Assembly: GCA_019747905.1 (NCBI GenBank)
Contig: JAIEQG010000034.1
Coordinates: 1-64,000 of the forward strand
Reading direction: 5' to 3'
DNA: 64,000 bases
Source: Burkholderiales bacterium
Lineage (GTDB): Bacteria > Pseudomonadota > Gammaproteobacteria > Burkholderiales > Ga0077523
The position numbers were made by a program, and so were the translations under genes. Below, one piece after another: positions 1 through 64,000 of this stretch. Below the pieces are notes generated by a model. The model was not told the origin of the DNA, made no database searches, and saw only the letters and a list, made by a program, of their open reading frames with translations. The first letter of the stretch is position 1, and the number at the start of each line of letters is the position of its first letter.

Positions 1-26
1 CCAAATGCTCGCAAACACTTGGAAAG

Positions 27-144
27 CCTCGTGCTTCGGAGGTTTCGCCACCTCGCTGATGAAATTTCCGGGCTAGTGTGCTTGAACCGTTGATTTAGGA
101 AGACACGATTCGACGCGAAAACGAGGAGCCTCCGACGCACGAAG
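27..144. repeat. Imperfect inverted repeat in leading non-coding stretch
   Basis: Bases 27-42 (CCTCGTGCTTCGGAGG) and 129-144 (CCTCCGACGCACGAAG) are close to reverse complements of one another, separated by 86 bases. Nothing else is recognised in bases 1-146. It may be a transcription end or a remnant of an element boundary; the function is not known. Confidence 0.3.
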
Positions 145-146
145 CA

Positions 147-428
147 CTACCGCCGGGCGTACCCCGTCACCGAGCACTCGATGACCGCATCGGCCACCCT
201 CAGCGCCCGCGAATCGAGCGCCAGGATATCGGCCTCGCTGAACGTCCCGCTGCCCCGTTCGATGGCAGTGACCAGCTCGGTCAGCACATGCGCCTCGCGG
301 GTGTGGGTCTCGGCTATCAGCTCATCTATGGCTGCGTAGGGGTACCGGACGAGCGAGCGCGGCGGAGGCGGCAGTCGCTCGGCCCGCTGCCGGATCATCG
401 TGCAGAAGGTGGGAAGGTCGCAGAGCAT
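147..428 (-). CDS. Small hypothetical protein
   Basis: A 93-residue protein whose function I do not recognise. It is rich in charged residues, has no signal peptide or membrane segment, and ends in an arginine pair. Its ATG lies two bases after the stop of the upstream small gene (431-682), so the two are probably one translationally coupled transcript. The context is an accessory island with an SOS box at 729-744 upstream of this pair. It could be a phage- or island-borne protein. Confidence rests on the tight coupling rather than on homology. Confidence 0.5.
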   Translation of the reverse strand: MLCDLPTFCTMIRQRAERLPPPPRSLVRYPYAAIDELIAETHTREAHVLTELVTAIERGSGTFSEADILALDSRALRVADAVIECSVTGYARR

Positions 429-430
429 GG

Positions 431-682
431 CTAGACCTGCGCGGGGTCGGGTTTCTGGAGCAGCTCAGCGCCGACCGCCAGCCAGGACCGATGCTGCATC
501 TTGTAGTGCCTGTAGAGCCTCCGCTCGTAGGTAACGCGCACGACGCCCACGCCCTGGACATCGAGCCTCACGTCGCGGTAGTCCTCGGTGTCTGTCTCCG
601 GGTTGGGGAGCATGCGGGAACCGCCTGCGATGATCTGGCCCGGTATGCGAGCCATCAGCCTGGGCTCTGTCTGTTCGTCCAT
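431..682 (-). CDS. Small hypothetical protein
   Basis: An 83-residue unrecognised protein starting MDEQTEPRLMARIPGQ. The ATG at 682 is chosen over a TTG further upstream because an AGGGAGG ribosome site (688-694) sits five bases before it. The middle shows alternating hydrophobic and charged residues (DVRLDVQGVGVVRVTYERRL) that look like a beta-rich fold. It is the first gene of a coupled pair with 147-428. The LexA-type box at 729-744 lies 47 bases upstream, so SOS control is plausible. No function is proposed. Confidence 0.55.
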   Translation of the reverse strand: MDEQTEPRLMARIPGQIIAGGSRMLPNPETDTEDYRDVRLDVQGVGVVRVTYERRLYRHYKMQHRSWLAVGAELLQKPDPAQV

Positions 683-728
683 GTCTGCCTCCCTCAAGAA
701 CCGTTAGCGAGGAAGTAATGGTGCAGTA

Positions 729-744
729 CTGTACAGGTGTACAG
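729..744. promoter_or_regulatory. LexA (SOS) box
   Basis: The sequence is CTGT-N8-ACAG (CTGTACAGGTGTACAG), matching the classical LexA operator layout of gamma- and betaproteobacteria and preceded by TA. It lies between two divergent units: the small-gene pair reading left and the SRAP gene reading right. An SOS-associated gene next to a LexA box is internally consistent. Confidence 0.75.
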
Positions 745-855
745 CCATCACCTTTTCTTGTGTTACCCTGATTGGCGGCGGGGAGCCGCTGCGCGGGGTC
801 GGCCGACGGCCTCAGCGTAGACTTCGGGGTTAGCGACAGCTCTCCGGGGCGACAG

Positions 856-1815
856 ATGTGCTATTCGGCTCAGATCGAGGCGAACTACAAGGCTTACGTG
901 AAGATGTTCGGGGCCGACATCAGCCTTCGTGAGTTCTACCGCCTCTACTGGCTGAACGCCCAGGGCAGCCGGGTGAAGTACCCCAAGGCAATGGAAGCGG
1001 CATTTGCCCATCCCACGACGGACGCCGAGCGGGAGATCAAGGCCCTGATCGATGAATTCCACAAGGCCGAGACGATGCGCCTTGAGACGGAGCTATTCGC
1101 TCTGCGCAAACGGTTTGCCGATGCCGAGAGAAAGCTGCAAGAGAAACCCACCAAGACGGCCGCTGAGAGCGCTCGGATCGCGAAGTCGAAGATCGATCAG
1201 ACCCTCCGCCGCCTGGACGATCTGTCCCGCACGGAGTTGAAGCCGCGGGACAGCCGCATCTTTCCGGGTTACTTCTTCCCGGTGATGGTCATGGAACATG
1301 GCAAACTCGTGGTCAAGCCGATGCGCTACCAGTGCCGGCCCGCGGGCAAGCCTACCTTCTACGACACCAAGTATCCCGGCACCTTCAATGCCCGCCGGGA
1401 CAACCTCGAAGGGTTCTGGAAGGGACAGTTCGGGCACACGCACGGCGTCATGGTTGCCAGTGCCTTCTACGAGAACGTGGATCGCCACCTTGTTGAAGGC
1501 CGCGAGCTGGCTAAGGGTGAGAAGGCCGAGAACGTGATCCTGGAGTTCCGTCCCGGAGGCGGTCAGGTCATGTATCTAGCCTGCCTCTGGTCACACTGGA
1601 CCGGCAACGGCGAGGGGGATTTGCTGTCGATCGCCGCGATTACTGATGAGCCTCCGCCGGAAGTGGCTGCTGCCGGGCATGACCGTTGTGTCATTCCACT
1701 CAAGCCCGAGAGCATCGCGGCTTGGTTGAACCCTGACCCCAAGAACCTCGCCGCTTCTTACGCGATCCTGGACGATCGCGAGCGTCCTTACTACGAGCAT
1801 CGCCTTGCGGCCTAG
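856..1815 (+). CDS. SOS-response-associated peptidase / SRAP (YedK/HMCES-type) protein
   Basis: A 319-residue SRAP-domain protein. The family binds abasic sites in single-stranded DNA through a covalent thiazolidine bond to Cys2. The start is set at ATG 856 because only this start exposes Cys2 (MCYSAQ) after methionine removal; a longer open frame upstream would bury it. Other expected catalytic residues are visible: Asn178 in TFNAR, Glu206 in AFYEN and His275 in the GHDRC segment. Residues 58-125 form a highly charged, coiled-coil-like insertion that YedK lacks, making this longer than the usual 220-240 residues. A LexA box lies 112 bases upstream. The neighbour downstream has a HEPN-like motif. 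Confidence 0.88.
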   Translation: MCYSAQIEANYKAYVKMFGADISLREFYRLYWLNAQGSRVKYPKAMEAAFAHPTTDAEREIKALIDEFHKAETMRLETELFALRKRFADAERKLQEKPTKTAAESARIAKSKIDQTLRRLDDLSRTELKPRDSRIFPGYFFPVMVMEHGKLVVKPMRYQCRPAGKPTFYDTKYPGTFNARRDNLEGFWKGQFGHTHGVMVASAFYENVDRHLVEGRELAKGEKAENVILEFRPGGGQVMYLACLWSHWTGNGEGDLLSIAAITDEPPPEVAAAGHDRCVIPLKPESIAAWLNPDPKNLAASYAILDDRERPYYEHRLAA

Positions 1816-1836
1816 CTCCGGTCCAACGCCACTGAC

Positions 1837-2364
1837 ATGAGTGCCCCAACCCTCACGGAACAGGACGAACTCTTCATTGCACTCGGGAAGATCGTCGCGG
1901 CCTGGGGAGCCCTAGAGGCAACGACCAAAGTCGCCGCGGGAGCGTTGGGGGCCTTTCCAAACGTCCGCGTGGCGTGGACGGCATTCGATCGAACGCCGAT
2001 GTCGGCGGTAGTTCGGGTGGCGCGCACGCTCGCTGCAAGCGCAGACATGGATGAGGCCCTGCGGGCTCGCTATGACGACCTACTAAGCCGCATCGGAGGA
2101 TCGCTTCTGGACCGGCGGAATCGTGCAATTCACGACATGTGGTTATTCCCGGGAGAGAGCCCGTTGACTGGCGATACCACTCCCCTTACTCATTTCACTC
2201 GCGTGCAGATCACTACAGGGAAGCGCTTCGCCCTGGATCATCTGGAAGTCACACCGGCATCGTTGATTGAGACCGGCAAGGCGATCTATGACGCTGAGAG
2301 CGAGTTGATCGAACTCATGAATGAGTACTCGGCCACTAAGGGGAAGCGCGAGCAGCAACTATGA
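1837..2364 (+). CDS. Hypothetical protein with HEPN-like RNxxxH motif
   Basis: A 175-residue protein, mostly alpha-helical in appearance, carrying LLDRRNRAIHDMW with R94, N95 and H99. This fits the R-N-x3-H motif of HEPN ribonuclease-type domains, which occur in toxin and antiviral proteins, but a motif alone is weak evidence. It starts 21 bases after the SRAP stop, so the two are probably co-transcribed; no strong ribosome site is seen. No paired nucleotidyltransferase or antitoxin was recognised next to it. An alternative is an ordinary helical protein of unknown function. Confidence 0.6.
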   Translation: MSAPTLTEQDELFIALGKIVAAWGALEATTKVAAGALGAFPNVRVAWTAFDRTPMSAVVRVARTLAASADMDEALRARYDDLLSRIGGSLLDRRNRAIHDMWLFPGESPLTGDTTPLTHFTRVQITTGKRFALDHLEVTPASLIETGKAIYDAESELIELMNEYSATKGKREQQL

Positions 2365-2376
2365 TGGGCTTCGGCT

Positions 2377-2571
2377 TTAGCCCATCGAGTCAATCTCGCG
2401 CTGTGCCTCGCGAATCGCTTCCTTCAGCATGAGTTCTTCTGACTCCAATGGGCGGTCCCTCCCTTGGCGCAACGGTCCGGTGTCTATCTGATAGGCCCAA
2501 GTCCACCCGTTGCCTCGCTTGGTCGTCTCAACCGAGATGGTACGACCCTTGTAATCGATCTTCTCTTGCAC
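2377..2571 (-). CDS. Small hypothetical protein
   Basis: A 64-residue protein starting VQEKIDYKGRTISVETT (GTG start). The GTG at 2571 is favoured over longer starts because a GGGAG ribosome site precedes it by about seven bases. The pattern 'KIDYKGRTI.V ... GWTWAYQID' followed by an amphipathic C-terminal helix (LKEAIREAQREID) resembles small beta-sheet-plus-helix proteins that are common in Burkholderiales, which I cannot name. It is convergent with the HEPN-like gene, 12 bases apart. Confidence 0.5.
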   Translation of the reverse strand: MQEKIDYKGRTISVETTKRGNGWTWAYQIDTGPLRQGRDRPLESEELMLKEAIREAQREIDSMG

Positions 2572-2789
2572 GCTCGTCTCCCGGAAGCGTTGAGCAACGA
2601 AGGGCCGCCCGCGCCCGGCGGACGGCCCAAGATGGTCATATGCGCCGTCCCTTCTTCGACGAACGCGCCCCGGCATTCTAGAGCGATCCCGGTTACCGCT
2701 TTGGGGTAGGAGAAGCGACTGCTATCGAAGTCGCCCCGGCGTCGCGCAGGGACACTCGGGTGGGAAGCGTGTACGAGTTGAGCCCGCGC

Positions 2790-3299
2790 TCATCTGCTGT
2801 TCAGAAGCTTCTTCTTCTGCGCTTCGAATTCCGCATCACTCAGGATGCCACGCTTGCGGAGATCATCCAGCTTTATCAATTCGGAGTACACGTCGGGTTG
2901 GCGCTTGGTCTCGTCCGTTGTTTTCACGTCTACCGATGCTTTTCCAGTGGATTCGATCACCATATCCGGGCGCGGCACCAGGATGACCTTCTGCGCGTCT
3001 GGATCAGATGCATCAACGACACGAAACTGATACTCGACCGACGCGAAGTGCCCGATGTACATGGGGGATTCGTGCAACGTCACGGGAACGGCGACCTTGC
3101 CTTGCTTAGCGGCGAATTCGTTCGCCTCACGGATCACGTCGGCCTTCATCGCAGAGGCGTTGCCGAATACTCCGCCCTTGTCCGTTCGAGAAAGCATGTA
3201 GGTATCCGGACCTAGCTTCACGATGCCCGGATTAGCGCATCCCGAGGCAACGAAGCCGACTACTATTGCCGCAACCATGAGAGTCAAACGGCGAGCCAT
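2790..3299 (-). CDS. SHOCT-domain lipoprotein
   Basis: A 169-residue lipoprotein. ATG 3299 is chosen because an AGGAG ribosome site lies just upstream and the next 20 residues form a signal peptide ending in the lipobox-like VASG-C21. The last 34 residues (YSELIKLDDLRKRGILSDAEFEAQKKKLL region) are a typical SHOCT domain, a short C-terminal oligomerisation or binding module. The central part is unassigned. It is probably anchored in the envelope. The gene stands alone on the minus strand in the island. Confidence 0.75.
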   Translation of the reverse strand: MARRLTLMVAAIVVGFVASGCANPGIVKLGPDTYMLSRTDKGGVFGNASAMKADVIREANEFAAKQGKVAVPVTLHESPMYIGHFASVEYQFRVVDASDPDAQKVILVPRPDMVIESTGKASVDVKTTDETKRQPDVYSELIKLDDLRKRGILSDAEFEAQKKKLLNSR

Positions 3300-3568
3300 C
3301 GCGAACTCCTGAAACCTGTTAGGGGACGAGGGAATCATACATGCAGGAATCAAGCTGTCGCCGAGCAAACTGTTTCTGCAAAGCAAGGGCTTGTCGCAGC
3401 GGCAACAGCAGCACCGCGCTATAACTGCGTTGTCGGTTCCTGCTGTCCGTTTGGACATCAGCCGACGGCTCGTTAGCCTGTAGAAACTCCCCCTTCGCCC
3501 GAGGCGCCGGCATTGCGGCCGACCGGTGCCCGAGGCTGTGAAGGCCGCGTGTTGACGCGGAGGTACAC

Positions 3569-3886
3569 ATGGCAGATGCCAAGTATCGGGTCTATGCCCT
3601 CGACCATTTCGACATGGAATCGAGCTAGATACCCATCGGGGACGTTGACGATGAGGAAGACGCGCGCGAGATCGGTATCCGGCTACTCATTGCCTTCGTT
3701 CGCGACACGCTGGATGCGGGTCACGAGAAGACCGCAGAGGATGTCCATAAAAACTGGCTCTGCCACGGCGAGACCGTAAGGGTCTGGGCACGCGACGGGA
3801 GTCCGTGCGGGCCCCTGGACGACGGTGCATGCGTCATCGCGCTTGCCCAGGCGACGATCGCAATGAGGGAGCCCGCGACCGTATGA
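3569..3886 (+). pseudogene. Small conserved-looking gene interrupted by one TAG
   Basis: An ATG at 3569 with a GGAGG ribosome site opens a 105-codon frame whose only interruption is TAG at 3626-3628 (codon 20). Before the stop it reads MADAKYRVYALDHFDMESS. After it the frame continues with protein-like composition (GDVDDEEDAREIGIRLLIAF and onward, including WLCHGETVRVWARDG). The frame ends at a TGA that overlaps the ATG of the next frame by ATGA, as in intact operons. A CAG-to-TAG change would explain the stop. No function is recognised. An alternative is a short downstream protein from an internal start. Confidence 0.55.
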
Positions 3887-4116
3887 AGGCCAAAGCCGCA
3901 GGGCTGAGCGCTGTTGCCGTGTTGGCGACGTTGGGCGCGCTCACCATGGTCGTGAGAGCGTACCAGCAGGACACCGTCTACCTGACCGACTCCAGCGGGC
4001 AGCTCCTCGCGAAGTTCGACGGGTACAGCTAGAAGAGCACGAACCACTGGCTCTTCGAGAACGCGCGCCTCGGGCTGAAGATGTACAAGCCCGATCTCAA
4101 CTACCGCTGCGAGTAG
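3883..4116 (+). pseudogene. Small membrane-anchored protein interrupted by one TAG
   Basis: The frame starts with ATG overlapping the previous stop (ATGA). It encodes MKAKAAGLSAVAVLATLGAL, a hydrophobic N-terminal anchor or signal, then QDTVYLTDSSGQLLAKFDGYS, then TAG at 4030-4032. The frame stays open for 27 further codons (HWLFENARLGLKMYKPDLNY) to TAG at 4114. The continuation looks like the natural C-terminus. Alone, the first part is a 49-residue membrane peptide. This is the second adjacent gene with a single amber codon. No function is recognised. Confidence 0.5.
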
Positions 4117-4120
4117 CCGT

Positions 4121-4370
4121 CTAGCGGTGTCCGGCGACCTTCGCCTTGGCCATGGGGGCGCCGGCCGTGCCGGGTACCAAAGTGCGCACCTTCACAGGCG
4201 CGGGCTTCAGGACCGGCAGGCGGGGTTGCCTGGACCGCGATCACCATCGATGCGAATGGCGGTCCGAAGAGCGTCGCAACGATGAGGGAGCTCTTCGACG
4301 CGAGTCCAATGCCGGTGATTGCTCCAAGAGTGAGAGCAATGACCACAGCGGTAACGATCAAGAAAAGCAC
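4121..4370 (-). pseudogene. Small membrane protein, apparently frameshifted
   Basis: A GTG start at 4370 begins two hydrophobic segments (LFLIVTAVVIALTLGAITGI and SSLIVATLFGPPFASMVIAV). The frame then runs into arginine/glycine-rich sequence. Removing one C from the run at 4222-4225 gives a natural tail, RLPVLKPAPVKVRTLVPG...MAKAKVAGHR, and a stop at 4121. I therefore read this as a one-base frameshift in a homopolymer (true mutation or sequencing error). No ribosome site is clear. Function unknown. Confidence 0.45.
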
Positions 4371-4809
4371 TGGGCAAGTCTTCTATCTTTCCCGTTGATA
4401 CTCCAACTCCCATCGAACAATGCGGTAGCCATGAGTTCGGATCTGGAGACAGTGGAGCGTGAGGCACGCAGGCATGGCCGGAACGACGGCGATCGGGCGC
4501 ATGTTCATGATCGAGCCCGGCAATTGACTGCGGCGTGCAGCTTGAATGAACGCCCACGGACAAGAGGGTTTCGAAAACCCGACGTCTTGCGACGACGCAA
4601 TTCATACTCTCGAGAAACGCACACACTCTGCAAATGACGCGAACCTCTGAGTGACGGCGGAGTCGGAGTCGCAGTGGCGCAATTTGCACCGATCAATGTG
4701 GAACCGACCGAGAAGAGTTGATGGTGCCATTGAGCGCACGCCGTAGTCCGTTCTGATCGGCGCATGGTCTTGCACCTGTCACAAGCCCTCGCCATCGCAG
4801 GAGAGCAAG
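4371..4809. other. No gene recognised
   Basis: A stretch of about 440 bases with no convincing coding frame. It holds a small palindrome, GGGTTT-CGA-AAACCC (4566-4580), and the ribosome site AGGAGAG of the next gene. It may contain decayed coding sequence like its left neighbour. Confidence 0.4.
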
Positions 4810-5040
4810 ATGTTCATTCCCGAATCTGATGATGACTTCTTCCCGGACGATCATGACCGTGACCCGTTCAATGAGCAGATCGACGAGGCGACGCACGGCA
4901 ACGCTGCGGAGGATTTGTTCAGCGAACAACCACGCGACCCATCCGAGGCATCGAGCGCCGATCTTCATGGCCAGTTCGAAGGAGATGTACACGCTGGCTT
5001 GATGGCCCGCATCGCTACCGGCGGTGCGATCAAGGAGTGA
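4810..5040 (+). CDS. Small acidic hypothetical protein
   Basis: A 76-residue, strongly acidic protein (starts MFIPESDDDFFPDDHDRDPF) with a good AGGAGAG ribosome site before ATG 4810. It has no membrane segment or cysteine pair. The acidity suggests a DNA-mimic-like or partner-binding protein, but that is only inference. It sits alone in the island between broken genes. Confidence 0.55.
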   Translation: MFIPESDDDFFPDDHDRDPFNEQIDEATHGNAAEDLFSEQPRDPSEASSADLHGQFEGDVHAGLMARIATGGAIKE

Positions 5041-5141
5041 CCACGCGAAGCGCGGTGAGGGCACGCGGTTGCGGACCATGAGTGACGTTCGCCTCGCGGC
5101 GCCAAATTTCTGCAATGCAACTGCGCTCTACTGCATAGGCG

Positions 5142-5621
5142 ATGGCTACCAACCGTACTCGCAGCGCAGGGCCACGAAGCAGATCGTCCCTCTTCGCGCA
5201 CCTATCTCGGGCGGCGCGATCGCCGATTTCGTCGATCGCGGTCGTCCTGACAAGCATGTGCGCGATGACACCGACCGCATCAGCGGCAGTGCCGGAACCG
5301 CAATGCGAGGTCGAAACCACTGCAGGTGATGCCCGTGAGTTCGCCTGCACTCTCGGAGAGAGAGCGGACACGAGACGGTTCCGGATCGAAGCCGGGTTTT
5401 CGGGTAGTCACGATGACACGGTTCTGGACATGACCGCCACTCTGGACGGCAAGCCGGTCGCGTGCGCGGAAGGAAGTACGACCCATTCACAAGGCGTGGA
5501 CGGCGACATTGCACTGGTGTGCCGTTTCGACTTGAAAGCCGAGGCCACTGCCTCTGTCCTCAGGGTGAAGCTTCGTTGGCGGCACGCTGAACCCGCAGAC
5601 TTCAATGTCGCATCGGAATGA
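5142..5621 (+). CDS. Hypothetical secreted protein
   Basis: A 159-residue protein with a basic, long N-terminal region followed by a hydrophobic stretch (ISSIAVVLTSMCAMTPTASA) ending in an ASA-A type cleavage site, so probably exported. The mature part has three or four cysteines (CEVET, FACTL, VACAEG, LVCRF) and alternating strand-like segments, suggesting a small beta-sandwich with disulfides. The true start could be a later codon nearer the signal peptide. It converges on the AsmA-like gene with 19 bases between stops. Confidence 0.6.
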   Translation: MATNRTRSAGPRSRSSLFAHLSRAARSPISSIAVVLTSMCAMTPTASAAVPEPQCEVETTAGDAREFACTLGERADTRRFRIEAGFSGSHDDTVLDMTATLDGKPVACAEGSTTHSQGVDGDIALVCRFDLKAEATASVLRVKLRWRHAEPADFNVASE

Positions 5622-5640
5622 CTATGCGGCGTTGTCTCCG

Positions 5641-7422
5641 TCACGACGACACGTCGGACCGTCGTACGAGCGACACTTCCGGGCGTCGGATGTCGCCATG
5701 GACGCGAATCGCGGAGCGCAGAGCCAGCACGGCCGTCCTCTTGCGTTGTGGACGCAGAAGTATGTCGATGCTCTCATTGCGCAGATCGATGACCCCTGCC
5801 CCGTCCGTACGCGTCTGGTCGGTATCGAACACCAGGGTGCTCGATCTGCCGATTCCGTTCTCGAAGTCGACAGCCAAGGCTGCACCCTGAATCGCAATCG
5901 CGCGGTCGCCGGTGAACATCAGGCGCAGCAGCTTGCCACCGTTGAGGCCGAGCTTTGCATCGAGACGGTTGGAGATCGTGCCGCCATCCATGGAGATCGT
6001 TGCGGTACCGGAGACCCCACCCAGCAACGCCGCCAACGAGCGGCCGTGACTTTGCAGGTCGACGCGTCCTTGTAGTGGTCCCGTGACCAGTGGGCTGCGA
6101 TCGAGCCGGGCCAGCAACTGCTCGACACGGACGCCGTCGATATCGACCGTTGCGCGCACGGCTGGAGACTGTTGTCGCAGGTCCACCACCGCCCGTCCCT
6201 TGACGTGCCCTCCCCCGATCCCCAGGTCCAGCGGTTTCAGGGCGAGGACTCGGTCGCTCAGATCGGCCGTGAAGCGGAGGCTTTCCAGTTCCGGGATAGT
6301 CGCCGACCGGAGTCTCTTTACAGTCACGCTCACATGGGCGTCGAGCCCTGGCGGCCCGATGGAAGACCGAGGCTCGGGGTCGTCCTTCGGCGGGTTCGAC
6401 AGCAGACGCTGGTCACCCACGAGGAAGCCGAAATCTTCCTCATGCGCAAGCGGGCTGTGCAGGGTCGCCCGTACCTTCGCTCGATCCTTCGTAAGGTCTG
6501 CGCCTACGTCGCCATCGAATGCAGTGCTGCCGATCCTGCCATGCAGTCTCGCCAGCGACGTCGTTCCACTCCCGCTGCGAAAACGGCCGCGAATCTCGAA
6601 GGCACGCGATGCCGGCAACGTCGTCCGGAAGAACGGAGCGATCTCAGCGAGCGTGGGTCCGGCCAGCCGCGCGTCGCCTTCGATGGACGATGGTCGGTAC
6701 AGATCGGCAAGCATGCCGTCGAATTCGAGCCGTGTCTTGCCCGTCGTCATCCACGCACGGACGGGAAACGTCTCGTTGGTCTCGATCAAGGTGATCTCGT
6801 GACTGGTCATCGCGGAACCTGCGAACTTCGCACTGCCATAAGTGCCGTGGAACACGATGGAGGCCGGATGGGAAGCTTCGGGTGCGGGACCCTTGTCGCT
6901 GCGCGCGGGCAGGGCTGTCGATGCCGTCAGATCGAGGTCGATGTCACGCCGCACGAATCGAATGTTCACCCGATGCGGTTCCAGTCGCAGCACCTTCACT
7001 CGTCCTGGACCACGATCGTCCGGATTGCGCAGGCGCCAGTTCCTCAAGCCATCGGCCTGGCGCTCCAGGCTCACCTCGGCGTCATGCAGCACGAGGCGGG
7101 TGATGACCGGCCGCCTTTCCCACACGCTCCGCAAGGAGAACGTGAACGATGCCGCACCGACCACCGCCGTCGGACGATCGCTTCCCCACGGTGCGTTCTG
7201 CACGTAGACGTCACGCAAGTGCACCGTGGGCTCCAACGAGAGCCCGACGTCGATATCCAGGCGCCCGATCCGGACCTCGCGCTGCGAGCGGTGGACGAGG
7301 TACTGCTCGACGGGATAGCGAAACCAGTTCCAGTCGAATGCAGCCACCGTGACGGAAAGCAGCGCCCCCACCACCAGAAAGTGGCGCGCCCTTCGTCCGG
7401 GTTTCGGAGAAGCGGGTGTCAT
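5641..7422 (-). CDS. AsmA-family envelope protein
   Basis: A 593-residue protein with one N-terminal membrane anchor (residues 15-30), then an AsmA-type N-terminal domain (LDIDVGLSLEPTVHLRDVYV) and a C-terminal AsmA_2-like segment (LNGGKLLRLMF, DTDQTRTDGAGVIDL, HGDIRRPEVSL). AsmA relatives are elongated bridge-like periplasmic proteins linked to outer-membrane biogenesis and phospholipid transport. The gene is monocistronic and marks the return to high-GC, well-conserved sequence after the island. Its specific role is not deducible. Confidence 0.85.
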   Translation of the reverse strand: MTPASPKPGRRARHFLVVGALLSVTVAAFDWNWFRYPVEQYLVHRSQREVRIGRLDIDVGLSLEPTVHLRDVYVQNAPWGSDRPTAVVGAASFTFSLRSVWERRPVITRLVLHDAEVSLERQADGLRNWRLRNPDDRGPGRVKVLRLEPHRVNIRFVRRDIDLDLTASTALPARSDKGPAPEASHPASIVFHGTYGSAKFAGSAMTSHEITLIETNETFPVRAWMTTGKTRLEFDGMLADLYRPSSIEGDARLAGPTLAEIAPFFRTTLPASRAFEIRGRFRSGSGTTSLARLHGRIGSTAFDGDVGADLTKDRAKVRATLHSPLAHEEDFGFLVGDQRLLSNPPKDDPEPRSSIGPPGLDAHVSVTVKRLRSATIPELESLRFTADLSDRVLALKPLDLGIGGGHVKGRAVVDLRQQSPAVRATVDIDGVRVEQLLARLDRSPLVTGPLQGRVDLQSHGRSLAALLGGVSGTATISMDGGTISNRLDAKLGLNGGKLLRLMFTGDRAIAIQGAALAVDFENGIGRSSTLVFDTDQTRTDGAGVIDLRNESIDILLRPQRKRTAVLALRSAIRVHGDIRRPEVSLVRRSDVSS

Positions 7423-7509
7423 CGTCCCTATTGGACGACGTCAGGCGTTCACCGTCGGTGCGCGAGCGTACACAGCCCCCGGGGGGGCGCACTTCCCGTA
7501 GGCGTGTTC

Positions 7510-7737
7510 CTACGCGGTCTGGCCGGCCTTGGGCAGTTGCTTGGCCGCTTCCAAGGCCAGCGGAATGAGGCCGCTACCGCCCTGGTCGACGTGCGCGGCC
7601 AGCGCCTTGCGCATGCGCGGATCCCAGAACCGCTGGATGTGGCCGAGCACGCCCTTCACGGCCTCTTCGTGATCGGGTTCCGAGTGGAAGAAATGCGCGA
7701 TGTCGTTGGCCATCTTGACCAGGCGTTCGATATCCAT
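7510..7737 (-). CDS. fdsD: NAD-dependent formate dehydrogenase delta subunit
   Basis: A 75-residue protein beginning MDIERLVKMANDIAHFFHSE and ending in a helical stretch, matching the small FdsD subunit of soluble, molybdenum-dependent NAD formate dehydrogenases. The ATG at 7737 is chosen because the sequence from there is the family's normal length. FdsD is needed for active enzyme but carries no cofactor. It is the last gene of the operon, eight bases after fdhD. The order G-B-A-C-D is that of Cupriavidus. Confidence 0.88.
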   Translation of the reverse strand: MDIERLVKMANDIAHFFHSEPDHEEAVKGVLGHIQRFWDPRMRKALAAHVDQGGSGLIPLALEAAKQLPKAGQTA

Positions 7738-7745
7738 GGAAGGCG

Positions 7746-8567
7746 TCAGTCCTGAAGTCTTGCGGAATGGGTGTAGACGGTCTGGCGCCCTTCGCGGGCG
7801 AAGCCCACGAGCGTGACACCAGCGGCCTCTGCCTGGCGGATGGCCAGCGCGGTCGGTGCGGAAACGGCTGCGATCATCGGGATGCCGGCGACCGCGGTCT
7901 TGTGCACCATTTCGTAGCTCGCCCGGCTGGTGACGACGACGAATCCGCAGCGCGCATCGATCGCGGCGCGCTGTAAGGCGCCGATCAACTTGTCCAGAGC
8001 GTTGTGCCGGCCCACGTCTTCGCGGAGGAAACGCACGTTGCCTTCGGCGTCGGCCCAAGCGGCTGCATGCACGGCACCGGTGAGCAGATTGAGTTGTTGC
8101 CCGCCGGACAGTGCGGCGATGGCCTTCTGCAACGCTGCCACCGATACGACGCCATCGTGAGCGACGGCCGGTGCCGGACGCAGCGCATTTTCCAGCATCT
8201 GCTCGCCGCAGAGGCCGCAGCCGGTGCGGCCGGCGAGGCTCTTGTGGCGCTTCGCCAGGGCAGCGGACCGCGCCTTGGGCACGCTGACGTAGACCGAGTA
8301 GCCATTGGCCTCGGGAACGACTTCGACGCCGCCGAACTCGCTGGCCGATTCGATCACGCCTTCGGTCAGGCTGAAGCCGACCGCGAAGTCGTCGAGGTCC
8401 AGGGGTGAGGCCAGCATCACCGCGAATGGGACGCCGTTGTAGACGAAGGCAACCGGGGCCTCTTCAGCGACTTCTTCGCGCGCGTGCTCGCGCACGCCAG
8501 CTCGGATGCGGTCGACTTCCACCTCGACATGGGCGGAGCCGAGACTGGCGAGGCCGCGGTCGCTCAT
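7746..8567 (-). CDS. fdhD: Formate dehydrogenase accessory sulfurtransferase FdhD/FdsC
   Basis: A 273-residue FdhD-family protein. It carries the CGLC pair (C117, C120) in RTGCGLCGEQ that passes sulfur to the bis-MGD cofactor, and the nucleotide-binding segment REDVGRHNALDK. It makes FdsA active. ATG 8567 is preferred; an in-frame ATG ten codons earlier (8597) falls inside the nested-hairpin repeat at 8591-8703, so that repeat abuts or contributes to the gene start. It is co-oriented with fdsA and fdsD. Confidence 0.9.
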   Translation of the reverse strand: MSDRGLASLGSAHVEVEVDRIRAGVREHAREEVAEEAPVAFVYNGVPFAVMLASPLDLDDFAVGFSLTEGVIESASEFGGVEVVPEANGYSVYVSVPKARSAALAKRHKSLAGRTGCGLCGEQMLENALRPAPAVAHDGVVSVAALQKAIAALSGGQQLNLLTGAVHAAAWADAEGNVRFLREDVGRHNALDKLIGALQRAAIDARCGFVVVTSRASYEMVHKTAVAGIPMIAAVSAPTALAIRQAEAAGVTLVGFAREGRQTVYTHSARLQD

Positions 8568-8590
8568 GGGGTTGCGATCGAGCGCGTTTG

Positions 8591-8703
8591 CCCCCATCCC
8601 AGCCTTCCCCCGGCGAAGCCGGGGGAAGGAGTGCCTGCGCGACCGTGGTCGGCACAGGACACTCCTTCCCCTATCACCGATGGGGGAAGGCCGGGATGGG
8701 GGC
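8591..8703. repeat. Nested-hairpin repeat, copy 1
   Basis: The outer arms CCCCCATCCCAGCCTTCCCC and the matching end GGGGGAAGGCCGGGATGGGGG are inverted. Each arm is itself a hairpin: the left is CCTTCCCCC-GGC-GAA-GCC-GGGGGAAGG, the right is CCTTCCCCTATC-ACC-GATGGGGGAAGG. It lies between fdsA and fdhD within the operon. Three more copies are at 11619, 45016 and 61277. Confidence 0.85.
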
Positions 8704-8725
8704 AGCGATCGCGACCGAAGCCCAA

Positions 8726-11581
8726 CTAAGCCTGCGTCGTCTCCCGCGCCTCCTCGAGCAGCTCTTCCTGCTGTTCGGTGAAGGTGCGGAAGCGCTTCTG
8801 CCATTCCGACGGCTGCGTCACCGGCTCGACCTGTACCGCCGTGACCTTGTATTCGGGGCAGTTGGTGGCCCAGTCGGAGTTCTCCGTGGTGATGACGTTC
8901 GCGCCCGATTCGGGGAAATGGAACGTGGTGTAGACCACACCCGGCTGCACGCGCTCGGTGATCAAGGCGCGCAGGACGGTTTCACCTGCGCGGCTGCTCA
9001 CACCGACCCAGTCGCCCGTCTTGACGCCGCGCAGCTCCGCGTCGCTCGGATGGATCTCGAGGCGATCCTCGTCGTGCCACATGGAGTTGAACGTCCGGCG
9101 CGTCTGCGCGCCCACGTTGTACTGGCTCAGGATGCGGCCGGTGGTAAGGATCAGCGGGTACTTCCGCGAAGTACGCTCTTCGGTCGGTACGTACTCGGTG
9201 ATCAGGAAACGCCCCTTGCCGCGCACGAACTCGTCGACGTGCATGACCGGCGTGCCGACCGGATGCTGGTCATTGCAGGGCCACTGGATGCTGCCCAGCT
9301 CGTCCAGCTTCGCGTAGCTCACGCCGGTGAACGTGGGCGTCAGGCGTGCGATCTCGTCCATGATCTCGGACGGATGCTTGTACGGCATGGGATAGCCCAG
9401 CGCCTCGGCGAGCATCGCGGTGATTTCCCAGTCCTCCTTGCCCGACAGGGACGGCATCACCTTGCGTACCGGCGAAATGCGGCGCTCGGCGTTGGTGAAC
9501 GTGCCGTTCTTCTCCAGGAAGGACGAGCCCGGCAGGAACACGTGGGCGTACTTGGCCGTTTCGTTGAGGAACAGATCCTGCACCACCACGCACTCCATGG
9601 CCTCGAGCGCAGCGGTAACGTGCTGCGTGCCGGGGTCCGATTGCGCGATGTCCTCGCCTTCGACGTAGATGCCGCGGAAGCTGCCGTCGATGGCGGCATC
9701 GAGCATGTTGGGGATGCGCAGGCCCGGTTCGGATTCCAGCTTCACGCCCCAGTTCTGCTCGAACAGGGTGCGCGTTGCGGTGTCGGATACGTGGCGATAG
9801 CCGGGCAGTTCGTGCGGGAAGGAGCCCATGTCGCAGGCGCCCTGCACGTTGTTCTGGCCGCGCAGCGGGTTCACGCCCACGCCCTCGCGGCCGATGTTGC
9901 CGGTGAGCATCGCCAGGTTCGCGATGCCGATCACCATGGTCGAACCCTGGCTGTGCTCGGTCACGCCCAGGCCGTAGTAGATCGCGGCGTTGCCGCCGGT
10001 GGCATACAAGCGCGCCGCAGCACGCACTTCGGCGGCAGGCACGCCGGTCTCGGCCTCGAGTGCTTCCGGCGAGTTGCGTTCTTCGCTGATGAACGCCTTC
10101 CACTTGGCGTAGTCCTTGGCCTCGCAGCGCTCGGCCACGAATGCCTCGTTGGCCAGGCCTTCCGTGACGATCGTGTGCGCCAGGGCGTTGACGACGGCGA
10201 CGTTGGTGCCGGGACGCAGCTTGAGATGGTGCGACGCTTCGACGTGCGGCGTGCGCACCAGGTCGATGGTGCGCGGATCGACCACGATCAGCTTCGCACC
10301 TTCGCGCAGGCGGCGCTTCATGCGCGACGCGAAGACTGGGTGGCCATCCGTCGGGTTGGCACCGATCACCAGCACCACATCGGTCTTGTCGACCGAGTCG
10401 AAGTCCTGCGTGCCGGCCGACTCGCCGAGGGTTGCCTTGAGGCCGTAGCCGGTCGGCGAATGACACACGCGCGCGCAGGTGTCGACGTTGTTGTTGCCGA
10501 ATGCTGCACGGACCAGTTTCTGGACCAGGTACGTTTCCTCGTTGGTACAGCGCGACGAGGTAATGCCGCCCACTGCGCCACGACCGTACTTGGCCTGGAT
10601 GCGCTTGAACTCGGAAGCGGCGTGAGTGATGGCCTCTTCCCAGGAAACCTGCTTCCAGGGGTCCGAGATCTTGTCGCGGATCATCGGCGTGGTGATGCGG
10701 TCCTTGTGGGTGGCGTAGCCGAACGCGAAGCGGCCCTTCACGCAGGAGTGCCCGTGGTTCGCATGGCCGTCCTTGTTGGGCACCATGCGCACCAGCTCGT
10801 TGCCCTTCATTTCGGCGCGGAAGGAGCAGCCGACGCCGCAATAGGCGCAGGTGGTGATCACGCTGTGCTCGGCCTGACCGAGATCGATGACCGACTTCTC
10901 CATCAGCGTTGCCGTCGGGCACGCCTGCACGCAGGCACCGCAGCTCACACATTCGGAATCCATGAACGCTTCGTTCATGCCGGCGGACACCTTCGATTCG
11001 AAGCCGCGGCTGTCGATGGTGAGCGCGAAGGTGCCTTGCGTTTCCTCGCAGGCACGCACGCAACGCGAACACACGATGCACTTGGACGGGTCGAAGGTGA
11101 AGTACGGGTTCGACGTGTCCTTCTTGAGATCCAGGTGGTTCTCGCCTTCGTAGCCATAGCGCACTTCGCGCAGGCCCACGGCACCGGCCATGTCCTGCAG
11201 CTCGCAGTTGCCGTTGGCGGAGCACGTGAGGCAATCGAGCGGATGATCGGAGATGTAGAGTTCCATCACGCCGCGGCGGATGTCGGCCAACTTCCTCGTC
11301 TGCGTATGCACCACCATGCCGGCGGCCACGGGCGTCGTGCACGAGGCCGGATAGCCCTTGCAACCTTCGATCTCCACCAGGCACAGGCGGCACGAGCCGA
11401 ACGCTTCCAGGCTGTCGGTGGCGCAGAGCTTGGGGATCGAGATGCCCGCCTCCGCCGCCGCGCGCAGCACCGAAGTGCCTTCGGGGACGCTCACCGGAAT
11501 GCCGTCCACTTCGAGATCCACCAGGCGCTCCGAAACGCGCGCGGGGGTACCGAGGTCCTTCCAGCGGATGGTCGAGATCAT
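8726..11581 (-). CDS. fdsA: NAD-dependent formate dehydrogenase alpha (molybdenum) subunit
   Basis: A 951-residue catalytic subunit that oxidises formate to CO2 at a bis-MGD molybdenum centre in the cytoplasm. In order: an N-terminal [2Fe-2S] domain (C53, C64, C67, C81), a His-Cys [4Fe-4S] site (H113, C117, C120, C126), two ferredoxin clusters (C168-C178 and C211-C221), the [4Fe-4S] site of the Mo domain (C245, C248, C252, C280) and the MGD-binding core. The molybdenum ligand is Cys373 in ARVCHSPTG, so this is a cysteine, not selenocysteine, enzyme. A GGAG ribosome site precedes ATG 11581. Nested-hairpin repeats lie on both sides. Confidence 0.96.
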   Translation of the reverse strand: MISTIRWKDLGTPARVSERLVDLEVDGIPVSVPEGTSVLRAAAEAGISIPKLCATDSLEAFGSCRLCLVEIEGCKGYPASCTTPVAAGMVVHTQTRKLADIRRGVMELYISDHPLDCLTCSANGNCELQDMAGAVGLREVRYGYEGENHLDLKKDTSNPYFTFDPSKCIVCSRCVRACEETQGTFALTIDSRGFESKVSAGMNEAFMDSECVSCGACVQACPTATLMEKSVIDLGQAEHSVITTCAYCGVGCSFRAEMKGNELVRMVPNKDGHANHGHSCVKGRFAFGYATHKDRITTPMIRDKISDPWKQVSWEEAITHAASEFKRIQAKYGRGAVGGITSSRCTNEETYLVQKLVRAAFGNNNVDTCARVCHSPTGYGLKATLGESAGTQDFDSVDKTDVVLVIGANPTDGHPVFASRMKRRLREGAKLIVVDPRTIDLVRTPHVEASHHLKLRPGTNVAVVNALAHTIVTEGLANEAFVAERCEAKDYAKWKAFISEERNSPEALEAETGVPAAEVRAAARLYATGGNAAIYYGLGVTEHSQGSTMVIGIANLAMLTGNIGREGVGVNPLRGQNNVQGACDMGSFPHELPGYRHVSDTATRTLFEQNWGVKLESEPGLRIPNMLDAAIDGSFRGIYVEGEDIAQSDPGTQHVTAALEAMECVVVQDLFLNETAKYAHVFLPGSSFLEKNGTFTNAERRISPVRKVMPSLSGKEDWEITAMLAEALGYPMPYKHPSEIMDEIARLTPTFTGVSYAKLDELGSIQWPCNDQHPVGTPVMHVDEFVRGKGRFLITEYVPTEERTSRKYPLILTTGRILSQYNVGAQTRRTFNSMWHDEDRLEIHPSDAELRGVKTGDWVGVSSRAGETVLRALITERVQPGVVYTTFHFPESGANVITTENSDWATNCPEYKVTAVQVEPVTQPSEWQKRFRTFTEQQEELLEEARETTQA

Positions 11582-11618
11582 GATCTGTTGCTCCAGTTGT
11601 AAAGGCTCATGCTGCTTG

Positions 11619-11703
11619 CCCCCATCCTAGCCCTCCCCCGGCAAAGCCGGGGGGGTGTACGCTCCTTCCCCCAGCTGTGCTGGAGGAAGGCTGGGATGGG
11701 GGC
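11619..11703. repeat. Nested-hairpin repeat, copy 2
   Basis: Same architecture as copy 1: the outer arm CCCCCATCC pairs with GGGATGGGGG. The inner hairpins are CCTCCCCCGGC-AAA-GCCGGGGGGG (left, one imperfect pair) and CCTTCCCCCAGC-TGT-GCTGGAGGAAGG (right). It lies between fdsB and fdsA in the operon. Confidence 0.85.
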
Positions 11704-11709
11704 CGCGCT

Positions 11710-13269
11710 TCACGCCGCCACCGCGAGGCCGTCGCGGTCCAAGCCGAAATCTTCCGGGAAATGCTTGAGTGCGCTCAGCACCGGGAACGGCGTCATGCCA
11801 CCCAGCGCGCAGAGCGACCCATGCAGCATCGTATCGCACAGGCTTTCCAGCACCGCCACGTCGGCGCCGACGTCGCGCCCGGCGATGATCTTGTCGATGG
11901 TTTCCACGCCGCGCGTGGAACCGATCCGACAGGGCGTGCACTTGCCGCAGGACTCGATCGCGCAGAACTCCATGGCGTAGCGCGCCATCTTGGCCATGTC
12001 GACCGTGTCGTCGAAGACCACGATGCCGCCGTGGCCCACCATGGCGCCGATGGATGCGAACGCTTCGTAGTCGAGCGGCGTGTCGAACTGCGATTCGGGC
12101 AGGAAAGCGCCGAGCGGGCCACCGACCTGCACCGCCCGGATCGGTCGGCCACTCGCCGACCCGCCGCCATAGTCGTACAGCAGTTCGCGCAGCGGGATGC
12201 CGAAAGCCTTCTCCACCAGGCCGCCGTGCTTGATGTTGCCGGTCAGCTGGATCGGCAGCGTGCCGCGCGAGCGGCCCATGCCGTAGTCGCGATAGAACTC
12301 GGCTCCGCGGTCGAAGATGATCGGCAGCGAAGCGAAGGTGATGACGTTGTTGACCACCGTGGGCTTGCCGAAGAGGCCCGAAATCGCGGGCACCGGCGGC
12401 TTGTAGCGCACCATGCCGCGCTTGCCTTCGAGGCTCTCCAGCAGCGACGTTTCTTCGCCGCAGATGTAGGCCCCGGCGCCGCGGCGCACTTCGAGATCGA
12501 AGCGCTGTCCGGAGCCCAGGACGTCGGCGCCCAGGGCACCGCGTTCATTGGCGATGGCGATCGCGGCAAGCAGCCCGCGCTCGGCATGCGGGTACTCCGA
12601 GCGAACGTAGATGTAGCCTTTGGTGGCCCCCGTGGCGACGCCGGCGATGGCCATGCCCTCGATCAGCACGAACGGATCGCCTTCCATGGTCATGCGATCG
12701 GAGAACGTGCCGGAGTCGCCTTCGTCGGCGTTGCACACGATGTACTTCTGGTCGGCCGCAGTTTCGAGCACCGTCTTCCACTTGATGCCGGTGGGGAACG
12801 CGGCGCCGCCCCGGCCACGCAGACCGGATGTGGTGACCGCCGCGACAGCGTCGCTGCGCTTCATCGCGATGGCGTTGCGCAGTCCGCGCCAGCCTCCGAG
12901 TGCCGCGTAGTCGTCGTACGAAAGCGGGTCGATGACGCCCATGCGCGCGAAACAGAGCCGTTCCTGGCGCGCGAGGTAAGGATGGCTGTCGACTTTGCCG
13001 ATCGACTTGGGATGCGCCTTGCCTTCGAGGAACCCGGCGTCGAACAGGCTCGCGACGTCTGCGGTAGCGATGGACCCGTAGCCGATGCGCCCGCTCGGTG
13101 TTTCCACTTCCACCAGCGGCTCCAGCCACATCATCCCGCGGGAGCCATTGCGCACGATCGTGACGCTGTCGCCGCGACGGGCAGCCTCGGCGCCGATGGC
13201 GCGGGCAACGCCTTCCGCCCCCAGGCTCAGTGCGGAGGAATCGCGCGGGACGTAGACCTTGACGCTCAT
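11710..13269 (-). CDS. fdsB: NAD-dependent formate dehydrogenase beta (NADH/FMN) subunit
   Basis: A 519-residue NuoF-like subunit that takes electrons from FdsA through a [4Fe-4S] cluster to FMN and NAD. An N-terminal thioredoxin-like domain (1-80) has lost its cluster cysteines, as is usual in FdsB. The FMN/NADH site is [13 protein letters not shown] (149-161) and the cluster site is [13 protein letters not shown] with the distant CALGG cysteine. Its start overlaps the fdsG stop by four bases, so the two are coupled. Repeat copy 2 separates it from fdsA. Confidence 0.96.
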
Positions 13270-13736
13270 CGGGAAGCTCCCACGGAAGCGATCAGGGCTT
13301 CCAGACGTTCGGCAGTCATGCGGCCGTGGGGTTCACCGTCGAGCATCACGGAGGGTGCACAGGCGCAGTTGCCCAGGCAGTAGACCGGTTGGAGGGTCAA
13401 GTTGCCGTCGGCGGTGGTCTCGTGGAAATCGACCCCGAGCCGCTCCCGGATCTGGGCGGCAAGCTTGTCCGCACCCATGCTCTGGCAGGCCTCGGCCCGG
13501 CAGACTTCCAACACGTGCCGTCCGGGCTTCTCAGTCCGGAAGTGGTGATAGAAGGACACGACGCCATGGACTTCGGCACGCGACAGGTTCAGCGCCTTGG
13601 CAATGGTCGGGACGGCGTCGGGCGGGACATAGCCGAGCTCATCCTGAATCGCATGCAGGATCGGCAGCAACCCGCCCGGCAGGCTTTTGAGCCGGGTCAA
13701 TGCGTCATCCACGCTGCGGGATGATTCTGAGTCCAT
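13266..13736 (-). CDS. fdsG: NAD-dependent formate dehydrogenase gamma subunit
   Basis: A 156-residue NuoE-like subunit with a thioredoxin-fold [2Fe-2S] site C79, C84, C120, C124 (VCRAEACQ and [10 protein letters not shown]). ATG 13736 is chosen because GAGGAAC lies about eight bases upstream and no conserved residue precedes it. It is the first gene of the fds operon and overlaps fdsB by four bases (ATGA). It is divergent from the regulator at 13895, with palindromic operator candidates between. Confidence 0.94.
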
Positions 13737-13798
13737 CAGGGTTCCTCGTGCCGGCCCAACCGGCCATCTGTTGTAATCGGCCAGAAATGGCAGTCCTT

Positions 13799-13820
13799 CA
13801 TATGCGTCTTTTTGCATATG
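13799..13820. promoter_or_regulatory. Operator candidate A (CATATGC-N8-GCATATG)
   Basis: A perfect 7-base inverted repeat, CATATGC (13799-13805) and GCATATG (13814-13820), with an 8-base spacer, 63 bases before fdsG. The same half-site and spacer recur at 13876-13897, which supports a dimeric regulator, probably the divergent ModE-HTH protein. Confidence 0.65.
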
Positions 13821-13833
13821 AGGCTTTGCGCTT

Positions 13834-13859
13834 CTTGTTATTACATGTAACTTAACAAG
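13834..13859. promoter_or_regulatory. Nested palindrome in fds/regulator intergenic region
   Basis: The perfect palindrome TTACATGTAA (13841-13850) is flanked by the inverted pair CTTGTTA (13834-13840) and TAACAAG (13853-13859). It lies midway between operator candidates A and B. It could be a second binding site or a structure over the promoter. Confidence 0.55.
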
Positions 13860-13875
13860 GCGCAGTATCACCCTC

Positions 13876-13897
13876 AATATGCGGAAAACTGCCTATG
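13876..13897. promoter_or_regulatory. Operator candidate B (AATATGC-N8-GCCTATG)
   Basis: An imperfect copy of operator A: AATATGC, an 8-base spacer, then GCCTATG, whose ATG is the start codon of the regulator gene at 13895. Binding here would block transcription or translation start of the regulator, as expected for autorepression. Confidence 0.55.
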
Positions 13898-15001
13898 AAG
13901 CGCTTGAGCATCAAGTCGAGCTGGGTCGTTGAAAGCGAGGACGGGCAGCATCTCGGCCCGGAGCTGTTCGCGATGCTCAACGCCATCCACGAAACCGGAA
14001 AGCTGACCGAGGCGGTCAGCCGCATCGGCGTCTCCTACCGCCACGCCTGGAACCTGGTGGAAGGCTGGAATGCGTTCTTCGGCGCCCCGCTCGTCCGGTT
14101 CGAGCGGGGTAAGGGGGCCTTCCTGACGCCCCTGGGCGAGCATCTGCTCTGGGCCGAGCAGCGGGTCAGCGCCCGGCTGGCGCTGCAGCTCGAATCGGTC
14201 GCCTCCGAACTCAACCTCGAGATCAACCGGCTCATGGCCACGGCGGCGGCCACCATCCGCATCCACGCCAGCCACGGCTTCGCGGTCGCCAAGATTCCCG
14301 ACCTGCTGAAGGGCCAGGAGCGCATCCAGCTGGATCTGCGCTACGTGGGCAGCGTCGAATCCCTCATGTCGCTCAACAAGGGCACCTGTGACCTGGCCGG
14401 CCTGCACGTGCCCGAAGGCGATCTCGCCCGGGCGGCGCTCGACCAGTACGCGCGCTGGTTGAATCCGGCCAAGCAGCGCGTGATCCATCTCGTCACGCGA
14501 ACCCAGGGGCTGTTCGTGGGCAGCGGCAACCCCAAGGGCATCCACGGCGTGCACGACCTGGTGCGGCCGGACATCACGTTCATCAACCGGCAGAAGGAGG
14601 CCGGCACACGCTTGCTCTTCGACGAACTGCTGGCGCAAAGCGGCATCGAGGGTCGGCGCATCGAAGGCTACCGGACTGAGGAGTTCACCCACGCGGCTGT
14701 AGCGGCCTATGTGGCCAGCGGCGCGGCGGACGCCGGCTTCGGCGTCGAGCCGGCGGCGCGGCAGTTCCGTCTCGACTTCATTCCGCTCGCTCGCGAGCGC
14801 TACATCTTCATCTGCAACACCAAGGCGCTGGAACGGCCGGAGATGATCGAACTGCTCACTCTGCTCAAGAGCGACCTGTTCGCTACCATGGTGGCCGAGC
14901 TCCCCGGCTACTCGGCACCGAGCATCGGCGAAGTGGTACGGCTGGAGGAAGCCCTGCCCCAGCTCGTCGAGAGCGCCACGAGCGCTCCGCGCGCGGCCTG
15001 A
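13895..15001 (+). CDS. ModE-type HTH regulator with periplasmic-binding-like sensor domain
   Basis: A 368-residue regulator. Residues 20-85 are a ModE/LysR-type winged helix (ELFAMLNAIHETGKLTEAVS..VSYRHAWNLVEGWN). Residues 115-345 form a periplasmic-binding-protein-like domain (ASHGFAVAKIP, FVGSGNPKGIHGVHDL, INRQKEAGTRLLFDELL, VASGAADAGFGVEPAA) of the type that binds molybdate, tungstate or a small ligand. It is divergent from fdsGBA-fdhD-fdsD, and the palindromes at 13799 and 13876 suggest it controls both directions. Its position equals that of fdsR in Cupriavidus, but orthology is not shown. Confidence 0.85.
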   Translation: MKRLSIKSSWVVESEDGQHLGPELFAMLNAIHETGKLTEAVSRIGVSYRHAWNLVEGWNAFFGAPLVRFERGKGAFLTPLGEHLLWAEQRVSARLALQLESVASELNLEINRLMATAAATIRIHASHGFAVAKIPDLLKGQERIQLDLRYVGSVESLMSLNKGTCDLAGLHVPEGDLARAALDQYARWLNPAKQRVIHLVTRTQGLFVGSGNPKGIHGVHDLVRPDITFINRQKEAGTRLLFDELLAQSGIEGRRIEGYRTEEFTHAAVAAYVASGAADAGFGVEPAARQFRLDFIPLARERYIFICNTKALERPEMIELLTLLKSDLFATMVAELPGYSAPSIGEVVRLEEALPQLVESATSAPRAA

Positions 15002-15005
15002 TGAC

Positions 15006-16907
15006 TTACTTCGGGGTAACCGCTTCGCGGATCTGATCGAGGGCCGCGGGGTCTTCGAGTGTCGTGAGGTCGCCCGGGTCGCGCCCTTCGGCGAGCGCCT
15101 GGATGCTCCGTCGCAACAGCTTTCCCGAGCGCGTCTTCGGCAACATGGTGATGAAATGCACGCGCGACGGACGGCCGATCGCGCCGAGCTGCGCGTCGAC
15201 GGTGGCCATCACTTCCTTCTCGAGCGCCGCCCTGCCCTCGGCGGTCGCGACCTTCGCCGGATCCTTCACCACCGCGAACGCGAGGGGCATCTGGCCCTTG
15301 AGCGCATCGGCGACGCCGACTACGGCCACTTCGGCGATGGCGGCATGGCCTTGCACCGCCTCCTCGATCTCGCGCGTACCGAGCCGATGGCCGGCGACGT
15401 TGATGACGTCGTCGGTCCGCCCGAGGATCGTGTAGTACCCCTCGTCGTCGCGCATGCCCCAGTCGAAGGAGGCGTAGACTTGGCGGTCGCGGAACGTAGA
15501 AAAATAGGTGCTCACGAAGCGCGCGTCATCGCCCCACACGGTACACAGGCAACCCGGCGGCAACGGTGGCACCACGACCACCACGCCCTTTTCGTTCGCA
15601 TCCGCTTCGCTCGCGTCCGATTCGCGCAGCAACCGCAGGTCGTAACCGTAGGCGGGAAACGAAGGGCTGCCGAACTTGAGCGGCGTCTGTTCCACGCCGG
15701 GCATCGCGGTCAGCATGGGCCAGCCGGTTTCGGTCTGCCAGTAGTGGTCGATGACGGGCTTGCCGAGCGCATCGCTGATCCAGCGATGGGTCGGTTCGTC
15801 GAGCGGCTCGCCGGCAAGGAACAGGTGGCGCAGCGAGTTGAGATCGTGCTTCGAGATGTACGCCGGATCCTGCTTCTTCAGCACGCGGATGGCGGTGGGT
15901 GCGGAGAACATCACGCTCACCTTGTGCTCTTCCACGATCTTCCACCAGATGCCGGGGTCGGGTCGGATCGGCGTGCCCTCGTAGAGGATGGTCGTCATGC
16001 CTGCGATCAGCGGCGCGTAGATGATGTACGAATGTCCCACCACCCAGCCGATGTCGGACGTGGTGAACATCGTCTCGCCGGCATGGCCGCAGAAGATGTA
16101 CTTCATCGAGGCCGCGAGCGCCACGGCATAGCCGCCCACGTCGCGCTGCACGCCCTTGGGCTTGCCGGTGGTGCCGGAGGTATAGAGGATGTAGGAAGGC
16201 TCGTTCGACTCGAGCCAGGTCACCGGGACCTGCGCGTGGAAGTGTTCTTCGCGCAATGCATGCCAATCGACGTCGCGCGGCTTCTCGCGCCGGAAATCCG
16301 GGTCGAGATCGCGGTTCACCAGCAACACATGATCGGGCTTCGATTGGGCGAGGCGCAGGGCTTCATCCAGCAGCGGCTTGTACTTGACCACCTTGCCGGC
16401 GCGCATGCCGGCATCGGCGGACACGATCAGCTTCGGCCGCGCGTCGTCGATGCGGGTCGCAAGGCTGTGGGAAGCGAAGCCGCCGAAGACCACCGAATGG
16501 ATCGCGCCGAGGCGCGCACAGGCGAGCATCGCGAACACGGCTTCCGGGATCATCGGCATGTACACGAGCACCCGATCCCCCTTGCGGACGCCGAGCGCCG
16601 CCATCATCGCGGCGCAGCGATTCACTTCCGCGTGCAGCTCCGAGTAGGTATAGCTCTTCTCGTGGTCGGTTTCCGTGGAGATGTAGACCAGCGCCTTCTG
16701 GTCGCCGCGGGTCGCGACGTGCCGATCGACCGCGTTGTGGCACAGGCTGGTCTTGCCGCCCACGAACCAGCGCGCGAACGGCGGCTGCGAATAGTCGAGC
16801 ACGCGATCGAAGGGTCGGTTCCAGTCGATGAGCTCGGCCTGCTCGCGCCAGAATCCGTCGCGGTCGTGGATCGACCGGCGGTGGAATGCCTCGTACGTCG
16901 CGCCCAT
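15006..16907 (-). CDS. prpE: Propionyl-CoA synthetase
   Basis: A 633-residue acyl-CoA synthetase of the acetyl-/propionyl-CoA ligase class that activates propionate for the methylcitrate cycle. The AMP-binding motif YTSGTTGKPKG is at 242-252, and the C-terminal PKTRSGK (K596) is the lysine that acetylation controls in PrpE/Acs. The N-terminal acetyl-CoA-synthetase-type domain and the overall length match PrpE rather than the slightly longer Acs. It is convergent with the upstream regulator, four bases between stops. acuI is 13 bases upstream in the same direction. Confidence 0.92.
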   Translation of the reverse strand: MGATYEAFHRRSIHDRDGFWREQAELIDWNRPFDRVLDYSQPPFARWFVGGKTSLCHNAVDRHVATRGDQKALVYISTETDHEKSYTYSELHAEVNRCAAMMAALGVRKGDRVLVYMPMIPEAVFAMLACARLGAIHSVVFGGFASHSLATRIDDARPKLIVSADAGMRAGKVVKYKPLLDEALRLAQSKPDHVLLVNRDLDPDFRREKPRDVDWHALREEHFHAQVPVTWLESNEPSYILYTSGTTGKPKGVQRDVGGYAVALAASMKYIFCGHAGETMFTTSDIGWVVGHSYIIYAPLIAGMTTILYEGTPIRPDPGIWWKIVEEHKVSVMFSAPTAIRVLKKQDPAYISKHDLNSLRHLFLAGEPLDEPTHRWISDALGKPVIDHYWQTETGWPMLTAMPGVEQTPLKFGSPSFPAYGYDLRLLRESDASEADANEKGVVVVVPPLPPGCLCTVWGDDARFVSTYFSTFRDRQVYASFDWGMRDDEGYYTILGRTDDVINVAGHRLGTREIEEAVQGHAAIAEVAVVGVADALKGQMPLAFAVVKDPAKVATAEGRAALEKEVMATVDAQLGAIGRPSRVHFITMLPKTRSGKLLRRSIQALAEGRDPGDLTTLEDPAALDQIREAVTPK

Positions 16908-16920
16908 CGCTCGTCCCCCT

Positions 16921-17910
16921 TCAGGCGATGCGGACGACGGTGCGCCCGCGCACCGCGCCCTTGATGAATGCGTCGAAGGCGCCCGGGAGGGTCGAGAACT
17001 CGATGGTCTTCGTCATGGCGGCGAGATGCGGAGGTTTCATGTCGGAGCCGAGGCGTTTCCAGACTTCGGTTCGCTGCGGCATCGGGCAGTTGACCGAATC
17101 CACACCACAGAGCGTCACGCCGCGCAGAATGAACGGCATCACGGTCGTGTTCAACGTGTGGCTGGCAGCGAGGCCGATGCTGGCGATGGGGCCGCCCACC
17201 TGCATGGTGCTCGCCATCCACGCCAGCACGTCGCCGCCGAGGTTGTCCACGGCACCCGCCCACGTGGCCTTGTCGAGCGGCTTGATCTTTTCGAGATTGA
17301 GGCTGGAGCGCAGCATGACTTCCTTGGCACCGAGTTGCTTCAGGTAGTCGGTCTCGGCTTCCTTGCCGGTCAGTGCGACCACGTGATAGCCCAGGCGCGC
17401 CAGGATATCCACGGCGATGGAACCGACGCCACCCGTGGCACCGCTCACGATGACGGGGCCGTTCGCAGGTTTGAGGCCGTTCGCTTCCATGCGGACCACC
17501 GCGAGTCCCGCCGTGAATCCGGCAGTGCCGAGCGCCATCGCCTCGTAGGCATCGAGGCCGGCGGGCATCTTCACCACCCACGAGGCCGGGACGCGCATGT
17601 AGCCGGCATAGCCGCCGTCGTGCGCCACACCGACGTCGTAGCTCGTGCAGATCACCGGATCGCCCGGTTTGAAGGCGGGATCGGTGGACGACTCCACCAC
17701 GCCGGCACCGTCGATGCCGCCGTTGCAGGGAAAGCGCCGGATTATCTTGCCCGTGCCCGTGGCGGACAAGGCGTCCTTGAAGTTGATGCTGGATGCGAGG
17801 GTGCGGATCACGACCTCGCCGGGATCCAGTCGATCGACGGTCATCTCGACCATGCGGCCCGCGACCTTGCCGTCTTCGTTGAAGGTGCGAAATGCCTTGA
17901 ACGTGCTCAT
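16921..17910 (-). CDS. acuI: Acrylyl-CoA reductase (AcuI/YhdH type)
   Basis: A 329-residue medium-chain reductase. The NADPH-binding motif is SGATGGVGS (156-164). No zinc-site cysteines are seen, as expected for the AcuI/YhdH branch, which reduces acrylyl-CoA to propionyl-CoA. A GGAGG ribosome site precedes ATG 17910. It is transcribed with prpE directly downstream, which fits a joint route from acrylate or 3-hydroxypropionate to propionyl-CoA. A different enoyl-thioester substrate cannot be excluded. Confidence 0.88.
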   Translation of the reverse strand: MSTFKAFRTFNEDGKVAGRMVEMTVDRLDPGEVVIRTLASSINFKDALSATGTGKIIRRFPCNGGIDGAGVVESSTDPAFKPGDPVICTSYDVGVAHDGGYAGYMRVPASWVVKMPAGLDAYEAMALGTAGFTAGLAVVRMEANGLKPANGPVIVSGATGGVGSIAVDILARLGYHVVALTGKEAETDYLKQLGAKEVMLRSSLNLEKIKPLDKATWAGAVDNLGGDVLAWMASTMQVGGPIASIGLAASHTLNTTVMPFILRGVTLCGVDSVNCPMPQRTEVWKRLGSDMKPPHLAAMTKTIEFSTLPGAFDAFIKGAVRGRTVVRIA

Positions 17911-18025
17911 CCGGGTCTCCTCCCCATCTTGTCTTGTAGTGCGACCTCAACCGTCTTCCAAGATACACCGGCGGGCCAGGCGCCCCAGCCACGCTGCGCG
18001 CTGCCCCGTCATGGCCGGCAGCATC

Positions 18026-19138
18026 TCAGCCCAGGTGAGCCTCGCCGAGATACTGATGTGTCTGCATTTCCACGAGCCGGCTCGCAGTCCGGTCCCGTTC
18101 ACTCGATGGCGCCACGTCCGCGAACAACTCCAGGGCCGATGCCTGTGCCGCGACCACAAGCTTAACCCGCCGGTCGTAGAACTCGTCCACCAGCCACGTG
18201 AGGCGCCGCATGCGGTCGGCCGCTCCGGTCGGCGGGAAGCGCGGCACGCCGTCCAGGATCACCGTGTGGAAGCGCCGTGCGAGTTCGATGTAGTCGGCCT
18301 GCGCGCGTGGTCCGCCGCACAGCGTCTCGAAATCGAACCAGGCGACCCCGCCCGCCACCATGCGGGCTTCGATGTCGCGGCCTTCGATGTCCAGGGTCTG
18401 CGGATGTCCATGGGTGCCGGCCATGTGCAGGAACGCGTCGCTCAGAGCACGAGTCGCGGCTTCACCCAACGGCGCATGCCAGGTGCCCGCTTGCTCGAGC
18501 ACCCGCTGGCGATAGTCCGTGCCGCCGTCCATCTGCAGCACATCGACATTCTGCTCGATGAGATCGATGGCCGGCAGGAACTGCGCTCGCTGCAGACCGT
18601 GGAGGTACAGATCGCGCGGCGGCGTGTTCGACGTGGTGACCAACGTGACGCCACGCTCGAACAGCCCTTCGAGGAGCTTGCGCATGAGCATGGCGTCGCC
18701 GATGTCGGTGACCTGGAACTCGTCGAGGCACAGTAAGCGTGCCTCGGAGGCAACGCGCTCGGCCACGGCCTGCATCGGTTCGGCCTGACCCTGCAGGCGC
18801 TTGAGATCGTGGTGGATCCCCTGCATGAAGCGGTGGAAATGCTCGCGCTGCTTGCGCGGCTCGGACGCGAACTCGAAGTACCCGTCCATCAGGAAGCTCT
18901 TCCCTCGACCTACCCCGCCCCACAGATAGACGCCACGCACGGGCGTGGGATCGCTGCGCAGGAAGCGCAGCCAGGACTTGCCGTGAGCGTCGGCCAGTTC
19001 GCGTTCGATGCGCTCGAAGGCCGCGAGCGCTTCGCGTTGCGCCGCGTCGAGTTCGAAGCCCTGCTCCGCGGCACGCGCCGCCATCCACGTTTCGAGCGGC
19101 GACGCGGCGGACTTGACGCGGGCGTTCGGCGACACCAT
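18026..19138 (-). CDS. zapE: Cell division ATPase ZapE (AFG1 family)
   Basis: A 370-residue AFG1/ZapE-type ATPase. Walker A GGVGRGKS is at 74-81 and Walker B LLCLDEFQVTD follows at about 135-145. In E. coli the protein acts at the Z-ring; mitochondrial relatives act in protein quality control. It follows lpdA by 27 bases, so it is probably the last gene of the TCA-cycle operon. The association of zapE with sdh/odh genes is common in betaproteobacteria. Confidence 0.92.
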   Translation of the reverse strand: MVSPNARVKSAASPLETWMAARAAEQGFELDAAQREALAAFERIERELADAHGKSWLRFLRSDPTPVRGVYLWGGVGRGKSFLMDGYFEFASEPRKQREHFHRFMQGIHHDLKRLQGQAEPMQAVAERVASEARLLCLDEFQVTDIGDAMLMRKLLEGLFERGVTLVTTSNTPPRDLYLHGLQRAQFLPAIDLIEQNVDVLQMDGGTDYRQRVLEQAGTWHAPLGEAATRALSDAFLHMAGTHGHPQTLDIEGRDIEARMVAGGVAWFDFETLCGGPRAQADYIELARRFHTVILDGVPRFPPTGAADRMRRLTWLVDEFYDRRVKLVVAAQASALELFADVAPSSERDRTASRLVEMQTHQYLGEAHLG

Positions 19139-19165
19139 GACTCGCGGGCCGTCGAGCCGGGTCGG

Positions 19166-20602
19166 TCAGATGTTCAGGGTGCGCTTGTCGACGCCGAGCG
19201 CGGCCTCGTGCATCGCTTCGGAAAGCGACGGGTGCGCGTGCACGATGCGGGCGATGTCCTCGCTGGTCGCGCCGAACTCCATGGCGACCACCGCCTCCGA
19301 GATGAGCTCGGAAGCGAACGGCCCGATGATGTGCACGCCGAGGATGCGGTCGGTGGTGGCGTCGGCGAGCATCTTGCAGAAGCCGGCCGTTTCACCGAGC
19401 GCGCGTGCGCGGCCGGATGCGATGAAGGGAAACTGCCCCGCGCGGTAGGTCACGCCCTGGGCTTTCAGTTCCTGCTCGGTCTTGCCGACCCAGGCGATCT
19501 CGGGCGCGGTGTAGATGACCCAGGGAACCGTGGCGAGATCCACGTGCGGCGCTTGCCCGGCGATGGTCTCGGCCACGGCCACGCCCTCTTCCGAGGACTT
19601 GTGCGCGAGCATCGGGCCGCGCACGGCGTCACCGATGGCGAAGACGTTCGGCAGGTTGGTGCGGCAGGCGTCATCGACTTCCACGAAACCGCGCGAGTCC
19701 AGCTTGAGACCCACGGATTCCACGTTGAGGCCCGAGGTATTCGGGACCCGGCCGATGGCGACGATCAGGCGGTCGTACTCCTCGCGATGCTTCTTGCCAT
19801 CGCGGTCGTCGTACTCGACCTTGACCGATTCCTTGCCGGCCTTGATCTCGCCCACCTTCACGCCGGTGTAGATCTTGAGGCCGAGCGGGCCGGTGAACTG
19901 GCGGAAAGCTTCCTTGGCGACGTGTTCGTCGGCCGCGCCGAGGAACGCCGGCAGCGCTTCGAGGATGGTCACTTCCGAGCCCAGGCGGCGCCAGACACTG
20001 CCCATCTCGAGTCCGATCACGCCGGCACCGATGACACCGAGGCGCTTGGGTACGGCATCGAGCGCGAGCGCTCCGATGTTGTCGCACACGAGACGGTTGT
20101 CGATCTCGACACCCGGCAGCGGCCGCGGCAACGATCCGGTGGCCACGATCACGTGGCGCGCTTCGATCGCCTCGGGTGCGCCGTCGCCATGCACTTCGAT
20201 CTGATAGCCCCCGTCGGGCGTGCGTCCGGCGAAGCGGCCGAAGCCGTGCATCGACTCCACCTTGTTCTTCTTGAACAGGAGCGAGATGCCGCTCGTGAAA
20301 GTGTCGACGATCTTTTCCTTGCGGGCCTGCATCTTCGGCACGTCGATGGTGACGCCCTTGATGCCGATGCCGTGGTCTTCGAACTTGTGCAGCGCGCGCT
20401 CGTAGTTCTCGGAGGATTCGAGCAACGCCTTGGACGGGATGCAGCCCACGTTGAGGCAAGTGCCTCCCAGGCTCGGCTTGCCTTGCGCGTTCTTCCAGCC
20501 GTCGATGCAGACGGTGGAGAGCTTCAACTGCGCGGCGCGGATGGCGGCGATGTAACCGCCGGGACCGGCACCGATCACTGCGACATCGAATTGCTTGGGC
20601 AT
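19166..20602 (-). CDS. lpdA: Dihydrolipoyl dehydrogenase (E3)
   Basis: A 478-residue FAD enzyme that reoxidises dihydrolipoamide of the 2-oxoglutarate dehydrogenase complex with NAD. The FAD motif GAGPGG is at 11-16, the redox disulfide C49/C54 in GGTCLNVGC, and the catalytic C-terminal His in [11 protein letters not shown] 20602 (MPKQFD) is chosen because a GGAG site sits five bases upstream; earlier in-frame starts lack one. It forms an E1-E2-E3 set with sucA and sucB. Confidence 0.95.
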
Positions 20603-20718
20603 GGTGACTCCGGGTGTCACCGGCCGCTGCGACCTCCGCGTCCGGCGCTACTGCAATAGATGGGAGCGCAATGCTCCGGCGTCAACCCTCGAGAGCACCG
20701 AGGCCGACGTCGTACCGG

Positions 20719-21969
<1,251 letters not shown>

Positions 21970-22002
21970 GGATGCTCCGTAATTCGGTGATCCGTTGTGT
22001 TT

Positions 22003-24852
22003 CTAGGTTTCGCCTGCAGCGGGCGGGAACGATGCTCCGAGAGTCAACGCCGCATCGACGACGGCTTTCTGGCGTTGGTTATGCAACGCGAGATAACCGC
22101 CTGCGGGCGCTGCGCTCGAAGGCCGCAACGCGTAGGTGAGCTTCTGCTCCGGCTTCAGATGGCGGAGCAGGTAGTGCTGGATCCGGTGCCAGGCACCCTG
22201 GTTCGCGGGTTCTTCCTGGCACCACACGACTTCAGTCGCCGCCGAGTAACGCTCGATCTCGGCCTTGAAGTCGTCGTGGGGGAACGGGTAGAGCTGCTCG
22301 ATGCGCACCAGCGCGATGTCCTTCAGGTCGCGTTCGCGCCGCGCGGCAGCGAGGTCGAAGTAGATCTTGCCGCTGCAGAACACCACGCGCTTCACCTTCT
22401 TGGGAGCGGGTGCTTCCGGGTCCGGGATGACCGCCTGGAACCGGCCGTGCGCCAGGTCCTCCAGGCTCGAGATCGACTCCTTGTGCCGCAGCATCGATTT
22501 CGGGCTCATGATGATGAGCGGCTTGCGGTAGGGCCGCAGCATCTGGCGCCGCAGGACGTGGAACATCTGCGCCGGCGTCGACGGAATCACCACCTGCATG
22601 TTGTAGTCGGCGCACAGTTGCAGGAAGCGTTCGGGGCGAGCTGAGGAGTGTTCCGGGCCCTGGCCCTCGTAGCCGTGCGGCAGCATCAGCACGAGCCCGC
22701 ACATGCGGCCCCATTTCACTTCGCCCGAGGCGATGAACTGGTCGATCACCACCTGCGCACCGTTGGTGAAGTCGCCGAACTGCGCTTCCCAGATCACCAG
22801 TTCGTTCGGCGAGGCGGTCGCGTAGCCGTATTCGAATCCGAGCACCGCTTCTTCCGAGAGCGTCGAATCGATCACCAGGAAGTCCGGCTGGTTCTCGGCG
22901 ATGCGCTGGAGCGGGACGTAGGTGCCGGAATCCCAGCGTTCGCGATTCTGGTCGTGCAGCACCGCGTGGCGGTGGAAGAACGTGCCGCGGCCCGAATCCT
23001 GGCCTGACAGCCGCACGCCGTAACCCTGCTTGAGCAACGCCGCGTAGGCGAGCGTTTCGGCCATGCCCCAGTCGAGCGGCAGCTTGCCCAGGCCCATCTG
23101 CCGGCGGTCGGTCAGCACCTTTTCGACGCGCGGATGGACCTTGAAATGCGCGGGGATCGTGGTGAGGCGCTCGGCGAGGAACTGCAGATCGGCGAGCGGC
23201 AGCCCGGTATCCACGGCCTGGTTCCAGGGGACGTTGCGGTACGGTGCCCACTCCACCTGGAACGGCGGCTTGAAGTTGTAGATGATGCTCTTGTTGGTGT
23301 GATGCCCGGCATCGAGCGCGTCGCGATAGGCCTTGATGATGTCGTCGGACTCGCCGGCCTTGATGACGCCCTCCTGCACCAGGCGGTCGGCGTACAGCTT
23401 GCGCGTCCCCGGGTGCTGGGCGATCAGCTTGTACATGAGCGGCTGGGTGACCATGGGCTCGTCCTGCTCGTTGTGGCCGAGCCGGCGGAAGCACACCATG
23501 TCGATCACCACGTCGCGGCCGAACTCGTTGCGAAAATCGAGTGCCGCCTCGGTGGCGAGCACGACCGCTTCCGGATCGTCGCCGTTCACGTGGATCACCG
23601 GGGCCTCGACGATCTTCGCCACGTCGGAGCAGTAGATCATCGAGCGCACGTCGCGCGGGTCCGACGTGGTGAATCCGATCTGGTTGTTGACGATGATGTG
23701 CACCGTGCCGCCGGTGCCGTAGCCGCGCGTCTGCGACAGGTTGAGCGTTTCCATGACCACGCCCTGCCCCGCGAACGCCGCGTCGCCATGCAGCAGGATC
23801 GGCAACACCTGCCGCCCTTCGCGATCGCGCCGGCGGTGCTGGCGCGCGCGGACCGAACCTTCCACCACGGGGTTCACGATCTCGAGGTGGGATGGGTTGA
23901 ACGCGAGCGTGACGTGCATGGGGCCCCCGGGCGTCATCACGTCCGACGAGAAGCCCTGGTGATACTTGACGTCGCCCGCCATCAGTTCGCCGGCGTGCTT
24001 GCCTTCGAATTCGAGGAACAGGTCGGAAGGCATCTTGCCCAGCGTGTTCACGAGCACGTTGAGGCGCCCGCGGTGCGCCATGCCGATCACGAGTTCCTGC
24101 ACGCCGTTGGCACCAGCCCGCTGCAGCAGGTTGTCCAGCATCGGGATCAGGCTGTCGCCGCCTTCGAGCGAGAAGCGCTTTTGTCCGACGTAGCGCGTGT
24201 GCAGGTACTTCTCCAGGATTTCCGCGGCGGTGAGGCGCTCGAGAATGTGGCGCTTGTAATCCGGCGAGTAGCTCGGGCGCGAGCGGATGCCTTCGAAGCG
24301 CTGCTGCAACCAGCGCTTCTGGCTCGTGTCCGTGAGGTACATGTACTCGAGACCGATGGTGCCGCAGTAGGTCTCCTTGAGCGATTGCAGGATCTCGCGC
24401 AGCGTCGCCTGCTGCGGGCCGACCAGCGTCCCGGTATTGAAGACGCGGTCCATGTCGGCTTCGGTGAAGCCATGCCAGGCCGGATCGAGTTCCGGCACTT
24501 CCGGCTTCTCGAGGCGTTTCAGCGGGTCGAGGCTGGCGTGCCGCGCTCCGAGAAAGCGGTACGAACTGATCAGCTGGAACACCGCCGCCTGTTTGCGGCC
24601 CAGCTCCGCCAGGTCGGACGGCGAGAGCTGCGAACCGCTGCGGCTGCGATCGCGCGCGATGCGGCCGATCAGTTCCCGCACCGGTGCGTGCGACACGTCG
24701 CGCGGCCCGGGCAGCACCTGGATCTGATCGAAGTAGCGCTTCCACTCGGGGCCGACCGAGCTCTGGTCTTCCAGATACTTCTCGTAGAGTTCGTCGATGT
24801 AGGGCGCGTTGCCGCCGAACAGGTACGAACCGGACATCAGGTCCTTCATCAT
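22003..24852 (-). CDS. sucA: 2-oxoglutarate dehydrogenase E1
   Basis: A 949-residue thiamine-diphosphate enzyme, full length for the family. An N-terminal E2-binding helix (ELYEKYLEDQSSVGPEWKRY) is followed by the transketolase-type ThDP domain (HVNGDDPEAVVLATEAALDF) and the C-terminal pyrimidine domain. It decarboxylates 2-oxoglutarate and passes the succinyl group to SucB. A GAGGAGAG site precedes tandem ATG codons at 24852 and 24849. It is 34 bases after gltA and co-transcribed. Confidence 0.96.
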   Translation of the reverse strand: MMKDLMSGSYLFGGNAPYIDELYEKYLEDQSSVGPEWKRYFDQIQVLPGPRDVSHAPVRELIGRIARDRSRSGSQLSPSDLAELGRKQAAVFQLISSYRFLGARHASLDPLKRLEKPEVPELDPAWHGFTEADMDRVFNTGTLVGPQQATLREILQSLKETYCGTIGLEYMYLTDTSQKRWLQQRFEGIRSRPSYSPDYKRHILERLTAAEILEKYLHTRYVGQKRFSLEGGDSLIPMLDNLLQRAGANGVQELVIGMAHRGRLNVLVNTLGKMPSDLFLEFEGKHAGELMAGDVKYHQGFSSDVMTPGGPMHVTLAFNPSHLEIVNPVVEGSVRARQHRRRDREGRQVLPILLHGDAAFAGQGVVMETLNLSQTRGYGTGGTVHIIVNNQIGFTTSDPRDVRSMIYCSDVAKIVEAPVIHVNGDDPEAVVLATEAALDFRNEFGRDVVIDMVCFRRLGHNEQDEPMVTQPLMYKLIAQHPGTRKLYADRLVQEGVIKAGESDDIIKAYRDALDAGHHTNKSIIYNFKPPFQVEWAPYRNVPWNQAVDTGLPLADLQFLAERLTTIPAHFKVHPRVEKVLTDRRQMGLGKLPLDWGMAETLAYAALLKQGYGVRLSGQDSGRGTFFHRHAVLHDQNRERWDSGTYVPLQRIAENQPDFLVIDSTLSEEAVLGFEYGYATASPNELVIWEAQFGDFTNGAQVVIDQFIASGEVKWGRMCGLVLMLPHGYEGQGPEHSSARPERFLQLCADYNMQVVIPSTPAQMFHVLRRQMLRPYRKPLIIMSPKSMLRHKESISSLEDLAHGRFQAVIPDPEAPAPKKVKRVVFCSGKIYFDLAAARRERDLKDIALVRIEQLYPFPHDDFKAEIERYSAATEVVWCQEEPANQGAWHRIQHYLLRHLKPEQKLTYALRPSSAAPAGGYLALHNQRQKAVVDAALTLGASFPPAAGET

Positions 24853-24886
24853 GGAGCGTCTCTCCTCGGGGCTGCGCTCTCGTGGG

Positions 24887-26197
24887 TCAGGCGCGTTTCG
24901 CGATCGGGACTACGTTGCGGTGCGTGGCGCCCACGAACAGCTGGCGGGGCCGTGCGATCTTGTACTCGGGGTCGGCGATCATCTCGTTCAGCTGCGCGAT
25001 CCAGCCCACGGTGCGCGCCAGGGCGAAGATGGCGGTGAACAGCGGCACCGGAATGCCGATCGCCTTCTGCACGATGCCGGAATAGAAGTCGACGTTCGGG
25101 TAGAGCTTGCGGCTCACGAAGTAGTCGTCTTCCAGTGCGATCTTCTCGAGCGCCATGGCGAGCTTGAACAGCGGGTCGTCGCCGAGGCCCAGTTCGTTCA
25201 GGACTTCGTGGCAGGTCTCCCGCATCAGCTTGGCGCGCGGGTCGTAGTTCTTGTACACACGGTGACCGAAGCCCATCAGGCGGACCGACGAGTTCTTGTC
25301 CTTCACCTTGGCTATGAACTCGCCGATCTTCTCGACCCCGCCCATCTGCTGGATCTCGCCCAGCATGGTGAGGCAGGCTTCGTTGGCGCCGCCATGGGCG
25401 GGACCCCAGAGGCACGCCACTCCCGCCGCGATGGCCGCGAACGGGTTGGTGCCCGACGAGGCGCACAGCCGCACCGTGGAAGTCGACGCGTTCTGCTCGT
25501 GGTCGGCGTGCAGGATGAAGATCCGGTCGAGCGCGCGGACCAGCACGTCGTTCACGACGTAGTCGTCACACGGCGTCGCGAACATCATGTGCATGAAGTT
25601 CGCCGAGTACGACAGCTTGTTGCGCGGGTACATGTAGGGCTGACCCGACGAGTACTTGTAGGCCATCGCCACCAGCGTGGGCATCTTGGCGATCAGGCGG
25701 ATCGCCGAGATGTCGCGCTGGCGGGCGTCGTGCAGGTTCATGGAATCGGGGTAGAACGCGGAGAGGGCGCCCACGAGACCTGTCATGACAGCCATCGGAT
25801 GCGCGTCGCGGCGAAAGCCGCGCATGAAGAACTGCATCTGCTCGTTGACCATCGTGTGCTGCGTCACGCGGCCCACGAAGTCCACCTTCTGGCTGGGGCT
25901 GGGCAATTCGCCGTACAGGATCAGATGACAGACCTCGAGGAAGTCGCAGTTCACCGCGAGCTGCTCGATGGGATAGCCGCGGTACAGCAGCTCGCCCTTG
26001 TCGCCGTCGATGTAGGTAATGCTCGAATTGCACGACGCCGTCGACAGGAACCCAGGGTCATAGGTGAACTTGCCGGTCGTGCCGTACAGCTTGCGGATGT
26101 CGATCACGTCGGGGCCGACGGCGCCCTTCAACACCGGCAGCTCGATGGACGGAGTCCCGTCGCTGAACGTGATGGTGGCTTTCTGGTTGTTGCTCAT
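24887..26197 (-). CDS. gltA: Citrate synthase
   Basis: A 436-residue type II (hexameric, NADH-sensitive class) citrate synthase. Catalytic elements are visible: the segment with [22 protein letters not shown], and the C-terminal region with the essential Asp. ATG 26197 (MSNNQKATI) is chosen because GGAGAGAG precedes it and the family starts here. It condenses acetyl-CoA and oxaloacetate. A second, smaller synthase in this window (33012-34178) is assigned to methylcitrate, so the two roles are separate. Confidence 0.95.
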
Positions 26198-26261
26198 CAC
26201 TCTCTCCGCAGTGGCTGGAGCCTTCATTGTAGGGGCTTTTTCGGCGTTTTGCTGCTTTGCA

Positions 26262-26522
26262 TCAAACGGTTCCGACCCGTCGCAGCGTGTCCAGCAGGGC
26301 CTCTTCCGCCTGGTCAGCCGAATGGCTCCTCCCGGAGACGAGGTCCCAGAGGTCGGTATCGGCACGCCCGAGCAGACCTGAAAAGGTTTCCTGCTGGGCT
26401 GGTGTCAGGCGTTCGAAGCCGCCCTCGAGGAACCGCGCCAGGATCAGGTCGAGTTCGAGCAGTCCCCGCCGGCAGCGCCAGCGGATGCGGTCGAGGGAAC
26501 GGTCGGGGTCGGGGTTGGTCAC
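26262..26522 (-). CDS. sdhE: Succinate dehydrogenase assembly factor SdhE
   Basis: An 86-residue SdhE/SDHAF2-family protein with the RGLLELD signature (residues 19-25), which is required to attach FAD covalently to SdhA. The length is normal. It stands between sdhB (with a repeat of about 160 bases between) and gltA. Confidence 0.93.
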
Positions 26523-26550
26523 CTAGGGACGTCGGGCACGTCGCTGGGAG

Positions 26551-26712
26551 GTGGGGCCTCAGCCCGCGCCGGGCCGCCATCGACCGGAGGCCGATGCCAA
26601 CGGCCAAGCACGGACATTCCGCAGGGACTGTCCGTGTCCGGCCTCAGCCCACAAGAGGGTTGGCCCTCTGGGGGGAAAGGCCGCAAGGCCTATCGGGGGG
26701 GACATCATCTCA
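26551..26712 (-). repeat. Stop-codon-adjacent repeat, copy 1
   Basis: An element of about 160 bases that begins, read in the direction of sdhB, at its stop codon: TGA-GATGATGTCCCCCCCG. It then contains AGGCCTTGCGGCC and a string of short hairpins and ends 28 bases before sdhE. A clearly related copy is at 43154-43316, also starting at a stop codon (TGA-GATGACGTCCTCCCCG). Confidence 0.75.
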
Positions 26713-27405
26713 GGTCATTCGTCGGACCATGAGGTCCTTGATCTTGCCGATGGCACGGGTGGGGTTGAGACCCTTCGGGCAGACGTCGACGCAGTTCATG
26801 ATCGAATGGCAGCGGAACAACCGATACGGGTCTTCCAGGTCGTCCAGCCGTTCGCTGGTCGCCTGGTCGCGCGTGTCGGCGATGAACCGGTAAGCGGCGA
26901 GCAGGCCGGCCGGCCCCACGAACTTGTCGGGATTCCACCAGAACGACGGGCAGGACGTGGAGCAGCAGGCGCACAGGATGCACTCGTAGAGGCCGTCCAG
27001 TTCCTCGCGCTCGGCCTGGCTCTGCAGGCGTTCCTTGTCCGGCGGCACCTCGTTGTTGCGCAGGTACGGCTTGATCGAGTGGTACTGCTTGAAGAACTGC
27101 GACATGTCCACGATCAGGTCGCGGATCACGGGCAAGCCCGGCAGCGGCCGCAGTTCCACCGGCTCCTTGAGATCGGCGAGGCGCGTGATGCACGCGAGCC
27201 CGTTGCGCCCGTTGATGTTCATGGCGTCCGAGCCGCACACGCCTTCGCGGCAGGAGCGGCGCAGCGAGAGGCTGTCGTCCACGGACTTGATGCGCACCAG
27301 CGCGTCGAGCAGCATCCGGTCGGTCGGCTCGAGCGCGATGTCGTAGTCCTTCATGTAGGGCTGCGCGTCCTTGTCCGGGTCGTACCGGTAGATCCTGAAT
27401 TTCAT
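26710..27405 (-). CDS. sdhB: Succinate dehydrogenase iron-sulfur subunit
   Basis: A 231-residue subunit carrying electrons from SdhA to quinone. The [2Fe-2S] motif is SCREGVCGSDAM; the [4Fe-4S]/[3Fe-4S] motifs are CILCACCSTSCPSFWW and CVDVCPKGLNP. It acts on the cytoplasmic face of the inner membrane. It is the fourth structural sdh gene, separated from sdhA by the heptamer array at 27411-27573. Its stop codon is the left end of the repeat at 26551-26712. Confidence 0.96.
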   Translation of the reverse strand: MKFRIYRYDPDKDAQPYMKDYDIALEPTDRMLLDALVRIKSVDDSLSLRRSCREGVCGSDAMNINGRNGLACITRLADLKEPVELRPLPGLPVIRDLIVDMSQFFKQYHSIKPYLRNNEVPPDKERLQSQAEREELDGLYECILCACCSTSCPSFWWNPDKFVGPAGLLAAYRFIADTRDQATSERLDDLEDPYRLFRCHSIMNCVDVCPKGLNPTRAIGKIKDLMVRRMT

Positions 27406-27410
27406 GGGAT

Positions 27411-27573
27411 GGGGGCTAGGGGCTAGGGGATAGGGACTAGGGACTAGGGGCTAGGGGCTAGGGGCTGGGGAGCGAGACGAGTCTTCGGAGTCGCGGAGCC
27501 AGAATGCGGACCGGGCGATGGGGTTTCACTCGCGAGATCCCTAGCCCCTGCCTTTCCCTAGTCCCTAGCCCCT
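27411..27573. repeat. Heptamer tandem array with inverted partner
   Basis: Bases 27411-27470 are built of about eight degenerate 7-base units (GGGGCTA, GGGGATA, GGGACTA). Bases 27538-27573 hold the reverse-complement units (CCCTAGC, CCCTAGT). A 67-base unique spacer lies between. The two blocks can pair as a long hairpin, or the G-rich strand could form a quadruplex. It lies between sdhA and sdhB in the operon. Confidence 0.85.
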
Positions 27574-27578
27574 CCTCT

Positions 27579-29342
27579 TCAATAACTACGAACCTTCGGC
27601 TCGAAGGTCTGGGCGGTCATGGGCTTCAGGTTGACGGGCTTGTAGTCGAGGCGGCTGCCGTCGCGGTACCAGAGCGTGTGCTTCAGCCAGTTCACGTCAT
27701 CGCGCTTGGCGAAGTCCGCGCGGTCGTGGGCACCGCGACTTTCCTGCCGGGCATCGGCGGAAACCAGGGTCGCCACGGCAACCTCGATCAGATTGTCCAG
27801 TTCGAGCGCTTCCACGCGCGCGGTGTTGAACGTCTTGCTCTTGTCCTTGATCTCCGTGCGCTTGGCACGCTCCGCCACCGCCTTGATCTTCTGGACGCCG
27901 GATTGCAGCATGTCCGGGAAGCGGAACACACCGCAATGGGCCTGCATGGTCCGGCGCATTTCCGCGCCGACCTCGAACACGCTCTCGCCACCGGTCTGCC
28001 CATCCAGGCGTGCGATGCGCTGCATCGAGTAGTCGCCGGCATCCACGGGCAGGTCCTTGTGGCCCGGGTTCTCCTTCAGGAACCGGATCACGCTCTCGCC
28101 CGAAGCGCGGCCGAATACCAAGAGGTCGGTGAGGGAATTGGTGCCGAGCCGGTTGGCGCCGTGTACCGATGCGCACGCGCATTCGCCGGCAGCGTAGAAG
28201 CCGGGGACCACGGTGTTCGGATTGCCGTTCGCCGGGGCCACCACTTCGCCGTGGTAGTTGGTCGGCACGCCGCCCATCTGGTAATGGCAGGTGGGCACCA
28301 CGGGAATCGGGTCCTTCACCGGATCGACGTTCGCGAACTTCTTGGCGATCTCGCGAATGCCGGGCAGCCGCTTCTCGATGACGTCGAGCCCGAGGTGATC
28401 GAGCTTGAGCAGGATGTGGTCGGCTTCCTTGCCGGCGCCGCGCCCTTCCTTGATCTCGGTCGCCATGGCGCGCGACACCACGTCGCGGCTCGCGAGGTCC
28501 TTCATGGTGGGCGCGTAGCGTTCCATGAAGCGCTCGCCGTCCTTGTTGAGCAGATAACCGCCCTCGCCGCGCACGCCTTCGGTGATCAGCACGCCGGCCC
28601 CGGCCACGCCGGTCGGGTGGAACTGCCAGAACTCCATGTCCTCGAGCGGGATGCCGGCACGAGCCGCCATGCCGAGGCCGTCGCCGGTGTTGATGAAGGC
28701 GTTGGTGCTGGCCGAATAGATGCGCCCTGCCCCGCCCGTGGCGAACAGGGTCGCGCGCGCATGGAAGATCCAGACTTCGCCGGTCTCCATCTCCATGGCC
28801 GTCACGCCCAGCACCTGGCCGCTCGCGTCGCGGATCAGGTCGAGCGCCATCCACTCCACGAAGAAGAGCGTGTTGGCGCGCACGTTGCGCTGGTAGAGGG
28901 TGTGCAGCATCGCGTGGCCGGTGCGGTCGGCGGCACAGCAGGAACGTTGCACCGGACGCTCGCCGAAATTCTGCGAGTGCCCGCCGAACGGGCGCTGGTA
29001 GACGGTGCCGTCCTCGTTGCGGTCGAACGGCATGCCGAAGTGCTCCAGCTCGATGACGGCCTGGGGGGCCATGCGGCACAGGAACTCGATCGCATCCTGG
29101 TCGCCGAGGTAATCGGAGCCCTTGATCGTGTCGTACATGTGCCAGAGCCAGGAGTCCTCGCCCATGTTGCCCAGCGCCGCGCCGATGCCGCCTTGTGCCG
29201 CGACCGTGTGCGAGCGCGTCGGAAACACCTTCGAGAGCACGGCAACCTTGAGGCCGGCTTCGGCCAACTGCAGCGACGCGCGCATGCCGGCACCGCCGGC
29301 GCCGACGATCACGGCATCGAATTTCCGGGTGGGCAGCGCCAT
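27579..29342 (-). CDS. sdhA: Succinate dehydrogenase flavoprotein subunit
   Basis: A 587-residue catalytic subunit. The FAD dinucleotide fold is [10 protein letters not shown] (11-20); the covalent FAD histidine is His45 in [10 protein letters not shown]. The catalytic arginine/histidine region HPTGVAGAG and the capping domain follow. ATG 29342 (MALPTRKFD) overlaps the sdhD stop by one base (TGATG). It oxidises succinate to fumarate and links the TCA cycle and the methylcitrate cycle (which releases succinate) to quinone. Confidence 0.96.
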
Positions 29343-29692
29343 CAGTAGAGACTCCAGAGGATCTGCACGGACCAGAGCGCGTAGCCGACGAGCAGCAGGA
29401 CCACGCCCACCAGCAGGGCGAGCCGCAACCCGGCCGGCTTCACGTAGTCCATGAATATGTCGCGCAGGCCGATCCAGGCGTGCCAGAAGAGCGCCAGCAG
29501 GAACAGCAGGCTCGCGAGGCGCATCCACTGCTGCGACATGAGGCTCTTCCACGCGCCGTAGTGTTCGGGGCGATGGAATAGGACGATGAACAGCATCAGC
29601 AGCGCGAAGACAGCCATCACGACCGCCGTGACGCGCTGGACCAGCCAGTCGCGCAACCCGTAGTGCGCCCCGACGACGATGCGCTTCACCAT
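29342..29692 (-). CDS. sdhD: Succinate dehydrogenase membrane subunit SdhD
   Basis: A 116-residue protein with three hydrophobic segments (about 21-38, 57-77, 90-112) and the pattern [15 protein letters not shown]...[16 protein letters not shown], typical of the SdhD anchor with a heme/quinone-site His71. ATG 29692 is used because the longer open frame upstream is the overlapping sdhC. It overlaps sdhC by seven bases. Confidence 0.9.
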
Positions 29693-30060
29693 AGCCAGAC
29701 TCCGAAGACGACCGTCAGGACCAGGCTGATGCCCAGCACGGCGAAGCTGCTGGCGCGGGCCGCGGCGAGATCGGTGCCGATATGCACGTCCAGGAACAGA
29801 TAGCGGATACCGGCGCAGAAGTGATGCAGGAAGGCCCAGAGCAGGCCGAGCAGGATCAGCTTCACCAGCGCGCCGGACATCCACTCGCGAAAGTGGATGT
29901 AGCTCTCCGGCGATTGCAGGCTCGCCTGCAGCAGGTAGAGCAGGAACGGCAGCATCAGGAACAGGCCGGCTCCGCTGATGCGGTGGAGGATGGAGACGAT
30001 GCCGGGAACCGGCAGCTTGATCTGAAACAGGTTCAGATGCTTCGGTCGGGACTTCGCCAT
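29686..30060 (-). CDS. sdhC: Succinate dehydrogenase cytochrome b556 subunit SdhC
   Basis: A 124-residue anchor with three membrane helices. The signature [26 protein letters not shown] is split here as RPKHLNLFQ and [12 protein letters not shown]; the heme-ligand histidine region is [18 protein letters not shown] 30060 (MAKSRPKH) is chosen over one nine codons earlier on family grounds. It is the first sdh gene, 66 bases after the GntR gene in the same direction. Confidence 0.92.
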
Positions 30061-30126
30061 GCGGAGGCTTTCGGGGGCAGCAGGCAAGAGGGAGGACGCG
30101 CGGGGAAGGGAACGCGAAGTCTCAGC

Positions 30127-30861
30127 TCAGGTGATTTCGTTCGCGTAGTGATGCCGGGAGGTGTTGCAGTAACCGCGACGAAGCTCCACCGGCTTCCGGT
30201 CGTAAGTATAGGCCACGCGTTCCATCAGCAGAAGCGGCGTGCCCGGTGCGACGTCGAGGAATGCAGCGATATCGGCCTCGGCATCGACCGCCTTGAGGCG
30301 TTCTTCGGCCGCGACGATCTTCACGTGATAGGCCGACTCGTACATGCTGTAGAGCATGCAGCGATGGCGCTCGACCACCTCGGGGCCGAGGCCCTGGAAC
30401 AGGTCCGCCGGCACGCGCGCTTCCTCGAACAGGATGCGGTTGCCGTTGATCGACAGTGTCCGCCGCAGACGCACCAGGCTCGCACCGGTGGTCAGCGCCA
30501 GCATGCGCGCGCTGGTGGCGTCGGCACGGACCCGCCGCACGTCGACCAACGCGGCTTCGAGCTCTTCCACGCTGCCGTCGTCGGGCGTCAGGCGCAGGAA
30601 GGATAGCTGCGACCGAGTGTGCGCATGCGAGGCCACGAACGTGCCACGGCCCTGCTTGCGCACCAGTACGTTCTCGCCGGCGAGCTCTCCCACTGCCTTG
30701 CGCACCGTGCCCTGGCTCACGCGAAAGCGCTGGGCGAGATCGATCTCGCTCGGGATGGGCTCTCCCGGGCGCCATTCCCCGGCCGACAGGCGCTCGGTGA
30801 GCTGGGCCTTGATGCGCCGGTAGAGGGGCTGGAAGCCGGAAACGGGCTGCTCGGTCTTCAT
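30127..30861 (-). CDS. GntR/HutC-family transcriptional regulator
   Basis: A 244-residue regulator with an N-terminal GntR winged helix ([19 protein letters not shown].. [20 protein letters not shown], residues 12-60) and a C-terminal UTRA ligand domain (about 85-230). It lies directly upstream of sdhCDAB in the same direction and is divergent from mdh-prpBCD-acnA. The inverted repeats at 30912-30933 are the likely operator. The effector is unknown; a TCA or methylcitrate intermediate is a guess. Confidence 0.88.
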
Positions 30862-30911
30862 GGTCAGGCGTCGTTTTACCACAGCAAACCGGTGCCAGCC
30901 AAGAATTGCTC

Positions 30912-30933
30912 TATCAGAGGTCTGATATAAGAC
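30912..30933. promoter_or_regulatory. GntR operator candidate
   Basis: Two overlapping inverted repeats: TATCAGA-GG-TCTGATA (30912-30927, perfect arms) and GTCTGATATAAGAC (30920-30933, near-perfect). They sit just upstream of the predicted -35 of mdh and 51 bases before the GntR start, so one protein could control both directions. Confidence 0.6.
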
Positions 30934-30938
30934 TCGCG

Positions 30939-30968
30939 TTGACACGCCGCAGCGCACGTCACTATTAT
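30939..30968 (+). promoter_or_regulatory. Sigma-70 promoter of mdh-prpBCD-acnA
   Basis: TTGACA (30939-30944), an 18-base spacer and TATTAT (30963-30968). The consensus -35 predicts transcription start near 30975 and a leader of about 125 bases before mdh. Confidence 0.6.
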
Positions 30969-31100
30969 CCGTCTGCTGTTTCGCTCGCGGGGCGAAGGAA
31001 AAGATCGCTTGCCGCGCTGCGACACGCGGCGCGCCCCGGGCGACGCTGTCCTGACGGCAGCGGTCCCCGACCCGATTTCTCACGAGGAGCCTCTCCCCCC

Positions 31101-32087
31101 ATGAAGACCCCCGTTCGCGTCGCCGTGACCGGCGCCGCCGGCCAGATCGGCTACAGCCTGCTGTTTCGCATCGCTTCGGGCGCCATGCTCGGGCCCGATC
31201 AGCCGGTCATCCTGCAACTGCTGGAGATTCCGGACGAAAAGGCGCAGAAGGCGCTGAAGGGCGTGATGATGGAGGTGGACGACTGCGCCTTCCCGCTGCT
31301 CGCCGGCATGAGCGCCCACAGCGATCCCGCCACGGCCTTCAAGGACACCGACGTCGCCTTGCTGGTGGGTGCGCGTCCGCGCGGTCCCGGCATGGAGCGC
31401 AAGGATCTCCTCGCAGCCAATGCCCAGATCTTCACCGCCCAGGGCAAGGCGTTGGACAAGGCTGCCAGCCGCCAAGTGAAAGTGCTGGTGGTCGGCAACC
31501 CGGCCAACACCAACGCGTACATCGCCATGAAGTCGGCGCCGAGCCTGCCAAAGGCCAATTTCACCGCGATGATGCGGCTCGACCACAACCGCGCACTGTC
31601 GCAGCTCGCGGCGCGCACCGGCCAGCCGGTCGCCTCCATCGAGAAACTGGTGGTCTGGGGCAACCATTCCCCCACCATGTATCCGGACATCCGCTTCGCC
31701 ACCATCGGCGGCAAGGCCGCCAAGGCCCTGGTGAACGACGAGACCTGGTATCGCGATACCTACATCCCGACGGTGGGCAAGCGCGGTGCCGCGATCATCG
31801 AGGCGCGCGGCCTGTCCTCCGCCGCCTCCGCCGCCAATGCCGCCATCGACCACGTGCGCGACTGGGTGCTCGGCACCAACGGCAAGTGGGTCACCATGGG
31901 TGTGGCCTCCGACGGCGGCTACGGCGTCCCGCAGGACATCATCTATGGCGTGCCGGTGACCTGCGCCGGCGGCAAGTACGAAGTGGTGAAGGGCCTCGAG
32001 ATCGACGAGTTCTCGCGCTCCAAGATGGACAACACCCTGAAGGAACTGCTCGAAGAGCGCGACGGCGTCCAACACCTGCTGGGCTGA
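31101..32087 (+). CDS. mdh: Malate dehydrogenase
   Basis: A 328-residue NAD-dependent enzyme. The NAD motif is [10 protein letters not shown] (10-19); catalytic segments are RLDHNRA and [11 protein letters not shown] with the active histidine. Length and sequence match the cytosolic-type malate dehydrogenase of betaproteobacteria. ATG 31101 has GAGGAG upstream. It makes the oxaloacetate used by both gltA and prpC. It heads the rightward operon and has its own promoter. Confidence 0.95.
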
Positions 32088-32121
32088 GCTGATCCCAACC
32101 ACCGACCTCGAGGACGCCCCG

Positions 32122-33015
32122 ATGGCCAATCCCGCTTCTCCCGGTGCCCGCTTCCGTGCCGCCCTTGCCGCGGAGAAGCCGCTGCAGGTCGTGGGTGCCA
32201 TCAACGCCTACCACGCCCGGCTCGCCGAGCGCTCGGGCTTCAAGGCGATCTACCTGTCCGGCGGCGGCGTGGCCGCGGGTTCGCTCGGCCTGCCCGATCT
32301 TGGCATCAGCAACCTCGACGACGTGCTGATCGACGTGCGCCGGATCACCGACGTCTGTTCGCTGCCGCTGCTGGTGGACGTGGACACCGGGTTCGGTGCG
32401 AGCGCGTTCAACATCGCCCGCACCACGAAATCGCTGATCAAGTTCGGCGCCGGCGCCATGCACATCGAGGATCAGGTGGGCGCGAAGCGCTGCGGCCACC
32501 GCCCCGGCAAGGAACTGGTCACGACCCAGGAGATGGTGGATCGCGTCAAGGCCGCCGCCGATGCCCGTACCGATGCGAGCTTCGTGATCATGGCCCGCAC
32601 CGATGCGCTCGCGGTGGAGGGGCTCGAGGCCGCCATCGAACGCGCGGTGCGCTGTGTCGAAGCCGGCGCCGACATGATCTTTCCGGAAGCGATGACGGAA
32701 TTGTCCATGTACCGCAAGTTCGCCGACGCGGTGAAGGTGCCGGTCCTGGCCAACATCACCGAATTCGGATCGACGCCCCTGTTCACCGTGGACGAGTTGC
32801 GCTCGGCCAACGTGAGCCTGGTGCTGTATCCGCTGTCGGCTTTCCGCGCCATGAACAAGGCGGCGCTCAACGTGTACTCGCACATCCGCAAGGACGGCAC
32901 GCAGAAGAACGTGGTGGACACCATGCAGACGCGCGCCGAACTGTACGACTACCTCGATTACCACGCGTACGAGAACAAGCTGGACGAACTGTTCGCCAAG
33001 GAGAAGATTCAGTGA
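32122..33015 (+). CDS. prpB: 2-methylisocitrate lyase
   Basis: A 297-residue enzyme of the isocitrate-lyase superfamily that cleaves 2-methylisocitrate to pyruvate and succinate. The catalytic loop KRCGHRPGK is at 122-130 (Cys124). It lies 34 bases after mdh; its stop overlaps the prpC GTG start by GTGA. Confidence 0.95.
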
Positions 33016-34178
33016 GCACGGAGACTGCCGACACGCCCGCCGCGGGCTTCAAGCCGAAGAAGTCCGTCGCCCTGTCGGGCGTGACCGCCGGCAACACGGC
33101 CCTTTGCACCGTGGGCCGCACCGGCAACGATCTGCACTACCGTGGCTACGACATCCTCGACTTCGCCGATGACGCGACCTTCGAGGAGATCGCCCACCTG
33201 CTGGTGCATGGAAAGCTGCCCAACAAGGCAGAACTCGCTTCCTATCGCGAGCGCCTCAAGGGCATGCGTGGGCTGCCGGCAAGCCTCAAGGCGGCGCTGG
33301 AGTGGATCCCCTCCTCCGCTCACCCCATGGACGTCATGCGTACCGGCGTGTCGATGCTGGGCACGCTGCTGCCGGAGAAGGACGACCACAATATCGCCGG
33401 CGCCCGTGAGATCGCCGACCGCCTGATGGCGTGCCTCGGTTCGGTCCTGCTGTACTGGTACCACTGGAGCCACAACGGCCGCCGCATCGAGACCGAGACC
33501 GATGACGAGTCCATCGCCGGCCACTTCCTGCACCTGCTGCACGGCAGGCCGCCGTCCGCGCTGTGGGAGCGGGCGATGCAGACGTCGCTCAATCTCTACG
33601 CCGAACACGAATTCAACGCGTCCACGTTCACCGGTCGCGTGATCGCCGGCACGGGCTCTGACATGTATTCCGCCCTGACCGGAGCCATCGGCGCACTGCG
33701 GGGGCCGAAGCACGGGGGCGCGAACGAAGTCGCGTTCGACACGCAGGGCCGCTACAACGACCCGGACGAGGCGGAAGCCGACATCGTCCGCCGCGTGACG
33801 AACAAGGAGATCGTGATCGGCTTCGGCCATCCGGTGTACACCATCGCCGACCCGCGCAACGAAGTCATCAAGGAAGTGGCGCGCCGCCTGTCCAAGGACA
33901 ACGGCAACATGAAGCTGTTCGACATCGCCGAACGCCTCGAGGCCGTGATGTGGCGCGAGAAGAAGATGTTCCCGAACCTCGACTGGTTCAGCGCCGTGAG
34001 CTACCACATGATGGGCGTGCCCACCGCCATGTTCACGCCGCTGTTCGTGATCTCCCGCATGTCGGGCTGGTCCGCCCACGTCATCGAACAGCGCGTCGAC
34101 GGCAAGATCATCCGCCCGAGCGCCAATTACACCGGCCCCGAGAACCTGCAATGGGTGCCGCTCGAGCGCCGCAAGTAA
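33012..34178 (+). CDS. prpC: 2-methylcitrate synthase
   Basis: A 388-residue citrate-synthase-family protein, shorter than gltA, with catalytic segments [12 protein letters not shown] and [13 protein letters not shown]. Its place between prpB and prpD assigns it to condensation of propionyl-CoA with oxaloacetate. GTG start coupled to the prpB stop. Some residual citrate synthase activity is usual for PrpC. Confidence 0.93.
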
Positions 34179-34206
34179 CCATCTCTTCAATTTTCCGCCC
34201 GACACC

Positions 34207-35658
34207 ATGTCCGCACACATCTCCAACGTCCGCCCGAAGCCCGACAAGGTCCTGGTCGACATCGTCGACTACGTCACCAAATACAAGATCACAAGCAAGG
34301 AAGCCTACGAGACCGCGCGCTACTGCCTCATCGACACGCTCGGCTGCGGCTTCGAAGCGCTGGAGTATCCCGCGTGCACGAAGCTGCTGGGCCCCGTCGT
34401 GCCCGGCACCATCGTGCCCAACGGGGCCAAGGTGCCCGGTACCCAGTTCCAGCTCGACCCGATCCAGGCTGCCTTCAACATCGGCGCGATGATCCGTTGG
34501 CTCGATTTCAACGATACGTGGCTCGCCGCCGAATGGGGCCACCCGTCCGACAACCTGGGTGGCATCCTCGCCACGGCCGACTGGCTGTCGCGCAACGCGG
34601 TGGCCGCCGGCAAGAAGCCGCTCACCGTGAACGACGTGCTGACCGCCATGATCAAGGCGCACGAGATCCAGGGCTGCATCGCGCTGGAGAACTCGTTCAA
34701 CAAGGTCGGCTTGGACCACGTGGTCCTCGTGAAAGTGGCCTCCACCGCCGTGGTCGCCCAGATGATGGGCCTCACGCGCGACGAGATCATCAACGCCGTC
34801 TCGCTCGCATGGGTCGACGGCCAGTCGCTGCGTACCTATCGCCACGCGCCCAATACCGGCTCGCGCAAGAGCTGGGCAGCCGGTGACGCCACGTCGCGCG
34901 CCGTGCGCCTCGCGCTCATCGCCAAGACCGGCGAGATGGGCTACCCGTCGGTGCTGTCGGCCAAGACCTGGGGTTTCTACGACGTGCTGTTCAAGGGCAA
35001 CGCGTTCAAGTTCCAGCGCCCCTACGGCAGCTACGTGATGGAGAACGTGCTGTTCAAGATCTCCTTCCCGGCCGAGTTCCACTCGCAGACCGCCGTCGAG
35101 TGCGCCATGGACATCCATGCCGCGCTCAAGAAGGCCGGCCGCAAGCCCGAGGACATCAAGAAGATCACCATCCGCACGCACGAGGCGTGCATCAGGATCA
35201 TCGACAAGAAGGGGCCGCTCAACAATCCGGCAGACCGCGACCATTGCATCCAGTACATGGTGGCCGTGCCCATCATCTTCGGCCGCCTGACTGCCGAGGA
35301 CTACGAAGATTCCGTCGCGAAGGACCCGCGCATCGACAAGCTGCGCGACAAGATCGTCTGCGTGGAAGACAAGCAGTTCACGAAGGATTACCACGACCCG
35401 GCCAAGCGTTCCATCGCGAACGCGCTGACCGTCGAGTTCACCGACGGCAAGAAGCTGGGCGAGTTCGTCTGCGAGTACCCCATCGGCCACAAGCGCCGCC
35501 GCAAGGAAGGCATGCCGGTGCTGGTGGAGAAGTTCAAGACCAACCTCGCGCGCCAGTTCCCGGCGAAGCAGCAGGCCGCCATCCTGGACCTCTGCCTGGA
35601 CGCGAAGAAGCTCGCGGCCACCCCGGTGAACGAGTTCGTCGACCTCTTCGTGATCTGA
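34207..35658 (+). CDS. prpD: 2-methylcitrate dehydratase
   Basis: A 483-residue MmgE/PrpD-family enzyme of full length, dehydrating 2-methylcitrate to methylaconitate. Family-typical segments are [39 protein letters not shown] and [14 protein letters not shown]. It is iron-sulfur-free. It follows prpC by 28 bases. The next gene, an aconitase, is the likely hydratase for methylaconitate. Confidence 0.95.
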
Positions 35659-35685
35659 TTCGCCGCCCCTTCGGAGACATTGCGC

Positions 35686-38394
<2,709 letters not shown>

Positions 38395-38422
38395 AGCAGC
38401 TGGCCTTTGTCCCCGAAGCGAC

Positions 38423-38454
38423 AAGACCCGGCGGTGAGCCGGGTCTTTGATTTT
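38423..38454 (+). terminator. Intrinsic terminator after acnA
   Basis: Stem AAGACCCGGC (38423-38432) and GCCGGGTCTT (38438-38447) with a GGTGA loop, followed by TGATTTT. It ends the mdh-acnA operon and stands between convergent genes. Confidence 0.85.
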
Positions 38455-38470
38455 CAGGGTGGCGGAAGCC

Positions 38471-38818
38471 TCACGCGGCCACTGGCGCCGGCATGACCAC
38501 GGTGACCGGCATGGCGGCTGGGGTTTCCCGCACGACATAGCTCACCAGGGGCTTGTCCGGATTCCGGTTGATGTAGATCGCACAGGTCACCCGCAGCAGC
38601 GAGGCGAAGCTCGAGATGGGGTCTTCGCGCGCCTGCATCTCCTCGTAGAGCTTGCCGATGAAGCGCGGCGTGCTCAAGCCCTCGCTGGCGGCAGCTTCGT
38701 CGAGGACGCGCCAGAACAGGCGCTCCAGACAGATGCTGGTCACGAAGCCCGAAAGGCGCACCGAGCGCTTCTCGCGCGCGTAGAGTCGCTTGTCCTGGCC
38801 GGAATAGAGATTGCACAT
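38471..38818 (-). CDS. Ribbon-helix-helix domain protein
   Basis: A 115-residue protein starting MCNLYSGQDKRLYAREKRSVRLSGFVTSI (split: RLYAREKRSVRLSGF). The segment KRSVRLSGFVTSICLERLFWRVLDEAA matches the RHH_4-type ribbon-helix-helix fold of proteobacteria. GGAGGAG precedes ATG 38818. The target is unknown. It is convergent with acnA. Confidence 0.75.
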   Translation of the reverse strand: MCNLYSGQDKRLYAREKRSVRLSGFVTSICLERLFWRVLDEAAASEGLSTPRFIGKLYEEMQAREDPISSFASLLRVTCAIYINRNPDKPLVSYVVRETPAAMPVTVVMPAPVAA

Positions 38819-39010
38819 GATGCTCCTCCCACGACTTGAAGCTCGCGGCACGCCCTCCCGCGAAACCGCATCTGACGGCGGTCGTTATGGCTCGGAGTTT
38901 ACCGTCTGCCGGCCGAGCGTCAACGCAATAGGGATGGCTCCCCCACGCTCCGGCTTGGTCGCTGCCCTCTTGGGGGGGCGTCGGTGGCTAGGAGCGGCCC
39001 GGCCCCACCG

Positions 39011-39044
39011 ATAAAAAAACCAGGGCCCGGTTGCCCGGGCCCTG
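39011..39044 (-). terminator. Intrinsic terminator of the GMC dehydrogenase operon
   Basis: Stem CAGGGCCCGG (39021-39030) and CCGGGCCCTG (39035-39044). On the minus strand it is followed by GTTTTTTTAT, so it terminates leftward transcription from the gene at 39076-40647. Confidence 0.85.
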
Positions 39045-39075
39045 AGTCTTCGAGGGAATTGCCGTCTAACGCCGC

Positions 39076-40647
39076 TTAGAGCTCCTTGGCTGCCATCTGC
39101 TTGGCGATGTAGTCGGCCTGACGCAAGGCCAGCGCCACGATGGTGAGCGTGGGGTTTTCGGCCGCCCCGGTGGTGAACACGCTGCCGTCGGACACGAACA
39201 GGTTCTTGATGTCGTGCGTCTGGCCCCACTTGTTCACCACGCCGTCGCGCGAGTTTTCGCTCATGCGGTTGGTGCCCAGGTTGTGGGTCGAGGGGTAAGG
39301 CGGCGTCTTGTACGTCCGCACCGCACCGACCGACTCGTACAGCGCACAGCCCTGTTGGTAGGCGTGCTCGCGCATGGCGATGTCGTTCGGGTGATCGTCG
39401 AAGTGCACGTTGGCGACCGGCATGCCGTACGCGTCCTTGAGGTTGGCGTTCAAGGTGACGCGGTTCGATTCCTGCGGCATGTCCTCACCCACCAGCCACA
39501 TGCCCGCCATGTTCTCGTAGCGGTCCATGGCCCAGGTGAAGTCGCGCCCCCACATGCCCGGCTCCAGGAAGGCGGCGATGAAGGGAAGCCCGAGCGACAG
39601 GGTTTCCATCTCGTAGCCCCCCGCGAAGCCGCGCGACGGGTCGTGGCGCGATTCATCGGTGACGATGCCGGCCATGGTGGTGCCGCGATACATGTGCACT
39701 TCGCGATTGAACACGGCGTACACCGATCCGGTCATGTGGCGCATGTAGTTCTTGCCCACCTGCCCCGAGGAGTTCGCGAGCCCGTCCTTGAACATGCTCG
39801 AGGCCGAATTGAGCAGGATGCGCGGCGACTCGATCGAGTTGCCGGCCACACACACCGCGCGCGCCTTCTGCAGCTGGATCTTGCCGCTCTTGTCGGCGTA
39901 TTCGACGCCGGTGACCTTGCCCTTGGCGTCGTGGACGATGCGCACCGCCATGGAATTGGGCCGCACTTCCAGCTTGTTCGTCGCCTCGCCCTTCGGGATC
40001 GCTTCGTAGAGCGTCGACCACTTGGCGCCCGATTTGCAGCCCTGGAAACAGAACCCGATCTGTTGACAGGAGCCGCGGCCGTCGCGCGGCTGCGAATTGA
40101 TCGACATGTTGCCGGTGTGGAAACTCTTGTAGCCCATCTTCGCGGCACCGGCCGCCAGCACCTTGTAGTTGTTGTTGCCGGGCAGGCGCGGAATGCCGTT
40201 GGTCCCGGTCGTGCCCATCTTCTTCTCGGCACGGTCGTAGTACGGGTCCAGTTCGGCACGGGTGATCGGCCAGTCGAGCAGGCTCGCTCCGGCGATGTTG
40301 CCGTAGGTGGTCTTCGCCTTGAACTCGTGATCCTCGATCCGCAGCGACGCGCCGGCCCAGTGGATGGTGGAGCCGCCGACCGCGCGTACGATCCACGCGG
40401 GCAGGCCCGAGAAGTCCTTCGCCACCCTCCAGTTGCCCGACGTGCTGCGCGGATCGAGCCAGGAAATCTTCACGAAGTTGGACCACTCGTCGTTCTCGAA
40501 GTCCGGGATCTCCCAGCGGTTGCCCGCTTCGAGCAGGACGGTGTCGATGCCCTTGATCGCGAGTTCGGCCGCGAGCGTGCCACCGCCCGCGCCGGAACCG
40601 ATCACCACGACGACCTTGTCGTCGGTCTGATTGTATTTTGCCGCCAT
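39076..40647 (-). CDS. GMC-type FAD-dependent dehydrogenase, catalytic subunit
   Basis: A 523-residue glucose-methanol-choline oxidoreductase. The FAD motif GSGAGGGTLAAE starts at residue 17. Cysteines C194, C200 and C204 (CQQIGFCFQGC) have the spacing that binds a [3Fe-4S] cluster in bacterial FAD glucose dehydrogenase. The C-terminal THNLGTNRMS segment holds the catalytic region. With the Tat-signal protein upstream it forms an exported sugar or alcohol dehydrogenase. The substrate is unknown, and the usual multiheme cytochrome gene is not found next to it. Confidence 0.85.
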   Translation of the reverse strand: MAAKYNQTDDKVVVVIGSGAGGGTLAAELAIKGIDTVLLEAGNRWEIPDFENDEWSNFVKISWLDPRSTSGNWRVAKDFSGLPAWIVRAVGGSTIHWAGASLRIEDHEFKAKTTYGNIAGASLLDWPITRAELDPYYDRAEKKMGTTGTNGIPRLPGNNNYKVLAAGAAKMGYKSFHTGNMSINSQPRDGRGSCQQIGFCFQGCKSGAKWSTLYEAIPKGEATNKLEVRPNSMAVRIVHDAKGKVTGVEYADKSGKIQLQKARAVCVAGNSIESPRILLNSASSMFKDGLANSSGQVGKNYMRHMTGSVYAVFNREVHMYRGTTMAGIVTDESRHDPSRGFAGGYEMETLSLGLPFIAAFLEPGMWGRDFTWAMDRYENMAGMWLVGEDMPQESNRVTLNANLKDAYGMPVANVHFDDHPNDIAMREHAYQQGCALYESVGAVRTYKTPPYPSTHNLGTNRMSENSRDGVVNKWGQTHDIKNLFVSDGSVFTTGAAENPTLTIVALALRQADYIAKQMAAKEL

Positions 40648-40700
40648 GTCACTTTCCTCCGAATGTGCTCGAGCAGGTATCGTTTCGACGCTTACGTTGC

Positions 40701-41255
40701 CTAGAGCCAGGCAATGTCGTCGAAGCCGCGCTTCAGGTAGCCACCCAGGTGCGCCGAAGCACCCTCGTAGCCCAGTACCTGCCAGACATCCGGGTTGTTG
40801 TAGATGCCCGTGATCATGTCACCGCGGATCTTCTGAAAGAATGCGGTGGATTCCATCGACTGGAGAATGCCGACGCGATCGGACTCGTTCGCCACGCCCG
40901 CGTAGTCCTTCTTGAACTTGTTGCGTGCCGCCGCATTGAGTTCCTTCACGCCATCGGTCAGCAGCTTGTCGGTGGCCGGGTCCTTTGCGGCTGCGCCGTC
41001 GAGCATCTCGACGACCTTCATGTAGATGCCGTCGGACAGTCCGTCGTGCGGGTAGACGTCGCGCGTCATGCGCAGCAGCGTCTTCACCTCGCCCGCATCC
41101 AGTGCCTTGAGGGCCTGCGCCCAGGCTTCGGTCGGCGTCGCCAGCAGCGCCGTCGTGGACATGACACCGGCACCGGCCACCGCTACGCCGGATTTCTTCA
41201 TGAACTCGCGACGGTCAGGCCGCATGGCCTCGCCGCTCGGATCTTGTTCCTTCAT
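40701..41255 (-). CDS. Tat-exported small subunit (gluconate 2-dehydrogenase subunit 3 family)
   Basis: A 184-residue protein with a twin-arginine signal PDRREFMKKSG (Arg15-Arg16), a hydrophobic stretch to about residue 40, and cleavage near AWA-Q46. The mature helical part matches the small gamma subunit that carries GMC dehydrogenases across the membrane. GGGAGG precedes ATG 41255. It is followed by the catalytic subunit at 53 bases. Confidence 0.85.
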   Translation of the reverse strand: MKEQDPSGEAMRPDRREFMKKSGVAVAGAGVMSTTALLATPTEAWAQALKALDAGEVKTLLRMTRDVYPHDGLSDGIYMKVVEMLDGAAAKDPATDKLLTDGVKELNAAARNKFKKDYAGVANESDRVGILQSMESTAFFQKIRGDMITGIYNNPDVWQVLGYEGASAHLGGYLKRGFDDIAWL

Positions 41256-41373
41256 GGTTCCTCCCTGGTCTTGTTGTGGAGCGTCGAAATCACCGTTCCG
41301 CGCAGCCGATGCGGATATCGCAATGCAGCATCGAGCGGGACCGATAACTCGGCCACGGTAGCATTGCACTCCG

Positions 41374-41406
41374 CCCCGGGGTAGTAGCCCTGTACTACAG
41401 CCGGGG
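41374..41406. promoter_or_regulatory. Double inverted repeat upstream of GMC dehydrogenase operon
   Basis: Inner arms GTAGTA (41381-41386) and TACTAC (41393-41398) with a 6-base spacer lie inside outer arms CCCCGG and CCGGGG. It is 119 bases before the Tat-protein gene. A regulator site is likely, though the protein is unknown. Confidence 0.45.
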
Positions 41407-41414
41407 AAGCCGCG

Positions 41415-42095
41415 CTATTCGATCCAGCGTACCGCCTCAGCGAGCGCCGCGCGCTCGGTGCGATAGCCGTTGATCGCGGCATCGTGGTCGCCGCGACCGA
41501 AGGCGATGCCGCACACCAACAAGCGATCGGGGCCGAATTCCAGGTGCTCGTGCACGACATCGGCATAGGTCGCCAGCGCCGCCTGGGGAATCGCCGCCAC
41601 GCCAGAGGCCTGGGCCGCCAGCAGGAAGCTCATCACGTAGAGGCCGCAGTCCAGCCCGCCGTAGAACCCGAGCGAAGCGTCGGTGGTGATGAACGCAGCG
41701 TGGGGAGCTCCGAAAAACCGGAAGTTCTCGAAGGACTGCTCGCGGGCGCGCGCCCGGTCGTCGCGACCGATGCCGAGCGACTGGTAGAGCTGCACCCCGC
41801 ACACCTTGCGGCGCTCGCGATACACGCCGAGATAGGCTTCGGGGAACGGGAAGTCCGGCGTCGGTGGCGCGCCATCGGCCGCTCGCGCGTACAGCTCGCT
41901 CCCCAGTCTTGCCAAGGCGTCGCCGGAGACGATCGTGACCTGCCAGGGTTGCGTGTTGCACCAGGACGGCGTGCGCTGGGCCGCGGCGAGGATGACGTCG
42001 ATCGTCGACCGGTCCAGCGGGTCCGGCTGGAACGCCCGGCAGCTGTAGCGGCCATCTAGCAGCTGCCGGAGCGCTTCCAGCGGTGTTGCTGCCAT
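41415..42095 (-). CDS. Nitroreductase-family protein
   Basis: A 226-residue FMN-binding nitroreductase-fold protein. The typical N-terminus RYSCRAFQPDPLDRSTIDVI and the segment TPSWCNTQPW bind FMN. Its ATG (42095) overlaps the stop of the upstream gene by one base (TGATG). It may act on nitro, quinone or enone compounds; the substrate is unknown. Confidence 0.88.
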   Translation of the reverse strand: MAATPLEALRQLLDGRYSCRAFQPDPLDRSTIDVILAAAQRTPSWCNTQPWQVTIVSGDALARLGSELYARAADGAPPTPDFPFPEAYLGVYRERRKVCGVQLYQSLGIGRDDRARAREQSFENFRFFGAPHAAFITTDASLGFYGGLDCGLYVMSFLLAAQASGVAAIPQAALATYADVVHEHLEFGPDRLLVCGIAFGRGDHDAAINGYRTERAALAEAVRWIE

Positions 42096-42511
42096 CACGC
42101 GAACTTCGGCTTGAATTGGTCGTCCACCTCGATCTGATAGGCGATCGCCAGGCGATTGGTCTGGTTCGCGAGCGCGACGATCGCCGCGAGCTCGCCGAAC
42201 ATCTCATCGTCCATCCCCTGCTTGCGTGCCGAGGCCCCGTGCGAATGGATGCAGTACTCGCAGTTGTTGGTCATGCTGACCGCCATGTAGATCAGCTCCT
42301 TGGTGAGCGGGTCGAGACGCGTGCCCGGCCCCATGACCTGCTTCACCTGCGACCAAATGCGCGCGAGTGTCGGCGGATGGGTCGCGAGCGCCTTCCAGAT
42401 GTTGTTGATCCAGTCGACCTTGCGCGTCGCCATGATGTCGTCGTACACCGCGCGCACTTCCGGGGTCGCGTCGGCGTACTCGACCAGCTTCACCATCGCC
42501 ATTCCGAACAT
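42095..42511 (-). CDS. Carboxymuconolactone decarboxylase-family (AhpD-like) protein
   Basis: A 138-residue protein with the peroxidatic CxxC in NNCEYCIHSHG. This is an AhpD-like alkylhydroperoxidase fold. GAGG five bases before ATG 42511 supports that start; ATG 42502 is an alternative. Translationally coupled to the nitroreductase, so the pair may detoxify an oxidised or nitrated compound. Confidence 0.82.
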   Translation of the reverse strand: MFGMAMVKLVEYADATPEVRAVYDDIMATRKVDWINNIWKALATHPPTLARIWSQVKQVMGPGTRLDPLTKELIYMAVSMTNNCEYCIHSHGASARKQGMDDEMFGELAAIVALANQTNRLAIAYQIEVDDQFKPKFA

Positions 42512-42616
42512 CCTTTCCTCGTGACCGCTGCCTTCGCTCGAGTGTAGCACCGCGCGTGGACAGTCCGCCGCAGCCAAGGCGATAATGCCGGCTTCACCTC
42601 GAATCGCTCCAAGTCC

Positions 42617-43156
42617 ATGAAGTTATTGTTCGATCTGTTCCCGGTCATCGTGTTCTTCGTCGCCTTCAAGGTGGCGGACATCTACGTGGCCACCGGCGTG
42701 GCGATCGCCGCGACCTTCGCGCAGATCGCGTGGGTCTGGTTCCGCCATCGCAAGGTGGAGAACATGCTCTGGGTGAGCCTCGCCATCATCGTCGTCTTCG
42801 GCGGCGCCACCCTGCTGCTGCACGACGAAACCTTCATCAAGTGGAAGCCCACGGTGCTCTACTGGGCTTTCGCGGCGGTGCTGATCGGCGCGCGCTACGT
42901 CTTCCGCAAGAACCTGATCCGCAGCATGGTGGGCCAGCAATTGACGCTGCCAGAGCCGGTCTGGGACAAGCTCAATCTCAGCTGGGCCGGCTTTTTCCTG
43001 GTGATGGGCTGCCTCAACCTGTTCGTGGCGTTCCGCTTCTCGACCGACGTCTGGGTCAACTTCAAGCTGTTCGGCGGCATGGGGCTCATGCTGCTGTTCG
43101 CCCTCGCCCAAGGACTGATGCTCTCGCGCTACGTCGATACGGGCGAAAAGGAGTGA
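42617..43156 (+). CDS. yciB: Septation protein A (YciB/IspZ)
   Basis: A 179-residue inner-membrane protein with about five hydrophobic segments. The start [18 protein letters not shown] and the end [12 protein letters not shown] are typical of YciB, which is linked to envelope synthesis and septation. Its stop codon (43154) begins the second copy of the stop-codon-adjacent repeat. Confidence 0.92.
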
Positions 43157-43316
43157 GATGACGTCCTCCCCGACAGGCCTTGCGCCGCTTCCCTCGAGGG
43201 TGCCAGCCCTCTTGGGGCCGAGTCCGGACACAGGCAGCCCCAGCAGACTGTCCGCGCCTGACGAAGGCCATCGGACGCCGGCCGATGGCAGGCCCGGCGA
43301 GGGCTGAGATGCCACC
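43154..43316 (+). repeat. Stop-codon-adjacent repeat, copy 2
   Basis: Related over about 160 bases to the element at 26551-26712, in the same orientation relative to the preceding gene. It starts at the yciB stop as TGA-GATGACGTCCTCCCCG and includes AGGCCTTGCG and TGTCCG motifs. It ends 124 bases before yciI; the remaining bases 43317-43440 hold no gene I recognise. Confidence 0.75.
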
Positions 43317-43440
43317 AGCCACGATCGGGCAGCGCCCAGCGGCGCCGAGAAGCCAGGCATCGCGGCTGGGGCGCACGGGCGCTCTGCTGCAGCAGGGCGC
43401 AATGGGTGGGGCGCACCTATTCTTGGGTGGTGAGTGAGCC

Positions 43441-43740
43441 ATGCTCTACGCGATCATCGGCGAAGATGTGCCCAACGGCCAGGCGCTGCGCGCCGCGGCC
43501 CGGCCCGCGCATCTCGAGCACATCAACGAACTGGTCGAGGCCGGACGCGTGATCTTGGCCGGGCCGTTCCCGGCCATCGACAGTCCCGATCCCGGCCCGG
43601 CCGGGATGGCGGGCAGCCTGATCGTCGCCGAGTTCGAATCGCTCGAAGAGGCGCAGGCCTGGATCGACGCCGATGCCTACGTGACCCAGGGCGTCTTCGG
43701 CAAGGTCACGGTACGGCCATTCAATCGGGTTCTGCCTTGA
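43441..43740 (+). CDS. yciI: YciI-family protein
   Basis: A 99-residue YciI-like protein (ferredoxin-like dimeric alpha/beta fold) with the conserved His-Glu segment PAHLEHINELVEAGRV and a C-terminal FGKVTVRPFNRVL. The role is not established; members have been linked to small-molecule hydrolysis. Its stop overlaps the TTG start of bolA (TTGA). Confidence 0.85.
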   Translation: MLYAIIGEDVPNGQALRAAARPAHLEHINELVEAGRVILAGPFPAIDSPDPGPAGMAGSLIVAEFESLEEAQAWIDADAYVTQGVFGKVTVRPFNRVLP

Positions 43741-44009
43741 GCCTGACCGACACCATCCGCGAGCGCCTGCAACGCTTCAACCCGGAGAGCCTCGATGTCT
43801 TCGACGACAGCGCCGACCATGCCGGCCACGCCGGTGCCCGCGAGAGCGGCGGCGGTCATTTCCAGGTGGTGATCGTGGCCTCGGCGTTCACTGGCCAGAG
43901 CCGGGTTGCGCGACATCGCCTGGTGTATGATGCGCTCCGCGATTTGATGCCGGGGTCGATTCACGCCCTGGCGATCGTCGCCCACGCGCCGGAAGAACTC
44001 GCGTCTTAA
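43737..44009 (+). CDS. bolA: BolA-family protein
   Basis: A 90-residue BolA/IbaG-type protein: SLTDTIRERLQRFNPESLDVF, the GGGHFQVVIVASAF segment with the Fe-S-related His, and SRVARHRLVYDALRDLM. It works with monothiol glutaredoxins in iron-sulfur sensing. The TTG start at 43737 is coupled to yciI and is the only start giving the full N-terminus. Confidence 0.85.
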   Translation: MSLTDTIRERLQRFNPESLDVFDDSADHAGHAGARESGGGHFQVVIVASAFTGQSRVARHRLVYDALRDLMPGSIHALAIVAHAPEELAS

Positions 44010-44101
44010 GAGGGTTCGCGTCCACGCGGACCCGGCAGCGACCCGCGATGGGCCGCTGCGGTCGTACTGTCGTTCAACTCGCACCCCGGAAGGATTTCGT
44101 C

Positions 44102-44944
44102 ATGGTGTTTATCAAGTCCGCGGCCATCGCCGTGCTCAGCGTGGTTGGCGTGGCGGCACTGTCCGCCTGCAATGCCCAGGAAACCGGCAAGAACATGGCC
44201 GTCGTCAACGGCGTGCCCATTCCGCAGGCGCGCATGGATTTCGTGGTGAAGATGCAGCAGGCGCAGGGTCAGAAGGATTCGGAAGACATGCGCAAGCAGT
44301 TGCGCGAGGCGCTCATCACGCGCGAGATCGTGACGCAGGAAGCGGTGAAGAAGGGGCTCGACAAGAACGTCGATTACCAGACGCAGATGGACCTCGCCAA
44401 GCAGCAGGTGCTGGTCAATGCGTTCATCGAGGACTATCTCAAGTCCCACGAACCGACCGAGGCCGAACTGAAGGCCGAGTACGAGGCCGTCAAGAAGGAA
44501 CAGTTCGACGTGAACGCCAAGGAGTACAAGGCGCGCCACATCCTCATCAAGACGCCGACCAAGGATGATCCGAAGGCCGCTGCCGCCGCGAAGAAGAAGG
44601 CCGAGTCCATCCTGGCGCAGCTCGAGAAGGGCGGAAAGTTCGACGAACTGGCGAAGAAGAATTCGGACGACGCCGGCTCCAAGGCCAAGGGCGGTGAACT
44701 CGACTGGACCGACGGCAGCAATCTCGTGAAGCCGTTCGCCGATGCGATGAAGACACTGTCGAAGGGGCAGACCTCGAAGCTGGTGCAGACCCAATACGGC
44801 TATCACATCATCCGTGTCGACGACGTGCGCGACCCGCAGTTCCCGCCGTTCGAGCAGGTCAAGGACGAAGTCGCGAAGCAGCTGATCGGCAAGCAGCGCG
44901 ACAAGGTGATCGAGGATCTGAGGAAGTCGGCGAAGGTGGAGTAA
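44102..44944 (+). CDS. Lipoprotein parvulin-type peptidyl-prolyl isomerase
   Basis: A 280-residue PpiC-type isomerase. A signal peptide with the lipobox LSA-C23 anchors it in the envelope. A SurA-like N-terminal helical region precedes the parvulin domain (about 140-240: KARHILIKTPTKDD, GGKFDELAKKNSDD, GGELDW, QYGYHIIRVDD). It probably helps fold outer-membrane or periplasmic proteins. GGAAGG precedes ATG 44102. A strong terminator follows. Confidence 0.9.
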   Translation: MVFIKSAAIAVLSVVGVAALSACNAQETGKNMAVVNGVPIPQARMDFVVKMQQAQGQKDSEDMRKQLREALITREIVTQEAVKKGLDKNVDYQTQMDLAKQQVLVNAFIEDYLKSHEPTEAELKAEYEAVKKEQFDVNAKEYKARHILIKTPTKDDPKAAAAAKKKAESILAQLEKGGKFDELAKKNSDDAGSKAKGGELDWTDGSNLVKPFADAMKTLSKGQTSKLVQTQYGYHIIRVDDVRDPQFPPFEQVKDEVAKQLIGKQRDKVIEDLRKSAKVE

Positions 44945-44962
44945 GTTAGCTTCCGGCTTTCA

Positions 44963-45003
44963 CCCAACAAAAAAGCGCAGCCTCGGCTGCGCTTTTTGTT
45001 GGG
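44963..45003. terminator. Bidirectional intrinsic terminator
   Basis: Stem AAAAGCGCAGCC/GGCTGCGCTTTT extended by CCCAACA/TGTTGGG, with T tracts on both strands. It ends the ppi gene and probably also leftward transcription from purL. Confidence 0.88.
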
Positions 45004-45015
45004 TGGTTGCTCTCG

Positions 45016-45115
45016 CCCCATCCCGGCCTTCCCCCGGCGAAGCCGGGGGAAGGGGTGTACGTCTATCTGTACGTTCCCTCCCCCAGCTTTGCTGGGGGAG
45101 GGTCAGGGTGGGGGC
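45016..45115. repeat. Nested-hairpin repeat, copy 3
   Basis: Outer arms CCCCATCCCGGCC and TCAGGGTGGGGGC. Left hairpin CCTTCCCCC-GGC-GAA-GCC-GGGGGAAGG, right hairpin CCCTCCCCCAGC-TTT-GCTGGGGGAGGG. In the right arm the CCCT/AGGG pair replaces CCTT/AAGG of other copies, a compensatory change. Lies between the convergent parvulin and purL genes. Confidence 0.85.
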
Positions 45116-45124
45116 AAGGCAGCC

Positions 45125-48100
45125 TTACCCCACATACCTCCGCGCATTCCTGAACATCCGCATCCACGGCGAATCCTCGCCCCACTCCCGCGGATGCCAT
45201 GAAAGCTGCGTCGTGCGGAACACGCGCTCCGGATGCGGCATCACGATGGTGAAGCGTCCGTCGGCGTTGGTGAGCCCGGTAAGCCCGTCCGGCGAACCGT
45301 TCGGGTTGGCCGGATAGCGCTCGGACGGCTGGCCACGGTTGTCGACGAAGCGCAGTGCCGTATGGCGCTTGGCCGTTGCACGGGCAGCAGCCGAAGCGAA
45401 CTCCGCCCTCCCCTCCCCGTGCGACACGACGACGGGTATGCGGCTGCCGACCATGCCGTCGAAGAACAGCGAGGGGCTTTTCGTGACTTCGACCAGCACC
45501 AGGCGCGCCTCGAACTGCTCCGAGGCGTTGCGCACGAAATGCGGCCAGTGCGCGGCACCCGGGACGAGCTCGCGCAGATTGCTCATCATCTGGCAGCCGT
45601 TGCACACGCCGAGCGCGAAGGTGTCGCTGCGGTGGAAGAACGCTTCGAACTGTTCGCGCGCCCGGGCATTGAACAGGATCGACTTCGCCCAGCCCTCGCC
45701 CGCCCCCAGCACGTCGCCGTAGGAGAAGCCGCCGCATGCCGCGAAACCGCGAAAGCCTTCGAGACTCACGCGGCCCGCGATGATGTCGCTCATGTGCACG
45801 TCGACCGCTTCGAAGCCCGCACGGTCGAAGGCCGCGGCCATCTCGATCTGGCCATTCACGCCCTGTTCGCGCAGGATGGCCACGCGCGGACGCGCGCCCT
45901 TCGCAATGACCGGTGCATCCTGCGGGTCGAAGGTGAGTTGCGCGTGGAGACCCGGATCGGCGACATCATCGATGGCCCCGAATTCCTGGTCGGCGCAGGC
46001 AGGGTTGTCGCGCAGCCGCGCGATCCCGTGGCTGGTGGATGACCATTCGCGCAGCATTGCCACGCCGGATTCCGCGAGCACTTCGCGGTTGCCGGCCGTG
46101 ACGCGCAGGAATCCGTCCTGGGCGATGGTGCCGAGGTCGTGCACGCAGTCGCCGAGCCCGACATCCTCGAAGGCTCCGCGTGCCAGCGGCACCAGGCCTG
46201 CGCGCACCTGGACGACGGCACCCAGTTCCTCGCTGAACAAAGCAGCGACCGGGTCACCCAAGCCGTCGATGCCTACGTTGAGGCCAACGTGAGACGCGAA
46301 CATCATCTCCGCCAAGGTCACGATGAGGCCGCCATCGGAGCGGTCGTGATAGGCGAGCAGTATGCCCTCGGCGATCAGAGCCTGGACCGCACTGAAGAAT
46401 GCACGCAGACGCTGCGGATCTTCGATATCCGGAGCGCCCGTTCCGGTCTGGCCGTAGACCTGCGCCAGAACGGAGCCGCCCAGACGGTTGCGGCCGCGCG
46501 CGAGATCGATCAGCAGCAGGCGCGTTTCGCCCGCATCGAGCCGCAATTCCGGTGTCAGCGTATCGCGCACGTCCTCGACGCGCGCGAATGCCGACACGAT
46601 CAGCGACAGCGGTGCCGTGACTTCCTTGCGTTCCGCGCCGTCCTGCCAGGCCGTGCGCATCGACAGGCTGTCCTTGCCGACCGGTATGCTCACGCCGAGT
46701 GCCGGGCAGAAGTCCATGCCTACGGCCTTGACGGTGTCGAACAGGGCGGCGTCCTCGCCGGGCTGGCCTGCAGCGGCCATCCAGTTGGCGGAGAGCTTCA
46801 CCCGCTCGATGGGGCCGATGCGCGCGGCGGCGATGTTGGTCAGCGCTTCGCCCACGGCCATCCGGCCCGATGCCGGACCGTCGATCACCGCGATCGGCGT
46901 GCGCTCGCCCATGGCCATCGCTTCGCCCAGATTGGTGTCGAAGCCGAAACTGGTCACCGCGACATCCGCCACGGGTACCTGCCACGGCCCGACCATCTGA
47001 TCGCGCGCGGTGAGGCCGCCCACGGTGCGATCACCGATGGTGATGAGGAACTGCTTGCCGGCGACTGCCGGAAAACGTAGCACTCGCTGCAGTGCTTCCG
47101 CGAGCTTCACCTTCCCGGTGTCGAACGGACGCACCTTGGCAACGGTCCGGTGCACGTCGCGCAGCATCTTCGGCGGCTTGCCGAGCAGCACGTTGAGGTC
47201 CATGTCCACCGGCCGGTTGTCGAAGCGCGGATCCTCGACGATCAACCGTTCCTCGCCGGTAGCCTTTCCCACGACGGCGAACGGACAGCGCTCGCGCTCG
47301 CACAACGCCGTGAAGACCGGGACCTTCGCCGGATCCAGCGCGAGCACATAGCGCTCCTGCGATTCGTTGCACCAGATCTGCAGCGGCGACATGCCGGGCG
47401 CTTCGGAAGGAATCGCCCGCAGGTCGAAGCGTGCTCCGCGTTCGCCGCCGTGTACCAGCTCGGGCAGCGCATTCGACAGTCCACCGGCACCCACGTCGTG
47501 GATCGAAAGTATCGGGTTGCTGCTACCCAGCGCCGCGCAGCGATCGATGACTTCCTGGCAGCGGCGCTGCATCTCGGCATTGCCGCGTTGCACGGAATCG
47601 AAATCCAGGTCTTCGGTGTTGGCACCGGTGTCCATGCTGGACGCCGCACCGCCGCCCAGTCCGATCGGCATGCCCGGGCCGCCCAGTTGCACCAGCACTG
47701 CGCCTTCCGGCAATGCGTGCTTGTGCGACTGGTTCGCCGCGATGTTGCCGAGCCCGCCGGCGATCATGATCGGCTTGTGATAGCCGCGCGCACGGCCGCC
47801 AACCATCTGCTCGTAGGTGCGGAAGTAACCCGTCAGATTCGGGCGACCGAATTCGTTGTTGAAGGACGCCCCGCCGATCGGCCCTTCGATCATGATCGTC
47901 AGTGGCGCTGCAATGCGCCCCGGACGGCCGTAATCCTCCTGCTCCCAAGGTTGCACGGCGCCCGGGATGCGCAGGTGCGACGTGGTGAAACCGGTGAGGC
48001 CCGCCTTCGGTTTCGCGCCGCGTCCGGTAGCCCCTTCGTCGCGAATCTCGCCGCCGGAACCGGTCGCCGCTCCCGGATAGGGCGCGATGGCCGTCGGGTG

Positions 48101-48985
48101 ATTGTGCGTCTCGACCTTCATCAGGATGTGGGTCGGTTCGTCCACGCGGCGATACACACCGGCCCCGTCCGGGCGAAAGCGGGGGACCAGATCACCTTCC
48201 ATCACGGCAGCGTTGTCCGAATACGCCACGATGGTGTGCTCGGGGTGCTGCGCGTGGGTGTTGCGGATCATCCCGAACAGCGACTTCTCCTGCCGCTGCC
48301 CGTCGACGATCCAGTCGGCGTTGAAGATCTTGTGGCGGCAGTGCTCCGAGTTCGCCTGCGCGAACATCATCAGTTCCACGTCGGTCGGATTGCGGCCGGC
48401 GGCCGCGAACGCCTCGTACAGATAATCGATCTCGTCGGCCGACAGCGCCAGGCCCATGTCGACATTGGCCGTCTCGAGGGCGGCCTTGCCGCCGCCGACC
48501 ACGTCGATCCGGTCGAAGGTAATGGGGTCCACCTCGCGGAACAGACGCTCGGCGGCGTCGACCGTATCGAAGACCGTCTCGGTCATGCGGTCGTGCAGCG
48601 GACCCGCGAGGTTCTGCCGCCCGGCACTGCCACCGCTTACGTGGTAGACAACACCGCGTTCGATGCGCTCTACCGCTTCCAGGCCGCAGTGGTGGGCGAT
48701 ATCCGTGGCCTTGGACGACCAGGGCGAGATGGTGCCCAGGCGCGGCACGACGACGAACAGTTGCCCATCGACCTTCTTCGCACGCTCGTGCGGCCCGTAC
48801 TCGAGGATGCGGTCGAGTCGCGCCGACTCGTCCGCACCGAGGGGGCGATGGAGCTTGACGAAGTGCCAGTACTCGGCGGAGATCCCGGCGACGTTCGGGT
48901 CGAGCGAGCGCAGGGTCGAGAGGAGTTTCCGGAGGCGAAACGCCGACAGCGCGTCGCGTCCTTGCAGCTTCAGAAAGAGCGCCAT
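45125..48985 (-). CDS. purL: Phosphoribosylformylglycinamidine synthase
   Basis: A 1286-residue single-chain FGAM synthase, the large form of beta- and gammaproteobacteria. It makes formylglycinamidine ribonucleotide in purine synthesis. It has an N-terminal PurS-like domain, duplicated ATP-grasp-like AIRS domains, and a C-terminal glutaminase with the Cys nucleophile in [10 protein letters not shown] and the His-Pro-Glu segment PHPERVFR. The shared 102-base gap with nnr is a divergent promoter region. Confidence 0.96.
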
Positions 48986-49087
48986 GGGCGGACTGGAATC
49001 TTCAAACGCGGATTATACCGAACGCGGTTGGTCGCTTCGCACGGGCGTGCGGGTAAACTCGCCGCGTCCAGTCCAGCACCCGACCCC

Positions 49088-50575
49088 ATGGCAGAGCATG
49101 CACTGAATCCGGTGTGCCTTACCGCCGACATCCGCGCGCTCGAGGCCGCGGCGCAGGCACGGCGACTCGATCCGCCGCTCATGGAGCGCGCCGGGGTCGC
49201 CGCTGCGGAACTTGCCCGTTCCATGCTGGCTGGCGGTCAACGCGTACTGGTGGTCGCCGGCCCGGGCAACAACGGCGGCGATGCATTCGTCGTCGCGCGC
49301 CACCTCAAGTCCTGGTGGTACGACGTGACCGTGCTGTTTGCAGGGCGTGAGACGAAGCTCGCCCCTGACGCAGCCGAGGCCCTGGCGCGGTGGCGCTCGA
49401 TCGGGGGTGCTACGACGGACCGCTGGCCGCAGGGCGCACGGCCCGATCTCATCGTCGACGGCCTTTTCGGCATCGGCCTCGAACGTCCGATCGAAGGGGT
49501 CCCTGCGGAACTGGTGCTGCGCATGAACGGCAGCGGCGTGCCGGTACTGGCGCTAGACATACCGAGCGGCCTGCACGCGGACACCGGTCAAGTCCTCGGA
49601 ACCGCAGTGGTGGCGACTCGCACTGCAACCTTCATCGCACTGAAACCCGGCCTGCTCACCCTCGAAGGCCCGGACCATGCCGGCGAACTGCATGTGTTCG
49701 ACCTCGGCGTGGAGATGCCCGACACCTTGTCCGGCCATCTGCTCGATGCTTCGGTCCTGCACTCGGCACTGCAGCCGCGCAAGGCGAACAGCCACAAGGG
49801 CAGCTACGGCAATGCCGGCATCGTGGGCGGCGGCGAGGGCATGGTCGGCGCGGCACTGCTGGCCGGGCGCGCAGCGCTCAAGCTCGGCGCGGGACGGACT
49901 TACGTCGGTTGCCTGGGCAGCGCGACGGTGGATCCGGCGCAACCCGAACTGATGCTGCGTCCGGCAGCCGAGGTGGTGGCGCTCGACGGGTTGTCCGCGC
50001 TCGGAGTCGGCCCGGGGCTCGGACAATCGGCCGCCGCCCGTGCACTGGTCGCCGCGGCAATCGCCCGCGAAGTTCCGTTGCTGCTCGATGCCGATGCTCT
50101 CAATCTGGTGGCAGGCGAGGCCACCCTGGCCACTGCCGTGACGCACAGGTCGGCCGATACCCTCCTCACCCCCCACCCGGCCGAGGCGGCGCGGCTGCTC
50201 GGCGTCGCCACCGCCGACGTCCAGAAGGATCGCGTGACGAGCGCCCTGCAACTGGCCGAGCGCTTCCATGCCGCCGTCGTCCTGAAGGGCGCGGGCAGTG
50301 TATGCGCGCTGCCCAACGGCCAATGGTTCATCAACCCGACCGGCAATGCCGGATTGGCGAGTGCCGGCATGGGCGACGTGCTCGCCGGCATCATCGTGGC
50401 ACTTATGGCACAAGGCTGCCCCCCCGTTGCCGCGTTGCTGGCCGGGGTGCATCTGCACGGCCTGGCGGGCGATCGTCTGCGTGATGCGACGGGCGGCCCC
50501 ATCGGCATGACGGCATCGGAAGTGACCGACGCGGCGCGGACCGTTCTGAACGAGGCGATCTACCCGGCCAACTGA
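49088..50575 (+). CDS. nnr: Bifunctional NAD(P)H-hydrate repair enzyme
   Basis: A 495-residue fusion. The N-terminal domain (1-215) is the YjeF_N epimerase (VVAGPGNNGGDAFV, DGLFGIGLERPI). The C-terminal domain (about 225-490) is the ADP/ATP-dependent NAD(P)HX dehydratase (SHKGSYGNAGIVGG, LTPHPAEAARLL, NAGLASAGMGDVLAG). It repairs hydrated NADH and NADPH. ATG 49088 is the family-typical start, with a weak ribosome site. Convergent with crcB. Confidence 0.93.
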   Translation: MAEHALNPVCLTADIRALEAAAQARRLDPPLMERAGVAAAELARSMLAGGQRVLVVAGPGNNGGDAFVVARHLKSWWYDVTVLFAGRETKLAPDAAEALARWRSIGGATTDRWPQGARPDLIVDGLFGIGLERPIEGVPAELVLRMNGSGVPVLALDIPSGLHADTGQVLGTAVVATRTATFIALKPGLLTLEGPDHAGELHVFDLGVEMPDTLSGHLLDASVLHSALQPRKANSHKGSYGNAGIVGGGEGMVGAALLAGRAALKLGAGRTYVGCLGSATVDPAQPELMLRPAAEVVALDGLSALGVGPGLGQSAAARALVAAAIAREVPLLLDADALNLVAGEATLATAVTHRSADTLLTPHPAEAARLLGVATADVQKDRVTSALQLAERFHAAVVLKGAGSVCALPNGQWFINPTGNAGLASAGMGDVLAGIIVALMAQGCPPVAALLAGVHLHGLAGDRLRDATGGPIGMTASEVTDAARTVLNEAIYPAN

Positions 50576-50579
50576 CCCG

Positions 50580-50963
50580 TCAGCTTGCCAGCATGCGCAC
50601 TGCCGCGATGCCGAGCATCGTGAGCACGATCGATCCGATCAGATGAGCGCCGACGTGGGCCAGCGCCCAGCCGGCCTGACCGCGTTGCAGGAGGCTGACG
50701 GCTTCGGCGGAGAACGTGGAGAACGTCGTGAGGCCACCCAGGAAACCGGTGATGATGAAGAGGCGCATCTCCGGCGCGAGCTCGGCGCGCAGCGCGAACA
50801 CTTCCACCGCAACGCCGATCAGAAAGCCGCCGATGAGATTCGCCGCCAGGGTGCCGAGCGGCAGCAGCGGGAACATCACGTTGAGCAGATGGCCGAGCAA
50901 CCAGCGCAGCCACGCGCCCAGCGCCGCCCCGATCCCGACTGCCACTGCTCCCATTGCCGTCAT
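50580..50963 (-). CDS. crcB: Fluoride channel CrcB/Fluc
   Basis: A 127-residue four-helix membrane protein of the Fluc family: [13 protein letters not shown] at the start and [14 protein letters not shown] with the conserved channel residues. It exports fluoride as a dual-topology dimer. GGAAGGAAC precedes ATG 50963. It follows modA by 65 bases in the same direction. No fluoride riboswitch is recognisable in that gap. Confidence 0.92.
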
Positions 50964-51028
50964 GTCGTTCCTTCCTGTCGACGGGACGAGAGTCTAGTCT
51001 GCCGCGCGCGGCACCGGTAGCTTCCCGC

Positions 51029-51802
51029 TCAAGGCCGTCCGAAGCCGTACCGCTCGAGAATGCGCTGCGCGGCCTCAGTGCGCAGGAATCGCACGAACGC
51101 CGCAGCACCTTCGGGATTGCCGCTGCCCTTGACGACCGCTGCCGGGTACAGCACCGGCGTTTCGGTCTTGGTCACCAGGGCGATCTTCGCGCGGTTCACG
51201 GCAGCGATGGCATCGGTGCGATAGACGAAAGCCGCATCGACCTCGCCGCGCGCGACGTAATCCAGGGCCTGGCGCACGTTCTGGGTGAACACGAACCGCT
51301 CCTGCAGGTCCGGCCACAGGCGCGCGGTGTTCAGAAAATCGCGTGCGTACTTGCCTGCCGGCACCGAATCCGGGTTGCCGATCGCGATCCGCTTGACTTC
51401 CGGACCGGTGATGTCGACCAGCCGGTTCAGCACGAGCAAACTGGTGGCAGGCACGGCGACCACCAGTTCATTGCGAGCGAAGACGACGCGCGACTCGCCG
51501 GTGACGACGCCCTGTTTCGCGGCCCGGTCCATGGTCTCGAGGTCGGCCGAGGCGAAGACGTCCACGGGCGCTCCCGCGACGATCTGTTGCAGCAGTTGGC
51601 CGGACGCGCCAAAGTTGAGCACCACCTTCGTTGCGGACTGGGCACGCTCGAAGGCTGCACCGATCTCCTTGAAGGCATCGGTCAGGCTGACCGCCGCGCT
51701 CACCGTAAGCTCGGCAGCGAACGATGCAGCGCTGCCGATCGCCAGAGCCCCGAACAGGAGCCCGGCAAGAATGCTTCGACGCATGCGGTTGCAGCCCGTC
51801 AT
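51029..51802 (-). CDS. modA: Molybdate-binding periplasmic protein ModA (copy 1)
   Basis: A 257-residue binding protein with a signal peptide and the ModA pattern SAAVSLTDAFKEIGAAFE, NFGASGQLLQQIVAGAPVDVFASAD, IAIGNPDSVPAGKYA and QNVRQALDYVARGEVDAAFVY. The start at 51802 overlaps the stop of the second modA copy (ATGA); ATG 51784 is an alternative. About half the residues match the neighbouring copy by eye. It is the last mod gene before crcB. Confidence 0.92.
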   Translation of the reverse strand: MTGCNRMRRSILAGLLFGALAIGSAASFAAELTVSAAVSLTDAFKEIGAAFERAQSATKVVLNFGASGQLLQQIVAGAPVDVFASADLETMDRAAKQGVVTGESRVVFARNELVVAVPATSLLVLNRLVDITGPEVKRIAIGNPDSVPAGKYARDFLNTARLWPDLQERFVFTQNVRQALDYVARGEVDAAFVYRTDAIAAVNRAKIALVTKTETPVLYPAAVVKGSGNPEGAAAFVRFLRTEAAQRILERYGFGRP

Positions 51803-52560
51803 GGTTTCAGGAATCCGTAGCGTGCAAGAATCCGTTGCGCCGTCTCGGTCTTCAGGAATTCGACGAAGGCAAGCCCGCCGCGCTGGTTGCCGCCTCCGCG
51901 CGTGGCAGCCACCGGATAGAGAATGTTCGCCGGGACGTCCACCTTGAAGGCCACCTTGACCCGGGCCGGGAGGAGGCGTGCGTCCGTCGCGTACACGAAC
52001 CCGGCATCCGCCTCGCCGCGCACCACATAGTCGAGGGCCTGGCGCACGTTCTGGGTATTGATCATCTTCTCCTTGAGCACGTCCCACAGGGCGCCCTTGT
52101 CGAGGGCGAGCTTGGCGTAGCGACCGGCGGGTACCGAATCCGGATTGCCGATCGCGATGCGGGCGAAGGCCGATCCCTTGAGGTCTGCCAGGCCGGATGC
52201 GCCGGCCGCGGAATCGGCGGGTACCACCACCACCATCTCGTTGCGCACGAAGTTGAACCGGGAGGCCCGTTCGATCGCACCGCCTTTTTCAGCGCGGTCC
52301 ATGCTCTCCTGGTCGGCTGCGGCGAATGCGTCCACGGGTGCCCCGCGCGTGATCTGCTGGACGAGCTGCCCCGACGAGCCGAAATTGAAGAGGATCTTCG
52401 ACCCCGGGTTCGCGGCTTCGAACTCGCGGCCGATGTCCTGGAACGCGTTCGTGAGACTCGCGGCCGCCGACACCGTGATGTCGGCGGCCCATGCGGACGG
52501 CGCACCGGCAGACACCAGACACAGGGCGAGAGCGCATTTTCGAATGAAGGAGGTGTTCAT
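51799..52560 (-). CDS. modA: Molybdate-binding periplasmic protein ModA (copy 2)
   Basis: A 253-residue ModA with a signal peptide ending AWA-A (residues 1-25), SAAASLTNAFQDIG, NFGSSGQLVQQITRGAPVDAF, IAIGNPDSVPAGRYAK and ARYGFLKP at the end. It follows the porin by one base and is coupled to copy 1. The two copies share the ligand loops and are a tandem duplication. Confidence 0.92.
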   Translation of the reverse strand: MNTSFIRKCALALCLVSAGAPSAWAADITVSAAASLTNAFQDIGREFEAANPGSKILFNFGSSGQLVQQITRGAPVDAFAAADQESMDRAEKGGAIERASRFNFVRNEMVVVVPADSAAGASGLADLKGSAFARIAIGNPDSVPAGRYAKLALDKGALWDVLKEKMINTQNVRQALDYVVRGEADAGFVYATDARLLPARVKVAFKVDVPANILYPVAATRGGGNQRGGLAFVEFLKTETAQRILARYGFLKP

Positions 52561-52561
52561 G

Positions 52562-54247
52562 CTAGAAGTCCACCTGGGCGCGGAACAGGACGGCGTCCTC
52601 GTGGCCCACGTTGATACCGTTGACGTTCACCGGCGTGTCGAAGTTCGTCCTGACGTAGCTCAGCAGCCAGCGCGAATAGACGTTGTGGATCCACTTCAAC
52701 TGCACGGTCCAGGCGTCCGCCTTGTTGGTCGGAACCAGCGTCGCCGTCGACAACTGTCCGGTACCCGACGGATTGGACGCACGGAAGTCGGTCGCGTCCA
52801 TGGCGCTGTAGCGCAACCCCAGTTCCCACGCTCCCCAGCCGCCGCCCGAGTCGAGCGAAAAGCGGTTGTTCGGGCGGATCTTCTGCCAATAACCGTTGGC
52901 GTAGAAGTCTGACCATGTCTCCCCCGACATGAGCCACAGCAGGCTCACGTAGCTCGCCGTGATGTCGCGGGTGAACTCGAACGGCGATCCCACCGTGGGA
53001 GTCCGCAAGCCCTCGTACTTCGCACGCCACCATTCGCCGGTGAACCGCAGCGACTTCCAGGACGATGAGAACTCCGCCGCCTCGATGGTGCGATCTATCT
53101 CACCCGTCATACCGCCGGCACCGAAGAAGGACAGCGGGGTGAAGAACGTCAGGCCGCGGGCCTCGGTGCGGAACGACGGTGCCGCGAACGCGTCCGCCTG
53201 GGCACTCTGCCGGTTGGCCTGCTTGCCGTTCTTGTAGGAGAGTCCTGCGTGCACCACACTGTCGCGCCACTCGAATACTCTCGCGAAGTCGATCACCCCA
53301 CGCAGTGTGATGTCCTTGGAGTCGGTCCGGGCTTCGGCCGCCGAGCGCGCCTGCTCGTCGGTATTGACTCCGGTGCCGTTGGACAAAGTGACCGCGTAGT
53401 ACATGGGTGCCCAGGGAGAGCCGTGCACCATGATCCCGCGGTCGTAGTTGAGGCCGTTGCCGTCGAGAATGTTCTGGGTGAGCGCGCGTTCCTGGAAGTC
53501 GCTCTGCAGGTCGAGCAGTGTCTGCTCGAGCCCGAACTGCGGCTTGAACTGCCCCATGCGGATGCGGGCCGGATTGAACCACTGCAGCTCCAGGAAGCCG
53601 TTGGTCATCGTGGCCGAGGCGCCGGCGAACTCTCCTTCCACCTGCACCATGTAATCCTTGAAGAGCGTGGCCTGCGCCCCGAGCCGCGCTCGTCTCACGC
53701 TGAACGTATCCGCATTGGCCTCGTCGGTGCCCAGAAACTGCCGGTAGTCGAGCTGGGCCCGTCCCATGACCCGCACGCCCCACCGCCCGCGCGGATCCTG
53801 GAACGTCACGCCGTCGGTGAAGTTGGCCTGCACCCCCTGCTGTTCGAACCGCTGCTGCATGTTCGCAGCCTGCTCCTTCGCCTCCTGCGCCGTCGCCAGC
53901 GCCTCGTTCAACTCCTGACGAGTCGGCGGAGCTTCCGCAGCCGGCGCGACCGGCACTACCGACTTCGCCTGTGCCGCCGCTTCCTCGGCTGCCTTGCGCG
54001 CGGCCTTCTCCGCCTCTACCTGCGAGCGCAGCGATTCCACTTCCTTCGACATCTTCTGCATGGTGGATTCGAGTTCGCGCAGGCGAGTTTCGAGATCCGT
54101 CTCCTGGGCCTGCGCCACGCCCGTACCCATGAGGGCCAGCGCCATGACGCGCGCCCGCCATACCCTCACCCATCGTGCCGATCCGGTCTCCCGCGGTTTG
54201 TCCTGGCGTGAGCGAGCCCGGCGCTTGCTCCAAGAAAGCGGTTCCAT
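52562..54247 (-). CDS. Phosphate-selective porin O/P-like outer-membrane porin
   Basis: A 561-residue outer-membrane protein of the OprO/OprP family. After the signal (MALALMGTGVAQAQ) comes a coiled coil of about 90 residues (ESTMQKMSKEVESLRSQVEA, then RQELNEALATAQEAKEQAAN), then a beta-barrel ending in Phe (RAQVDF). Its place between modC and modA suggests uptake of molybdate or a similar oxyanion, an inference. The ATG at 54247 is far from the hydrophobic core; a later start is possible. Two ModE-like boxes lie just upstream. Confidence 0.85.
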   Translation of the reverse strand: MEPLSWSKRRARSRQDKPRETGSARWVRVWRARVMALALMGTGVAQAQETDLETRLRELESTMQKMSKEVESLRSQVEAEKAARKAAEEAAAQAKSVVPVAPAAEAPPTRQELNEALATAQEAKEQAANMQQRFEQQGVQANFTDGVTFQDPRGRWGVRVMGRAQLDYRQFLGTDEANADTFSVRRARLGAQATLFKDYMVQVEGEFAGASATMTNGFLELQWFNPARIRMGQFKPQFGLEQTLLDLQSDFQERALTQNILDGNGLNYDRGIMVHGSPWAPMYYAVTLSNGTGVNTDEQARSAAEARTDSKDITLRGVIDFARVFEWRDSVVHAGLSYKNGKQANRQSAQADAFAAPSFRTEARGLTFFTPLSFFGAGGMTGEIDRTIEAAEFSSSWKSLRFTGEWWRAKYEGLRTPTVGSPFEFTRDITASYVSLLWLMSGETWSDFYANGYWQKIRPNNRFSLDSGGGWGAWELGLRYSAMDATDFRASNPSGTGQLSTATLVPTNKADAWTVQLKWIHNVYSRWLLSYVRTNFDTPVNVNGINVGHEDAVLFRAQVDF

Positions 54248-54256
54248 GCGGCGTCC

Positions 54257-54280
54257 CGTAATATCGAAATGGATACGACG
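54257..54280. promoter_or_regulatory. ModE-like box 1
   Basis: CGTAATATC-GAAATG-GATACGACG (9-6-9). The arms match as inverted repeats in seven of nine positions. It is 10 bases before the porin ATG. Confidence 0.5.
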
Positions 54281-54298
54281 AAGCCTAGCGCATGTTTT

Positions 54299-54322
54299 CG
54301 TTATATACAACACGGAATAGCG
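54299..54322. promoter_or_regulatory. ModE-like box 2
   Basis: CGTTATATA-CAACAC-GGAATAGCG, with the CGTTATAT half of the known ModE operator and a weaker right half. It lies between the modC stop and the porin start. Confidence 0.45.
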
Positions 54323-54330
54323 CACCGTGA

Positions 54331-55086
54331 TCAGCTCGCTGCGTCTGCGAGGAAGCGCCGGACCGCCCGTCGCACCTGGGGCCCGGACTCCACCTCGTCG
54401 AACACCGCTGCGCGCTCACCGGTGCGCACCACCTTGCCCTCGCGGAACACGATGACCTCGTCCGCCAGGGTGGCCACGTCGTCGGGATCGTGCGTGATGA
54501 CGACCATGGGAATGCCGAACCGCCGCTGCCATTCCAGCATCTGGTGGCGCATGCGTTCGCGCAGCAGCGGATCGAGTGCACTGAACGGTTCGTCGAGCAG
54601 CAGCAACTGCGGCTCGCGGATCAGCGCCCGGGCCAGCGCCACGCGTTGTTTCTGTCCGCCCGAGAGCTGCCCCGGGTAGCTTGCACGCAGGTGGTCGACC
54701 TCGAACGCCGCAAGCATCGCGCCGACGCGTTCGCGCACTTCCGGTGCCGGGCGCACCCGCCACCACGGCATCAGCGGATAGGCGACATTCGCCTCGATGT
54801 CGAGATGCGGGAACAGCGCGTAGTCCTGGAAGACATACGCGACCCCGCGATCCCGAGCAGGCACGTCGACCCCGGCGCCCGACTCGAACAACGTGCGGTC
54901 GTTGAGGCGGATGCAGCCACTGTCAGGATGCAGCAGCCCCGCGATGGCCTGCAACGTGACGCTCTTGCCCGACCCCGAGGCGCCGAAGATGACCGTGACG
55001 TCATGGGCGCAGGCGAACTGCGCCTCCAGGCGGAACTCGCGGTCGCGCGAGCGCAGCTTCATGGCGATGTCGACAGCGAGCTTCAC
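54331..55086 (-). CDS. modC: Molybdate ABC transporter ATP-binding protein
   Basis: A 251-residue ATPase: Walker A GASGSGKS (about 35-42), LSGGQ (141-145) and Walker B LLLLDEP (161-167). A GTG start at 55086 overlaps the modB stop (GTGA) and gives the usual N-terminal strand; the ATG eight codons later is less likely. It ends shortly after the nucleotide-binding domain and lacks the C-terminal Mop domain of the longer E. coli ModC. Confidence 0.9.
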   Translation of the reverse strand: MKLAVDIAMKLRSRDREFRLEAQFACAHDVTVIFGASGSGKSVTLQAIAGLLHPDSGCIRLNDRTLFESGAGVDVPARDRGVAYVFQDYALFPHLDIEANVAYPLMPWWRVRPAPEVRERVGAMLAAFEVDHLRASYPGQLSGGQKQRVALARALIREPQLLLLDEPFSALDPLLRERMRHQMLEWQRRFGIPMVVITHDPDDVATLADEVIVFREGKVVRTGERAAVFDEVESGPQVRRAVRRFLADAAS

Positions 55087-55757
55087 GAGTAGCGCGTGCG
55101 CAGCAGCCGGCCCGATCCCACCAGGACGAGAATGCACACGATCGAGGTGACCAGCACCAGGAAGTTCGCCATGTCGTCCTTGCCGGCCTGCACCGCTTCG
55201 TACACGGCGATCGACAGGGTCTGGGTCTTGCCGGGGATGCTGCCCGCGACCATGAGGGTCGCGCCGAATTCGCCCATGGCACGGGCAAAGGCGAGCATGG
55301 TCCCGGCGAGAATGCCGCGCCAGGCGAGCGGCAGGGTCACGCGCACGAATACGGCGAGCTCCGTGGAACCCAGGATGCGTGCGGCGTTCTCGTAGCGCGG
55401 ATCCACGTCTTCGAACGCTGCGCGGGCCGCCTTGTAGACCAGCGGAAACGCCACCACTGCCGCGGCGATCACCGCACCCTGCCAGGTGAACATCAGCGTG
55501 ATGCCCAGCGTGTCGTGAAGCCAACCCCCGATCCAGCCGCGGCGTCCCAGCAGCACGATGAGGTAGTAGCCCAGCACCGTGGGCGGCATGACCATGGGAA
55601 GAGTCATCGCCGCATCCAGCACCTCGCGCCCCCGAAAAGTGTGGCGCGCCACGAACCAGGCCACGGCAACGCCCGCAACGAACACCAGCAGCGTCGCCCA
55701 ACCGGCGACCTTCAGCGTGAGGAACAGCGGAACCAGGACGTCGTTGGAGAACTGCAC
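55083..55757 (-). CDS. modB: Molybdate ABC transporter permease
   Basis: A 224-residue permease with five or six hydrophobic helices and the ABC permease EAA-type loop (ENAARILGSTELAVFVRVTLPLAWRG). It forms the inner-membrane pore with ModC. First gene of modB-modC-porin-modA-modA-crcB; ModE-like box 3 lies 31 bases upstream. Confidence 0.92.
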   Translation of the reverse strand: MQFSNDVLVPLFLTLKVAGWATLLVFVAGVAVAWFVARHTFRGREVLDAAMTLPMVMPPTVLGYYLIVLLGRRGWIGGWLHDTLGITLMFTWQGAVIAAAVVAFPLVYKAARAAFEDVDPRYENAARILGSTELAVFVRVTLPLAWRGILAGTMLAFARAMGEFGATLMVAGSIPGKTQTLSIAVYEAVQAGKDDMANFLVLVTSIVCILVLVGSGRLLRTRYS

Positions 55758-55787
55758 GGTGGGTTGACGGGTGCCACGGCATGGCGA

Positions 55788-55811
55788 CCGTCATATTGTG
55801 ATGGATATGGC
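55788..55811. promoter_or_regulatory. ModE-like box 3
   Basis: CGTCATATT-GTGATG-GATATGGCG (9-6-9, imperfect inverted arms). It is 31 bases before modB and 68 bases after the first ModE-like gene. Confidence 0.55.
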
Positions 55812-55878
55812 GGAGGGAGGTTAGTCGCCGCCCCTGCCGCCGTCAACGCAATCCGACCGGCATGGTGGGCCGGACGGC

Positions 55879-56298
55879 TCAATCCCTCGGTGCGGCCGGA
55901 CGGGTCCTGGTAGCCAGCATGCGGGAGAAGTCGGCCAGGTCCTCCTCGAGATTGGAAAGGACCTTTGCCTCCATCTCGCGGTAGCGTCGCAACAGCTCGA
56001 ACCCGAGCGCGGTTACGGCAGCCCCACCGCCGGCGTTGCCCCCGCTCTGGGTGAGCACGACCGGTTGTGCAAAACGCGCATTCAGGTCTTCGACCAGTTC
56101 CCAAGCCCGTCGATAGGACATGTCCATTCGCAGTGCTGCGGCGCTGATCGAGCCGGTCTCGGCGATCGCGACGAGAAGCTGTGCTTTGCCCGGCCCGAAG
56201 TCCACGGCGTGCCGGAAGCTCACCTGGAGCTCCAGCGTGTCGGCTGCATCCGGCGGCAAGCCCTCGAGCACCGGGCGTGCCGAGGCGCGCCGTCTCAT
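55879..56298 (-). CDS. ModE-type HTH regulator (short, copy 1)
   Basis: A 139-residue protein with the ModE N-terminal winged helix (FGPGKAQLLVAIAETGSISAAALRMDMSYRRAWELVEDLN, residues about 34-74). It ends with a helix and lacks the tandem Mop domains of E. coli ModE. It may bind the 9-6-9 boxes as a dimer but has no visible molybdate site. Divided from modB by a 121-base gap with box 3, and preceded by box 4. Confidence 0.82.
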   Translation of the reverse strand: MRRRASARPVLEGLPPDAADTLELQVSFRHAVDFGPGKAQLLVAIAETGSISAAALRMDMSYRRAWELVEDLNARFAQPVVLTQSGGNAGGGAAVTALGFELLRRYREMEAKVLSNLEEDLADFSRMLATRTRPAAPRD

Positions 56299-56408
56299 GC
56301 TGCCTCCGCTGGTGAAGGGATGGCGACCCGCCGTGTACCCGACCGAAAGGCATCCGGGGACAGCGCACGCGATCGTGCTGGATACGTGGGGTTCGTCGAC
56401 ATCGGTTT

Positions 56409-56432
56409 CGCTATATTGTCATCAATATAGCG
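56409..56432. promoter_or_regulatory. ModE-like box 4 (perfect)
   Basis: CGCTATATT-GTCATC-AATATAGCG, a perfect 9-base inverted repeat with a 6-base spacer and a strong match to the known ModE operator half CGCTATAT. It lies 111 bases upstream of the first ModE-like gene. Confidence 0.8.
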
Positions 56433-56517
56433 CACCTGGCACGCCTGCGATAGAACAGAACGACTTTCGCCGCTTCCGGTGCAGGGAGCCCGTCCTACCG
56501 CGTTCGAAACCGGCGGC

Positions 56518-56916
56518 TCATGCGACCGCAGTCTTCGACATCAGTTTGACGAACTGCGCCATCTCGCCTTCGACCGACGCCGCGGCTTTCGCTTCCATGG
56601 CAAGGTAGCGGCGCAGCACCTCCTGTCCGAACTCGGTCACGTGGGCCCCGCCGCCCTTCTGTCCGCCGGTCTCGGTCGACACCAGCGGCTGCTTGAAGCA
56701 TTGGTTCATCGTGTCCACCAGCAGCCAGGCGCGGCGGTACGACATCTCGAGATCGCGCGCTGCGCCGGAGATCGACCCGGTCCGGTCGATCGCCTCCAGC
56801 AAGGCCGCCTTGCCGGGCCCCATGGCGATCGCCTTGCGGAACAGGATGCGAATCTGCGGCTTCGGCGCCTTCGCCGCAGGGGTTCGCTTGCGTGGCCGGG
56901 TGGCGGTTTCGCTCAC
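56518..56916 (-). CDS. ModE-type HTH regulator (short, copy 2)
   Basis: A 132-residue paralogue of the gene at 55879, with a Lys/Arg/Ala-rich N-terminal tail (residues 1-20), then MGPGKAALLEAIDRTGSISGAARDLEMSYRRAWLLVDTMN and a GGQKGGGAHVTEFG wing. It too lacks Mop domains. Its start overlaps the moaE stop by four bases, so it is part of a moaD-moaE-regulator operon. Confidence 0.82.
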   Translation of the reverse strand: MSETATRPRKRTPAAKAPKPQIRILFRKAIAMGPGKAALLEAIDRTGSISGAARDLEMSYRRAWLLVDTMNQCFKQPLVSTETGGQKGGGAHVTEFGQEVLRRYLAMEAKAAASVEGEMAQFVKLMSKTAVA

Positions 56917-57404
56917 GACCAGCGCTCCGCTGCGGTGTCGTCGGATGCACGAGCATCGACCCAGCGATCACCTTCCGGCGTGCGTTCCTTCTTCCAGAAC
57001 GGTGCGCGCGTCTTGAGGTAGTCCATCAGGAATTCACAGGCGGCAAAGGCCTCGCCCCGGTGGGCGCTGGTCACGATCACCAGCACGATCTGGTCGGTCG
57101 GGCGCATGGGGCCGATACGATGAACCATCGCGATGTCGATCACATCCCAGCGATCGCGCGCTTCGCGTGCGATCGCCTCCAGCGCCTTTTCGGTCATGCC
57201 GGGATAGTGCTCCAGCGTCATCTCGGCCACAGCGGAGCCGTCGTTCAGGTCGCGACACACGCCGACGAAGCTCGCCACCGCCCCGATGCGGGCATTGCCG
57301 GCCCGCAACTTCGCGATCTCGACGCCGACGTCGAAGTCTTCCGGCTGCACGCGGATCACCGTGGCACCATCCTGGCGCAACCCGGATCGGGCAATGTCGT
57401 TCAC
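56913..57404 (-). CDS. moaE: Molybdopterin synthase catalytic subunit
   Basis: A 163-residue MoaE, which inserts the dithiolene sulfurs into precursor Z using MoaD thiocarboxylate. Key segments: FVGVCRDLNDG (about 47-57), TSAHRGEAF, and FWKKERTPEG (136-145) with the catalytic lysines. Preceded by moaD, gap six bases, and coupled to the second ModE-like gene. Confidence 0.93.
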   Translation of the reverse strand: MNDIARSGLRQDGATVIRVQPEDFDVGVEIAKLRAGNARIGAVASFVGVCRDLNDGSAVAEMTLEHYPGMTEKALEAIAREARDRWDVIDIAMVHRIGPMRPTDQIVLVIVTSAHRGEAFAACEFLMDYLKTRAPFWKKERTPEGDRWVDARASDDTAAERWS

Positions 57405-57410
57405 GGCGCG

Positions 57411-57665
57411 CTAGCCTCCTGTGACGGGGGGAAAGAACGCCACTTCGTCGCCGTCGCGCACTGGCGATTCCGGGCGGGCCATGTCCTGATTCACCGCGAC
57501 GCGCCAGCTGCGACCGGGCGCCAGTTCGCGCTCCCAAGCCTCGCCACGCGCCCGCAGCCAGGCCGTCAGACCGGCCACATCGGCCACGCCAGCCGGGAGT
57601 TCGATCTTCTCGGCATCTCGGCCCAGCGATTCACGCAGGCGGGCGAAGTAAAGCACGTTCAGCAT
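57411..57665 (-). CDS. moaD: Molybdopterin synthase sulfur carrier subunit
   Basis: An 84-residue ubiquitin-like protein ending PPVTGG; the C-terminal Gly-Gly becomes the thiocarboxylate. The start MLNVLYFARLRESLG is typical. ATG 57665 is chosen; ATG 57671 two codons earlier is possible. First gene of the moaD-moaE-regulator unit. Confidence 0.92.
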   Translation of the reverse strand: MLNVLYFARLRESLGRDAEKIELPAGVADVAGLTAWLRARGEAWERELAPGRSWRVAVNQDMARPESPVRDGDEVAFFPPVTGG

Positions 57666-57851
57666 CGTCATCTCGATCCACGGGTCGACACGAGCGGACG
57701 ATCCGCTGCCACCGCCGACCACGCCTGGCAGTTTAGCATCGACCTTCCGCCTGGCGACGGTGCCACGGAACGGTTCCGGGAACCCATGGTCAGCTTCTAG
57801 GCGGCGCAACGCCGTCGCTATCATGCACCCCATCCATTGAGGAGAAACTCG

Positions 57852-58199
57852 ATGCGCAGACGCACCGCTCTTGCCGCGCTGGCCCTGTTGCCGGCCTGGC
57901 CCGCCGCCGCCCACCACGGCTGGAGCCAGTATGAGGGTGATCGCCCCCTCACGTTGACCGGGACCATTGCCGAAACGAGCTACGAGTTTCCCCACGGCAC
58001 GATCCGGCTCAAGGCTGCCGACAAGACCTGGACTGTGGTACTGGCACCGCCTTCACGCATGACTAACCGGGGCCTCAGTCCCGATGCCCTCAAGGTCGGC
58101 GTGAGCGCCACAGTCATGGGCTACCCGCACAAGAGCATCGGCGACGAGTTGCGCGCCGAGCGCATCACCCTCGACAGCACCACGACCGAGCTCAGATGA
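57852..58199 (+). CDS. Small exported protein (DUF6152-like)
   Basis: A 115-residue protein with a signal peptide (MRRRTALAALALLPAWPAAA) and the mature start HHGWSQYEGD, which I recognise as DUF6152-like. No function is known. A GAGGAG ribosome site precedes ATG 57852. Its TGA overlaps the ATG of the membrane gene downstream (ATGA), so the two act together. Confidence 0.75.
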   Translation: MRRRTALAALALLPAWPAAAHHGWSQYEGDRPLTLTGTIAETSYEFPHGTIRLKAADKTWTVVLAPPSRMTNRGLSPDALKVGVSATVMGYPHKSIGDELRAERITLDSTTTELR

Positions 58200-58660
58200 C
58201 CGGTTCGACGCCGGCTGACGCCATCGCCCACGCCATCAACGGCTCGGCCTGGCTGTACCCGACCGCCAATGTCCTGCACGTGCTGGGCATGGCGCTCGTC
58301 GTCGGCCCCGTGCTCGCGTTCGACCTGCGCGTGTTGGGGATTACCGGAGCCGGTGCCCTGCGCGACGCCGCCAGGGTGCTTCTGCCCTGGCCGTTGGTGG
58401 GTCTGGTGATCGCCGTGCCCGCCGGGCTCGTGCTGTTCGGCTCGGATTCGACCGCGCTGTTGTCCAACGCGGCGTTCCGCCTGAAGCTGCTGCTCCTCGT
58501 GGCGGCCGCCGGCAACGCCGTCGCGTTCCATGCGTGCGGCCTCCTGCGCCAGCAGCAACCAGGCGACCCGGTACCGCTGCGCCTCAAGCTGCAGGCGGCG
58601 GCCTCGATCCTGCTCTGGGTGGGCGTGGTGATCTGCGGGCGGATGATCGCCTACGTCTGA
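58196..58660 (+). CDS. Integral membrane protein (DUF6644-like)
   Basis: A 154-residue protein with four or five hydrophobic helices and the pattern [22 protein letters not shown]. Histidines in the first helices could bind a metal or heme. Coupled to the DUF6152-like gene; the pair occurs together in other proteobacteria by my recollection, function unknown. Confidence 0.72.
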
Positions 58661-58694
58661 AGCTGGGCCTGCGCCTCCGCCATATCGGCGCGGC

Positions 58695-58700
58695 TATAAT
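58695..58700 (+). promoter_or_regulatory. Predicted -10 element of moaA
   Basis: TATAAT, consensus, 60 bases before moaA; no clear -35 is seen upstream. No molybdenum cofactor riboswitch is recognisable in the leader. Confidence 0.4.
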
Positions 58701-58760
58701 GCCCGGCAGCATCGCGCAAATACCCTCAAGCGAGTCATTGCCGGAGACCGCAGTCCCATC

Positions 58761-59795
58761 ATGCCCACAACCCCGGAACCGATTGCCCGCCCCACCCTGC
58801 TGGATACGCGCCGGCGGCCGCTGCGCGACCTGCGCATCTCGGTGACCGACCGCTGCAATTTCCGCTGCACCTACTGCATGCCGAAGGAAGTCTACGGGCG
58901 CGACTTCCAGTTCCTCGAACGCGAGCAGCTCCTGTCCTTCGGCGAGATCAACCGCCTGGTGCGCATCTTCCGCGACCACGGCATCGAGAAAGTACGCATC
59001 ACCGGCGGTGAGCCGCTGGTCCGCCGCAAGCTGGAGCGCTTGATCGAGATGCTCGCCTACCACGGTGACCTCGATCTCACGCTCACGACCAACGGCTCCT
59101 TGCTGAAGCAGAAGGCCCAGGACCTCAAGAATGCCGGCCTGCAGCGTGTCACGGTCAGCCTCGACGCCCTTGACAACCCGACGTTCATGGCAATGAACGA
59201 CGTGGATTTTCCGGTCGAGAAGGTGCTGGAAGGCATCGACGAAGCAGCCCGCGTCGGCCTGGCGCCCGTCAAGATCAACATGGTGGTCAAGCGTGGCGTC
59301 AATGACCAATCCGTCGTGAAAATGGCGCGCCACTTCAAGGGCAGCGGCCACATCCTGCGCTTCATCGAGTTCATGGACGTCGGGCATACCAACGGCTGGA
59401 AGATGCAGCACGTGGTGCCGTCGCGCGAGCTGGTCGCCATGATCGATCGCGAGTTTCCGATCGAATCGGCGGACCCGAACTATGTGGGCGAGGTGGCCGA
59501 GCGCTGGCGCTACAAGGACGGCTCCGGGGAAGTGGGATTCATCTCGTCCGTGACCCAGGCGTTCTGCAAGGATTGCACTCGCGCGCGGCTCTCGGCCGAG
59601 GGCCAGCTCTTCACCTGCCTGTTCGCGACCCAGGGCACGGACCTGCGCGGGCTGATCCGCAGCGATGCTTCGGACGAGGAAATCTCCGAGGCGATCGCGG
59701 GCGTCTGGCGCGTGCGCGGCGATCGCTACTCCGAGATCCGCACCGAGGAAACCGCGAAGCAGCGCAAGGTGGAGATGTCGTACATCGGCGGGTAG
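58761..59795 (+). CDS. moaA: GTP 3',8-cyclase (MoaA)
   Basis: A 344-residue radical SAM enzyme, the first step of molybdenum cofactor synthesis. The N-terminal cluster is C32, C36, C39 (CNFRCTYC); the C-terminal cluster is [11 protein letters not shown] with the later FTCLF cysteine. The C-terminal Gly-Gly tail needed for cyclisation is present (YIGG). Starts its own unit, followed by moeA 192 bases downstream. Confidence 0.95.
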
Positions 59796-59828
59796 CCGGG
59801 CTTCGCTTGGCGCTTCAGAAGCACAGCG

Positions 59829-59950
59829 AAACACGAAGTACACGAAGGACACGAAGGTGCAAGAAGAAGGCGAAATCATTCGCCGACGTTGGCGCAATGC
59901 GAGGATCCCCAATTCCCTCGTGCGCCTTCGAGTCCTTCGCGTCCTTCGAA
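59829..59950. repeat. Inverted repeat of ACACGAAGG-type units
   Basis: Left arm 59829-59860 holds tandem ACACGAAG units; right arm 59922-59950 holds reverse-complement TCCTTCGCG units. About 60 bases lie between. It fills the moaA-moeA gap and resembles dispersed ACACGAAGG repeats of proteobacteria. Confidence 0.55.
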
Positions 59951-59987
59951 TTGAAAGATTTTCAGCCTTGATCCTGCCCCGGAGAGC

Positions 59988-61262
59988 ATGAGCGCAGCCC
60001 CGACATCACTGAAAGACTTGGCCGCCGCCGACGACTACGACCCGAATTCGATGCCGGTCGCCAAGGCGCGCAGCCACATCCGCGCGTTCCTGACGCCGAT
60101 CAGCACGGTCGAGCGTGTCGCGGTGCGCAGCGCGCTCGGCCGCATCCTCGCCGAGGACATCGTCTCGCCCATCAACGTCCCGGGCCACGACAACTCGGCG
60201 ATGGACGGCTACGCGGTGCGCCACGCCGACCTGAAGGCCGATGCCGACGTCACCCTCGAAGTGATCGGCACCTCGTTCGCTGGCAAACCCTATCTGGGCG
60301 CGGTCCGCAGCGGCATGGCCGTGCGCATCATGACCGGTGCGGTCATCCCGCCCGATTGCGACACCGTGATTCCCCAGGAACGCGCCAAGGCCGCGGACGG
60401 CAAGGTCACGCTGGGTACCGGGGTCCGCAAGGGACAGAACGCGCGGTACGCCGGCGAGGATCTCAAGATCGGTCAGGTGGCGTTGCAGCGCGGTCAGCCG
60501 GTACGGCCGGCGGAGCTGGGGCTCATCGCTTCGCTCGGCATCGGCGAAGTCGCGGTCTATCGCCGGTTGCGCGTCGCTTTCTTTTCCACCGGCGACGAAC
60601 TGGTGGGGATCGGCGGGTCGCTCGGGCCGGGACAGATCTTCGATTCGAACCGCTACACGCTCTTCGGCATGTTGACCGACCTCGGTTGCGAAGTCATCGA
60701 CATGGGCGTGATCCGCGACACCCCGGAGGCCGTCGAAGCTGCGTTCGTGCAGGCAGCCGCTGCCGCCGACGTGGTCATGACGAGCGGCGGCGTTTCGGTG
60801 GGCGACGCCGACTACGTGAAGCAGATGCTCGACCGGCTCGGCGAAGTGCTGTTCTGGAAGATCGCGATGAAGCCCGGACGGCCGCTCGCCTTCGGCAAGA
60901 TCGGTGCGGCGCATTTCTTCGGGCTGCCCGGCAATCCTGTGGCCGTGATGGTGACCTTCTACCAGTTCGTGCGCGAGGCGCTGCAGATCCTGATGGGTCA
61001 GACCGCGACACCGCTGGTGCCGACGTTCCAGGCGGTGCTGTCGGCGCCGCTCAAGAAGGCACCGGGGCGTACCGAATTCCAGCGCGGCATCCTCAGCGCC
61101 GGCCCGGACGGGCGCTGGAGTGTCCGCGTCACCGGCGATCAGGGCTCGGGCATCCTGTCGTCGATGAGCCAGGCAAACTGCTTCGTGGTGCTGTCGGACG
61201 GTACCGGCAACCTCGACGCAGGCGCGTTGGTCGACGTTCAGGCTTTCGAGGGCGTGCTTTAG
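59988..61262 (+). CDS. moeA: Molybdopterin molybdotransferase MoeA
   Basis: A 424-residue MoeA of normal length that inserts molybdate into adenylated molybdopterin. Motifs: PGHDNSAMDGYAVR, the central Mo-binding domain with STGDELV, SGGVSVGDADYVK and FGLPGNPVAVMVTF, and a C-terminal beta-barrel. Follows moaA; nested-hairpin repeat copy 4 is just downstream. Confidence 0.94.
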   Translation: MSAAPTSLKDLAAADDYDPNSMPVAKARSHIRAFLTPISTVERVAVRSALGRILAEDIVSPINVPGHDNSAMDGYAVRHADLKADADVTLEVIGTSFAGKPYLGAVRSGMAVRIMTGAVIPPDCDTVIPQERAKAADGKVTLGTGVRKGQNARYAGEDLKIGQVALQRGQPVRPAELGLIASLGIGEVAVYRRLRVAFFSTGDELVGIGGSLGPGQIFDSNRYTLFGMLTDLGCEVIDMGVIRDTPEAVEAAFVQAAAAADVVMTSGGVSVGDADYVKQMLDRLGEVLFWKIAMKPGRPLAFGKIGAAHFFGLPGNPVAVMVTFYQFVREALQILMGQTATPLVPTFQAVLSAPLKKAPGRTEFQRGILSAGPDGRWSVRVTGDQGSGILSSMSQANCFVVLSDGTGNLDAGALVDVQAFEGVL

Positions 61263-61276
61263 CGGTACGCCCACGG

Positions 61277-61366
61277 CCCCCATCCCAACCTTCCCCCAGC
61301 GAAGCTGGGGGAAGGAGCCGTACACCCCTTCCCCCACCGTTGGTGGGGGAAGGCTGGGATGGGGGC
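61277..61366. repeat. Nested-hairpin repeat, copy 4
   Basis: Outer arms CCCCCATCCCAACC and GGGATGGGGG. Left hairpin CCTTCCCCC-AGC-GAA-GCT-GGGGGAAGG: AGC/GCT replaces GGC/GCC of copies 1 and 3, a compensatory change. Right hairpin CCTTCCCCCACC-GTT-GGTGGGGGAAGG. Lies between convergent moeA and the membrane hydroxylase-like gene. Confidence 0.85.
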
Positions 61367-61391
61367 GCGCGCTACAACTTGGGTCCGGCCC

Positions 61392-62153
61392 TCAAGCCAC
61401 CTGATGCGACTCGCGCTCGCGGAGCCGCTCGACACTGACCCGCACCTCCGGCTTGAGATGCTTCTCGCTGTACCCGTTGAAGATGTGCCCGAGGAGGCCG
61501 CGGTCGAGATCGCTCGTGCCCATGAACCAGTCCGCGATGGGAAACGTGAGGTTCATGTTCCGTTCCATCATCAGGCCCTGGTTGTGGTGCGCGGTGTGAT
61601 GACGGCGGATGGTGTTCACGAACGGCATGGTGCGCACGAACCAGTTCTCGTGCACGTGACAGCAGTAGTGGAAGGTCTCGTAGATCAGGTACTGGCCGAC
61701 GATGGTGACCATCAGGATGTAGCCGGCGTTGGGGTTGATGGCCCAGCCCAGTGCCAGGGCGAACGGCACGCCGAAAGCCATGAAGGTCAAGAGTGCGCGC
61801 CAGGGAAAGAAGATGATGCGGAATTCGCGCGTGGAATCCACCGTCATCTCGTTGCTGGTGAAGTACTGGTGATGCTGGCGCGTGTGCCGATCGTAGATGG
61901 CGCGCAGCGCGAACACGTCCACCAGCCGGTGCATCACGTACTTGTGGATCCACCATTCGAACCAGTTGGAGAAGGCGAATACCGGAATGACGAGCAGCCA
62001 TTCCCAGGTGGCGTCCTGCATGCGGCTCACGCACCACGCGATGGCGGCGATCCCGACGCCGTACATCACGCCGATGTGCACGAGCCCGTTGTACCAGGGG
62101 CTGATCTGCGCCTGGTATTCCTCGCGGAAGCGGCGCTGGCGTTCGGTCATCAT
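61392..62153 (-). CDS. Sterol desaturase / fatty acid hydroxylase superfamily protein
   Basis: A 253-residue membrane protein with the di-iron histidine motifs HKYVMH (70-75), HTRQHH (90-95), HYCCHVH (162-168) and HHTAHH (185-190). About four hydrophobic segments. Members hydroxylate or desaturate lipids; the substrate is unknown. It lies 19 bases after the stop of the binding-protein gene at 62173-63327 and may share its transcript. Confidence 0.86.
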   Translation of the reverse strand: MMTERQRRFREEYQAQISPWYNGLVHIGVMYGVGIAAIAWCVSRMQDATWEWLLVIPVFAFSNWFEWWIHKYVMHRLVDVFALRAIYDRHTRQHHQYFTSNEMTVDSTREFRIIFFPWRALLTFMAFGVPFALALGWAINPNAGYILMVTIVGQYLIYETFHYCCHVHENWFVRTMPFVNTIRRHHTAHHNQGLMMERNMNLTFPIADWFMGTSDLDRGLLGHIFNGYSEKHLKPEVRVSVERLRERESHQVA

Positions 62154-62172
62154 GTGCTTCCCCCCTTTGGCA

Positions 62173-63327
62173 TCACTTCAGCAGGCGGAACTCGCCGCCG
62201 CGCACTTCGATCATGCGGAAGCTCGACAGGTCCAGCCCCATGTGGTCGGCCGCGGACAGATTGAACACGCCGGCGGTACCGACGTGCCCGCGGGTCGATT
62301 CGATCGCGGCCCGGACTTTCTCGCGATCCGTTCCACCCGCACGCTTGATCGACTCGACCGCGATCGCCAGCGCGTCGTAAGCGTAGCCGCCGAAGGTCGC
62401 CGGTTCCTCGCCGTAGCGGTCGCGGAATTCCTTGCGATAGGCCAGCAGCACCGGCTTCTGCGGGTCGCCGGCCGGCAGGTCGTCCGCCACGATCAGCGCC
62501 GGCGAAGCGAGCCGCACGCCCTCGGCCGACTTGCCGGCCAGTTCGATGAAGTCGGGCGCCGCGACGCCGTGGGTGTGGTACAGCGGCAGTTTGATGCCGA
62601 GCTGATCGTAGTTGCGGGTCGCCAGGGCCGGGCCCTGCCCCAACCCCACCACGAGCACGGCCTGCACGCCCGGTGCGTTGCGGATGCGCGTGAGTTGCGG
62701 GGTCACGTCGGTGTCCTTCTGCGCATAGGTCTCGTCGGCAGCCAGCGTGATGCCGTAGCGCGGCGCCAGCTTGAACGCCTCCTGCCGGCTCGATTGTCCG
62801 AGGCCCGACGTTTCCGACAGCAGGCCGACCTTCGCGATGCCGGCCGACTTCATGTCGCCGAAGATGCGCTCGATCGACTGGCGGTCGGTGCCCGGGGTCT
62901 TGAACACCCATTTGCGCGGCGGCTCGATCACGACGATACCGCCGGCGAGCGAGATGAACGGAATGCCGGCCGCCTCCACGAAGGGCACGACCGCCATGGT
63001 CGTCCCGGTGGTGGTGCCGCCGATGATGAGGTCGACATTGTCGGATTCGATCAGGCGCTTCACGAAGGCATTCGCCTTGGCCGCGTCGCCGCCGTCGTCA
63101 TAGACCGCCAGTTCGAGTTTGCGGCCGAGTACGCCGCCCTGCGCATTGATCTTCTCGACGTAGAGCTTGAGGGTCTTCAGCTCCGGGTCCCCGAGGAACG
63201 AAGCGGGCCCCGTGGTCGACAGGAACGAGCCGATGCGGATCGGTTGCTGCGCCATGGCGGTCGTGGCGAGCACGATCCCGGCAAGGGCGACAGCCCACTG
63301 GACAGCACGGCGCCACGAAACGCGCAT
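62173..63327 (-). CDS. Branched-chain-amino-acid-type ABC substrate-binding protein
   Basis: A 384-residue periplasmic binding protein of the Leu/Ile/Val (Peripla_BP_6) type. Signal peptide 1-27 ends TAMA-Q. Mature part: PIRIGSFLSTTGPASFLGD, GGVLGRKLELAVYDD, and the C-terminal FGGYAYDALAIAVESIKRAGG. ATG 63327 has GGGAGG eight bases upstream. No cognate permease genes are in the window. The next gene upstream is a P450, so the ligand might be an organic acid or aromatic compound. Confidence 0.87.
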   Translation of the reverse strand: MRVSWRRAVQWAVALAGIVLATTAMAQQPIRIGSFLSTTGPASFLGDPELKTLKLYVEKINAQGGVLGRKLELAVYDDGGDAAKANAFVKRLIESDNVDLIIGGTTTGTTMAVVPFVEAAGIPFISLAGGIVVIEPPRKWVFKTPGTDRQSIERIFGDMKSAGIAKVGLLSETSGLGQSSRQEAFKLAPRYGITLAADETYAQKDTDVTPQLTRIRNAPGVQAVLVVGLGQGPALATRNYDQLGIKLPLYHTHGVAAPDFIELAGKSAEGVRLASPALIVADDLPAGDPQKPVLLAYRKEFRDRYGEEPATFGGYAYDALAIAVESIKRAGGTDREKVRAAIESTRGHVGTAGVFNLSAADHMGLDLSSFRMIEVRGGEFRLLK

Positions 63328-63351
63328 CGGAGCATCCTCCCGCATTCGTTC

Positions 63352-64000
63352 TTATGGACCGGATTGTAGCCGCACCGGCAGCTCGAGCAGACCCCGGAAG
63401 CGGACCCGCCCGCCACGCACCGGCGGCCCGCCCGGCTCGTAGCGGGGAAAACGCGCCAGGAAACGGCCGATGGCCACCTTGCCCTCGAGCCGCGCGACCT
63501 GCATGCCCACGCACTGGTGCGGCCCGGAACCGAACGCGAGATGGCGGTTGGGCGACCGGCCGAGGTCGAGACGGTCCGGGTCCGCGAACTGAGCCGGGTC
63601 GCGGTTGGCAGCCCCGATGCACAGCGTGATGCGGGTTCCCGCCGGGACCTCCAGGTCGGCGATGCGGGCCGGCCCGCTGCTGATGCGATTGCCGAGCTGA
63701 TTGGAACTCTCGAAGCGCAGGAACTCCTCCACTGCGGTGCGGATGCGCTCGGGCTCCGCGACCAGCCGTTCCTTCTCTTCCGGCCACTCGAGCAGCGCCG
63801 CCAGCGCATTGCCGATGAGGTTGGTGGTGGTTTCGTGACCCGCGTTGAGCAGGAAGATGCAGTTGTGCAGCAGTTCCCGCTCGTCGAGTTTCTCGCCGTC
63901 CTGTTCCCCCAGGATCAGGCGAGTCAGCACGTCGACATTCGGGTCGCCCGGCCGGCGGCGGCGATCTGCCACCAGGCATCGCAGATAGTCGAGCATCTCG
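63352..64000 (-). CDS. Cytochrome P450 (C-terminal part; runs past window end)
   Basis: About 215 C-terminal residues of a bacterial P450. I-helix AGHETTTN, the ExxR pair EEFLRF, and the heme-binding loop FGSGPHQCVG with the Cys ligand. The N-terminal half lies beyond base 64000. Substrate unknown. Its stop is 24 bases before the binding-protein gene. Confidence 0.9.
   Translation of the reverse strand, partial: EMLDYLRCLVADRRRRPGDPNVDVLTRLILGEQDGEKLDERELLHNCIFLLNAGHETTTNLIGNALAALLEWPEEKERLVAEPERIRTAVEEFLRFESSNQLGNRISSGPARIADLEVPAGTRITLCIGAANRDPAQFADPDRLDLGRSPNRHLAFGSGPHQCVGMQVARLEGKVAIGRFLARFPRYEPGGPPVRGGRVRFRGLLELPVRLQSGP

Follow-up and report, generated by a model that had tools for sequence, protein, structure and literature searches.

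The four copies in the window and their neighbours

Four copies of one repeat lie in the window, i.e. the whole stretch of 64,000 nucleotides analysed here, at 8591-8702, 11619-11702, 45015-45114 and 61277-61365. A sequence-only reading had pointed out all four, and all were found where it placed them, far above chance: the core CCCCCATCCYRRCC has 362 exact matches in the genome while its reversed control has 0. The copies have a common design, in which each is an inverted pair of 39-nt units, and the units fall into two types, A and B.

8591-8629, minus strand: left unit of copy 1, type A (third strand 8591-8599, hinge 8600-8602, hairpin 8603-8629)
8664-8702, plus strand: right unit of copy 1, type A with a single stem mismatch (hairpin 8664-8690, hinge 8691-8693, third strand 8694-8702)
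11619-11657, minus strand: left unit of copy 2, damaged (stem of type B, third strand of type A)
11664-11702, plus strand: right unit of copy 2, type A
45015-45053, minus strand: left unit of copy 3, type A, with G instead of C as its first base
45076-45114, plus strand: right unit of copy 3, type B
61277-61315, minus strand: left unit of copy 4, type A
61327-61365, plus strand: right unit of copy 4, type A

Copy 1, whose units are separated by a spacer of 34 nt (8630-8663), is flanked by fdhD (7746-8567, minus strand) and a formate dehydrogenase alpha gene (8726-11581, minus strand). Copy 2 lies between the latter gene and a NuoF-like gene (11710-13269, minus strand); its left stem is damaged, and it is the only copy in the genome that combines a type-B stem with a type-A third strand. 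The other two copies sit between convergent genes. Copy 3 is an A/B heterodimer with a spacer of 22 nt, located between a rotamase gene (44048-44944, plus strand) and a purL-like gene (45125-48985, minus strand), and copy 4, with a spacer of 11 nt, is located between moeA (59988-61262, plus strand) and a gene of the fatty acid hydroxylase family (61392-62153, minus strand).

A family of several hundred paired units

The four hairpin elements of the window are members of a paired-repeat family with several hundred copies. Since the units have a fixed length, they could be aligned and counted directly. Using exact patterns we found at least 542 intact half-units in the 4.9-Mb genome, 357 of type A and 185 of type B, and the 21-nt sequence CCCCCATCCCRRCCTTCCCCC has 343 matches. 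A generic triplex-unit finder detected 175 units, while the reversed control yielded 2; this search, like our cluster counts, covers 1.63 Mb or about a third of the genome.

Each unit starts with a hairpin whose 9-bp stem has a pyrimidine and a purine strand, followed by a hinge of 3 nt and a purine-rich tail of 9 nt that mirrors the purine strand of the stem. The loop has 9 nt in 139 of the 175 units and contains a covarying 3-bp stem of its own. Type A has the layout CCTTCCCCC-loop-GGGGGAAGG-hinge-GGATGGGGG, and type B has CCCTCCCCC / GGGGGAGGG / GGGTGGGGG. All parts of a class II triplex are present and in the required order, from the pyrimidine side of the stem through its purine side to the mirrored third strand of purines. 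In the 1.63 Mb, most units form inverted doublets with the tails outward and a spacer of 10-11 nt, and solo units also exist. The copies are mainly intergenic and keep away from divergent promoters. Tandem arrays were observed with periods of 91, 114 and 233 bases. Contigs 10, 36, 46, 47, 55, 62 and 64 of this genome (G000) often end within element arrays, and many copies are at contig ends, suggesting that the repeats probably break the assembly and that the copy number is underestimated.

Pairing in the inner hairpins and the outer arms

The sequence-only reading drew each copy as two inner hairpins nested within outer inverted arms, with the differences among the copies falling in pairs. 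Our data agree with the inner part of this drawing. Over 38 doublets, pairing in the inner hairpins is 99.1% compared to 91.6% after shuffling, and their covariation score is 0.257 compared to 0.111, with 0 of 500 shuffles reaching the observed value. Both paired differences that had been named are two-sided changes: GGC/GCC versus AGC/GCT falls in the loop-proximal stem, where base pairs of the GC, AU and CG types are seen, and CCTT/AAGG versus CCCT/AGGG in the main stem. The random, unpaired variation that would speak against a selected stem was not found genome-wide for the inner stems.

The outer arms, however, are 84.9% paired compared to 86.8% after shuffling, and every one of the 500 shuffles does at least as well. 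Since the arms pair less than shuffled ones, a selected helix is not what they form. Each outer arm is rather the mirror of the purine strand of its own hairpin. The idea of selection on the folded form is supported, but not with the hairpins enclosed by paired arms. This mirror relationship also makes an RNA fold unlikely, while a purine-motif DNA triplex fits it. A scan of the window against Rfam gave zero matches at the gathering score.

Stem and third strand change together

The switch from type A to type B replaces T-A·A by C-G·G at stem position 3, with all three letters changing jointly. Exact counts of the purine stem and the third strand across the whole genome give 357 A, 185 B and 3 mixed units. 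Across 27 genomes, 1554 units have a stem matching the third strand and 25 are mixed, the copy at 11619 in the window being among the latter. All nine triads match in 142 of the 165 units in this genome, while shuffling the third strands among the units gives a mean of 72 and a maximum of 94. For loci retrieved from other genera with type-A patterns, the match is complete in 251 of 273 units, with a shuffled mean of 108. T-A·A or T-A·T was found to substitute for C-G·G at positions 1, 3, 4, 5, 6, 7 and 9, and the other genera show switches at 1, 6, 7 and 9 as well; one triad variant in Pantoea and Enterobacter is TCCTCCCCC/GGGGGAGGA/AGGTGGGGG, and a further one in other genera is CCCTCTCCC/GGGAGAGGG/GGGTGAGGG.

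To our knowledge, no copying process makes a mirror repeat, and strand copying does not, so either selection on the triads or the exchange of complete units is the natural reading. If types A and B are two subfamilies of long standing, as they may be, the coupling at position 3 within the genome may reflect few independent events. The triad changes at the other positions are the stronger evidence, though their numbers are smaller. Such changes of letters in matched threes across genera provide evolutionary evidence for the third strand that is independent of probing.

Doublets prefer one A and one B unit

The doublets strongly prefer to combine one A unit with one B unit. In this genome, 47 of the 59 doublets are A/B heterodimers, compared to an expected 28.8, and 0 of 5000 shuffles reach the observed number. 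We also counted the doublets holding an A unit in other genera, using the loci with a design other than that of this genome, and observed 71 with an A and a non-A unit and 5 with two A units. The genera, as given by the record labels, include Variovorax, Comamonas, Ramlibacter, Sideroxydans, Pantoea, Enterobacter, Azospirillum, Lysobacter and Deefgea. Neighbouring pairs are arranged tail to tail in 62 of 94 cases in other genera, and with the stems inside in 56 of 73 cases here. Among doublets with long spacers, like-with-like pairs are more frequent (Fisher p = 0.027, in a comparison chosen post hoc). At the loci L138, L165 and L192 from Pantoea and Enterobacter, type A is paired with a third type that has T-A·A at position 1, i.e. 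TCCTCCCCC/GGGGGAGGA/AGGTGGGGG or AGGAGGGGG.

Distribution and turnover

The expansion is very large and is confined to a few species. Type A was found in 26 of the 300 genomes and 20 of the 134 genera of the order, with 1-22 copies per genome outside the genus. Three species of the genus have hundreds of copies. By exact patterns, one of the nine other congeners has 14 type-B units, one has a single type-A unit and the rest have none; the first of these (G004), with zero type-A units, is an apparent exception to the A/B pairing. A congener record labelled Betaproteobacteria bacterium Ga0077523 (locus L190) shows 86-90% identity over 7.2 kb.

Each of the two expanded relatives carries the element at both formate dehydrogenase sites, and it is absent from the 11619 site in the more distant congeners aligned. 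One orthologous site has the order B-A here and A-B in a relative, with a comparable switch at the 11619 site. No clean empty sites were seen in the comparison with two congeners; the sites are mostly occupied in both, or their flanks are too diverged. At positions 17970-18014 of locus L317 in genome G001, a doublet has lost its interior and one hairpin is left, while the doublet between the same flanks is whole in G000.

Relation to known repeats

We place the element with the triplex repeats of the BoxC/PIT/TM_ECO kind, as what its sequence suggests to be a lineage-specific expansion with its own triads, loop and doublet geometry. They have in common the class II Y-R-R order with a 9-nt stem, a 3-nt hinge and a 9-nt third strand (PMC4666352), the hinge variants TTA and CCG, the intergenic location, the frequent inverted pairs of two types and the high copy number in some relatives only. 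The exact TM_ECO pattern CCCTCNCCC N3-6 GGGNGAGGG N3 GGGNGAGGG, with up to 1 mismatch allowed, is not matched by the element. Compared to TM_ECO, the triad at position 3 is T-A·A in type A, T-A·A is missing from position 6 in both types, and the 9-nt loop, which encloses a covarying 3-bp stem, exceeds the published range of 3-6 nt. Since type A differs at several positions of the stem and the third strand and has the 9-nt loop, we consider it to be of the same kind but not TM_ECO itself. The 542 intact A and B units here also compare with 143 in the richest TM_ECO genome.

The doublets differ as well. Their stems lie inside, whereas BoxC units are tail to tail at the single E. coli locus examined, i.e. 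the hrpB-mrcB site, which is the best match in all five strains compared. All five pairs in E. coli K-12 combine two types that differ in the hinge (Holder et al. 2015, PMC4666352), whereas the difference between A and B sits in the triads and not in the hinge alone. Oligonucleotides of the BoxC type form triplexes in vitro as observed by CD and NMR, in vivo DMS footprinting in E. coli gave no support for a stable triplex, and variability is raised around the E. coli copies (PMC4666352). The BoxC fold has been seen in vitro and not in cells (PMC4666352), which leaves room for doubt about whether triplex DNA matters in living bacteria.

Two other groups of repeats have some likeness to the element. 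REP, REPIN and BIME elements also consist of short palindromic units in inverted doublets and clusters, with hundreds of intergenic copies (PMC2817692, PMC3116915), but the element here has no link to a REP-associated tyrosine transposase (RAYT) and no GTAG tag, and its third strand is coupled to the stem. The GTAG- and CGTC-tagged palindromic repeats are likewise high-copy and intergenic (PMC3733652), but these tags are absent from nearly all stem feet here, with GTAG in 2 and CGTC in 13 of the 175 units.

Proposed mechanism

Our analysis suggests that the copies are probably triplex repeats made of Y-R-R units, which have gone through an expansion of the BoxC/PIT/TM_ECO kind and spread without a RAYT. 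Exposed as a single strand in replication or repair, a unit would fold back on itself twice to give an intrastrand DNA triplex of the purine-motif class II (Y-R-R) kind, and each DNA strand of a doublet would carry one unit in the folding orientation. We infer that such triplexes form in cells; long Watson-Crick hairpins spanning whole doublets, for which very high stability is predicted, would be their competitors. The folded unit would most likely affect replication or repair, and stalled replication, template switching and recombination, not a RAYT, may be what spreads the copies and drives their turnover. Like-with-like doublets would be near-perfect palindromes and hence prone to deletion, and avoidance of such palindromes might perhaps explain why A/B heterodimers are favoured, as the higher frequency of like-with-like pairs among long-spacer doublets faintly suggests.

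We speculate, more tentatively, that the A/B heterodimer of triplex-forming ends could be the true unit of a widespread proteobacterial class. Such a class could be kept across the alpha-, beta- and gammaproteobacteria by selection on the triads in single-stranded DNA, and could increase in number, with no RAYT, through replication-coupled copying or a triplex-reading factor. The A/B preference and the RAYT-free expansion lead to testable questions, i.e. what copies the repeats and why the unlike halves stay together.

Alternative explanations

An alternative hypothesis, which we consider unlikely, could be that the A/B doublet is a MITE-like element moved by a putative enzyme recognising two different ends. 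The A/B asymmetry does resemble distinct left and right ends, the ends are inverted, and the doublets are dispersed and expanded in some species of a genus only. However, no target-site duplication was detected in 79 doublets, as direct repeats in the flanks are not above the shuffled level and no flanking bases are fixed beyond the first base C, and solo units and both doublet geometries occur. One doublet used as the query had no match in the plasmid and phage collections (BLAST with the low-complexity filter on), and no candidate enzyme was found.

We give little credence to the element acting as RNA, as a bidirectional terminator or a stabiliser of mRNA 3' ends, although its placement could be taken that way. 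The clusters are largely intergenic, with 75 of 89 outside the called genes, and their stable hairpins come soon after genes, at a median of 36 nt past the upstream stop. Convergent gaps are enriched (22 of the 65 classified clusters versus 18% of the background gaps) and divergent gaps are depleted (1 of 65 versus 20%), though the gene calls come from a simple GC3 script and individual placements may be inaccurate. On the other hand, an RNA hairpin has no use for a third strand mirroring the stem, and the unit order shows no bias with respect to the direction of transcription (10 AB, 10 BA). Several copies are inside apparent operons, e.g. that of the formate dehydrogenase genes, the copies in the window have no Rfam match, and BoxC showed no terminator activity (PMC4666352).

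A REP/REPIN family spread by a RAYT is largely refuted, and we regard it as very improbable. The sequence-only reading had suggested REP-like mobility, and its part on high-copy dispersal stands: short hairpin units form inverted doublets and BIME-like arrays in hundreds of intergenic copies, and this genome does have one Y1_Tnp gene. The link to a RAYT does not stand, as our search found none linked to the element in the genome, the genus or the 27 carrier genomes. Specifically, G001 has one Y1_Tnp gene and G005 has none, and none of the 48 Y1_Tnp loci, that of this genome included, has an A/B element within 1.5 kb. Eight of the 27 carrier genomes have no Y1_Tnp gene at all, including G064 (a single contig, called 100% complete) and G005 (243 A units). 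In addition, the GTAG tag is nearly absent, and a mirrored third strand is not part of what REP models predict. Finally, selection on a cruciform, or on a long hairpin that the outer arms would close, which is how the copies were first drawn, is scarcely credible despite the strong predicted folds of whole doublets, as it is contradicted by the pair counts, with the arms pairing less than shuffled ones, and by the avoidance of like-with-like pairing.

Other observations

Triplex-like units of other sequence are present near a few Y1_Tnp loci, including the one in this genome. At positions 33-76 of locus L031, a BoxC-type triplex unit, CCCCTCTCC/GGAGAGGGG/GGGGTGAGG, shares the locus with a Y1_Tnp gene, indicating that several triplex types coexist in the genome. 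At positions 309-917 of the same locus (contig 159 of G000), two adjacent small ORFs adjoin the only Y1_Tnp gene and may encode a toxin-antitoxin pair, i.e. a ParE/RelE-like protein and a partner, judging by eye from the translations.

Two further features were seen in the window. Positions 27412-27474 hold a tandem array of about 9 heptamers, GGGGCTA or GGGACTA, which is G-rich and has a telomere-like look. Two segments, 51222-51421 and 51992-52191, resemble each other at 71-73% across a distance of 770 bases, which suggests that a gene was duplicated in tandem.
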